NCBI RefSeq assembly: GCF_003950295.1
Contig: NZ_RHNP01000030.1
Span: forward strand, 1 to 37,499
Origin: Loigolactobacillus iwatensis
GTDB taxonomy: Bacteria; Bacillota; Bacilli; Lactobacillales; Lactobacillaceae
DNA: 37,499 bases
Direction of reading: 5' to 3'
The position numbers and the translations under genes were made by a program. Below the pieces are notes generated by a model, which saw only the letters and a program-made list of their open reading frames with translations, searched no databases and was not told the origin of the DNA. Shown here one piece after another: positions 1-37,499 of the stretch; position 1 is the stretch's first letter, and each line of letters begins with the position of its first letter.

Positions 1-21
1 GTAACGGACAAAAAGAAAAAT

Positions 22-57
22 CCGGTAAGAACTGGAAAACTCACCAGTTCTTACCGG
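22..57 (-). terminator. Rho-independent terminator of the 41-aa minus-strand gene
   Basis: A perfect 14-bp stem (22-35 with 44-57, arms CCGGTAAGAACTGG / CCAGTTCTTACCGG) has an 8-nt loop. Read on the minus strand it is followed by TTTTTCTTTTT (positions 21 down to 11), so it is oriented to stop transcription from the small gene at 104-229. Confidence 0.85.
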
Positions 58-76
58 AACTAATCTTAGATTGTTT
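55..76 (-). repeat. 22-bp segment shared, inverted, with 4378-4399
   Basis: The 22 bases at 55-76 are the exact reverse complement of 4378-4399. In transcript orientation both copies lie directly before a terminator hairpin (22-57 here, 4394-4433 after pepC) although the hairpin arms differ. This may be a conserved pre-terminator module or the edge of a dispersed repeat. Confidence 0.75.
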
Positions 77-103
77 ATTTTAGATTAGAATGAGATCTAA
101 TTT

Positions 104-229
104 TTAATGACCACCTGAACGAACACCACGGCGGTGAGCGCTTAGATTATTAGTCTGTTTTTTAAATTTTTTCCAAGTTGTGTCTGTATTTTGTGTCTTT
201 TTTTGTTTGTGCTGTTTAGTGTATTTCAA
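104..229 (-). CDS. Small, highly basic 41-residue protein, TTG start
   Basis: The reading frame runs from TTG at 229 to TAA at 104 and encodes 41 residues. It begins MKYTKQHKQKK, has a Lys/Thr/Gln-rich middle with WKKFKKQTNN, and ends SAHRRGVRSGGH. It has no acidic residue except one Asp, no Cys, and no membrane segment, so a nucleic-acid or ribosome-associated role is possible but only inferred. The start is supported by GAGGTG on the minus strand 7 nt upstream of the TTG, by a TTGCAA-16-TATGAT promoter at 269-296, and by a dedicated terminator at 22-57. Coding evidence is therefore the complete expression cassette plus biased composition. I do not recognise the family. It is divergent from the DUF1858/DUF438 pair. 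Confidence 0.7.
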   Translation of the reverse strand: MKYTKQHKQKKTQNTDTTWKKFKKQTNNLSAHRRGVRSGGH

Positions 230-268
230 TTTGTGTCACCTCACTATGGGTCAAAACTTCGTGTTTCC

Positions 269-296
269 ATCATAACGCAAATTAATTTGTTTGCAA
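269..296 (-). promoter_or_regulatory. Sigma-A-type promoter of the 41-aa gene
   Basis: On the minus strand -35 TTGCAA (291-296) and -10 TATGAT (269-274) are separated by 16 bp. Transcription would start near 262, giving a leader of about 33 nt that carries the GAGGTG ribosome binding site. Confidence 0.65.
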
Positions 297-497
297 TGAG
301 CCTGGTTACTTTTTGATAGAAAAGCCATAAGAAGATAGAAGAAATTTTTCTTTCATAATTTTCTAAGATTAGGCAGCAGTTACTCACAATAACTTTTTGA
401 CAGCATGTGCTTGGACTTATGGCAAAACGATTTCATCAAAAATACCGTTACGTTTCCGTTAGTCATTAGATCAAGTTGTGGGGAAGTCCCTAATTTT
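297..497. other. Gene-free divergent spacer, left part
   Basis: Between the small minus-strand gene and the operator at 498 there is AT-rich DNA with no convincing ORF, RNA or hairpin. It presumably holds upstream promoter elements of both divergent units. Confidence 0.5.
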
Positions 498-537
498 ATT
501 GAGAAGTATTCTCAATTGGCTACCCGCCTGTTATACT
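498..537 (+). promoter_or_regulatory. Palindromic operator over the -35 of the DUF1858/DUF438 operon
   Basis: ATTGAGAAGTATTCTCAAT (498-516) is an 8-bp inverted repeat around GTA. Its 3' half overlaps a weak -35 (TTCTCA, 509-514) placed 17 bp before a good -10, TATACT (532-537). Read as a 7-1-7 element it is TGAGAAG-T-ATTCTCA, close to Fur-family boxes (TGATAAT-N-ATTATCA); it does not fit the FNR (5-4-5) or Rex (6-6-6) layout. The regulator is not identified. Confidence 0.65.
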
Positions 538-597
538 TAGACTCATCAAATAGAATTTTAATACGAAGGTATTTTCACATATAAGGGGATAATGTTG

Positions 598-840
598 ATG
601 ACAACTGGCACGATTGATTTAAGCAAGACGGTTTACGAATTAGTGACGGCACACCCTGAAGTTGCAGATATTTTGTACGGAATTGGTTTGAAAGAAATAA
701 AAAATCCTGCAATGCTGAATACTGCAGGACGTTTCATGACCATTCCAAAGGGAGCAGCTCTGAAAAAGGTATCATTAGATGAAATTGTTGCCCAATTGAA
801 GGCACTTGGATTTGAGGTGATTAATGATGCCGGAGAATAA
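598..840 (+). CDS. DUF1858-domain protein (80 aa)
   Basis: This small soluble protein has the pattern of DUF1858 domains: IDLSKTVYELVTAHPEVADILYGIG, then a Pro-Ala-Met-Leu-Asn segment and a GAALKKVSLDEIVAQLKALGFEV tail. The domain is found alone or attached to hybrid-cluster and DUF438 proteins; no enzymatic role is established. An ATG at 592 lies only 3 nt from AAGGGG (583-588), whereas the ATG at 598 lies 9 nt away, so 598 is preferred. The gene overlaps the next one by 14 bases, and the GAGGTGA that serves the next gene lies inside its 3' end, so the two are translationally coupled. The shared promoter carries the palindrome at 498-516. Confidence 0.85.
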   Translation: MTTGTIDLSKTVYELVTAHPEVADILYGIGLKEIKNPAMLNTAGRFMTIPKGAALKKVSLDEIVAQLKALGFEVINDAGE

Positions 841-2563
841 ACATAACAGTGTTTTTCGGCAAAAAAAGATTGTCGAAATTCTGAAAATGCTACATGCAGG
901 TGGTAGTTTTGATGAGGCCAAAAAGATTTTTGATGCTACTTTCTCCAGTGTCGACGTATCTGAAATCACTTCAGCAGAACGGGAATTAATTGGCAGTGGA
1001 CTGAATCCAATGGAAATTCAAAATTTATGTAACGTTCACGCAGCAGTCTTTAAAGGATCAATCAATCCAACTAAACCTATGAGTGCCGAGGATGAACCAG
1101 GGCATCCTGTAGCAGTAATGAAATTGGAGAACGTTGTTTTGACCTCACTATTGGACGATGAATTGTTACCTTGTTTAAAAAAATGGCAGCAGTCAGCTAA
1201 TGGCGATAGTGCAACAGCGACCGACCAACAATACTTAACCAGAATGCAAAATGCTTTAAAAGATTTACAAACAATTGATTTACATTATGCCCGGAAAGAG
1301 AATTTATTGTTTCCGTTGATGGACAAGTACGGTATTACGGCACCGCCAAAGGTTATGTGGGGTGTAGATGATGAAATTCGGGGCTGGATTAAGGATGCCC
1401 TTCGTTTGGTTAACACCACGCCAATGCCAGCAAAATATGATATTGAAGCAGCCATTGAAAAAGTTGCCAAAGAGATTGAAGAAATGATCTTTAAGGAAGA
1501 ACAAATTCTATTGCCAATGGTTGCAGAAGTTTTTAAACCAGCAGACTGGGAACTAATTGCCAGCGAAAGTGATGAAGTTGGCTATACTTTGATTCCCGAT
1601 CCATTACCATGGCACCCTTCACAAAAAGATATTGAAGAGGCGGCCAAACGCAAACCCTCGAAGATGGCGCAAGAATTGAATTCAATGGCGCAGTCTTTAG
1701 CCGATCAACAAGGTTTGGATGGAAAGGCACCTACAAAAGATGCTAAGGCAACGATTAGTGAAGCAATGACGGATACAGTTGATGCGATGACTGATGTTGT
1801 AAAGGAAAATGCGGCCACAATTCCGGCCGATTTAAAAGCCAAAGAAAATGATCCTGAAGCAATTAATGCGCTACCACTACATTTACGTGCTGAGTTTGGT
1901 GAAGTTAAGGCGTCAGCGCCGGCCAAAGATGATGCAAGGCAACAAATTGACGTGAATATTACAGCTCCTAAAAAGGCCGAAGTGGTGGAAAAAGCTGCTG
2001 AAGCAGTAGAAGAAAAAGTAACTGAACCTAAGGCAACTGATGAACCGGCAGGAATGCCTGATTTTGTTAAAAAGATGCTGGCTGATAAAGACAGACCAAC
2101 TACTAATAAACGGCACAAGAAACCAGTGCCACAAACACATTTAGAAATTGGGGCCGACAACAGCGCGACGATTGTACTACCAACGGGTAATTTAGATTTA
2201 CGGCAGTTAACGGCCATTTTGGGCGTTTTACCACTTGATGTTACATTCGTCGATGCCAATGATATTGTACGTTGGTTCTCTGACAATGGTGATCGGGTTT
2301 TCCCTAGAACACGAACAGTTATTGGACGAGCGGTAGTTAACTGTCACCCACCAAAGAGTATGGGTAAGGTTCAAACTATCTTGGATGATTTTCGTAGTGG
2401 TGCGCAAGATCACGCCGATTTTTGGATTAATTTACATGGAACAAAGATGGTCTATATTCGCTATTTTGCAATGCGTGATCCCCAAAATAATTATCTTGGC
2501 TGTCTTGAGGTAACTCAAGAAATTACGGAGATTATGAATTTAAAGGGCGAAAAACGTCTTTAA
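827..2563 (+). CDS. DUF438-hemerythrin-PAS sensor-like protein (578 aa)
   Basis: The domain order is DUF438 at about residues 10-80 (signature NPMEIQNLCNVHAAVFKGSI), a hemerythrin HHE-like domain at about 88-235, a low-complexity Ala/Lys/Glu-rich linker at about 275-430, and a C-terminal PAS domain at about 450-570 (LPLDVTFVDANDIVRWFSDN). Candidate iron ligands include His93 in EPGHPV, His153 and Glu158 in LHYARKEN, and the Glu pair in FKEEQILLP. Such proteins are thought to sense oxygen, NO or redox through a diiron site; that is family inference. There is no kinase or DNA-binding domain, so output is unclear. ATG 827 lies 6 nt after GAGGTGA; ATG 824 is only 3 nt away. The charged linker is unusually long. 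It forms an operon with the DUF1858 gene. Confidence 0.88.
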   Translation: MPENKHNSVFRQKKIVEILKMLHAGGSFDEAKKIFDATFSSVDVSEITSAERELIGSGLNPMEIQNLCNVHAAVFKGSINPTKPMSAEDEPGHPVAVMKLENVVLTSLLDDELLPCLKKWQQSANGDSATATDQQYLTRMQNALKDLQTIDLHYARKENLLFPLMDKYGITAPPKVMWGVDDEIRGWIKDALRLVNTTPMPAKYDIEAAIEKVAKEIEEMIFKEEQILLPMVAEVFKPADWELIASESDEVGYTLIPDPLPWHPSQKDIEEAAKRKPSKMAQELNSMAQSLADQQGLDGKAPTKDAKATISEAMTDTVDAMTDVVKENAATIPADLKAKENDPEAINALPLHLRAEFGEVKASAPAKDDARQQIDVNITAPKKAEVVEKAAEAVEEKVTEPKATDEPAGMPDFVKKMLADKDRPTTNKRHKKPVPQTHLEIGADNSATIVLPTGNLDLRQLTAILGVLPLDVTFVDANDIVRWFSDNGDRVFPRTRTVIGRAVVNCHPPKSMGKVQTILDDFRSGAQDHADFWINLHGTKMVYIRYFAMRDPQNNYLGCLEVTQEITEIMNLKGEKRL

Positions 2564-2577
2564 AAATGAAATTCGTA

Positions 2578-2944
2578 GGGAGTGGGATAAAAGTCGGATT
2601 TTTGATTTACTACGTAACGTAAGCTAATCCAATAACCAGATGATAGTTATTGAAATAGCAGTAGTCGTGTTTGAAAAAGCAACTTCTTGTGCTTGTCATG
2701 TTTCAACTTGGCGTCTTTCGCTATAGTTGAATGGACAATGTTTGAAGCATCAGGGTTAGCGTACTTGACTGCGATTCAGCCTTCGGTCCATTTTAGTCCG
2801 ATCGACATCGGCAGTAATGTTCGGAGCCTGGGCACTTTTACAAACACTTCCGTAGTTAGGTACGTGAACCCAGACTTTTAGCGTATGTTCTAGAATAATA
2901 TTCGGAAATAGTAAGTGGCTGGGACTCTTGTTCGGGCCACTTTT
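2578..2944 (+). repeat. Family A dispersed element, interrupted by a family B element
   Basis: The left end GGGAGTGGGATAAAAGTC and the central GTAACGTAAGCTAATCCAATAACC match copies at 29.4 kb, 32.8 kb and (inverted) 6.3 kb. The right end (2857-2944) contains ACCCAGACTTTTAGCG and a hairpin, AAGTGGCTGGGAC...GGGCCACTT, whose arm sequence differs from the other copies but still pairs. Bases 2666-2851 are a foreign insert. Confidence 0.8.
2666..2851. mobile_element. Family B MITE-like insertion (186 bp) with GTAGT duplication
   Basis: The ends are CGTGTTTGAAAAAG on the left and CTTTTACAAACACTTCC on the right, imperfect inverted repeats. GTAGT occurs immediately outside both ends (2661-2665 and 2852-2856) and once in the uninterrupted family A copy at 29.5 kb. 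The interior (ATGTTTCAACTTGGCG, TAGTTGAATGGACAA, TAGTCCGATCGACATCG) recurs in the composite repeat at 15.06-15.68 kb. There is no transposase. A 64-codon frame across it is not thought to be a gene. Confidence 0.8.
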
Positions 2945-3056
2945 ACTTTTCCACGAACAATAGGCACATTTTTGTTTTAAGTGTTGCTAGTTGTCATTAA
3001 TTTCACTTTGGCCTAAAATTAAAAACAATAAACCCCGGAAAGAAGTGGACGTATTA

Positions 3057-4373
3057 ATGAGTCGTGAAGTGACATTACAGGATATAAAAAGCTATCAGGC
3101 CGCTTATCAGGCAGTTCCTGGTGGTGCCGCAGTTAAACGGACGGTCATGAACAACGGTATTAATGCTGCAAGTGAAGATACGGCGGTTAAGGCTAAATTA
3201 AATCGTGCTTTTTCACTAGAATTAGATACTGGTACTGTGTCTAATCAAAAGAAAAGTGGTCGTTGCTGGTTATTTTCAACGTTGAACACCATTCGGCACG
3301 ATGTGGCCAAGCAAATTAATCTGAAAGATTTTGAATTCTCCGAGAATTATTTATCCTTTTGGGATCGTTTTGAAAAAGCCAACGCCTTTTATGAGCATAT
3401 TTTGGCAACTGCTATCGAACCAGCGGATAGTCGAATCGTGACTTGGCTATTAGAAATGCCTGATGACGATGGTGGCCAGTGGGATAATGCCGCAGCACTT
3501 ATCAAAAAATACGGTGCGGTACCGAAGGCGGTTATGCCAGAAACTTTTAATAGTGAAAATACTGCCGAATTCAGTCAAGTATTGGGACTTAAACTACGCC
3601 ATGATGCAGTTAATTTACGAAGGCTAGTTCAAAATGAGGCACCGGCTAGCAAGATAACGCAGACTAAGCAAAAAATGCTTAGTGAGGTCTACCGAATGTG
3701 CACTTATACTTTTGGCGAAGTGCCGGCAACGTTTACGTTCACTTATCGAGATGATAATAAAAAATATCATCGAGAAAATGATTTGACACCACAGCTTTTT
3801 GCTCAAAAATATATTACGCGTGATCTTGGTGATTACGTTGTGCTGATTAATTCACCAGATAAGCCGGTTAATCGCCTTTATACATTACCAATGGAGGACA
3901 ACGTCATTGGTGGTCAACACGTGACTTTCTTAAATGTTGATCTTGCAACTTTCAAGGCGCTAACAATTCAGCAATTAAAGGCCGGAGAAACAATCTGGTT
4001 TGGTAATGACGTTTTACAACAAATGAATCGCCAAGAAGGCTTGCTTGATTCTAAGCTTTATAAGCGAGCTGAATTATTTGGTATCGATCTCAGCCTGTCT
4101 AAGGCCGATCGGTTGACTTACCGTGAAGCAGTTGTTTCTCACGCAATGACGTTAACTGGTGTTGATTTAGTTGATGATCAACCAACTAAATGGAAGGTTG
4201 AAAATTCCTGGGGTGACAAGAACGGTGAGAAGGGTTATTTTGTAATGAGCGATGATTGGTTTGATAATTTTGTCTACCACACGGTCATAAACAAGAAGTT
4301 CCTAACGCCAGCGCAACAAAAAATGTTAACAGTGACGCCCACTGAACTAACACCTTGGGATTCGATGGCTTAA
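3057..4373 (+). CDS. pepC: Aminopeptidase C (peptidase C1B, bleomycin hydrolase family)
   Basis: This 438-residue cytoplasmic cysteine aminopeptidase has the usual PepC length (about 440). The papain-type residues are visible: Cys70 in KKSGRCWLFSTLN, His362 in VVSHAMTLTGVD and Asn383 in KVENSWGDK. The C-terminus ends in PWDSMA, resembling the active-site-reaching tail of C1B enzymes, which makes an aminopeptidase likely; the paralogous endopeptidases PepE/PepG share the fold and cannot be fully excluded. It would hydrolyse N-terminal residues of peptides imported from casein-like or other proteins. A longer frame from 2991 exists, but homologue-like sequence begins at MSREVTLQDI, so ATG 3057 was chosen; the ribosome site is weak (GAAGTGG). 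It is monocistronic, with a strong terminator at 4394. Confidence 0.93.
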   Translation: MSREVTLQDIKSYQAAYQAVPGGAAVKRTVMNNGINAASEDTAVKAKLNRAFSLELDTGTVSNQKKSGRCWLFSTLNTIRHDVAKQINLKDFEFSENYLSFWDRFEKANAFYEHILATAIEPADSRIVTWLLEMPDDDGGQWDNAAALIKKYGAVPKAVMPETFNSENTAEFSQVLGLKLRHDAVNLRRLVQNEAPASKITQTKQKMLSEVYRMCTYTFGEVPATFTFTYRDDNKKYHRENDLTPQLFAQKYITRDLGDYVVLINSPDKPVNRLYTLPMEDNVIGGQHVTFLNVDLATFKALTIQQLKAGETIWFGNDVLQQMNRQEGLLDSKLYKRAELFGIDLSLSKADRLTYREAVVSHAMTLTGVDLVDDQPTKWKVENSWGDKNGEKGYFVMSDDWFDNFVYHTVINKKFLTPAQQKMLTVTPTELTPWDSMA

Positions 4374-4377
4374 ATAT

Positions 4378-4399
4378 AAACAATCTAAGATTAGTTCCG
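4378..4399 (+). repeat. 22-bp segment shared, inverted, with 55-76
   Basis: This is an exact reverse-complement match to 55-76. It starts 4 bases after the pepC stop codon and runs into the 5' arm of the pepC terminator. Confidence 0.75.
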
Positions 4400-4440
4400 A
4401 TGTTAATCGATGAAAATCGATTAACATCAGAACTTTTTTT
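4394..4440 (+). terminator. pepC terminator
   Basis: An 18-bp stem with one mismatch (4394-4411 with 4416-4433; GATGTTAATCGAT / ATCGATTAACATC inside it) has a GAAA tetraloop and is followed by seven T (4434-4440). Confidence 0.9.
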
Positions 4441-4851
4441 GGTTACACTGAGAGTGAAGCTAAGATCGAACATAGTCTCTGGGACTTCAAGTCCGTAATT
4501 AAAAAAGACAGCCATCACTTTCAACGCACAAATATGATTTAAGCTTGAGGACCCTCGAGGCTGGGACAAATGTCCTAGCCTTTTACTGTACTCTAGAACA
4601 TAAACCCAAAACCGACTTTTAGCCTACTCTTTAAATATGTTGTTATTAACTTACCTTGGTTGATATTTTTTAGACTAAACTCAAATAAATGTATTTGAAA
4701 AGCACGCTTTTTGTCCAGCGATATTATAAACAAGGTTGGGATTCAAGGCAGCAACCTATTTTTTGTGACCGCGTGCCTCGTTAAAAATAGATTAGACCGC
4801 TGCTTGGCAACATTAGGCCAAATATTTTGGTGCTTAGACTATGCAAAAAAC
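4441..4851. other. Gene-free stretch with a short family A relic
   Basis: There is no credible ORF. A 94-codon minus frame overlaps the pepC 3' end antisense and lacks support. The only recognisable structure is the deleted family A copy at 4558-4632; the rest is AT-rich and featureless to me. Confidence 0.5.
4558..4632 (-). repeat. Family A element, internally deleted, inverted
   Basis: On the minus strand it reads GAGTAGGCTAAAAGTCGG, GGGTTTATGTTCTAGAGTA, then AGGCTAGGACATTTGTCC. That is both ends of family A without the GTAACGTAAG...CAGACTTTT centre. The end hairpin (4558-4567 with 4572-4581) is intact apart from a wobble pair. Confidence 0.7.
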
Positions 4852-4881
4852 TTGAGAACTTCCTTTGGTCGATGTTATAGT
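4852..4881 (+). promoter_or_regulatory. Promoter of the 90-aa gene
   Basis: -35 TTGAGA (4852-4857) and -10 TATAGT (4876-4881) are spaced by 18 bp, ending 23 bases before the ATG at 4905. Confidence 0.55.
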
Positions 4882-4904
4882 CGATATTAAGGAAGGTGTT
4901 TAAT

Positions 4905-5177
4905 ATGCAGATACAAAAAATTGTGGTACAAGATCTTGATGGTAAGAAACTTGGCAATTATTCTGGACGTTTAGTGGAAACGGCGCATCATTGGCAGCTT
5001 CAACTAACCGATCCAGTTGAGGCGGATGCCTTAGAGGAACTGCTGGTTAAACATACCGATCAAAAATTAAATTTTAACCAACAGTCGATCACACTAAAAA
5101 AGGTTGAGCGGGGAACTGTTGAGCACCAGAAAGATTCCAATGATTATTCGCATACCACTTTTATGATTGAAAAATAA
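4905..5177 (+). CDS. Hypothetical protein, 90 aa
   Basis: This is a small soluble protein beginning MQIQKIVVQDLDGKKLGNY. It has an alternating hydrophobic/polar pattern suggesting beta strands, then a Leu-rich helix (ADALEELLVKHTDQKLNF) and a charged C-terminal half. There is no signal peptide, membrane segment or recognisable motif. ATG 4905 is preferred over the upstream in-frame GTG 4896 because GGAAGGTG (4891-4898) lies just upstream of the ATG and overlaps the GTG. It has its own promoter and a terminator shared with the convergent NlpC/P60 gene. Family not recognised. Confidence 0.75.
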   Translation: MQIQKIVVQDLDGKKLGNYSGRLVETAHHWQLQLTDPVEADALEELLVKHTDQKLNFNQQSITLKKVERGTVEHQKDSNDYSHTTFMIEK

Positions 5178-5210
5178 ATAAATGGACGCTAACCAAAAAT
5201 ATTTAGCGCA

Positions 5211-5246
5211 AAAAAAGCCGTGACAAAATTTTGTCGCGACTTTTTT
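5211..5246. terminator. Bidirectional terminator between convergent genes
   Basis: AAAAAAG and GTGACAAAA pair with TTTTGTCGC and CTTTTTT (5211-5246). A and T tracts on the two sides allow function for both the 90-aa gene (+) and the NlpC/P60 gene (-). Confidence 0.8.
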
Positions 5247-5298
5247 ACAAGTAGCTAAGAGTTGATAATAAGAAATTCAATTGTAATTTAGTATATTT

Positions 5299-6042
5299 TT
5301 AGTAGTTAACCCGGACACCAAATGAAGGTTGGAAATAAGAGTTAATTGTCTGAATTTCAACGTTTTGGCCTGGTTGTGGTGCGCTAACGTATTGGTTATT
5401 ACCAATATAAAGGGCAACGTGGTATGAAGCACCTTGGGCACCCCAGAAAACTAAATCACCAGGTTGTAATTGATCGAGTGGTTCTGCAACGCCGGCTGAT
5501 TCCTGGTCAACGGTATAATGACCAACATTAACGCCTGCCTGAGCCAATGCGTACTGGGTAAGGCCAGAGCAATCAAGACCAACGCCTGGCGTAGTGCCAC
5601 CCCAAACGTAAGGTGTGCCAACTTGTCCGATGGCAGCACTGATGGCAGCTTGTGCATCAGCGGTTGTTTGGGTACTTGTGGACGTCGGTGTTGTTTGAGC
5701 ATTTACAGTAGCAGATGTTGCCTGTGCATTTGAGCCGCCAGTATAAGCAGCATTAGTAGGTGCTACTTGGGCGCTAGTTGTGTTACTTGTTGTCGCCTGA
5801 GTATTATTTGAGTTGTTAGTGTAAGTAACGTTAGTCGGTGTCGTTTGTGTCCTCGCAGGAGTGACAGTTGGTGTAGTGTTGTTTGTGCTTGAAGAATACC
5901 AAGCCGTTGTTTGTGCGGTTTGGGGGTTATATTCGGCAGCATCAGCGTGTGCACTTGTTGCACCGAAAAGGGCTGCACCAGAAAGGCCCATGATACCAGT
6001 GGCCGTGATAGTTAGTAAGTTTTTCTTGAAATTTATAATCAT
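5299..6042 (-). CDS. Secreted NlpC/P60 peptidoglycan endopeptidase (247 aa)
   Basis: A signal peptide (MIINFKKNLLTITATG..., cleavage probably after AHA at residue 33) is followed by a Thr/Asn/Gln/Ser-rich linker (about 35-125). The C-terminal NlpC/P60 domain (about 128-247) has catalytic Cys158 in LDCSGLTQYAL and His208 in SYHVALYIG. The third polar residue position reads YVSAP rather than the common HAP. These enzymes cut D-Glu-diamino-acid bonds in wall peptides and act in cell separation or turnover. There is no LysM or SH3b domain, so wall attachment may rely on the low-complexity linker. AAAGGAG lies 6 nt before the ATG. A hairpin in the leader (6075-6099) may regulate it. Confidence 0.9.
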   Translation of the reverse strand: MIINFKKNLLTITATGIMGLSGAALFGATSAHADAAEYNPQTAQTTAWYSSSTNNTTPTVTPARTQTTPTNVTYTNNSNNTQATTSNTTSAQVAPTNAAYTGGSNAQATSATVNAQTTPTSTSTQTTADAQAAISAAIGQVGTPYVWGGTTPGVGLDCSGLTQYALAQAGVNVGHYTVDQESAGVAEPLDQLQPGDLVFWGAQGASYHVALYIGNNQYVSAPQPGQNVEIQTINSYFQPSFGVRVNY

Positions 6043-6251
6043 AATGTACTCCTTTATTATTTGCCATTTATGTAAAGAACTGAATTAACATCAGTTCTTA
6101 ATCTCAACATTTATCATCATAAACATTTTAGGTTACAGAGTGGTGACTTCATGATAACAACTCGTTTACAAACTATTACAGTTTCACGCTAAAATGATTT
6201 AATTGGTTGATTGAAATACATTACCAATGATCACTAAGTTAGTAGCCTGCA
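6043..6251. other. Leader and promoter region of the NlpC/P60 gene
   Basis: No ORF is seen. It contains the leader hairpin at 6075-6099 and presumably the minus-strand promoter, which I could not place with confidence. Confidence 0.45.
6075..6099 (-). promoter_or_regulatory. Hairpin in the NlpC/P60 gene leader
   Basis: A perfect 9-bp inverted repeat (AAGAACTGA / TCAGTTCTT) around a 7-nt loop lies about 33 bases upstream of the start codon. It has no T run, so it is an operator or mRNA-stability element rather than a terminator. ATTAACATCAG also occurs in the pepC terminator arm. Confidence 0.5.
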
Positions 6252-6300
6252 CAAAAATAGGTAAATCAAGAAGTAACTATTTTTGATTTACCTATTTTTG
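6252..6300. terminator. pepO terminator hairpin
   Basis: A perfect 17-bp inverted repeat (6252-6268 with 6284-6300, CAAAAATAGGTAAATCA / TGATTTACCTATTTTTG) has a 15-nt loop. T/A tracts at the stem base make it terminator-like on either strand. It sits where other family A elements carry the GGCTGGGAC hairpin. Confidence 0.7.
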
Positions 6301-6310
6301 CGTTAATTAT

Positions 6311-6434
6311 TCTAGAATGTGCGCCAAAAGTCTGGGTTCGCGTGCCTAACTGCAGTTAATCCAACAACCATAGTCCGGTTATTGGATTAGCTTACGTTAC
6401 GCAGTAAACCCAAAAGCGACTTTTGGCCCACTCT
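6311..6434 (-). repeat. Family A element, inverted copy downstream of pepO
   Basis: On the minus strand it reads AGAGTGGGCCAAAAGTCGC, GTAACGTAAGCTAATCCAAT, TTAGGCACGCGAACCCAGAC, then TTCTAGAATAATT, collinear with the copy at 29.4 kb. The usual right-end hairpin is replaced by the one at 6252-6300. Confidence 0.85.
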
Positions 6435-6435
6435 G

Positions 6436-8370
6436 TTACCAAATGTGAACACGTTTGTCAGTAGCTAGGTACATGCCATCACCTTGGTTAATGTCAAAGG
6501 TTGTGAAGAAATCATCAAGGTTTTGAATTTGAACGTTGGCCCGTAGTTTTGCGGGTGCGTGGACATCAATCGCCAATAATAGTTGTTGGTATTCTGGTTG
6601 CGCCTTGGTCCGCCAGATGGTTGCCCAGTTGGTAAAGAAGACAGAAAGGTCGACGTCACTTTCGCCTTTAGCGGCCTCAAGCGCACAGCTTAGGCCACCA
6701 GCGTCGGCAATGTTTTCCGACACGGTTAATTTACCGTTTACTTGTTGACCTGCAAACGGAAGGCCGGCGAATTCAGTAATCATTGCTTGTGCCTTTTCTT
6801 TGAATTGCGCCAAATCTGCTTTGGTCCACCAGTTGTGTAAATTACCAAATTCATCGAATAAGGCACCGTTGTTATCAAAGGCGTGGGAAATTTCGTGCGC
6901 AATTACTGCACCAATACCACCGTAATTCGCACTGGAAGGCTGATTCAAGCTGTAGAATGGTGCCTGTAAAATTGCGGCTGGGAAAACGATAATATTACGG
7001 AATGGATGGTAATAAGCGTTTACGGTTGCGGCGCTCATTTCCCATTTATCGCGGTCAACAGGTTGTTGCCATTTTGCAAAGCGATCTTGCTGGCTAATTC
7101 GAACAAAGTTAAGTGTATTTTCCAGTAAGGTACCACCTTGGGCCGCAGTTTTTGTTTTGAATAATTTGTACAAGGGGTCCAACTGATCAGGGTAGCCAAC
7201 TTGAATACCCAGATTGTTAAGCTTAATCACGGCTTTTTCCCGAGTCGCCTTGGATAACCAATTATTATTAGTTAGACGTTGTTTATAGACACTGATCATC
7301 TTGGTGACCATATCGTGGACGTCTTGCTTAGCGGTGGCGCCAAAATATTTGTGACCATAATAAAGGCCAACAACCTGATCAAATTGACCAGAGGCTAAAT
7401 AGTAGGCACTTTTTTGCTGCTTCGTGGCTTCTTTACTGCCAGAAAGTGCGCGACCGTAAATACCAGCAGTTTGGCGGAAGTCTTCAGATAGATAGCTTGA
7501 AAATCCTCGAATCGTTTGAACTAGCAACCAGCTCTTTAGTAAGGGAAAGGTAGTATCATTAATCATTTCATCAAAGGCGGCGTAAAATTTAGGTTCAGTC
7601 ACAATAATTTGTGTTGGTGTGCCCTTAACCAGCTGTTTAATTAGACTACCTAAATCAAGCGAGTGACTATTTGCTGTGAAAGTTGAAAAATCTTGGGGAT
7701 TATACATTTTGCTATAATCCGCGCTTTCTTCCGCACTCTTAACGTGAGGAGCAAGTGACTTATCAAAGGCCAGTGCTTCCGAAATGATTTTCTCTGCGTC
7801 GGCTGTTTGGTAACCGGCCAATGTAAATAACTTAGTCATCATTTGACTGAAAACTTGAAGTAGTTGGGAGCCAGCTTGGTTGTCTTTAGCGTAGTAGGTC
7901 TTATCTGGTAGGATCAGACTGGGTGCGCTGGCAAATAAGGTGTTGATTTTAGTATTTTTCATGTCGGCGTCAACGTCGATATCAAACGGTGTTGGCAGGC
8001 CACTTAAAATCCATTCGGCCAGATTATTTTGCCAATCCTTTAGGCTAGTTAAGTTAGTAACTTGTGCCAGGATAGTTTCCAGCGGTGCAGCGCCATCTTG
8101 ATTACGCTTAGTAAAGTCGGCCGCTAAACGATAGTAAGCTAAGAAAGATTCTAATTGTTCATTAGGAACAGTCAGCTGGCCAGCATTCATCTGCTTAAAG
8201 TCGGCCATTAAGGTTTTATCAATCTCATCAACTAAATCTTGAAAACCGCCTGTTGCTGGTTTATCGGCCGGAATTGTCGCTGTTTTCAACCAATCAGCGT
8301 TAATTGCTTCATAGAAGTCATCTTTCAAAGTCGGTGTTGCAGTGTTAGTTGTTGTCTTATTTTGCGTCAT
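6436..8370 (-). CDS. pepO: Neutral endopeptidase PepO (M13 zinc metallopeptidase)
   Basis: This 644-residue member of the neprilysin family has the usual size for LAB PepO (about 630-650). The zinc site is visible: HExxH with His492, Glu493 and His496 in VIAHEISHAFDNNG, the third ligand Glu552 and Asp556 in SENIADAGG, and substrate-binding NAYYHP near residue 451. There is no signal peptide, as expected for the cytoplasmic LAB enzymes that cut oligopeptides taken up by Opp systems. A TTG codon precedes the ATG directly; AAGGA is 7 nt from the ATG (8370) but only 4 nt from the TTG, so ATG is preferred. The stop lies 2 bp from the family A repeat. With pepC it forms a peptide-utilisation theme. 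Confidence 0.95.
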   Translation of the reverse strand: MTQNKTTTNTATPTLKDDFYEAINADWLKTATIPADKPATGGFQDLVDEIDKTLMADFKQMNAGQLTVPNEQLESFLAYYRLAADFTKRNQDGAAPLETILAQVTNLTSLKDWQNNLAEWILSGLPTPFDIDVDADMKNTKINTLFASAPSLILPDKTYYAKDNQAGSQLLQVFSQMMTKLFTLAGYQTADAEKIISEALAFDKSLAPHVKSAEESADYSKMYNPQDFSTFTANSHSLDLGSLIKQLVKGTPTQIIVTEPKFYAAFDEMINDTTFPLLKSWLLVQTIRGFSSYLSEDFRQTAGIYGRALSGSKEATKQQKSAYYLASGQFDQVVGLYYGHKYFGATAKQDVHDMVTKMISVYKQRLTNNNWLSKATREKAVIKLNNLGIQVGYPDQLDPLYKLFKTKTAAQGGTLLENTLNFVRISQQDRFAKWQQPVDRDKWEMSAATVNAYYHPFRNIIVFPAAILQAPFYSLNQPSSANYGGIGAVIAHEISHAFDNNGALFDEFGNLHNWWTKADLAQFKEKAQAMITEFAGLPFAGQQVNGKLTVSENIADAGGLSCALEAAKGESDVDLSVFFTNWATIWRTKAQPEYQQLLLAIDVHAPAKLRANVQIQNLDDFFTTFDINQGDGMYLATDKRVHIW

Positions 8371-8432
8371 CAAATCATCCTTCCATAGGTATCAATTAAT
8401 ACCACTTTAAAATCCATGATACACGGATTAAG

Positions 8433-8467
8433 TGTAAAATAAAAAATAAAGTTACTTTTATTTTACA
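8433..8467. promoter_or_regulatory. 12-bp inverted repeat between pepO and the divergent secreted protein
   Basis: TGTAAAATAAAA (8433-8444) and TTTTATTTTACA (8456-8467) form a perfect inverted repeat with an 11-nt AT-rich spacer in the divergent promoter region. It could be an operator serving both genes. It does not match the CodY (AATTTTCWGAAAATT) or cre consensus. Confidence 0.5.
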
Positions 8468-8553
8468 TTAGTGATGGTATTTAATTGTGGCGTCAATTGA
8501 CAGTCATTCTGAAAAACAAGTATGATGATAAAAATAGGTTATGTGGAGGTATT

Positions 8554-9243
8554 ATGAAATTAAAATTTTGGGGTAATTTGGTTTTGATTAGTTCACTACT
8601 TTTACTTTTTAATCAACCAGTCATAGCGGCTAAGAAAACAACAACTTACGTGGCTCCGTACGCTGGCAAGATCGAAAACTATCAGTATCAAGGTAAGAAG
8701 TATCGAATTCCGGCTGCTTACATTCAACAAACGGGACAGAGGCTGGCAGCGCTGGCAGTGACTAATGATCATAAAGGCCACGTCATCCTGGTAAGCTATA
8801 TTGGTGATGCAACGGCAACAAAAAAGTATTTTGCGTTTAAAGGGACTGTCCGTTACTTTGCAAGTCTCTATAATGAAAAAGACTTTATCGCTCGTTACTT
8901 AGAAGGTCAATTACGGTCAACCAAGCAGGATTATTTGGCTGCTTTGACCTACGCTGCAACGCATACCGTGCCAGTCGTCAATAAAAATAAGCACTCCACC
9001 CAATTTCAAACGGTCCCACAGCTTTATCAATTGGAAGACGTGAATGCAACCAGTTCAAATAAATTAATTCGAGCGAAGTTAAGAACGTACACAAAAAAAG
9101 AACAGACGGACCTAGGTCAGTCAGTCTTGGCCACGCCTGAGGTCACTATGTTGAATCAACAAGGTGAGCGCGGGGCTGTTTCTTATCAGGCAGGCGACGT
9201 TAGCCAAATTAATGTTGATCCGCTGGCCTTTTTACGTAGCTGA
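8554..9243 (+). CDS. Hypothetical secreted protein, 229 aa
   Basis: The N-terminal signal peptide MKLKFWGNLVLISSLLLLFN... probably ends after VIAA (residue 25). The mature part is basic, with YVAPYAGKIENYQYQGKKY, then mixed alpha/beta sequence and no Cys, so it is not a lipoprotein. No wall-anchoring motif or known catalytic motif is seen. ATG 8554 has GGAGG (8545-8549) 4 nt upstream; a longer frame from 8485 would bury the signal peptide and lacks a ribosome site. It is followed 56 bp later by the DUF2207 gene on the same strand with no clear terminator between, so they may be cotranscribed. Family not recognised. Confidence 0.8.
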   Translation: MKLKFWGNLVLISSLLLLFNQPVIAAKKTTTYVAPYAGKIENYQYQGKKYRIPAAYIQQTGQRLAALAVTNDHKGHVILVSYIGDATATKKYFAFKGTVRYFASLYNEKDFIARYLEGQLRSTKQDYLAALTYAATHTVPVVNKNKHSTQFQTVPQLYQLEDVNATSSNKLIRAKLRTYTKKEQTDLGQSVLATPEVTMLNQQGERGAVSYQAGDVSQINVDPLAFLRS

Positions 9244-9299
9244 TGCTCACAAACTGAGCGTCTCTTCAAGCACTCTTTAAAGTGAGGATAGGTGAAGAT

Positions 9300-11135
9300 A
9301 TGCTAAAAAAGCATTCGTGGTTAATCGTGTTATTAGGCCTGTTGATGGTCATGTGCTGGGCACAACCAGCTGCGGCGAAAAGCTATAATATTACTAATTA
9401 TTCAGTCAATATTAACGTGACAAAGAACGGTGACGCGCAAGTGACCCAACGAATCCGCTATAATTTTGATGGTGATTTTAACGGTGTCTATTACAAACAA
9501 GATATTGCCGGTATCAAGGGATTAGTTAATCCGCAGGTTGCAATTGACGAAGATGGTCATGAACAACAGTTGGCAGAGAATACAACCGAGGCGCCTAATA
9601 CGTTCAGTACAACCCAGACTGATGATGCCTATCAGTTAAAAGTTTTTCATCCGATTAGTAACCATGCGGCTACTTTTATTTATCGTTACCAGCTAAATGG
9701 CGTGGTTACCAACTACGCCGATACAGCCACGTTGAATTGGAAGGTAATTGGTACCGGTTGGGAAGTTCCACTTAATAATGTTCACATTACGATTCAACTG
9801 CCGCAAAATTCCGTTCAAGGCTTGCAGGCATGGGCACATGGTCCGCTAAATGGGCAAGTAACCGTTGATCGGAAAAATGGGCGTGTGGTGATGAAAGTGG
9901 CGGAAGTACCTGCAAAAACTTTTGTTCAAAGTCGCTTATTGTTTCCGACAACGGTAACAGCACAAAATCCACAACGAAGTACCAAAAAAATGAAGCACAA
10001 GATTCAAAAGCAAGAGGCAAAATTTGCCCAAGAGGCCAATCAGAAGCGGGAAATGCAACGGCGAATTCCAATTATTATTGCGTTTTCGGCCTTGGCGATT
10101 GCCGCACTTAATTTGATTTATCAACTTATCTGGCTAACGCGGCATCCTGCTGATCATTACCCTAAGTCCACGCCAGTTCCACATAGTTTTGATATTCCGC
10201 CGTACTCACCAGCAGTTGCTCAGCGCCTATTGAAGCGCGATGGTCCAGATGCAAAGGCTTTTACGGCGACATTAATGGCGTTAGCGGCTAAAGGTGAGAT
10301 TGTGATTGAAGCAGATCACAAAGCTTATCGACTTACCAAAACGGCCAAATTACTGGCCGCTACTTTAAAACAACCTATTTTTGATTTGTTATTTAACCAG
10401 ATCGGTAAAGCAGGTTCAGTTACAATGGATCAAATTAAGGCTTATGGTAGACGCCAAAATGGTAGGTTGAGTGATGCCTTTTCTAGTTGGGTGACTCACC
10501 AGCGACAACAGACGACTGCGTTAGGTTTTAACAATGAAACAAATCAGTTAGTTCGTTCCCACGCTTTTACACTTGCGCTAATTAGCAGTATTTTTACTGT
10601 GATTGCGCTTGTCTGTGATTTTTATATTGCAACTGGAACAAAAAATAGTTCGTTAACCTGGCCGATCAGTATTATTGCGGGTTTATTATTAGTGGTTAGT
10701 TGGGGTGTTTGGTTAGTTAAAGTGAGCCATTTGCCACGTTATGTTCAATCAGGTAGTCAAGCAATTGAAAAACTTCACGGCTTTGATAGAATGTTACGCG
10801 ATATTGGCCATTTTGATACCGCAAAAGTTGGTGATTTAATATTGTGGGAGCAGATCTTACCGTATGCAGTTGCGTTTGGCTCGGCCAAAAAAGTTGCTGC
10901 AGCGTTGAAGGCCAATTTCTCTGATGAACAGTTACGCGTTGGTTTACCAATTGGCTACCCATTATTTATCTACCCGCAAGCATTTGCCGGTACTGATTTT
11001 AGCAGTAGTTTCACGAGTACATTCTCTTCCAGTATCGCCGCTAATTCAGTTTCAAGCACTAGCGGTGGTTCCGGTGGCTTCTCTGGTGGTGGCACTGGAG
11101 GCTTTGGCGGTGGTTCCGGCGGTGGCGCTTTCTAG
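9300..11135 (+). CDS. DUF2207 family membrane protein (611 aa)
   Basis: A signal peptide (cleavage near AAA at residues 24-26) precedes an extracytoplasmic beta-rich domain starting KSYNITNYSVNINVTKNGDAQVTQRI, typical of DUF2207. A membrane helix follows (IIIAFSALAIAALNLIYQ, about residues 252-270), then a cytoplasmic part, two more helices (about 420-462), and a glycine-serine tail with repeated GGSGG / GGGTGG ending GGAF, a hallmark of the family. Function in the family is not established; a cell-surface role is inferred. ATG 9300 follows AGGTGA; an in-frame upstream ATG at 9282 lacks a good site. It converges on nrdI with a shared terminator. Confidence 0.9.
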   Translation: MLKKHSWLIVLLGLLMVMCWAQPAAAKSYNITNYSVNINVTKNGDAQVTQRIRYNFDGDFNGVYYKQDIAGIKGLVNPQVAIDEDGHEQQLAENTTEAPNTFSTTQTDDAYQLKVFHPISNHAATFIYRYQLNGVVTNYADTATLNWKVIGTGWEVPLNNVHITIQLPQNSVQGLQAWAHGPLNGQVTVDRKNGRVVMKVAEVPAKTFVQSRLLFPTTVTAQNPQRSTKKMKHKIQKQEAKFAQEANQKREMQRRIPIIIAFSALAIAALNLIYQLIWLTRHPADHYPKSTPVPHSFDIPPYSPAVAQRLLKRDGPDAKAFTATLMALAAKGEIVIEADHKAYRLTKTAKLLAATLKQPIFDLLFNQIGKAGSVTMDQIKAYGRRQNGRLSDAFSSWVTHQRQQTTALGFNNETNQLVRSHAFTLALISSIFTVIALVCDFYIATGTKNSSLTWPISIIAGLLLVVSWGVWLVKVSHLPRYVQSGSQAIEKLHGFDRMLRDIGHFDTAKVGDLILWEQILPYAVAFGSAKKVAAALKANFSDEQLRVGLPIGYPLFIYPQAFAGTDFSSSFTSTFSSSIAANSVSSTSGGSGGFSGGGTGGFGGGSGGGAF

Positions 11136-11231
11136 ACCAATTTGGAAAGTGTTTAGGCCAAATTGGCTAGAAGAATATTTACAAAAGTACTTTTCAGGTC
11201 TTCCTAGCAAATGATTCTTAAAAGACAATCA

Positions 11232-11281
11232 AAAAAAACAATGTTCGACTATTTTTTAAATAGCTAGAACATTGTTTTTTT
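11232..11281. terminator. Bidirectional terminator between the DUF2207 gene and nrdI
   Basis: A perfect 15-bp outer stem (11232-11246 with 11267-11281, AAAAAAACAATGTTC / GAACATTGTTTTTTT) encloses a second CTATTT/AAATAG stem. A and T tracts flank both sides. Confidence 0.9.
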
Positions 11282-11285
11282 AGGA

Positions 11286-11744
11286 TTACACTAATTTAGT
11301 CTGTCGGTCCTTTAAAATGGCGTAAATTCGTTTAACGTCAGCACTAGTTCCACGTAATTCGTAATCACCAATAAATGGCATGTTGTAATCACGGGCGTAC
11401 ATTTTTGCAGTTAAGCAGTATTGTTCATTAAAGTTCCGGTTACCGGAGCCAATGACGCCTAAACAGTAGTCGCGGTTCTTATGGTACGCAATATATTCAC
11501 CCATTGCGTTGGTCATCAGTTCATCGACCCCATTATCAATCCCGTTACCACCATCTAAATATGTGGGTACAAAGGCGAAATAGGCCTGCGTTTCATCGGC
11601 GTAAGGTGTTGCTTCCGAAATTTCCTTGAGGCTAATCAGTGGCTCATTGGCATCTTCTTGGTGTTTTTTTGCGGCATAGGTTTGTAAATCTTCAACAAAA
11701 GAGCGCGTATTACCGGAGATTGAAATATATAAAATGTTTAACAT
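11286..11744 (-). CDS. nrdI: NrdI flavodoxin-like protein for class Ib ribonucleotide reductase
   Basis: NrdI is an FMN protein that delivers oxidant to assemble the Mn(III)2-tyrosyl cofactor of NrdF. This 152-residue protein shows the family pattern: MLNILYISISGNTRSFVEDL (phosphate-binding Ser/Thr loop), TYLDGGNGIDN, then GVIGSGNRNFNEQYCLTAK and LRGTSADVKRIYAIL. ATG 11744 has AAAGGAG 5-6 nt upstream; the frame extends 27 codons further without support. It stands alone here: no nrdE, nrdF or nrdH is within the window. The gene ends 5 bp from the shared terminator. Confidence 0.92.
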   Translation of the reverse strand: MLNILYISISGNTRSFVEDLQTYAAKKHQEDANEPLISLKEISEATPYADETQAYFAFVPTYLDGGNGIDNGVDELMTNAMGEYIAYHKNRDYCLGVIGSGNRNFNEQYCLTAKMYARDYNMPFIGDYELRGTSADVKRIYAILKDRQTKLV

Positions 11745-11945
11745 GTTGAACTCCTTTAGGTATAAGATGATTTCTGTTCTTAATTTAACACAATCTGGCT
11801 CTTCAAACACGTTTACGCTAACCATTGAAAAATATTAAATCGGGTAAAAAATGATGTCAGGACCTACTTGGCGCTATGTTTAATTTGGTAGTTACTATTT
11901 AGAAAAAAAGTCTAAAGGGACGTTTTAAAAAGGCATAAATTTTTC

Positions 11946-11974
11946 TTGCAATCTAAAAATAATCGCGTTAATAT
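11946..11974 (+). promoter_or_regulatory. Promoter of the DUF2187-like gene
   Basis: -35 TTGCAA (11946-11951) and -10 TAATAT (11969-11974) are separated by 17 bp, 40 bases before the ATG at 12015. Confidence 0.6.
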
Positions 11975-12014
11975 ATTGCCTAAGTTATTTATTGCACAAT
12001 ACGGAGGGATTTTT

Positions 12015-12215
12015 ATGGAGATCCAAATAGGCAACACTGTTCGATGCAAGGCAAATGGTAATATGGAAGCTGATTTTTCAGGTAAAGTGGAAAAAGTGTA
12101 CGATAATTCGGCGTTAGTTAATATTACTGATTATGCCAAAACAGATGAAATCAACTTTGATGATTTACAACACAAGGTCGTGATTAGTTTGGCCAAAATG
12201 AAGTTAGTTGAATAG
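12015..12215 (+). CDS. DUF2187-like small protein (66 aa)
   Basis: The sequence MEIQIGNTVRCKANG...FSGKVEKVYDNSALVNITDY resembles the DUF2187 fold: a short beta-barrel, KOW/SH3-like, with G-x-V-x-K-V-Y-x-N-S-x-x-V-x-I. The function of the family is unknown; nucleic-acid binding is sometimes suggested by the fold. GGAGGG (12003-12008) is 6 nt before the ATG. It has its own promoter, and no strong terminator follows. A longer frame starting at 11946 begins inside the promoter and was rejected. Confidence 0.75.
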   Translation: MEIQIGNTVRCKANGNMEADFSGKVEKVYDNSALVNITDYAKTDEINFDDLQHKVVISLAKMKLVE

Positions 12216-12244
12216 TGTGTTGGACTTTTTGTTTTGTTCAATAG

Positions 12245-12345
12245 GGAGTGTTTGGAAAAGTGCTTAGCTTCCGCGGATTCGTCTGTTGTAGCCAATCCTG
12301 GGAATCTGTTTTTCAAATACGTTTACGCCAAATTAGTCAGGAAAA
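12245..12345 (+). repeat. Family B-related repeat
   Basis: It begins GGAGTGTTTGGAAAAGTGC and contains TTTTTCAAATACGTTTACGC and CCAAATTAGTCAGGAAAA, segments that recur at 15.1, 24.0 and 36.35 kb. The rest of the gene-free stretch 12216-12530 is AT-rich with no ORF. Confidence 0.55.
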
Positions 12346-12545
12346 TGCTAGTAAGCTTAGATTCTAAATCTGATTTTGATCTTAATTAATAATAGTGCCA
12401 CTTGGATTCGCTTTCATTAAACAATTTTCAAAAAAAGGACTATCATGAAGTAGTAAGGTGAAACGTGGCTACAATAATGAGTAATAATTTACCCATCGGT
12501 GCAAGAACGCTAAAATAACCTTTAATTTGTAAAGGAGATCATATT

Positions 12546-12875
12546 TTGGCAGAAGAACAGGCTAAGACTAAAAAACCGGAGATTACGTACGATCAAGCAG
12601 ATATTGATAAGGCAGTTGACTTGATTAAAAAACAAGGCTACGTAACGCGTAAGGACATTCCTAACATTGACAATGATGATTGGGCGAAGGGTTTCACAAC
12701 TAAGATCAGCGATACATTTCATAATGCTGATGAAGATCCATATATTTATTATGAGCGGTATGATTTTGCCGATCATGAAATTACGGGAATTATTTTCGAT
12801 ATGGATCAAACTAAAACGCGGCAAGAGGCTGGCCGATTACTCGGACAGGCACTTAAATTAAAGTCTTTTGAATAA
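12546..12875 (+). CDS. Hypothetical acidic protein, 109 aa, TTG start
   Basis: AAAGGAG (12531-12537) lies 8 nt before TTG 12546, giving MAEEQAKTKKPEITYDQADID. The protein is soluble and rich in Asp and Lys, with predicted N-terminal helices, a DEDPYIYYERYDFADHEITGI strand region and a C-terminal helix (TRQEAGRLLGQALKLKSFE). There is no signal peptide, membrane segment or recognised motif. An overlapping 100-codon minus frame is a shadow. A strong bidirectional terminator begins at its stop codon and is shared with the convergent DUF4811 gene. Family not recognised. Confidence 0.78.
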   Translation: MAEEQAKTKKPEITYDQADIDKAVDLIKKQGYVTRKDIPNIDNDDWAKGFTTKISDTFHNADEDPYIYYERYDFADHEITGIIFDMDQTKTRQEAGRLLGQALKLKSFE

Positions 12876-12936
12876 AAAATAAAAATGAGCGGGTAACGAC
12901 ATATGTTCTGTCAGTTACCTACTCATTTTTATTTTT
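12875..12936. terminator. Bidirectional terminator, 109-aa gene / DUF4811 gene
   Basis: The 15-bp outer arms AAAAATAAAAATGAG (12875-12889) and CTCATTTTTATTTTT (12922-12936) pair perfectly, with an inner GGTAAC/GTTACC stem. The 3' end of the DUF4811 coding region lies within the stem. Confidence 0.88.
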
Positions 12937-13459
12937 GTAGTTTTTGTGCTTCGGTAGTACTTAAAGTTCGCCAATCGTTAGTTAACTTAAAGGTATAGTG
13001 CCGTCGTTGAAATTGATTATTTTCACCGGTGATACTAAACAAAGCACGCATCAATTGATTTTGATACACCCACCGCGTTGTAGCGATGCTAACCTGTGCT
13101 TCATTTTGTCCTTTCTTGACGGTGTGACTAGTACGGACAGTTGAAGTTGGCGTCGGTTTTGTTTGTTTTGAATTTGTTCGGTAAAGGTAAATTTTTTCGG
13201 TACCATTTGTTCCCAGCGGTTGGTAGAGTAATAAGTTCATTTTGCCGGCCGGTGTACTAGATAGGAGTGTTCTTTTACGAGTGCTTGTTACTTCGTGCAT
13301 TCCAAAGTGTGCCGTGTCGTTAAGCGTAATTGCCCCCATACTAATAAAAATTAAAAGTAAACTTAGCCAATTTATCCAGCTTCGTTTGCCACTCTTTTTT
13401 AAAAAGATCATTGAACCACTAAAAATAAGAATTCCAATGGTTAAAAAAACTAAAATCAT
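12929..13459 (-). CDS. DUF4811 membrane protein (176 aa)
   Basis: Two N-terminal membrane helices (ILVFLTIGILIFSGSMIFL and INWLSLLLIFISMGAITL) are followed by an extracytoplasmic basic domain with HFGMHEVTSTRKRTLLSSTP and YRTNS. Size and layout match DUF4811, which in lactobacilli typically sits beside a DHA2-type multidrug transporter. Here its ATG is 2 bp downstream of the MFS stop, with GGAGG inside the end of the MFS gene, so the pair is coupled. It may be an accessory subunit; that is inference from context. Confidence 0.85.
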   Translation of the reverse strand: MILVFLTIGILIFSGSMIFLKKSGKRSWINWLSLLLIFISMGAITLNDTAHFGMHEVTSTRKRTLLSSTPAGKMNLLLYQPLGTNGTEKIYLYRTNSKQTKPTPTSTVRTSHTVKKGQNEAQVSIATTRWVYQNQLMRALFSITGENNQFQRRHYTFKLTNDWRTLSTTEAQKLQK

Positions 13460-13461
13460 AG

Positions 13462-14961
13462 TTACTTGGCCTCCTTAGCATCGAGTGTTGAGGTACTCTG
13501 TGCATTATTACCATCTTTCAACATAAAGGTTAGGCAAAGTCCGATGGCACAGAAGACTAGTGAAACGATGAAGGCCGCGTGGTAACCGGCTAAATTAGCG
13601 TTGATTGCCTGTGTTCGGTAGGCAATGGGTGCCTGATGTAAAAGTGTTTTGGCAGGTAACTGATTAGTCGTAACGTTGGTTAAAATACTAATCAAAATGG
13701 CCGTTCCCATTGATGCCGCAACTTGCCGAGCTGTGTTGTTGACGGCCGTTCCGTGACTAATTAGGCGAATTGGTAAGGCGTTCATCCCAGTTGTTGTTAC
13801 GGGCATTGTGACCATTGTAATACCAAACATTCGCATGGTATAAAGTGCTGTTATATAAATCAGTGGCGTTTTAGCAGTTAGTGTGACAAAGAAAACCGTA
13901 CCAGCGGTTAAAAGGATCATCCCAGTCATCGCCAGACGTTTGGCACCAATTTGGTCAAAAATTCTACCAGTGATTGGACTCATAATTCCCATCATGATGG
14001 CACCAGGTAGTAAGATCAAGCCAGATTGAAAGGCTGATTCACCCCGAACGGTTTGAATATAAAGGGGTAAAATCATTTCGACGCCCATCATTGCCATGTA
14101 GGCAACTGCAGTTAAAATTGCTGACAACGTGAAGGCCTTAACCTTAAAGACACGCAGCTCAAGTAATGGTTTGTCCATGTGTAGCTGCCGGTAAACAAAG
14201 AGTGCGACGAAGATTATCCCAACAATAAGTGGTACGTACACTTGGACGTTACCCCAGCCCTTAGCACCAACTGATGAAAAGGCATAGAGCATGGTCCCAA
14301 AGCCGATTGTAGAAACAATAACGGATAGGATATCAATTTTGGGACGTGAGGTTTGTAAGACTTTGCGCATGGTGAAAAATGATAACACTAAAACAAAGCC
14401 GTTAACTGGTAGAATAACTAAAAACAACATTCGCCATGAATAATGAACTAAAATCCAACCAGAAAGAGTTGGGCCAATAGCCGGTGCCAGGCCGATAACA
14501 ATTCCGGCCAGGCCCATAGCAGTACCACGCTTTGCTGGTGGGAAAATGGTTAGCATGATGGTTTGAAAAACAGGTGCTGAAATACCGACGCCCATCGCTT
14601 CAATTAAGCGACCAGTGAGTAGCATTCCAAAGCTGCTGGCCTCATAACAAACGAAGGTGCCAATCCAAAATAAACTCATCGCTGTTATGTAAAGATATTT
14701 TGAATTGAAACGAGTAAGCAGCCAAGCGGTAATAGGAATCATAATCCCCATGACCAGCATGAAGCCCGTTGTTAACCACTGAACGGTATCCGCCGTGATG
14801 TTAAAATGTTTCATTAAGGTTGGAAAAGCCGTTGTTAGAATTGTCTGCATAATAAAAGTTGAAAAAGTACCAACCAATAACGTTAAAACTAATAGTAGGC
14901 GATTATAAGGCCGACCATTAGCGTCGATAACTTGATCAGTCGATGTTGATTGCTGTGCCAT
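13462..14961 (-). CDS. MFS drug/proton antiporter, DHA2 (EmrB/QacA/LmrB-like) family
   Basis: This 499-residue polytopic membrane protein has about 14 helices. It shows the DHA2 pattern: an ILTTAFPTLMKHFNITADTVQW start, motif A-like LTRFNSKYLYI, RLIEAMGVGISAPVFQ, antiporter motif C in GIVIGLAPAIGPTLSGWI, then HYSWRMLFLVILPVN. Such transporters export toxic compounds with proton antiport; the substrate cannot be read from sequence. GAGGGA sits about 6 nt before the ATG. It is the first gene of the operon with the DUF4811 gene. No regulator gene is adjacent. Confidence 0.92.
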   Translation of the reverse strand: MAQQSTSTDQVIDANGRPYNRLLLVLTLLVGTFSTFIMQTILTTAFPTLMKHFNITADTVQWLTTGFMLVMGIMIPITAWLLTRFNSKYLYITAMSLFWIGTFVCYEASSFGMLLTGRLIEAMGVGISAPVFQTIMLTIFPPAKRGTAMGLAGIVIGLAPAIGPTLSGWILVHYSWRMLFLVILPVNGFVLVLSFFTMRKVLQTSRPKIDILSVIVSTIGFGTMLYAFSSVGAKGWGNVQVYVPLIVGIIFVALFVYRQLHMDKPLLELRVFKVKAFTLSAILTAVAYMAMMGVEMILPLYIQTVRGESAFQSGLILLPGAIMMGIMSPITGRIFDQIGAKRLAMTGMILLTAGTVFFVTLTAKTPLIYITALYTMRMFGITMVTMPVTTTGMNALPIRLISHGTAVNNTARQVAASMGTAILISILTNVTTNQLPAKTLLHQAPIAYRTQAINANLAGYHAAFIVSLVFCAIGLCLTFMLKDGNNAQSTSTLDAKEAK

Positions 14962-15054
14962 AAATGTTCCCTCTTCTTTTTAGGATAACCACAACCATTA
15001 ATTATACCACTTGTGACGATTGAGCTACTAATTACTGATTACAGGCTTAGACTA

Positions 15055-15676
15055 AGGAGTGTTGGGAAAATATGTTGCTAGTCGTTTCTTGGCCAAATTT
15101 GTGGAAACGTGTTGGGAAAGGCAGCTTCCTGCGGTTGCCATGTTTCAACTTGGCGGTTTTTGCCTTGCTAGTTCTTGCGGTGACCAAGACGAATTAAGTC
15201 GAGGAAACACAGTTATGGACTTTATAACTGTGTTTCCTTGTTTTTGCCACAAGAATAGACAACATTCGTAGCATCAAAAGTTATTTGCGATCTTTGCAAA
15301 TAACGCACTGTAATTGCGAAGTAGTAGTTGAATGGACAACGGATGGCGCATCAAGATTATTAGCGAGTTGTGCTAATAATCCTCAATTGCGGAATAGTAG
15401 CTACAATCGCCAAATAATTCATTGCATGAATTATTCGTCAATTTAGGCTGCGATTCGGACTTGGGTTCATCTTAGTCCGATCGACATCGTTAGTAATGCT
15501 CAATTTAAAGCAGGATTGGAAAGTGCTTTTTCTTGTCCTTCTCTAACCAATTTATGGAAACGTGTTGGGAAAGGCAGCTTCCTGTGCTTAGCTACAATCG
15601 CCAAATAATTCATTGCATGAATTATTCGTCAATTTAGGCTAATGCTCGGAAGCTAAACGCCTTTCCCAACACTCTC
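15055..15676. mobile_element. Composite family B repeat element (about 620 bp), no transposase
   Basis: The ends GGAGTGTTGGGAAAA (from 15057) and TTTCCCAACACTC (to 15674) are inverted repeats. Inside, GTGTTGGGAAAGGCAGCTTC occurs twice (about 15111 and 15562), GCTACAATCGCCAAATAATT twice (about 15400 and 15591), and there is a perfect 14-bp hairpin (15203-15216 with 15224-15237). Segments match the 186-bp element at 2666-2851 (ATGTTTCAACTTGGCG, TAGTTGAATGGACAA, TAGTCCGATCGACATCG). The longest frame, 70 codons, crosses repeat modules and is not credible. The element ends 4 bp before the -35 of the T-box promoter and fills most of the gene-free space 14962-15680. Confidence 0.7.
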
Positions 15677-15679
15677 TAG

Positions 15680-15708
15680 TTGACGGCCAAACAATTTGAT
15701 GCTATGCT
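15680..15708 (+). promoter_or_regulatory. Promoter of the T-box-nhaC unit
   Basis: -35 TTGACG (15680-15685) and -10 TATGCT (15703-15708) have exactly 17 bp between them. Transcription is expected from about 15715. Confidence 0.75.
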
Positions 15709-15714
15709 CCAATG

Positions 15715-15946
15715 AGTTTAATAAAAGTGTGAGGTAGACCTTTAAGTAATCTATTATCTGGGCGTCAGGAAGTCGGTGGGTGCTGCGAACCGATCAGGGT
15801 AATATGCTTGAAATACGGTTTACTGTGGAAGCATACGGTAGAAATCTCGTTAACGATTTTTAAGTGGAGGCCAGTTTCTGACCTCAATTTGGGTGGTACC
15901 ACGGTTAAATCGTCCCTGTTGCAATTTTGCAGCAGGGACTTTTTTT
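15715..15946 (+). ncRNA. T-box riboswitch leader, probable tyrosine specifier (UAC)
   Basis: The conserved T-box sequence AATTTGGGTGGTACCACGG lies at 15886-15904. It is followed by a terminator, GTCCCTG / CAGGGAC (15912-15918 with 15933-15939) and seven T. In stem I, GTAGACC pairs with GGTTTAC and TATTATCT with GGGTAATA. Between them the specifier loop has AAGTAAT on one side and TGCTTGAAATAC on the other, placing the codon TAC (Tyr) at the usual position beside the lower stem. The apical TCGGT/ACCGA stem and the GGTGGGTG loop fit too. Uncharged tRNA-Tyr would favour the antiterminator and turn on the downstream transporter. Confidence 0.88.
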
Positions 15947-15964
15947 ATGGGAAGGATGAAGAAA

Positions 15965-17338
15965 ATGCGGACAAAGGTTGGTTTTAGTGAGGCACTTGTT
16001 GTTTTAATTATTATGTTAACAATCATGGGGGTTGGTGTTATCGGTTTTGGCCTATCACCACAGACACCAGTTATGCTAGTAATTGCGTTAATCATGTTGT
16101 GGGCACGTTTGCGTCATTTTGAATTTACAGTGATTAACAAAGGTATTCAAGAAGGAATTGAAACTGGTATTATTCCAATCTTTATTTTTATTTTAGTTGG
16201 GGCACTCATTAGTACTTGGATTGCTGCGGGCATTATTCCTTCGTTAATGGTTTTTGGCTTCAAATTGATTAGTGTTCGTTGGTTTGTTCCATCAGTGTTC
16301 GTTGTTTGTGCACTTGTTGGAACATCGGTTGGTAGTGCCTTTACGGTTATTTCAACAGTGGGGATTGCTTTCTTTGGGATGGGAATGACCATGGGTGTTA
16401 ATCCGGCATTAGTTGCTGGAGCAATCATCTCCGGTGCCGTATTTGGCGATAAGTCGTCACCTTTATCAGAATCGACTAATCTGACCGCGGCAGTCGTAGG
16501 AGCGGATTTATTTAAACACATTGAAAATTTAATGTGGACGACCATTCCTGCCTTTATCATTAGCCTGTTGGGCTTTACAATTTTAGGCCATGGTGCCGCG
16601 GCCGCAAACTTTGGCAAAATCAATCGAACTGTTGCTGTCCTAACACAGAACTTTAATGTTTCACTGTGGGCGATCGTACCGATAAGTTTAATGTTCATCT
16701 GTGCTTGGCGAAAAATGCCCGCAATTCCAACTTTATTCTTGAACATTTTTATCTCCGTTTTGATGATTTTCATTGAACAACCTTCAATTTCTTTGAAAAA
16801 GATTGCCGCCATTATTGAAACAGGTTTTGTTGCTAAGAGTGGTAATACTGATGTTGATATGTTACTAACTCGCGGTGGAATTTCTAGTATGATGGGGACA
16901 GTCTCACTGATTGTTTTGACCTTATCGCTGGGTGGCCTTTTAATGAAATTAGGCTTAATTGATGCAATTATGGATCCGCTAGCTAAACGACTTAATACTG
17001 ACGGTAAATTGGTGACAGCTGGGATTGTTGCCGGTATCGGTGTTAATTTATTTATCGGTGAGCAATTCCTATCCGTTATTTTACCAGGTAAGGCCTTTAA
17101 AAAGGCGTTCAATCAGGCTGGTCTAGCTAATGTTGCACTAGGACGTGTTTTGGAAGATGGGGGAACTGTGATTAACTATTTAGTTCCTTGGGGAGTAGCT
17201 GGTGTTTTTGCCGCGAATACATTAGGAGTTCCAACACTGGACTACTTACCATTTACTTTCTTTAGTTTGCTCTCGCCAATTTTTTCCTTACTAAGTGGTT
17301 ACACTGGTATTGGTTTGAAACGAATAACTGATAAGTAA
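15965..17338 (+). CDS. NhaC-family transporter under T-box control, probable tyrosine uptake
   Basis: This 457-residue polytopic membrane protein of the NhaC Na+/H+ antiporter family shows conserved segments GTSVGSAFTVISTVGIAFFGMG, SGAVFGDKSSPLSESTNL and GEQFLSVILPG. The family name implies sodium/proton or malate/lactate exchange, but control by a T-box with a UAC specifier makes an amino acid, tyrosine, the likely substrate here; this is inference from regulation. The frame opens at 15893 inside the leader, so a downstream start is needed: ATG 15965 lies 8 nt after GGGAAGGA, better than ATG 15947 or 15956. It is monocistronic, followed by cls. Confidence 0.9.
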   Translation: MRTKVGFSEALVVLIIMLTIMGVGVIGFGLSPQTPVMLVIALIMLWARLRHFEFTVINKGIQEGIETGIIPIFIFILVGALISTWIAAGIIPSLMVFGFKLISVRWFVPSVFVVCALVGTSVGSAFTVISTVGIAFFGMGMTMGVNPALVAGAIISGAVFGDKSSPLSESTNLTAAVVGADLFKHIENLMWTTIPAFIISLLGFTILGHGAAAANFGKINRTVAVLTQNFNVSLWAIVPISLMFICAWRKMPAIPTLFLNIFISVLMIFIEQPSISLKKIAAIIETGFVAKSGNTDVDMLLTRGGISSMMGTVSLIVLTLSLGGLLMKLGLIDAIMDPLAKRLNTDGKLVTAGIVAGIGVNLFIGEQFLSVILPGKAFKKAFNQAGLANVALGRVLEDGGTVINYLVPWGVAGVFAANTLGVPTLDYLPFTFFSLLSPIFSLLSGYTGIGLKRITDK

Positions 17339-17442
17339 GTAGGACTTGAAATCATTCTTTTTAAAGACGGGCAAGTAAGATTGACGAAATTTTTGCGATG
17401 GGGGCGTATAATAGACAACATCAGATATAGGAGTTGATGAGG

Positions 17443-18900
17443 ATGGATTGGTTTAAGGTGATTTGGGATTGTGTTATCACCCTTAACACCGTGCTTGCTG
17501 TTGTAACGGTTTTCCGCCAGCACCGTGATATTTCAACAACGTGGGCCTGGTTATTAGTTTTAGTAATGTTACCGGTTATTGGTTTTATTTTATATCTCTT
17601 CACCGGGCGCGGACTAGGTCGGGAGAAGATTTTTAATTTAGAACATCAGGATCGCACAGGGCTTGCCCAGATGATTGCTTCCCAAAGAAAGGATGATATT
17701 GAATTTGCAACGCCAATATCAGAGAATATGACCGCCAACGCTAGCAGCCTTGTTCATTTTTTTGAAATGACTGATCAGGCACCCTTGACTAAACGGAATA
17801 AAGTTGAGATTTTTACTGATGGCGAAGAAAAGTTTGCCGCTTTATTTAAAGACATTCGGCAGGCAAAGCATAGTATTCACGTTGAATATTACACAATTTA
17901 TAATGATCAAATTGGTAACGAATTGTTGCGGATACTGGAACAAAAGGCCAAAGAGGGCGTCGAAGTTCGCGTACTCTACGATGCATTTGGTTCACACGGG
18001 ACAACGGCCAAGTGGTTTCGCACCTTGGAGTCACTGGGCGGCCAGGCAGCAACTTTTATTACATCGCATAATTCAATTACCAAAACCCGCCTAAACTATC
18101 ATGTCCATCGTAAAATTGTCGTGGTAGACGGCCAAATTGGTTATACCGGTGGATTTAATGTAGGTGATCAATATTTAGGCAGAAGTAAGAAATTTGGTTA
18201 TTGGCGTGATACTCACTTACGTATTATTGGTACCGGCGTTATGGCGTTACAAACGCATTTTATTATGGATTGGAACGCATCAGTTAAAGAAGATCGACAC
18301 CTTAATTACCAATTGCGTTTTTTCCCGACGCCACTACGGCCAAAGGATGCAACAACAGCGTTACAAATTGTAACCTCTGGTCCGTCTGCACAGAAAGAAC
18401 AAATTAAATCGGGTTACATTAAAATGATTAGCATGGCTAAAAAAAGTGTTTGGATTCAATCGCCATACCTAGTACCAGATGAAAGTGTGCTTTCGGCGCT
18501 AACAATTGCGGCTGAATCCGGAATCGATGTCCGAATAATGATCCCCAATATGCCGGATCATCCCTTTATTTACCGAGCAACCCAATATTACGCAAAAATT
18601 TTATTTGCGGCTGGGGTTAAAATTTACATCTACGAAAAAGGTTTCATCCACGCTAAAACAGTCGTAACTGATGGTAAATTGGCTACTGTTGGTTCAGCAA
18701 ATCAGGATTTTCGGAGTTACAAGTTGAATTTTGAAGTGAACGCCTTTCTCTATGATATTAAAGTTGCACGCCAGTTGGCCCGAATTTTTGAAAAGGATAT
18801 GACTGATTCCCGCTTATTAACGCAGGCCGAAATCGATGCTCAATCCCGTTGGCTAGTATTAAAACAGAATTTTTCTAGGTTGTTATCACCAGTTCTATAA
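17443..18900 (+). CDS. cls: Cardiolipin synthase (phospholipase D superfamily)
   Basis: It joins two phosphatidylglycerol molecules into cardiolipin and glycerol at the membrane. The 486-residue protein has two N-terminal membrane helices (WDCVITLNTVLAVVTVF and WLLVLVMLPVIGFILYLF) and two HKD motifs: His222 in HVHRKIVVVDGQIGYTGG and His403 in FIHAKTVVTDGKLATVGSAN. Length fits the family (about 480-500). AGGAG (17429-17433) is 9 nt before ATG 17443; ATG 17437 is only 3 nt away and TTG 17434 abuts it. TTGACG (17381) and TATAAT (17407) lie upstream, but 20 bp apart. Confidence 0.95.
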   Translation: MDWFKVIWDCVITLNTVLAVVTVFRQHRDISTTWAWLLVLVMLPVIGFILYLFTGRGLGREKIFNLEHQDRTGLAQMIASQRKDDIEFATPISENMTANASSLVHFFEMTDQAPLTKRNKVEIFTDGEEKFAALFKDIRQAKHSIHVEYYTIYNDQIGNELLRILEQKAKEGVEVRVLYDAFGSHGTTAKWFRTLESLGGQAATFITSHNSITKTRLNYHVHRKIVVVDGQIGYTGGFNVGDQYLGRSKKFGYWRDTHLRIIGTGVMALQTHFIMDWNASVKEDRHLNYQLRFFPTPLRPKDATTALQIVTSGPSAQKEQIKSGYIKMISMAKKSVWIQSPYLVPDESVLSALTIAAESGIDVRIMIPNMPDHPFIYRATQYYAKILFAAGVKIYIYEKGFIHAKTVVTDGKLATVGSANQDFRSYKLNFEVNAFLYDIKVARQLARIFEKDMTDSRLLTQAEIDAQSRWLVLKQNFSRLLSPVL

Positions 18901-18938
18901 TTTACGCCTTACAATTGTTTTATTGATTGTCAAAGGGA

Positions 18939-19163
18939 ATGAAGGGAAGGTTCAAAATTAAACGACAAATTAATTGGCGTCAATTGGGCGTGGGTATTTT
19001 GGCCTTTTTAGTGGCCGTACTTTTAGGTTATGCAATTATTTATCGATTAACCCACCGTGGCCACTTTGGAATCGGTCCTTTTCGCTTGTTACGATTAGGC
19101 GTATTGATGGTAATTGCGTTATCGTTTGGAATTCGCCAAATCCAAAATAGTTTAAACAAATAG
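18939..19163 (+). CDS. Small membrane protein, 74 aa
   Basis: A basic N-terminus (MKGRFKIKRQINWRQ) precedes helix 1 (LGVGILAFLVAVLLGYAIIY), a short loop (RLTHRGHFGIGPF), then helix 2 (LLRLGVLMVIALSFGIRQIQ). It is 38 bp downstream of cls on the same strand and probably cotranscribed; a membrane-lipid connection is only positional. The start is uncertain: a stop lies at 18924, so only TTG 18927 and ATG 18939 are available, and AAAGGGA almost touches the ATG. Family not recognised. Confidence 0.65.
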   Translation: MKGRFKIKRQINWRQLGVGILAFLVAVLLGYAIIYRLTHRGHFGIGPFRLLRLGVLMVIALSFGIRQIQNSLNK

Positions 19164-19253
19164 TTAATTAGAAATTAGTAGCCTAATGAAATTGGCAGCC
19201 GCTGTTCGATGGCTGTTTTATGAAACGCGTTTTAGCTATATTGTATGAAAAAG

Positions 19254-19304
19254 CAAAACAGGCGGTCACGACATAGATAATTTATGTCGTGACCGCCTGT
19301 TTTG
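19254..19304. terminator. Long perfect terminator hairpin between convergent genes
   Basis: A 22-bp perfect stem (19254-19275 with 19283-19304) contains AGGCGGTCACGACATA and its complement around a GATAATT loop. AAAA and TTTT at the stem base suit termination of the 74-aa gene (+) and the CNNM gene (-). Confidence 0.88.
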
Positions 19305-19343
19305 ATTAGTATCTGTGTGCAGCAAGAGGATACAATTAAAAGT

Positions 19344-20708
19344 TTATTTTTGTTCGTCCTGCTCATTTTCAACAGGTTCTGGTATTACCGGCTGTATTTT
19401 AACCTCAAACCAATTAATATAGGCATTTTCCATGTCGGCAACCTTTAAGGAAAACTGATCGATTTGAACAATATCATTCAAATGAATACTAGGATTATCC
19501 TTCATGACGAAACCAGTTAAAGTGACGACGTCTGAGGCATCAAAACTTTTGATTTTAACATTGAAGTAACGCTCAAAATCGTAAAGTGTAATTTTACCAT
19601 TAACCCGATAGGTATCATCAGCCTGTTTTAGCACATATTCTTCAGAAGGTTTTTCATTTTCATCCTTAACAGTTCCGAAAAGCTCTTCATAAATATCACG
19701 ATCAGTGACAATACCACTGGTACCACCGTATTCATCAACCACGACGACAATCGGCGTTTGTTTTTGGACCATTTGTGCCAGCACGGTTTGTAATGATGCC
19801 GTTTCTGGAACGGTAATAATATTGCGAAGCATTTTACTGACGTGAATTGAAGCATCACTTTCGGCCTGCTTAATTAAGTCATAATTATAAACGTAGCCTA
19901 AAATATTGTCTTTATCATTGTGTTCAACGACTGGAAAACGGCTGAAGCCTTCCTTGACGTAAAGATCAATCACTTCAGCAACGGTTGCTGTAACATCAAC
20001 CACAATCAAGGAAGTACGATCAATCATGATATCCTTAGCGACTTTATCGTTCATTTCAAAGGCACGTTCCATATAAATGTAGTCATTTCGTTCCAATTGA
20101 CCACCGGAAACTGCATTTTTAGATAATTTTAGAATTTCGGCCTGTGAGTAGTTAGCATTTTCTTCATCTGCTGGTTGTAAACCGATTAATTTAACAACGC
20201 CAGTTGAAGAAGTATTTAGTAGCCAAACAAACGGATAGAAAAGAATATGAAAATAATGTAACGGTGTTGTGACAAACATCATTGCCTGCATTGGCATATC
20301 AATCGAGATATTTTTTGGAACAATCTCGGTAAAGACAACTTCCAAATAGGTTAGAACTAGTACACCAAGAATTGCGCCAACAATGTGCAAAACGGCCGGG
20401 CTCAATAAATGATCAAGATTGAATAGATCAATTAAAATGGACTCCACAGTTGATTCACCAATCCAACCTAAAATAATTCCAGCGACACTAACCCCAACTT
20501 GAGTAGTCGATAGATATTCATTTAATTTGTGTACCATTTCTAAAGCGGTACTGATCTTACGTGACTTACCCCCACGTTTTTCTAATTCTTCCTCTAAAGC
20601 ACTAGGTCGAACCTGAACTAAGGCAAATTCACAGGCAACGAAGAAAGCCGCAAAGAGAAAGGTGATTAACATAATCAGTAGGTTAATAGCGATTTGACTA
20701 CTTGCCAC
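19344..20708 (-). CDS. CNNM/CorC (HlyC/TlyC-type) membrane protein with CBS pair
   Basis: The domain order is an N-terminal DUF21/CNNM membrane domain (about 1-190; AAFFVACEFALVQVRPSALE, ISTTQVGVSVAGIILGWIGE-like core, EIVPKNIS), a CBS pair (about 205-330; MIDRTSLIVVDVTATVAEVI and VVVVDEYGGTSGIVTDRDIYEELFG), and a C-terminal CorC_HlyC domain. Called hemolysin-like in annotation, the family is better linked to Mg2+ or other divalent cation transport. A GTG at 20726 opens the frame, but GTG 20708 has TGGGGA 6 nt upstream and is preferred (454 aa); this is not certain. It is monocistronic. Confidence 0.9.
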   Translation of the reverse strand: MASSQIAINLLIMLITFLFAAFFVACEFALVQVRPSALEEELEKRGGKSRKISTALEMVHKLNEYLSTTQVGVSVAGIILGWIGESTVESILIDLFNLDHLLSPAVLHIVGAILGVLVLTYLEVVFTEIVPKNISIDMPMQAMMFVTTPLHYFHILFYPFVWLLNTSSTGVVKLIGLQPADEENANYSQAEILKLSKNAVSGGQLERNDYIYMERAFEMNDKVAKDIMIDRTSLIVVDVTATVAEVIDLYVKEGFSRFPVVEHNDKDNILGYVYNYDLIKQAESDASIHVSKMLRNIITVPETASLQTVLAQMVQKQTPIVVVVDEYGGTSGIVTDRDIYEELFGTVKDENEKPSEEYVLKQADDTYRVNGKITLYDFERYFNVKIKSFDASDVVTLTGFVMKDNPSIHLNDIVQIDQFSLKVADMENAYINWFEVKIQPVIPEPVENEQDEQK

Positions 20709-20726
20709 AATTATTCCCCATTTCAC

Positions 20727-20922
20727 TCGATAATTAGTCTATTTTAACATGTTTAACTTTAAGAAGCCTAAAATAATTAAATTTATACTTATAGTTATTT
20801 AATTATTAAGGCATACTCAAAAAGGCAAATTTAACCGGCACTTAATATATAATGTTTAACGATTACTTAAATCGGCCTTCAGACCGTTTTTATTCACTAT
20901 CGCTGTGCTAATATATAGAAAA
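20727..20922. other. Gene-free spacer upstream of the tandem array
   Basis: It is AT-rich and should contain the CNNM promoter (minus strand) and the array/cvpA promoter (plus strand). CCTTCAGACCGTTTTTATT gives no stable hairpin. No ORF is seen. Confidence 0.4.
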
Positions 20923-20956
20923 GATTTTATGCTTACATGAAATATGGACATTAATA

Positions 20957-21037
20957 ATGAAGAGGAGCCATGTTTCGAGTGCACGGTTTTCGTGCAAGGA
21001 GAATGGACATCCAATGAAAATGAGATTTTTACGTTAA
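20957..21037 (+). other. Possible 26-codon leader ORF, array copy 1
   Basis: ATG 20957 to TAA 21035 would encode MKRSHVSSARFSCKENGHP followed by MKMRFLR. The same start context in copy 3 is in frame with cvpA (MKRSRPTMLL). Overlapping frames (15 codons from 20970; 7 codons from 21014 after AAGGAG) also exist. Translation is unproven; no Shine-Dalgarno precedes 20957. Confidence 0.25.
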
Positions 21038-21057
21038 CGTAAAAATAGACATTAATA

Positions 21058-21138
21058 ATGAAGAGGAGCCATGTTTCGAGTGCACGATTTTCGTGCAAGG
21101 AGAATGGACATCCAATGAAAATAAGATTTTTACGTTAA
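21058..21138 (+). other. Possible 26-codon leader ORF, array copy 2
   Basis: This is the copy-2 counterpart of 20957-21037, with one residue changed (MKIRFLR at the end). Preservation of the frame may merely reflect recent duplication. Confidence 0.25.
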
Positions 21139-21179
21139 CGTAAAAATAGACATTAATAATGAAGAGGAGCCGGCCCACC

Positions 21180-21737
21180 ATGCTATTAACTATTATTATC
21201 GTTGTGCTTTTAGGTTTCGCAATCTATCGTGGCTTGCATCGCGGCCTAATTGTTGAATTATTATATTCACTAGGCTATATTGCCGTTTTTATCTTTGCCC
21301 GAATGACTTACCAACCTGTTGGGGCAGCATTAGCCAATCTAACCGGAACAACGACTGCTAATTTTGGACTTGCAAATTCAATTGCTTTTTTGTTACTTAC
21401 TGCAATTGGCTGGATGCTAATTCACTTTATTGCTAGATTATCACGTTACATTACCTTTTTACCAGTTATCCATCAGGCCAACGGTTTGGCCGGTGGCGTT
21501 GTTGGTTTCGTGATTACTTACCTGATGGTTTTTGTGGTTCTTTGTATTGGCGCGCTGTTACCAGTGCAGACATTTCAAAATCAACTGCAGGAGTCAACCG
21601 TTGCGCAGACTATTTTGACCAAAACCCCCGTTCTAACCAGCAATCTATTGCAACGGTATTTAGGCCATACGAATTCTAATTCTGATACTTCAAACAAAAC
21701 GACCAACGATCAAACAACTAACCAGACATCGATATAA
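21180..21737 (+). CDS. CvpA-family membrane protein (185 aa)
   Basis: Four membrane helices match the CvpA/colicin V production family: LLTIIIVVLLGFAIYRGLHRG, LIVELLYSLGYIAVFIFA, SIAFLLLTAIGWMLIHFIA and GLAGGVVGFVITYLMVFVVL, with the conserved GLxRG and NxxxGxxxG-type elements. A Ser/Thr/Asn-rich tail follows. ATG 21180 lies 10 nt after GAGGAG; the in-frame ATG 21159 lies upstream of that site, inside the repeat, and lacks its own. In many lactobacilli cvpA precedes mutS2; here it does not. The short GC-rich CCGGCCCACC just before the ATG marks where the third repeat copy is broken. Confidence 0.88.
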   Translation: MLLTIIIVVLLGFAIYRGLHRGLIVELLYSLGYIAVFIFARMTYQPVGAALANLTGTTTANFGLANSIAFLLLTAIGWMLIHFIARLSRYITFLPVIHQANGLAGGVVGFVITYLMVFVVLCIGALLPVQTFQNQLQESTVAQTILTKTPVLTSNLLQRYLGHTNSNSDTSNKTTNDQTTNQTSI

Positions 21738-21741
21738 ATAA

Positions 21742-21798
21742 TGGGATAAAGTAACTAGTTGAGGGAAACTTGACTATATTACTTTGGCCCATTTTTTT
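21742..21798 (+). terminator. cvpA terminator
   Basis: TGGG and AAAGTAA pair with TTACTTT and CCCA (21742-21754 with 21779-21791), followed by seven T. Confidence 0.7.
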
Positions 21799-21873
21799 AA
21801 TTAAAAGTAAAAAAAGTGGGCCAATTCTGCTATGATGTACTTAATTGGGAAATGGAAAGGTTAGTTATCGCTT

Positions 21874-23019
21874 ATGAAGAGAGAAAATGCGCTATCAATT
21901 TTAAAAAAACTAATTCAAATTAAATCAGTTAATCAAAATGAAGCGACCGTGGCGGATTATATTGCGGATTTATTTCATCCATATCCGGCCGCTCAAGTGA
22001 CGCGCGTTGAGTACGCACCAGGCCGAACTAATTTAGTAATTACAGTGAATGGTCAGGCTGATGGAAAAATAATTGGTTTAGCCGGGCATACCGATGTTGT
22101 TGCGCCAGGGGATGTTGCTAATTGGAAGTACCCACCATTTAGTGGAACTGAAGCAATGAATAAAATTTATGGTCGCGGTGCTACTGATATGAAAAGTGGG
22201 TTAGCGGCCATGGTTTGCGTTTTGTTAGATCTTTTAGCGGCAGGGACACCTTTTAACGGGAAAATTAGATTGTTTGCAACTGTTGGTGAAGAAACTGGGG
22301 AGTATGGTGCCGCTCAGTTAACCAAGCAGGGGTTCGCGGATGATTTGGATGCTTTAATCATTGGTGAACCTAGTAACTTAGAGGTTGAGTACACGCACCG
22401 TGGTGTCATTGACTATACTGTCATGTCCGTTGGTAAGAGTGCTCACAGTGCCCAGCCACAACGCGGTATTAATGCTATTCAGAATCTACTGTTGTTCTAT
22501 CCGCGAATTCAAGCGTTAATGGCTAGTAAGGATCAGGTTGATCCGGTACTAGGCGGGCTATTACATAATATTACGTTGATTTCTGGTGGTGATCAGATTA
22601 ACAGTATTCCAGCGCGGGCGATGCTGTCAGGCAATGTGCGGACGATTCCAGCATACCCGACCAAAAATTTAATGACTGAAATAACGCAGTTAGTGGCTGA
22701 ACTTAATCAAGTAGATGGCGTTCACCTTGAAATTACCTATCATTATCCAGAGAGTCCGTTGCCGGGCAACCCTAAGGCGCCATTTGTTCAGTTAGTTAAA
22801 CAAATCGCGGCCGAACGATTAGGTCGAGAAATTCCAGTAGTTGGCGATAGTGGTGCAACGGATGCTTCAGAATTCATTCACGCTGCAAAACGATTTCCAA
22901 TTGTTATTTTTGGACCGGGTAACGATTCGGGACATCAAGTTGATGAGAACGTAGCAATTCCAGATTATTTGGCCGCAATTCAGATTTATCACCAGGTTAT
23001 TGATACGTTTTTAAAGTAG
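21874..23019 (+). CDS. dapE: M20 peptidase, ArgE/DapE family (succinyl-diaminopimelate desuccinylase-like)
   Basis: It is a 381-residue zinc amidohydrolase. Metal and catalytic residues are visible: His72 and Asp74 in GLAGHTDVVAPGD, Asp105 in YGRGATDMKSGLAAM, Glu139-Glu140 in ATVGEETGEYGA, and a C-terminal His in NDSGHQVDENV; a dimerisation/lid domain lies between (about 175-290). A DapE role in lysine/diaminopimelate synthesis is the usual annotation, but M20 substrates are hard to predict and no other dap gene is here. AATGGAAAGG precedes the ATG. It is monocistronic between two terminators. Confidence 0.85.
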   Translation: MKRENALSILKKLIQIKSVNQNEATVADYIADLFHPYPAAQVTRVEYAPGRTNLVITVNGQADGKIIGLAGHTDVVAPGDVANWKYPPFSGTEAMNKIYGRGATDMKSGLAAMVCVLLDLLAAGTPFNGKIRLFATVGEETGEYGAAQLTKQGFADDLDALIIGEPSNLEVEYTHRGVIDYTVMSVGKSAHSAQPQRGINAIQNLLLFYPRIQALMASKDQVDPVLGGLLHNITLISGGDQINSIPARAMLSGNVRTIPAYPTKNLMTEITQLVAELNQVDGVHLEITYHYPESPLPGNPKAPFVQLVKQIAAERLGREIPVVGDSGATDASEFIHAAKRFPIVIFGPGNDSGHQVDENVAIPDYLAAIQIYHQVIDTFLK

Positions 23020-23022
23020 AAA

Positions 23023-23076
23023 AAATAGGACCTCAGAATTAGCCGTTTTTAGGCGGGCAACTCTGAAGTCCTATTT
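23023..23076. terminator. Bidirectional terminator, dapE / phosphatase
   Basis: AAATAGGAC (23023-23031) pairs with GTCCTATTT (23068-23076); TCAGA/TCTGA extends the stem across one mismatch. Confidence 0.8.
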
Positions 23077-23083
23077 GTTTACT

Positions 23084-23884
23084 TTAGACTAAGTAAATCT
23101 GTTGCAGTTCCTTGATATCGTGGTCACTTAAACCAAGATCAGTGTGCAAATAATTTTTGAGATCGCCAGCCTCGCGCTTAATTTCGGCTAAGGCGGTAGC
23201 AAGGTAATCAGGATGAACGGTTAACAGCGACTGAATATTTGTGACAACGTTTTGGTGTGCGTTTAGTGATTTTAATTCAGCGAGCCGGTGTTCAATGTGC
23301 GGAGCCGCAATTGTATTTGTTAGTAAATAATCAGCCTTAATTGTTTCGCGGTCCACACCTAACGCAGTGAGCAAGAAAACGGCACCCATACCAGTACGGT
23401 CCTTCCCAGCAGTACAGTGAAATAAAACAGCCTCATTATCCTCAGTATTAGCTAACAAAGTTGCAAAAAAATCATGATAAACTTTTTTGGCGTGGGGATC
23501 CGCAATTAAATTATGGTAGACCTTAAGCATCCGTTCATGACCGCTATTTGGATTATCCCGGTATTCAATTTCCAATTCGTGCATCGATTGTGAATTTTGG
23601 GTTTGATCGTAATCAAATACTGGTAAGTAGTGATAAGTTGCACGAGCAGGAACCTTGTCTGGTGTTTGAGTAACTTCATCATTTGAACGGAAATCAATAT
23701 CTTGGCGGACACCGTAATCACTTAAATAGGTTAAATCACGGGAATTTAATTCACCTAATAGGCCAGAACGTACTAATTTATGGTACTTAACGTGTTGACC
23801 ACTTTGTGACTCGTAACCACCAAGTTCACGAAAATTACTGCCAGTTGTGATGGGTAATGCCTGATTTGCTGTCTGTTCTACCAT
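23084..23884 (-). CDS. Tyrosine-protein phosphatase (Y_phosphatase3 / LipA-like)
   Basis: This 266-residue dual-specificity-like phosphatase has the P-loop HCTAGKDRTG (Cys157, Arg163) and the N-terminal NFRELGGYES and DIDFRSNDEV segments typical of this family. It may act on phosphotyrosine or phosphoinositide-like substrates. ATG 23884 has AGGAGG 9 nt upstream (23894-23899, minus strand); the frame's 21 extra codons carry that ribosome site and are rejected. It is monocistronic. Confidence 0.9.
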   Translation of the reverse strand: MVEQTANQALPITTGSNFRELGGYESQSGQHVKYHKLVRSGLLGELNSRDLTYLSDYGVRQDIDFRSNDEVTQTPDKVPARATYHYLPVFDYDQTQNSQSMHELEIEYRDNPNSGHERMLKVYHNLIADPHAKKVYHDFFATLLANTEDNEAVLFHCTAGKDRTGMGAVFLLTALGVDRETIKADYLLTNTIAAPHIEHRLAELKSLNAHQNVVTNIQSLLTVHPDYLATALAEIKREAGDLKNYLHTDLGLSDHDIKELQQIYLV

Positions 23885-23995
23885 GTAGGGGATCCTCCTA
23901 AGTTTTGTAAGGGTTATTTGACGTGAAATCTTATTTTCAAAGGCCAACGGTTTATTTGGGCCATGTTTAAAAATTACTTTTGCGAAAGTATTCTT

Positions 23996-24046
23996 CTGAC
24001 TGATTTAGTGTAAACGTGCTTAAAAATTGGCTTTTTCAAACACTCC
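23996..24046 (-). repeat. Partial family B repeat
   Basis: CTTTTTCAAACACTCC (24031-24046) is a family B end, and CTGACTGATTTAGTGTAAACG matches the core segment at 36.35 kb and (inverted) 12.3 kb. Confidence 0.5.
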
Positions 24047-24170
24047 TTGTAACCCCATAGCGTGCACTAGAAACGTGGTCACAAATAAAGGCAGCTTAAA
24101 AGAAGTTGCCTTTCGTCAATACTGTACCATAAAAAGTGTCTTTAACGGTAAAATTTGTTCAATTTGATCG

Positions 24171-24782
24171 TTAATCGTTAACCATCTCAAGACCAAGTAC
24201 GGTCAAGTGACCATTAGCGATTAACTGAATGATTAATTTTGCGAGGTGTTCTGGTGAAAAGCTCCCGTCAGAATACACCCACCAGTGGACCGTTCCAATA
24301 AAAATCGAAGTCATATAGGAAACAATAAAACTAGTTGGAATTGGCGTTTCGTCCTGCGTAATTTTTAGTTGCGAGAATAATTGCGCGTATCTTTTTTGCA
24401 AAAGATCCTGAAGCATTTTCGCCAGTGTATTTTGATTGGTTCCACTAGATGCTAATAAGAAGAATTCACGATTGGCCCAAATTTCTTGGAAAAGTTGTGT
24501 TAAAAGCGTTTCGATTGTCTTTATTTTGATTTTGTTACCATCACGAATGATATCGGCATCCAGAATTTTTGCAAATGAGGTGATCGCCTTGTTGAAAATT
24601 TGCTGATAAAGGTCTTGTTTGTCCTTGAAATGGGCATAGAAGGTAGCACGATTAATCATTGCCTCATCAGCAATTTCCTGAATTGTTACGGCAGAAAGGC
24701 CTTTTTTTTCCACCAATTTCATAAAAGCACTGAAGATCATCTTTTTAGTTCGAATAACACGCAAATCAGTTTGCTTGGCCAT
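24171..24782 (-). CDS. TetR/AcrR family transcriptional regulator (203 aa)
   Basis: The N-terminal helix-turn-helix (about residues 9-55) reads TKKMIFSAFMKLVEKKGLSA, VTIQEIADEAMINRATFYAHF, then KDKQDLYQ, classic TetR. The C-terminal half is helical, with LLTQLFQEIWANREFFLLASSG resembling the TetR_C ligand domain of YxaF/DhaS-like members. AGGAAGTG precedes the ATG by about 5 nt. It is divergent from the 1423-aa iron-sulfur protein gene; control of that gene or of itself is possible but no clean operator was found in the spacer. Confidence 0.9.
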   Translation of the reverse strand: MAKQTDLRVIRTKKMIFSAFMKLVEKKGLSAVTIQEIADEAMINRATFYAHFKDKQDLYQQIFNKAITSFAKILDADIIRDGNKIKIKTIETLLTQLFQEIWANREFFLLASSGTNQNTLAKMLQDLLQKRYAQLFSQLKITQDETPIPTSFIVSYMTSIFIGTVHWWVYSDGSFSPEHLAKLIIQLIANGHLTVLGLEMVND

Positions 24783-25081
24783 AGAGGCACTTCCTAAACA
24801 TTTTTTGAGTAGAGTTCGATAACATATAAAAATTGATTATTTGTAGAATGGATATTTCCTGGGATTTTCTCGGCCTATGCAAAAATAAAATAACCAGATA
24901 TCCAACAATTTTAAACTGTTCGTCGTGTAAACTCACAAATCGGCCTAAATTGCTGATTGCATAAACATTGTGAAGCAGTAGACTAAACGTATATAGTATA
25001 ACAGACAAGTTGTTGGTTATTCAACGATCTGTTAGTTAATAAGTGACAACTGATGTTGCTGGTAAGGGCGAAGAACATGGA
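24783..25081. other. Divergent spacer between tetR and the activase-like gene
   Basis: It contains an imperfect, widely spaced inverted repeat GGATAT...ATATCC (about 24850-24902), but no compact TetR operator that I can defend, and no ORF. It ends at the GGGAGGA ribosome site (25083-25089) of the plus-strand gene. Confidence 0.4.
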
Positions 25082-25094
25082 TGGGAGGAATACT

Positions 25095-28000
25095 ATGACA
25101 AAACTACGTGGTGGGATCGACGTTGGGTCGACAACTGTGAAACTTGTTATTATGAATGAGCAAAATGAGACGTTATTTGCTCGTTATGAGCGCCATTATT
25201 CCGATGTGAAAACAGCGAGTAAAAAAATTATCGATGAAGCAATTAAGGAATTAGGGCCAACTGTACCAATTTCATTTACAATCACGGGTTCTGGTGGTAT
25301 GGGCCTCGCAAACTTACTACAACTTAAATTTATTCAAGAAGTTATTGCGTGTACAAAAACGGTTGAGGAATTAATTCCACAAACAGATGTCAGCATTGAA
25401 CTTGGTGGTGAAGATGCCAAGATTACTTTCTTTGGTGCTTCACTTGAACAACGAATGAATGGTAGTTGTGCCGGCGGGACTGGTGCTTTTATTGACCAAA
25501 TGGCGACACTTTTAAAAACTGATGCAAATGGCCTTAATATAATGGCTAGGGATTACGAAATGATTTATCCGATTGCCTCGCGTTGTGGTGTCTTCGCAAA
25601 AACGGATGTTCAGCCGCTGATTAATGATGGTGCCAAAAAGGCGGATATTGCTGCGAGTATTTTTCAGGCAGTGGTCAACCAGACAATTGCCGGTTTGGCT
25701 TCTGGTCGTAAAATCCACGGTAAGGTGGCCTTTCTTGGCGGCCCACTGTATTTTATGGATCAACTGCGCGCCCGTTTTATTGATACTTTGAATTTAGCAC
25801 CAGAAGATGTTGTTTTTCCGGCCGATCCCCAATTATTTGTGGCTAAAGGTGCCGCATTTTATGCTGATGACCAACCAGAAATAACGTTAGTCACTTTGGC
25901 TGATCGGTTAGTTAACGGCGATGATAGTGTTATGAAACCTTCCCGTTCATTAGCGCCATTATTTAAAAATGATGATGAGTTGCAGGAATTTCGCAAGCGC
26001 CACGCCCAGGCTAAGGTTGAAGAACGTGATCTCGCTAGTTATCACGGCACGGCCTTTTTAGGAATTGACGCGGGCTCAACCACAACTAAAGTGGCTTTGA
26101 TGAGCACCGATCATAAGCTACTGTATACTTATTATGACAGCAATGATGGCGATCCGCTAAAGAAAACGGAAGGAATTTTAAGGGACTTATACGCTAAATT
26201 ACCTGCTGATGTGGTTATTGGTAAAACGGCCGTTACTGGTTATGGTGAACATTTAATTAAAAATGCCTTAATGGTTGATATTGGTGAAGTCGAAACGGTA
26301 GCCCATTACCGAGCAGCCCATTATTTCCAACCAAACGTCGATTTTATCCTCGATATTGGCGGTCAAGACATGAAAGCAATGACCGTTAAAAACGATGCTT
26401 TAGCGACAATTAAATTGAATGAGGCTTGTTCTTCTGGTTGTGGTTCTTTCATTGAAACCTTTGCGACCTCACTAAAGTATTCGGTTAAGAATTTTGCGCA
26501 GGCGGCCTTGCTTGCACAGCATCCCGCTGATCTTGGTTCCCGCTGTACTGTCTTTATGAACTCTAAGGTCAAACAAGTTCAAAAAGAGGGTGCCTCAATT
26601 GGTGACATTTCTGCTGGTTTATCAATGTCAGTAATTAAAAATGCCCTTTATAAAGTTATTAAATTACGGCGGCCTGAAGATTTAGGCGAGAATATTGTTT
26701 GTCAAGGCGGTACTTTTTATAATGAGGCCGTTTTACGGGCCTTTGAACTGATTTCTGGTCGCCAGGTAATCCGACCTAATATTGCTGGTTTAATGGGTGC
26801 TTATGGTGCGGCTCTGATCGCCGAAGAAGCATACCAGAATGGAGACCAAACAACATTACTAAAGCCTGAACAAATGGATAACTTAACCTCTAAAAAGGAA
26901 TTCATGCACTGTGGACTTTGTGAAAATAACTGTGCGTTAACAATCACTATTTTTAACGATGGTCGTCGTTTTGTCACCGGTAATCGCTGTGAACGTGGCG
27001 AAGCACGGGGAATGAAGCAGCGAGTGCCTAAGAGTAACGGTAAAATCAACCTGGTTCAAGAAAAGTATAAATTACTCTTTAGTTACCGGCCGCTACGTAA
27101 AAAATTGGCTACTCGTGGTGTTATTGGAATGCCCCGCGTTCTAAATATGTACGAAGACTATCCGATGTGGCAAACTTTTTTCACTAAGTTAGGCATTCGC
27201 GCTGAATTATCACCAAAGGGCAGCAAAGAACAATACGAAAAAGGGATTGAAACGATTCCTAGCGACACAGTTTGTTATCCAGCCAAACAGGTTCACGGCC
27301 ATATTCAGGCCTTAATTGACAAGGGCGTTAAGACAATCTTCTATCCCGGAGTTGTTTATGAACGTGAAGAAAATAAAGATGCACAAAACCATTTTAATTG
27401 CCCAATTGTTCAATCATACCCCGATGTTATCAAAAATAATGTTGATGAAATTCGCGAGGGTAAAGTGAACTACCTTGATCCTTATTTAAATTTGGCCGAT
27501 CATGAATCAACGGCTAAAAATTTATGTGAGGCACTTAGTAGTTTTAACGTTAGCCTAGATGAAGTCAAAACGGCCTTAGAAGCAGGCTATGATGAATTAG
27601 AACACTTTAAACAGCAGGTTCGCGATCGCGGTGAAGATACCTTACGTTTATTAAAGCAAAATGGTGAACGGGGAATTGTTTTAGCCGGCCGACCTTATCA
27701 CTTGGATCCTGAAGTCAACCACGGTATTTCACAAATTATGACCGCGGAAGGTTTCAACGTGTTAACGGAAGACTCAATTGCTCATCTTGGGGACGTTAAG
27801 GGCTTACGAGTTGTCAATCAGTGGGTTTATCATTCACGACTTTACGCTGCGGCTCGAGTAGCAGCGCGTGATCCGCAACTTGAACTAGTCCAACTAAATT
27901 CGTTTGGTTGTGGGCTAGATGCCATTGATATCGATCAGGTTGAGGATATTATGAGCCAGTACAATCGGCTTTATACTGTTTTGAAAATTGATGAAGGTAC

Positions 28001-29366
28001 CAATATGGGGGCAGTTCGAATTCGCTTACGTTCGTTAAAGGCAGCGGTTAAGGAACGAAATAAGCGCTTGATTATGCCAACGAAACAATTCGAAGATGAA
28101 AAACCAGTTTCTTTTACCAAAGACATGCAAAAGGAACACTATACTTTATTAATGCCAATGATGTCACCAATTCATCAAAATGGGTTGGTTGATGTAGCGT
28201 TACAAGCATCTGGTTATAATGTGGTTAATTTGCCAACTGACGATCACCAGGCAATTGATGAAGGGCAGAAGTTTGTTAATAACGATGCTTGTTTCCCAGC
28301 AATTATTTCAATTGGCCAAATGTTAGAGGCTTTGAAGAGTGGCAAATATGATCTGGATCATACTGCCGTGATGATGACGCAAACAGGTGGTGGCTGCCGA
28401 GCAACCAATTATATTCCACTAATCCGTAAGGCCTTGAAGGACGCTGGCTTTGCAAAAATTCCAGTTGTTTCAATGTCACTAGGTAATCAAGGTGTTGAAG
28501 AAACGCCAGGCTTTAAATTAACCTTGCCATTACTCAAACGAGTAGCATTAGGCTTCTTGTACGGTGATTTATTCGAGCGCGTTGTTTATAAAACCCGCCC
28601 TTATGAACAGAATCCTGGACAAGTTGATCAAATGCATGCGGATTGGTTAAAACTTGTTAAACCAAGTATTGTTAAGGGCAGCTTCCGGCAATTCAAAAAG
28701 AATGTTCGCCAGATTGTTCGCGACTTCGATACTGTTCCGTTAACTGATGAAGTCCGACCAAAAGTTGGCTTAGTCGGCGAAATTTTGGTTAAATATTCGC
28801 CAATTGCTAATAATGACCTTGTTCATTTATTAGAAAGTGAAGGTGCTGAAGCCGTTGTTCCAGATATCGTCGGTTTCATGAATTACTCACTTTATAATCA
28901 AATCTATAAGTATAAACAGTTTGGTTTTGCCAAGAAGTCAGAGGTTCTGGCAGAGATGGGTCTTAAGCTGATTAATTGGTGTGAGAAGCCTATGCAAGCG
29001 GCTTTAGTTGCTTCCGATCGATTTACTGGGATTGAAGCAATTGAAACGTTAGCAAACGATGCCAGCAAGGTACTTTCACTAGGAAATCAAACGGGCGAAG
29101 GTTGGTTCTTAACTGGTGAAATGATTAGTCTATTAAAAGAAGACGTCAATAATATCATTTGTATGCAGCCATTTGGTTGTTTGCCCAATCACGTTGTTGG
29201 TAAAGGTGTGGTTAAAGAATTACGCCGGGAATATCCGAAAGCAAATATTGCTCCAATTGACTACGATCCTGGTGTCTCAATTGTCAACCAACTTAACCGT
29301 ATTCGGTTGATGCTGGCTACGGCTAATAAGGCCATGGATAAGAATGAGAAAGTTAAAGTTCATTAA
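25095..29366 (+). CDS. Fused 2-hydroxyacyl-CoA dehydratase activase / dehydratase-like iron-sulfur protein (1423 aa)
   Basis: Domains in order: activase ATPase 1 (about 1-285; GGIDVGSTTVKLV, cluster Cys125 in SCAGGTGAF and Cys164 in ASRCGVF); activase ATPase 2 (about 320-585; GIDAGSTTTKVAL, Cys445, Cys449, Cys484); a CGLCENNC...GNRCERGEAR cysteine cluster (about 604-635); DUF2229 (about 655 on; GMPRVLNMYEDYPMW); and a C-terminal dehydratase-D-like region (about 1010-1400; MQPFGCLPNHVVGKG). The Cys spacing matches HgdC, the ATP-driven electron donor of 2-hydroxyglutaryl-CoA dehydratase. Fused forms are also related to double-cubane cluster proteins and their reductases. Substrate unknown. GGGAGGA is 5 nt before ATG 25095. 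No partner genes are nearby; TetR is divergent. Confidence 0.92.
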   Translation: MTKLRGGIDVGSTTVKLVIMNEQNETLFARYERHYSDVKTASKKIIDEAIKELGPTVPISFTITGSGGMGLANLLQLKFIQEVIACTKTVEELIPQTDVSIELGGEDAKITFFGASLEQRMNGSCAGGTGAFIDQMATLLKTDANGLNIMARDYEMIYPIASRCGVFAKTDVQPLINDGAKKADIAASIFQAVVNQTIAGLASGRKIHGKVAFLGGPLYFMDQLRARFIDTLNLAPEDVVFPADPQLFVAKGAAFYADDQPEITLVTLADRLVNGDDSVMKPSRSLAPLFKNDDELQEFRKRHAQAKVEERDLASYHGTAFLGIDAGSTTTKVALMSTDHKLLYTYYDSNDGDPLKKTEGILRDLYAKLPADVVIGKTAVTGYGEHLIKNALMVDIGEVETVAHYRAAHYFQPNVDFILDIGGQDMKAMTVKNDALATIKLNEACSSGCGSFIETFATSLKYSVKNFAQAALLAQHPADLGSRCTVFMNSKVKQVQKEGASIGDISAGLSMSVIKNALYKVIKLRRPEDLGENIVCQGGTFYNEAVLRAFELISGRQVIRPNIAGLMGAYGAALIAEEAYQNGDQTTLLKPEQMDNLTSKKEFMHCGLCENNCALTITIFNDGRRFVTGNRCERGEARGMKQRVPKSNGKINLVQEKYKLLFSYRPLRKKLATRGVIGMPRVLNMYEDYPMWQTFFTKLGIRAELSPKGSKEQYEKGIETIPSDTVCYPAKQVHGHIQALIDKGVKTIFYPGVVYEREENKDAQNHFNCPIVQSYPDVIKNNVDEIREGKVNYLDPYLNLADHESTAKNLCEALSSFNVSLDEVKTALEAGYDELEHFKQQVRDRGEDTLRLLKQNGERGIVLAGRPYHLDPEVNHGISQIMTAEGFNVLTEDSIAHLGDVKGLRVVNQWVYHSRLYAAARVAARDPQLELVQLNSFGCGLDAIDIDQVEDIMSQYNRLYTVLKIDEGTNMGAVRIRLRSLKAAVKERNKRLIMPTKQFEDEKPVSFTKDMQKEHYTLLMPMMSPIHQNGLVDVALQASGYNVVNLPTDDHQAIDEGQKFVNNDACFPAIISIGQMLEALKSGKYDLDHTAVMMTQTGGGCRATNYIPLIRKALKDAGFAKIPVVSMSLGNQGVEETPGFKLTLPLLKRVALGFLYGDLFERVVYKTRPYEQNPGQVDQMHADWLKLVKPSIVKGSFRQFKKNVRQIVRDFDTVPLTDEVRPKVGLVGEILVKYSPIANNDLVHLLESEGAEAVVPDIVGFMNYSLYNQIYKYKQFGFAKKSEVLAEMGLKLINWCEKPMQAALVASDRFTGIEAIETLANDASKVLSLGNQTGEGWFLTGEMISLLKEDVNNIICMQPFGCLPNHVVGKGVVKELRREYPKANIAPIDYDPGVSIVNQLNRIRLMLATANKAMDKNEKVKVH

Positions 29367-29438
29367 TTGACGCTGAGTAACTACTTGTTTGGATCTATCT
29401 GCCAGTAATATAGCCAATTTTTAAGACACAATAAAATT

Positions 29439-29612
29439 GGGAGTGGAACAAAAGTCGCTTTGGATTTACTGCGTAACGTAAGCCAATCCAATAACCGTAC
29501 TATGGTTATTGAATTGGCTGTAGTTAGGCACGTGAATCCAGACTTTTGGTGCACGTTCTAGAGTAATGTTCGGAAACAATAAGAGGCTAGGACTTTTGTC
29601 CCAGCCTCCTTT
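29439..29612 (+). repeat. Family A element, intact reference copy
   Basis: The left end GGGAGTGGAACAAAAGTCGC, centre GTAACGTAAGCCAATCCAAT and GGCTGTAGTTAGGCACGTGA, and right end with hairpin GAGGCTAGGAC/GTCCCAGCCTC (29583-29593 with 29598-29608) are all present. GACAAAAGTC-type and GACTTTTGTC-type ends are inverted repeats. It separates the plus-strand activase-like gene from the convergent DUF488 gene, so its hairpin probably terminates both. Confidence 0.85.
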
Positions 29613-29627
29613 GTGTCGCGGAAAAAA

Positions 29628-29993
29628 CTATTGAACTAGTTTCTGCTGAAGAAATTCTTGAAGAACAACGGCCTGATTGTGGGTCTCGTCCTTAGCGCCA
29701 AAAAGTAAAATAACGTTACCAATGGCCAATTTTTCTTTAATGAGTTGACAAAAATCAGCAGTTGCTGGATTACTATTTAATTCAGCGCGATAACGTTGTT
29801 TAAATTCGGGATATTTAGAAATTTCGTGGTTAAACCACTGGCGTAATTCTTTGCTAGGCGCAATTTCTTTTTCCCAGCTGGCCAATGCTGCATTGACCTT
29901 AGAGATACCACGTGGCCAAACACGATCAACCAAAATTCGATAACCATCAGTATCAACTGGTTTTGTATAGATTCGTTCAATTTTTAATGCCAT
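29628..29993 (-). CDS. DUF488 family protein (121 aa)
   Basis: This small soluble protein has the DUF488 (YeaO-like) pattern: IERIYTKPVDTDGYRILVDRVWPRGISK, LASWEKEIAPSKELRQWFNHE, then LLFGAKDETHNQAVVLQEFL. Function in the family is not established. ATG 29993 has GAGGGG 9 nt upstream on the minus strand; an in-frame ATG ten codons earlier precedes that site and is rejected. It stands alone. Confidence 0.9.
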   Translation of the reverse strand: MALKIERIYTKPVDTDGYRILVDRVWPRGISKVNAALASWEKEIAPSKELRQWFNHEISKYPEFKQRYRAELNSNPATADFCQLIKEKLAIGNVILLFGAKDETHNQAVVLQEFLQQKLVQ

Positions 29994-30105
29994 GCTGTTC
30001 CGCCCCTCTTTAAATTTGATCAATTATAGTTAAGTGTATCTGGAAATTAAGTTTACTAATATTATTTCGCCAAATTTAATCTAAATCGCAGATTGTAAAA
30101 ATAGT

Positions 30106-30864
30106 CTACCAAGCGACAGTCCCGTAAGTATTCGTAAAAGTGGCAGTATCTTGATTGTTGGGGCTAGTAGCAAGTTCAATTGTACGTGCAATTCCAAAAC
30201 TAACTGATTTTGCGCCTAATTTTTTGGCCAGTTCAGGTGTCGCACCGCCAAATTCAGTTGCCACCATGCCGGGGTCGACCGCATTGACTGTAATTGGCAG
30301 TTTAGCGCCTGACATTTCCTTGGCCAGTTGAACGGTATACATGTTGGCCGCGGCCTTTGCGGATTGGTAACCGACTGCGACGGCGTGATAGACGTTTGCC
30401 TTGGGATTCAGCGCTTCGGTCTTAGAGCCCATGACACTCGAAATATTGATAATCTTGGCCTTTGAACTCTTTTTAAGTAACGGCAACATTTTTTGTGTGA
30501 CGTCGACCAAGCCAAAATAGTTAATTTCAAAATCTGCGCGTAAATTAGTTAATTTAACTTCGGATGGCTTTTGCTGAAAATCAAATACGGCACCGGCATT
30601 GTTGATTAATACAGTAAGATACCCGTATTTTTCAGTGATAGTTTGGGCGGCCTTTGAAACGGAAGCCGGATCCGTCACATTTAATTGGACTAAATCTGCT
30701 TTAATTCCCGTTTGTGATAGGCGAGTAATGGCCGTTTTTCCTTTTTCCAAATTTCGCGAGCCCATGATGACCCGCTGACCTTTTTGACTTAATTCTTTGA
30801 CAATTTCTAATCCCATACCACGATTACCGCCAGTTACTAAGGTAATCGTTTCATTTGTGTTCAT
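30106..30864 (-). CDS. Short-chain dehydrogenase/reductase (253 aa)
   Basis: It is a Rossmann-fold NAD(P)H oxidoreductase. The cofactor motif is TGGNRGMG, followed by NNAG, the catalytic Ser in INISSVMGS and the YQSAK (YxxxK) pair; VDPGMVATEFGG follows. It resembles carbonyl-reductase-like SDRs; the substrate is unknown. ATG 30864 lies about 10 nt after AAAGGAG; a TTG two codons earlier is only 4 nt away. It stands alone. Confidence 0.9.
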   Translation of the reverse strand: MNTNETITLVTGGNRGMGLEIVKELSQKGQRVIMGSRNLEKGKTAITRLSQTGIKADLVQLNVTDPASVSKAAQTITEKYGYLTVLINNAGAVFDFQQKPSEVKLTNLRADFEINYFGLVDVTQKMLPLLKKSSKAKIINISSVMGSKTEALNPKANVYHAVAVGYQSAKAAANMYTVQLAKEMSGAKLPITVNAVDPGMVATEFGGATPELAKKLGAKSVSFGIARTIELATSPNNQDTATFTNTYGTVAW

Positions 30865-31114
30865 AAGCAATGGTCTCCTTTCAAGTGATTAATGGCTAAT
30901 TTAGTATGTCGGTATTTGCCGTGAGGTCAGTATCTTTTGAACACTTAAATCAGGATATTACTGCTTGTTGAGAAATAAAACAATATTTCCCGCCAAAAAG
31001 GATCTGGGTTTAAAAGAAACGGGCCGAAATAATTGAAGGCACTAACAACGTCAGTGATGATTTTGAATCGGAAAGTAGAATCTAACTAGCTTTTGTTGCG
31101 CAAGTGGCAACTTG

Positions 31115-31768
31115 TTAGAGTATTTTTAAGGTGGGTAGTAGCTTTTCTGGGCGATCAATCAATTTTGTTGGTTTGGCGGTTGTTAGCTCTGTTAATGAGC
31201 CGAAGCCATAAGTTACCGCAACACTTTGCAAGTGGTGATCGTGGGCACCATTAATGTCGTTTTCCCGGTCACCCACCATAGCAATTTTCGCAGGCCGAGT
31301 AAGTTTCTCAGCGTTGAGGGCGTAAGCAATAATTTCAGTCTTTGCCGCGCGTTTCTCATCCATACTGGCACCATAAACACCATCAAAATAGGTTGCTAAA
31401 CCAAAGTGTTCGCAAATCTGTTCCGCGTATTTTTCTGGTTTTGAGGTTGTCATAAAAATTTGATAACCAGTTTGCTGTAACGAAGCAAGCATCGCGGGGA
31501 CACCTGAATAAACGAAATTTTCAAAAATGCCTTGTTCAACGTAGTATTCCCGGTAAGCCTTAAGGGCTTTTTCTGCCTGCAAAGCCGTCAGGCCGAAGTA
31601 CTTTTCGTATGAGGCTAACAGTGGCGGCCCGATAAAAAGCTGTAAGGTAGTTGCTGGCTTTTGCGGTAAACCAAGTTTTTTAATTGAATAGTTTAACGAA
31701 TTAATAATTCCTGGTTTTGAGTCGGTTAAGGTACCATCAAGGTCAAAGAAGACTGTTTTGATTGTCAT
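31115..31768 (-). CDS. HAD-family phosphatase (phosphoglycolate-phosphatase-like, 217 aa)
   Basis: The catalytic motif I FFDLDGTLTDSKPG (Asp9 nucleophile, Asp11), motif II MTTSKPEKYA and motif IV MVGDRENDINGA with a helical cap domain (about 15-80) place it in the Gph/PGP-like HAD group. It dephosphorylates a small phosphate ester; the exact substrate is not predictable. The ribosome site is weak (AAAGTTGG). It is monocistronic, divergent from the membrane-protein gene at 31889. Confidence 0.9.
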   Translation of the reverse strand: MTIKTVFFDLDGTLTDSKPGIINSLNYSIKKLGLPQKPATTLQLFIGPPLLASYEKYFGLTALQAEKALKAYREYYVEQGIFENFVYSGVPAMLASLQQTGYQIFMTTSKPEKYAEQICEHFGLATYFDGVYGASMDEKRAAKTEIIAYALNAEKLTRPAKIAMVGDRENDINGAHDHHLQSVAVTYGFGSLTELTTAKPTKLIDRPEKLLPTLKIL

Positions 31769-31888
31769 TGAAATCCAACTTTCTAATCGATTTATCCTTA
31801 TTATAAGTCATGTTCAAAATGGTTGACAGTGTCCGGGCCAATTCTGTGGTAAAATGAGTTTAATTTGACGAAAGGACGTGAAAACGTC

Positions 31889-32764
31889 ATGCGTGAAGCA
31901 CGAAGAGCACAGCAACAGGGCAATCACGCTCAAAAAGAACCGCGACCAGTAAAACACCATTCGGTGATCGGTGCACTACTAACTATTATTTTAACCTTTA
32001 GCTTATTTATAGCCGTTGGTAGTGGAGTTCTAAGGCAAACGGCCTTTAATCCAGATTTTGTAGCTAACGAAATAACTAAAACTAATGCTGCCAAGACACT
32101 GACGAAAAAAGTTAATACTGAGGCCGTGAATTACGCAACACAATATCACATTCCATCATCTGCCGTTTCTAATTTAGTCACTAAAACTGCAGTGCAAAGT
32201 GACCTGACGCAAACTATTAAAAATATTTACGCAAATAAAGCCGATCCTGTAAGTACGACCCACATCATTGCACACGTTAAACAAAATTTAACAACCGCAA
32301 TTGAAAAGAACGTACCTTTGTTAGCAGGCTCGACAACCATCGTTGATCTAATCACAACACAGCTCACTTCGAGTTATCAGCAAATGTTGCAGGTACCGCA
32401 AGTGACGCAGGCTGAGTCGCAATTGGCCAGTTATAATCAGATCATTCAAGCTGTTTTTTGGATTGCTTTAGTTGTTTCAATAGTCGGTTTAATCCTATTA
32501 TTGATTAGTGATCATCATTTATTTTTGACGTTACGGCATATTGGTTGGGCAGCCTTAATTAGTGGCGGACTCCTATTTTTACTACGAATAGGAATGAACA
32601 CCTTAGGGATTGTTGATTATCTGGCCATTGCGGCAAAGGAGTTTAGTGAAGTGGCCACCCAGTTAGGGAATACGATTATTAACAGTTTTACACTTCCTAG
32701 TATAGTTTTAATGTTGATTGGAATAGTTAGTTTAATTGTTGGTCATTTAAAACGAGTTCGTTAA
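31889..32764 (+). CDS. Hypothetical membrane protein (291 aa)
   Basis: A basic, hydrophilic N-terminus (MREARRAQQQGNHAQKEPRP) precedes helix 1 (VIGALLTIILTFSLFIAVGSG), an extracytoplasmic region of about 140 residues rich in Thr, Asn and Gln, then three C-terminal helices (IIQAVFWIALVVSIVGLILLL, IGWAALISGGLLFLLRIG, LPSIVLMLIGIVSLIVGHL). No catalytic motif is recognised. ATG 31889 follows AAAGGA by 12 nt; TTG 31865 is an alternative without a clear site. TTGACA at 31823 lies upstream, but no -10 at proper spacing is certain. A family A element with a terminator hairpin follows at once. Confidence 0.78.
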   Translation: MREARRAQQQGNHAQKEPRPVKHHSVIGALLTIILTFSLFIAVGSGVLRQTAFNPDFVANEITKTNAAKTLTKKVNTEAVNYATQYHIPSSAVSNLVTKTAVQSDLTQTIKNIYANKADPVSTTHIIAHVKQNLTTAIEKNVPLLAGSTTIVDLITTQLTSSYQQMLQVPQVTQAESQLASYNQIIQAVFWIALVVSIVGLILLLISDHHLFLTLRHIGWAALISGGLLFLLRIGMNTLGIVDYLAIAAKEFSEVATQLGNTIINSFTLPSIVLMLIGIVSLIVGHLKRVR

Positions 32765-32770
32765 TAAAAA

Positions 32771-32925
32771 AAGTAGGACAAAAGTGGTTTTTGGTTTACT
32801 GTGTAATGTAAGCTAATCCAATAACCGTACTATGTTTATTGGATTAGCTGTAGGCGTGTTTAGCACACGTTTTAGAGTAATGATTAAAAAAATAAGGAGG
32901 CTGGGACTTTTGTCCCAGCCTCCTT
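32771..32925 (+). repeat. Family A element with perfect terminator hairpin
   Basis: AAGTAGGACAAAAGTGG, GTAATGTAAGCTAATCCAAT, ACCGTACTATGTTTATTGGA and the right-end hairpin AAGGAGGCTGGGAC/GTCCCAGCCTCCTT (32894-32907 with 32912-32925, TTTT loop) are present; the TTAGGCACGTGAACCCAGAC portion is shortened. It most likely terminates the upstream membrane-protein gene. Confidence 0.85.
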
Positions 32926-32984
32926 AAGCATTTTAGTTGTTTTCATTTTGGAAAACTAGCTTAATGAACAAAGGAGGTAACGCT

Positions 32985-33812
32985 ATGAAAAATAATTTTC
33001 AAGCACAGCATGTTTTAATTACGGGTGCATCACGCGGTTTTGGAAAAGAATTAGCCTATGCTTTTGCTGAAAAAGGAGCCCGGGTGGACATAGTAGGACG
33101 TGATAGTAAGCAATTACAGCGCGTTAGTCAGTGTATTCGCCACTTATCCAAACAACCTAGTCACTTTTTTAGTGCCGATTTAAACAAAATAAGTGTTCAA
33201 AATAATTTATTAACGGCTGTTCGGCAGACATCTGGTCAAATTGATGTGCTGGTTAATGCAGCTGGTTTACCTGGTTTTGGTCCAATCGTTAGTTTTCAGG
33301 CCGCTGATTTAAAAAGTGTTTTAGCAGTGAACACTTTAGTGCCACTTGAATTAAGTCGGCAATTAATTCAGGGATGGCAGGGTGAAAATCGATCGGGAAT
33401 GATTATTAATGTTGCGTCGCTTGCCGGTCAATTACCATTACCGTACGCAAGTATACATGCGGCCAGTAAAGCTGCCATAATGGCCTTTAGCTCGAGTCTG
33501 CGTTATGAATTACAACGTTGGCCGATTCAACTTTTAACGGTCAGTCCTAGTCTACTTGCCACTGGTCATTTTGATCAGGAAACTAGACGTTATTTAAAGC
33601 ACCACTCACTGGTTGATCAATTAAGTGCGGCATTACTTAAACAAAGCCAGTTGGATCCGGCAAAGGCGGCCAAAAGGGTTGTTAAGGCGGCCGAAACAGG
33701 TAAAGGTGAATTAGATCTACCGTATGGAGCAACAGGTTTGGTTCAGCTTTATCAACTTTGTTCAGCACCGGTTCGTGCCTTGATTGCAAATCGCTATCAG
33801 CTAAAAAAATAA
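32985..33812 (+). CDS. SDR-family protein with catalytic Tyr replaced by His (275 aa)
   Basis: The NAD(P)-binding motif TGASRGFG, NAAG, and the active-site region NVASLAGQLPLPYASIHAASK place it in the classical SDR family, probably with a C-terminal extension. Ser145 and Lys162 are present, but the YxxxK tyrosine position is His158 (CAT at 33456-33458; TAT would be Tyr). The enzyme may therefore be impaired, altered or have another role. AAAGGAGG lies 7 nt before ATG 32985; the frame's 16 upstream codons are rejected. It has a terminator at 33956 shared with the pyruvate oxidase gene. Confidence 0.88.
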   Translation: MKNNFQAQHVLITGASRGFGKELAYAFAEKGARVDIVGRDSKQLQRVSQCIRHLSKQPSHFFSADLNKISVQNNLLTAVRQTSGQIDVLVNAAGLPGFGPIVSFQAADLKSVLAVNTLVPLELSRQLIQGWQGENRSGMIINVASLAGQLPLPYASIHAASKAAIMAFSSSLRYELQRWPIQLLTVSPSLLATGHFDQETRRYLKHHSLVDQLSAALLKQSQLDPAKAAKRVVKAAETGKGELDLPYGATGLVQLYQLCSAPVRALIANRYQLKK

Positions 33813-33850
33813 CAAAAAGAGGGTGCCTGAGGATGTTAGTTGGCGACCAA

Positions 33851-33945
33851 GAAAGTGTTTGGAAAATACATTTATTAGGGTGTTTGCCTGACTAATTATA
33901 GTACAAAGGTGGTTGAGAAAGTAGTTTCCTAACCATTCCTTAAAT
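33851..33945. repeat. Family B-related repeat between SDR and pox
   Basis: GAAAGTGTTTGGAAAATAC and GTTTGCCTGACTAATTATAG resemble family B ends and core, with AAAGTAGTTTCCTAACC near the right side. The match is degenerate. Confidence 0.4.
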
Positions 33946-33955
33946 TTGGTCACAA

Positions 33956-33986
33956 AAAAGCCGTGATGCATTACATCACGGCTTTT
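33956..33986. terminator. Bidirectional terminator, SDR / pox
   Basis: AAAAGCCGTGATG (33956-33968) pairs perfectly with CATCACGGCTTTT (33974-33986) around a 5-nt loop. Confidence 0.9.
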
Positions 33987-34067
33987 GAGAATAGGCAATA
34001 ATAGGAATGTTTCTGTAATTGTAACCAATCCGCAGAAGCTAACTATTTTGCATTATTTTGGTAGTTA

Positions 34068-35816
34068 CTATTTTTGAGCTTCCTTCATGAAGTAACCGAA
34101 TGGTTTCAAGTCTTGTGCTTGGTACTTTTCAACAAAGGCTTTAACCTTTTCAGGATCAGTGAAGTTTGGATCAATATCTAAGTGTTCAGTTGTTAATGGC
34201 ATCTCATGAGTCAACTTAACGTCAATGACAACTGGGCCTTTAACGTTTTTAGCATCTGCTAAAGCGTTCTTCATATCGTCAACTGTACGAACAGTATAGC
34301 CTTTAGCGCCCATACCTTTACCAACAGTTGCCCAATCAGTATCGATCAAATCAACACCAGAAAGTGGTTGCTTTGAATCGTCACGTTGTTCAGCTTCAAT
34401 AAAGCCTAAGGTTTCATTACTGAAGACAACGTTGATAATATGTTGTTGGTACTTAACTTGCGTCAAAATATCTTCAACAGTCATTGCGAAGCCACCTTCA
34501 CCGCTTAAACTATAAACGTCGCGGTCAGGATAACTTGTCTTGGCAGCAATTGCAGCGGGAATACCGTAACCCATTGTTGCGTATTGACCAGAAGTTGTCC
34601 ACTTTTGAGTTGTCTTAAGATCGATTAAGCGCATGAAGTTAATGTTGACATTACCAACGTCAATAGCGTAGACAGCTTTGTCGCTAGCATCTTTGTTAAT
34701 TAAATCAAAGATTGGTTCTGGACGAACAGGAACATCAGTATTGCTCTTAAAGCTATCTTGCCAATCACGCCAGTTCTTACGATCAGCTAAAGCTGCCTTA
34801 TAGAATGGTGTTGGTTGTAATTCGTCACCTTTAGCGGCAATTGCAGCAAGTGCTTTTTTGGCATCGGCTAAAATTGGAACTTCAATTTTATGACGTTTGC
34901 CAAGTTTTTCGTTGTCAATATCAATTTGAATAACCTTAGCTCTGCGGTTAAATAAGAAGATACTAAATGGAACATCATTACCAACCCAAAGGATTAAGTC
35001 AGTACCAAAACCAATTTCAACACCTGGTTTTGGTGCAACTCGGCCAGTTGAGCCAAGGTAGTTCTCGTATTCATCTTCAACGACACCTTTAGCCAAAACA
35101 GAAGAAACAAGTGGCATCTTGAATTTTTCGGCAACAGCCTTTAATTCAGCACCGGCCTTTTTAGCACCAATACCAAAGTAAACCATTGGAGCTTTAGCAT
35201 TCTTGATTAATTCAACTGCTTCATCAATAGCCTTAGGATCTGGATCTGGATAAATTGGGTCAACGTGATTTTCTGCGTTGGAAACAAAGTTATCTGGAAT
35301 TGGTGTCCAGCCGAAGTCTTTAGGAATCGTTACAACGGAAACACCACTATGCTTGTAAGCTTGACGAATTGCTTCATCAATCATTCCGGGAACACTCTTA
35401 GCTGTCATTGCAATGCGGTTCCAAACAGCAACATCGCTAAACATTGGTTCTTCGTCCATTGCCTGGAAGAAGTCGATGTTCATCCGACTAGTTGGTACTT
35501 GGGCAACGATTGCTAAAACTGGTACGTGGTCGTGTTTAGCATCATACAACCCGTTAAGCAAATGAACGGCACCAGGACCAGCTGAACCAAATGTTACGGC
35601 AATTTTGCCAGTTAATTTGGCATCGGCTGCTGCTGCAAGAGCACCAACTTCTTCGTGTCGTACCTGAATATATTTGATTGTGTCTTTTCTATTGTGAATG
35701 GCGTTCATTGTTGAGTCGAAAGAACCACCAGGTAAACCATAAAGGTGTTTAACTCCCCAGTCTTCAAGAACTTTTAAAGCTGCATCAGAAGCATTGATCA
35801 TGTTTACATCTGCCAT
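34068..35816 (-). CDS. pox: Pyruvate oxidase (TPP/FAD enzyme)
   Basis: It converts pyruvate, phosphate and oxygen to acetyl phosphate, CO2 and H2O2, giving extra ATP via acetate kinase during aerobic growth. The 582-residue protein has an N-terminal TPP Pyr domain with the catalytic Glu in VRHEEVGALAAAAD, a central FAD-binding domain (about 190-340), and a C-terminal PP domain with SLSGEGGFAMTVEDILTQV. The usual GDG metal motif reads GEG here. Length is near the 580-600 of LAB enzymes. AAGGAGG is 9 nt before the ATG. The promoter overlaps a cre-like site, consistent with carbon catabolite repression. Acetolactate synthase is a relative, but FSNETLGFIEAEQ and overall pattern favour oxidase. 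Confidence 0.92.
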   Translation of the reverse strand: MADVNMINASDAALKVLEDWGVKHLYGLPGGSFDSTMNAIHNRKDTIKYIQVRHEEVGALAAAADAKLTGKIAVTFGSAGPGAVHLLNGLYDAKHDHVPVLAIVAQVPTSRMNIDFFQAMDEEPMFSDVAVWNRIAMTAKSVPGMIDEAIRQAYKHSGVSVVTIPKDFGWTPIPDNFVSNAENHVDPIYPDPDPKAIDEAVELIKNAKAPMVYFGIGAKKAGAELKAVAEKFKMPLVSSVLAKGVVEDEYENYLGSTGRVAPKPGVEIGFGTDLILWVGNDVPFSIFLFNRRAKVIQIDIDNEKLGKRHKIEVPILADAKKALAAIAAKGDELQPTPFYKAALADRKNWRDWQDSFKSNTDVPVRPEPIFDLINKDASDKAVYAIDVGNVNINFMRLIDLKTTQKWTTSGQYATMGYGIPAAIAAKTSYPDRDVYSLSGEGGFAMTVEDILTQVKYQQHIINVVFSNETLGFIEAEQRDDSKQPLSGVDLIDTDWATVGKGMGAKGYTVRTVDDMKNALADAKNVKGPVVIDVKLTHEMPLTTEHLDIDPNFTDPEKVKAFVEKYQAQDLKPFGYFMKEAQK

Positions 35817-35882
35817 TGAAAAAACCCTCCTTGGATTAATTAAATATTAATTATCGCTCGTTGATTTTCAACTTACACACCT

Positions 35883-35918
35883 AGTATATAACCAAAAAAA
35901 AAAATGTAAACGATTTAA
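35883..35918 (-). promoter_or_regulatory. pox promoter overlapping a cre-like site
   Basis: On the minus strand -35 TTTACA (35905-35910) and -10 TATACT (35883-35888) are 16 bp apart. TGTAAACGATTTAA (35905-35918) matches the CcpA cre consensus TGWAANCGNTNWCA at all but one fixed position and covers the -35, so CcpA binding would repress. Confidence 0.75.
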
Positions 35919-36540
35919 TTCGGGCTTTTGAAGCGCTAACAAGTGAAAATTAACACAAAAAAAGTATTTAAAATTTCTTAGCAACAGAAGAGTTATTGAA
36001 CAAAGTTAGTCAAAATCAGATTTTAATAACTTTTATCATTTTATTGTTGCTTGAGGCTAGCCTATCTATTAGTTAGGACTTAACTTTGGTTAAAATTATT
36101 TGTGATAAGTGTTCATTAGTTAATATTTCTTTCCCTAATTAAGTTAGTTTTAACTTGTTAGTTATTTTACAAAGTGAACAAAATTTTACAAAAACTTTTT
36201 TTGCGTTTTTATAAATAATTGTAAATCTTTGCAGTTGCGAGCCGGCTTGGTTACACTAAAATAAGGTAAGGTTCTTCGAAATCTTTGCTTTCGTTTTGCG
36301 CACTAAAACAATTAGAGCCGTTTGTATTTGGAAAAGGTTTTTATTAATTTTTCCTGACTAATTTGGTGTAAGCGATCTAGAGCAATGCTCGAAAATGGTA
36401 AGCGTGTCCTAGTTTCTTCATTTGCGGAGTAGAATTTACCCACTTTTCCAAACGTTTCCAAGGCCTAAATCCGTCGTTGGGCCAAAATAAATTCAGCCTA
36501 GCGATGGAGCTTTAATTAATCGATTATTTATATAATAAAG
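35919..36540. other. Gene-free stretch with a family B copy
   Basis: It is very AT-rich (TTTTACAAAAACTTTTTTTG-type tracts) and no ORF is credible. The right half carries the family B copy at 36327-36453; the left 400 bases show nothing I can name. Confidence 0.5.
36327..36453. repeat. Family B element with inverted ends
   Basis: The left end TTTGGAAAAGG and right end CTTTTCCAAACG are inverted repeats enclosing 127 bp. The interior has TTCCTGACTAATTTGGTGTA and CTAGAGCAATGCTCG. No transposase. Confidence 0.6.
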
Positions 36541-36556
36541 AAAAAGGTGGTGCAGT

Positions 36557-36742
36557 ATGAATAAAAAATTAACTAAGTCAAATGAACGTATTATTTCCGG
36601 TGTTGTTGGTGGGATTGCCGAATATTTTAATATTGATAAAACTTTGCTACGAGTAATTTATGCCGCTGCAACAGTTTTTACCGGTATTTTTCCATTAATT
36701 ATTCTTTACATTATTGCCGCGTTGATTATGCCTAATAATTAG
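36557..36742 (+). CDS. PspC-domain protein (61 aa)
   Basis: This is the minimal PspC domain: MNKKLTKSNERIISGVVGGIAEYFNIDKTLLRVIYAAATVFTG then a hydrophobic helix LIILYIIAALIMPNN. PspC proteins sense membrane stress in proteobacteria; in Firmicutes short PspC proteins are common and linked to cell-envelope stress. AAGGTGG precedes the ATG by about 6-7 nt. It stands alone, followed by an imperfect hairpin AAGCACG/CGTGCTT (36768-36798). Confidence 0.92.
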   Translation: MNKKLTKSNERIISGVVGGIAEYFNIDKTLLRVIYAAATVFTGIFPLIILYIIAALIMPNN

Positions 36743-36819
36743 AGCTCAGCACAGGTGTTGTGACCTTAAGCACGTTAAGCTTGACGTTGGCCGTGCTTTA
36801 ACTGGATGTACAATTAAAT

Positions 36820-36861
36820 AAAGCAGGCCCACAGAACAATTTTGTTCTGTGGGCCTGCTTT
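36820..36861. terminator. Strong hairpin ending the 18-aa peptide transcript (and possibly pspC)
   Basis: A perfect 20-bp stem, AAAGCAGGCCCACAGAACAA (36820-36839) with 36842-36861, has a 2-nt loop (in practice AAAATT opens). On the minus strand it is followed by ATTTAATT, so it fits best as terminator of the small minus-strand unit. GTTCTGTGGGC is repeated again at 36862-36872. Confidence 0.8.
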
Positions 36862-36883
36862 GTTCTGTGGGCATCAGTACCTG

Positions 36884-36940
36884 CTATTTGTTTTCACTTA
36901 TAACAGGAGCTGATGCCTTCAGATACATCGGTGTAGCCAA
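36884..36940 (-). CDS. Short peptide gene, 18 codons, TTG start
   Basis: The frame TTG (36940) to TAG (36884) encodes MATPMYLKASAPVISENK. The ribosome site AGAAAGGAGGTGA (36946-36958 on the minus strand) is complementary over 13 nt to the known 16S rRNA 3' end (TCACCTCCTTTCT); AGGAGG is 8 nt from the TTG. An ATG at 36946 is in frame but only 2 nt from AGGAGG. A TTGACA-17-TAATCT promoter and a 20-bp terminator frame a transcript of about 190 nt. The peptide is not hydrophobic, so it does not look like a membrane toxin; it could be a leader, signal or part of a dual-function RNA. Family not recognised. Confidence 0.6.
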   Translation of the reverse strand: MATPMYLKASAPVISENK

Positions 36941-37009
36941 AGACATCACCTCCTTTCTTAGCAAGCCCCACTCAATTTGCATCAAGCAGAACGTTGCTTA
37001 TATGCCTGT

Positions 37010-37038
37010 AGATTAGCACGCTAGTTTTAACCTGTCAA
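37010..37038 (-). promoter_or_regulatory. Near-consensus promoter of the 18-aa peptide unit
   Basis: On the minus strand -35 TTGACA (37033-37038) is followed after exactly 17 bp by -10 TAATCT (37010-37015). It is among the best promoter matches in the window. Transcription would start near 37003. Confidence 0.85.
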
Positions 37039-37183
37039 TTGATTGGCACTTCCGTATTTAGTTGCTTAACATTAGTGTTAAGTTTACGAAAATCTAATTG
37101 ATTATCCTTAAATAAAATTCTATAATTAATTTCATTAAGAACTCTAGATTCGCGGTTCTGATAACAGTTTGGAGGCGAGAAAC

Positions 37184-37357
37184 GTGCTAGGGTTTCATTT
37201 TAAAGGGCGAAAAAAGAATCGTCTAGACACTAATTTAAAAACACATGATTTTCAAAATATTGTAAAAACGGCACAGAATAACAAACGTTATCATCAACTC
37301 CAAGAAAAGTTTGATGAGCTGACCGTGAATTATAAAAAAGAAACTAAAAATAAATAG
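37184..37357 (+). CDS. Small basic, coiled protein, 57 aa, GTG start
   Basis: GGAGG (37171-37175) lies 8 nt before GTG 37184, giving a protein that starts VLGFHFKGRKKNRLD (Met1 in vivo), continues with KTHDFQNIVKTAQNNKRYHQ and ends in a helical LQEKFDELTVNYKKETKNK. It is soluble, rich in Lys and Asn, and without Cys. An in-frame TTG at 37169 precedes the ribosome site and is rejected. A strong terminator follows. It is divergent from the 18-aa peptide unit. Family not recognised. Confidence 0.7.
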   Translation: MLGFHFKGRKKNRLDTNLKTHDFQNIVKTAQNNKRYHQLQEKFDELTVNYKKETKNK

Positions 37358-37372
37358 CTAGATACTAAATAA

Positions 37373-37418
37373 AACACCCCAGCTTAACGAAGTGAATTAG
37401 TCGTTAAGCTGGGGTGTT
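37373..37418 (+). terminator. Terminator of the 57-aa gene
   Basis: AACACCCCAGCTTAACGA (37373-37390) pairs perfectly with 37401-37418 (18 bp, 10-nt loop), followed by ATTTATTTT. Confidence 0.9.
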
Positions 37419-37442
37419 ATTTATTTTGGCTCTATACTTTTT

Positions 37443-37479
37443 CCTGTTGATAGTTTACAAATGGTAAACTATTAACAGG
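37443..37479 (+). terminator. Second terminator-like hairpin at the window end
   Basis: CCTGTTGATAGTTTAC (37443-37458) pairs with GTAAACTATTAACAGG (37464-37479) with one G-T wobble, followed by ATTTTTG. It may back up the 57-aa gene terminator or serve a gene outside the window. Confidence 0.6.
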
Positions 37480-37499
37480 ATTTTTGTGCAGAAAAAGAG

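Follow-up and report, generated by a model that had tools for sequence, protein, structure and literature searches.

Tandem repeats at the ribosome-binding site of cvpA in Loigolactobacillus iwatensis belong to a dispersed family of structured intergenic modules

The cvpA gene of Loigolactobacillus iwatensis is preceded by a tandem array of a 101-bp unit, the last copy of which runs into the start of the gene. Such an array could be a regulatory device belonging to cvpA, or a local representative of something that occurs elsewhere in the genome. The stretch of DNA analysed (37 499 nt, hereafter the window) and the genomes of related bacteria were used to decide between these possibilities.

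Anatomy of the array in front of cvpA

Tandem Repeats Finder detected a single tandem array in the window, at positions 20940-21171 (period 101, 2.3 copies, 96% matches), and a covariance model of the unit found two matches within it. The two full units and broken third copy of the original prediction are thus real. The elements of the region are as follows:

20919-20969, forward strand: decayed partial copy, the 5'-most one (hairpin II remnant 20924-20943, spacer and Shine-Dalgarno [SD] sequence), from direct repeat family D2 and the fold
20960-21054, forward strand: unit 1, from a covariance-model match of 90.9 bits and folds
21061-21155, forward strand: unit 2, with the anatomy of unit 1, from a covariance-model match of 92.8 bits and the fold
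21126-21171, forward strand: third, partial copy (hairpin II, spacer and SD GAGGAG 21164-21169), from repeat finding, palindromes and the cvpA start
21180-21737, forward strand: cvpA (Colicin_V, PF02674) from its likely start, 16 nt from the first base of the SD; Pfam match on the ORF 21159-21737, E 7.6e-25

The layout is X(UX)n, in which X stands for hairpin II, spacer and SD, and U for the remainder of the module: a decayed first X is followed by two full units and by a last X that ends in GAGGAG. Each unit runs from an SD through a bulged hairpin I (CCATG..GAATGG) and an A/T-rich hairpin II to a spacer and the next SD, and the stretch that follows hairpin I is predicted to pair back onto part of the SD. 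The SD, hairpin I (CCATG..ATGG) and hairpin II occupy positions 20962-20967, 20968-21006 and 21025-21046 in unit 1, and 21063-21068, 21069-21107 and 21126-21147 in unit 2; in both, hairpin II is a perfect 22-nt palindrome. The predicted fold stretches hairpin I of unit 1 to 20964-21012, with part of the SD paired with UCC, and unit 2, folded as a single whole unit, reached -25.8 kcal/mol (z -4.55). The diverged upstream hairpin, held from the start to have kept its pairing by means of one wobble, did so between 20924 and 20943 (-4.5 kcal/mol, z -3.42, one G-U pair). The larger hairpin I of every unit had been left undescribed. Unit 1 contains a mini-ORF at 20970-21017 (MFRVHGFRARRMDIQ). The ORF beginning MKRSHVSS does occur in this array, but its frame hangs on the spacer of this particular array, ATGAAG, and the other spacers inspected are different.

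As had been proposed, the third copy gives cvpA its ribosome-binding site, the SD of the gene being the GAGGAG at 21164-21169. The spacing from this SD favours the ATG at 21180 (185 aa) as the likely start of cvpA over the in-frame ATG at 21159 given in the ORF list, which falls on the ATGAAG of the repeat. Further upstream (about 20866-20900, and in loci L135-L141), an AAATCGG(T/C)C motif 5' of cvpA was visible by eye in all eight genomes of the genus.

Distribution of the module

For the covariance model, 32 arrays contributed a single unit each, unit 2 of the cvpA array being one of these sequences. Two of 70 pattern matches were dropped before seeding (a mosaic copy at window position 2695 and a chance match), and six of 38 rows were left out as orthologues of others. 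At E<=0.01 the model had 95 matches in the genome of L. iwatensis, the weakest of them near that limit; BLAST with the array as the query returned 23 rows there, including the query itself and two palindrome self-matches, and found matches in four of seven congeners. With the model, the module, which is about 97-108 bp long, was found in all eight Loigolactobacillus genomes (20 to 146 matches each at E<=0.01, among no more than 150 scored candidates in any one genome). Over the arrays examined, which were selected on model score or on resemblance to the query, the number n of tandem units spans 0 to 7. The array was also present in a separate assembly, that of L. backii, so it is not unique to one assembly. 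The same assembly, together with the presence of the family in a single-contig congener genome, argues against copies that would collapse on resequencing.

Larger samples were searched with stricter filters, so that the counts are lower bounds. The module was found in at least 18 of 301 Lactobacillaceae genomes, representing at least five of 40 genera; in a sample of 395 genomes of the order, matches were confined to L. iwatensis, genome G079 and, marginally, a single genome from outside the family. In a phylum sample of 398 genomes L. iwatensis itself was matched and none of the 397 others. A scan of GTDB contigs for the exact pattern yielded 10 stretches, nine in Loigolactobacillus backii JCM 18665 and the tenth, probably a chance match, in a Porphyromonadaceae MAG. 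The array had no match in the plasmid and phage collections. Known RNA families were rejected as candidates: Rfam 15 gave no match in the window at the gathering score, a relaxed search of the array gave a best E of 2.6 with scores far under gathering, and the arrays of nine further loci had no match either in the relaxed search. No earlier description of the family was found in the literature searched, subscription papers aside.

Location of the arrays at ribosome-binding sites

The cvpA array is one of 16 arrays of its subfamily in L. iwatensis (two of them, split over contig ends, were each counted once). All 16 lie in sense to the next gene, the SD of which is inside the repeat, and in all 16 the gene starts 19-24 nt past the model match; at their end these leader arrays carry GAGGAG or AGGAGG, not GTAG. 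Several arrays lie close behind a gene on the same strand. The draft contigs C3/C4 and C5/C6 break inside arrays. According to Pfam, the genes downstream encode UvrB, CamS, RrnaAD (rRNA adenine dimethylase), DAK2, acyltransferase, PFL-like, HAD hydrolase, ABC transporter, GHMP kinase, aminotransferase III, glycosyltransferase, MFS and CvpA types, while three short proteins had no Pfam match; the 16 genes share no pathway or function. The gene names thrB, argD, ksgA and dhaL used below were assigned from Pfam matches or the translated sequence, and guaB, phd and efp are names that we presume from the translated sequence alone.

A similar arrangement was found in the congener genome G005, sampled in 20 regions of top-scoring matches. 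Past the module, 21 of the 22 sampled arrays had an SD core and an ORF (>=60 aa) starting <=40 nt from the module end, the exception running into another degenerate unit. The SD core lay <=3 nt from the module end in 18 of the 22, and 20 of the 22 modules ended in GTAG.

Structure and covariation

The original prediction saw selection on structure in the hairpins, and a covariance check on 18 arrays, each represented by a single unit, bore this out. Standard pairs made up 95.3% of the pair cells (shuffles, 90.2 +/- 0.7); slid registers of the same alignment gave 34-58% (at most 57.6%), a comparison that favours the real register because the structure was read from the same 18 sequences. Changes on both sides of a pair occurred in 25 cells (shuffles, 8.2 +/- 2.2) and involved seven of 20 pairs (shuffles, 4.7 +/- 1.1), a value reached by 17 of 500 shuffles. 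The number of further pair types was no better than that of the shuffles in these arrays (16 versus 14.7; 123/500). In the inner stem of hairpin I, all five pairs showed both-side changes over the 18 arrays of this subfamily; between arrays, the hairpins vary by compensatory substitution. Taken together, these alignments support the idea that selection acts on the structure of the module.

Hairpin I is an imperfect, bulged palindrome with a modal length of 38-39 nt. Its bulged core is invariant over 32 arrays, and carries quite different stems in other congeners. Overall, it folds better in sense than in antisense (68 lower, 42 higher, P = 0.024), with opposite means in genomes G006, G005, G004, G002 and G003. 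Across the subfamilies there were 58 G-U cells and 11 A-C cells once sequences that departed from the modal length had been left out (1/31, 6/42, 4/31 and 0/12), although 28 of the 58 came from one near-constant pair and the two were equal by number of pair sites. The alignment of 18 arrays had 11 varying G-U cells versus three A-C cells, the latter count covering the itemised pairs only. As between RNA and single-stranded DNA as the form under selection, these comparisons showed no consistent preference. In many single units the SD was predicted to pair with a UCC/CCUCC stretch after hairpin I.

Mosaic and composite copies

A second population of modules in L. iwatensis, 33 of 34 rows, lies inside larger mosaic repeats; most of these modules end in GTAG. 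Two of these copies are in the window:

2688-2785, forward strand: diverged module in a mosaic intergenic repeat, a weak match (covariance model 24.3 bits, E 6e-4)
15220-15310, forward strand: diverged module in a mosaic intergenic repeat (covariance model 32.5 bits)

With six of 33 rows left out as second copies at the same places, 27 mosaic copies were examined: the next gene was in sense in 14, in antisense in 12 and missing in one, and so there was no orientation bias. The nearest sense start was >=111 nt away, starts having been picked wrongly or not at all for some rows. In three pairs of mosaic repeats the module was either wholly present or wholly absent, with no duplication beyond about 3 nt at the module. 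Genome G229 bears an antisense module inside another unit, and locus L071 of G079 contains, at 1255-2185, five BIME-like composite units of 197 bp with one module in each orientation. At three loci (L062:1305-1593, L065:1281-1494 and L068:1563-1707), units were seen by eye to be split by other small inserts; the splits fall at comparable points within the unit, following GAATG or GAATGGCCA, and the insert of L062 has the inverted ends CCACTAGC..GCTAGTGG.

Changes in unit number between species

Units at cvpA were found only in L. iwatensis and L. backii, two in each; the model search of eight regions detected none in the six other congeners. Most aligned regions of the two species are about 88-94% identical. 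Their unit number agrees (L. iwatensis/L. backii) at cvpA (2/2), uvrB (2/2), dhaL (2/2), argD-like (1/1), HAD (1/1), L022 (1/1), L024 (1/1) and the phd-like array (in a 99.7% identical region), and differs at thrB (2/1), ksgA (2/1), MFS (3/1), glycosyltransferase (3/5), camS (>=3, at a contig end/2), hisB (0/1) and Asp23 (0/1), that is, at seven of 15 comparable loci. The L021/L083 locus was left out of the 15 (a contig break in L. iwatensis, seven units in L. backii), and no convincing counterpart was found there for the sequences flanking the ABC-transporter and acyltransferase arrays. The hisB and Asp23 leaders of L. iwatensis, in which the model search found no unit, keep a single X. Since this is what a deletion between two X repeats would leave, the zero alleles look like deletions rather than new insertions.

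Within the arrays of L. iwatensis the units are 86% identical (16 pairs), versus 71% between arrays (390 pairs). In all five mixed arrays the first unit is the variant form, which hints at directional growth of the array. Two further observations concern exchange between the species. At the MFS array (L016:2834-3133, compared with L054 and L122; 3 versus 1 units) identity between the two species rises abruptly, from about 92% on one side to about 100% on the other, which is a recombination breakpoint. Several regions among L021, L023, L024, L083 and L086 are 98.5-99.8% identical to the L. backii loci, and this is likely the result of recent exchange.

Comparison with known repeat families

The BOX elements of Streptococcus pneumoniae are interspersed and modular repeats that are structured when transcribed; their boxB module is absent or present in several copies, they can form part of transcribed operon leaders and influence expression, and repeats insert into one another (PMC3049150). 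The likeness, one of description and not of sequence, lies in a variable tandem module within an interspersed structured repeat. Unlike the present modules, BOX has boxA and boxC ends, and supply of an SD is unreported in the passages of PMC3049150 consulted, whereas the modules described here end in or abut the SD of a gene, in sense in 16/16 L. iwatensis arrays and 21/22 sampled G005 arrays. The enterobacterial repeats RU-1, RU-2 and RU-3 (127, 168 and 103 bp), described as MITE-like in PMC2759123, resemble the module, by description only, as small mobile intergenic repeats of similar length.

According to PMC3733652, GTAG repeats occur in Proteobacteria, Cyanobacteria, Chloroflexi and the PVC group, and REPs are mostly located downstream of coding regions and associated with RAYT transposases. 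Part of the present family resembles these REPs and BIMEs in its GTAG end beside an imperfect palindrome, and in its high copy number, tandem clusters and composites (PMC3733652, PMC2817692). The GTAG tetranucleotide was found in 20/22 sampled G005 arrays and most mosaic copies, whereas the 16 leader arrays of L. iwatensis, the subfamily of the window, have GAGGAG or AGGAGG; moreover, the modules are found in Lactobacillaceae and upstream of genes, and no RAYT was tied to them. The palindrome is shared, but RAYT association and downstream placement were not found, so the module is not filed as a REP. Nor is it filed as a MITE: by inspection of the ends, there were no terminal inverted repeats, and no target-site duplication longer than about 3 nt in the three mosaic pairs.

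Explanations for the array

Among its options, the original prediction offered an attenuator or leader-peptide device. As a device specific to cvpA this was not supported, given 16 downstream genes of no common function, a mini-ORF not kept between subfamilies, and a sole terminator-like site (consensus scan of 20700-21800) at 21227, inside cvpA rather than in its leader. The cvpA array is a member of a dispersed family, not a cvpA device. More generally, a short peptide encoded by each unit might, when translated, control downstream expression; 28 of 41 distinct type-A units do have a 17-codon ORF behind the SD, but its residues vary along with the hairpin stem, type-C units stop after 9-10 codons in 36/37 cases, type-D units after 4-5 codons in 11/16 and type B from five upwards. 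In the invariant ATG, A and T are already explained by the CCAT-ATGG pairing, although the unpaired G is not. The leader peptide was accordingly rejected, and we regard attenuation of this kind as very improbable. Chance tandem duplication and slippage, without any dispersed element, would agree with changes by whole units and with contigs that end inside arrays, but a plain minisatellite as the sole explanation is refuted by the many separate loci, and the other genera, that carry homologous units, and deserves almost no credence.

A tandem cis-regulatory RNA is a more serious candidate. The leader element would be the binding site of a shared protein, small RNA or ligand, or would relay ribosomes from SD to SD, the complement in unit n pairing with SD n or n+1, and copy number would tune translation. 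The strict sense orientation and fusion with the SD, the covariation over 18 arrays, the invariant bulged core over 32 and the SD-UCC/CCUCC pairing predicted in many single units are as this model would have them. Against it stand target genes of no common function, six congeners without units at cvpA, unit numbers that vary between 0 and 5 when comparable loci of the sister species are set side by side, and poor SD pairing in the predicted folds of G005-type units. SD masking as a switch drew no clear support: mean predicted openness was 0.28 for inner SDs (26, some overlapping ones counted twice) versus 0.38 for gene SDs (14), with no clear difference (P = 0.08). On balance, a dedicated cis-regulatory RNA seems unlikely, although a regulatory role of the module, such as protein binding or mRNA-level dosage control, is possible. 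That the module is a genuine REP/BIME of the GTAG type, mobilised by a RAYT-type tyrosine (Y1) transposase, appears more doubtful still. The GTAG ends beside a bulged palindrome in 20/22 sampled G005 modules and most mosaic copies of L. iwatensis, and the composite inverted units of G079, speak for it; but PF01797, the only transposase domain searched, was detected in two of the eight genus genomes (G003 and G006), where the surrounding 3-kb loci contained no unit, while G005, L. iwatensis, L. backii and G004, with >=68 module matches each, have none. The GAGGAG end of the window array and the position of leader arrays upstream of genes also argue against this origin.

The array in front of cvpA is probably the locally expanded form of a small, structured repeat with the look of a mobile element, which came to the cvpA ribosome-binding site, in sense, before the split from L. 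backii. The best reading of the repeat itself is a mobile REP/BOX-like kind found at SD sites, which in this lineage has become the SD. The module would have spread by transposition, and recombination or slippage between copies of X would make arrays longer or shorter. Its placement would come from targeting purine-rich SD sites or from surviving at them, and the module may be tolerated there because an SD is left or supplied. Transcribed units would at most modulate leader stability or translation initiation to a modest degree and would not be a dedicated switch. This reading draws on the size and spread of the family, the placement of the leader arrays as against the mosaic copies, the units at cvpA in only two species, the differences at hisB and Asp23, the presence or absence of whole modules, the nested antisense module of G229 and the higher identity within arrays than between them. 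Set against it, no transposase was tied to the family in the search for PF01797, the mosaic differences could come from gene conversion between copies, the hisB and Asp23 zero alleles resemble deletion between X repeats rather than insertion, and the 16/16 sense placement would also be expected of a functional leader element.

A bolder version, which we hold only tentatively and think rather unlikely, is that of a mobile element that homes on SDs and brings its own: a change of its end from GTAG to GGAGG would have made it a portable ribosome-binding site replacing the initiation regions of many genes, concerted evolution would spread one ribosome-binding site through each array, and copy number would act as a translation dial through a chain of SDs and SD complements.

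In L. iwatensis, then, a single interspersed repeat gives 16 genes their ribosome-binding site. The family provides a natural series for studying the ways in which translation initiation is rewired by the insertion of repeats and by their copy number, and a test case for whether a mobile element can target SD sites.
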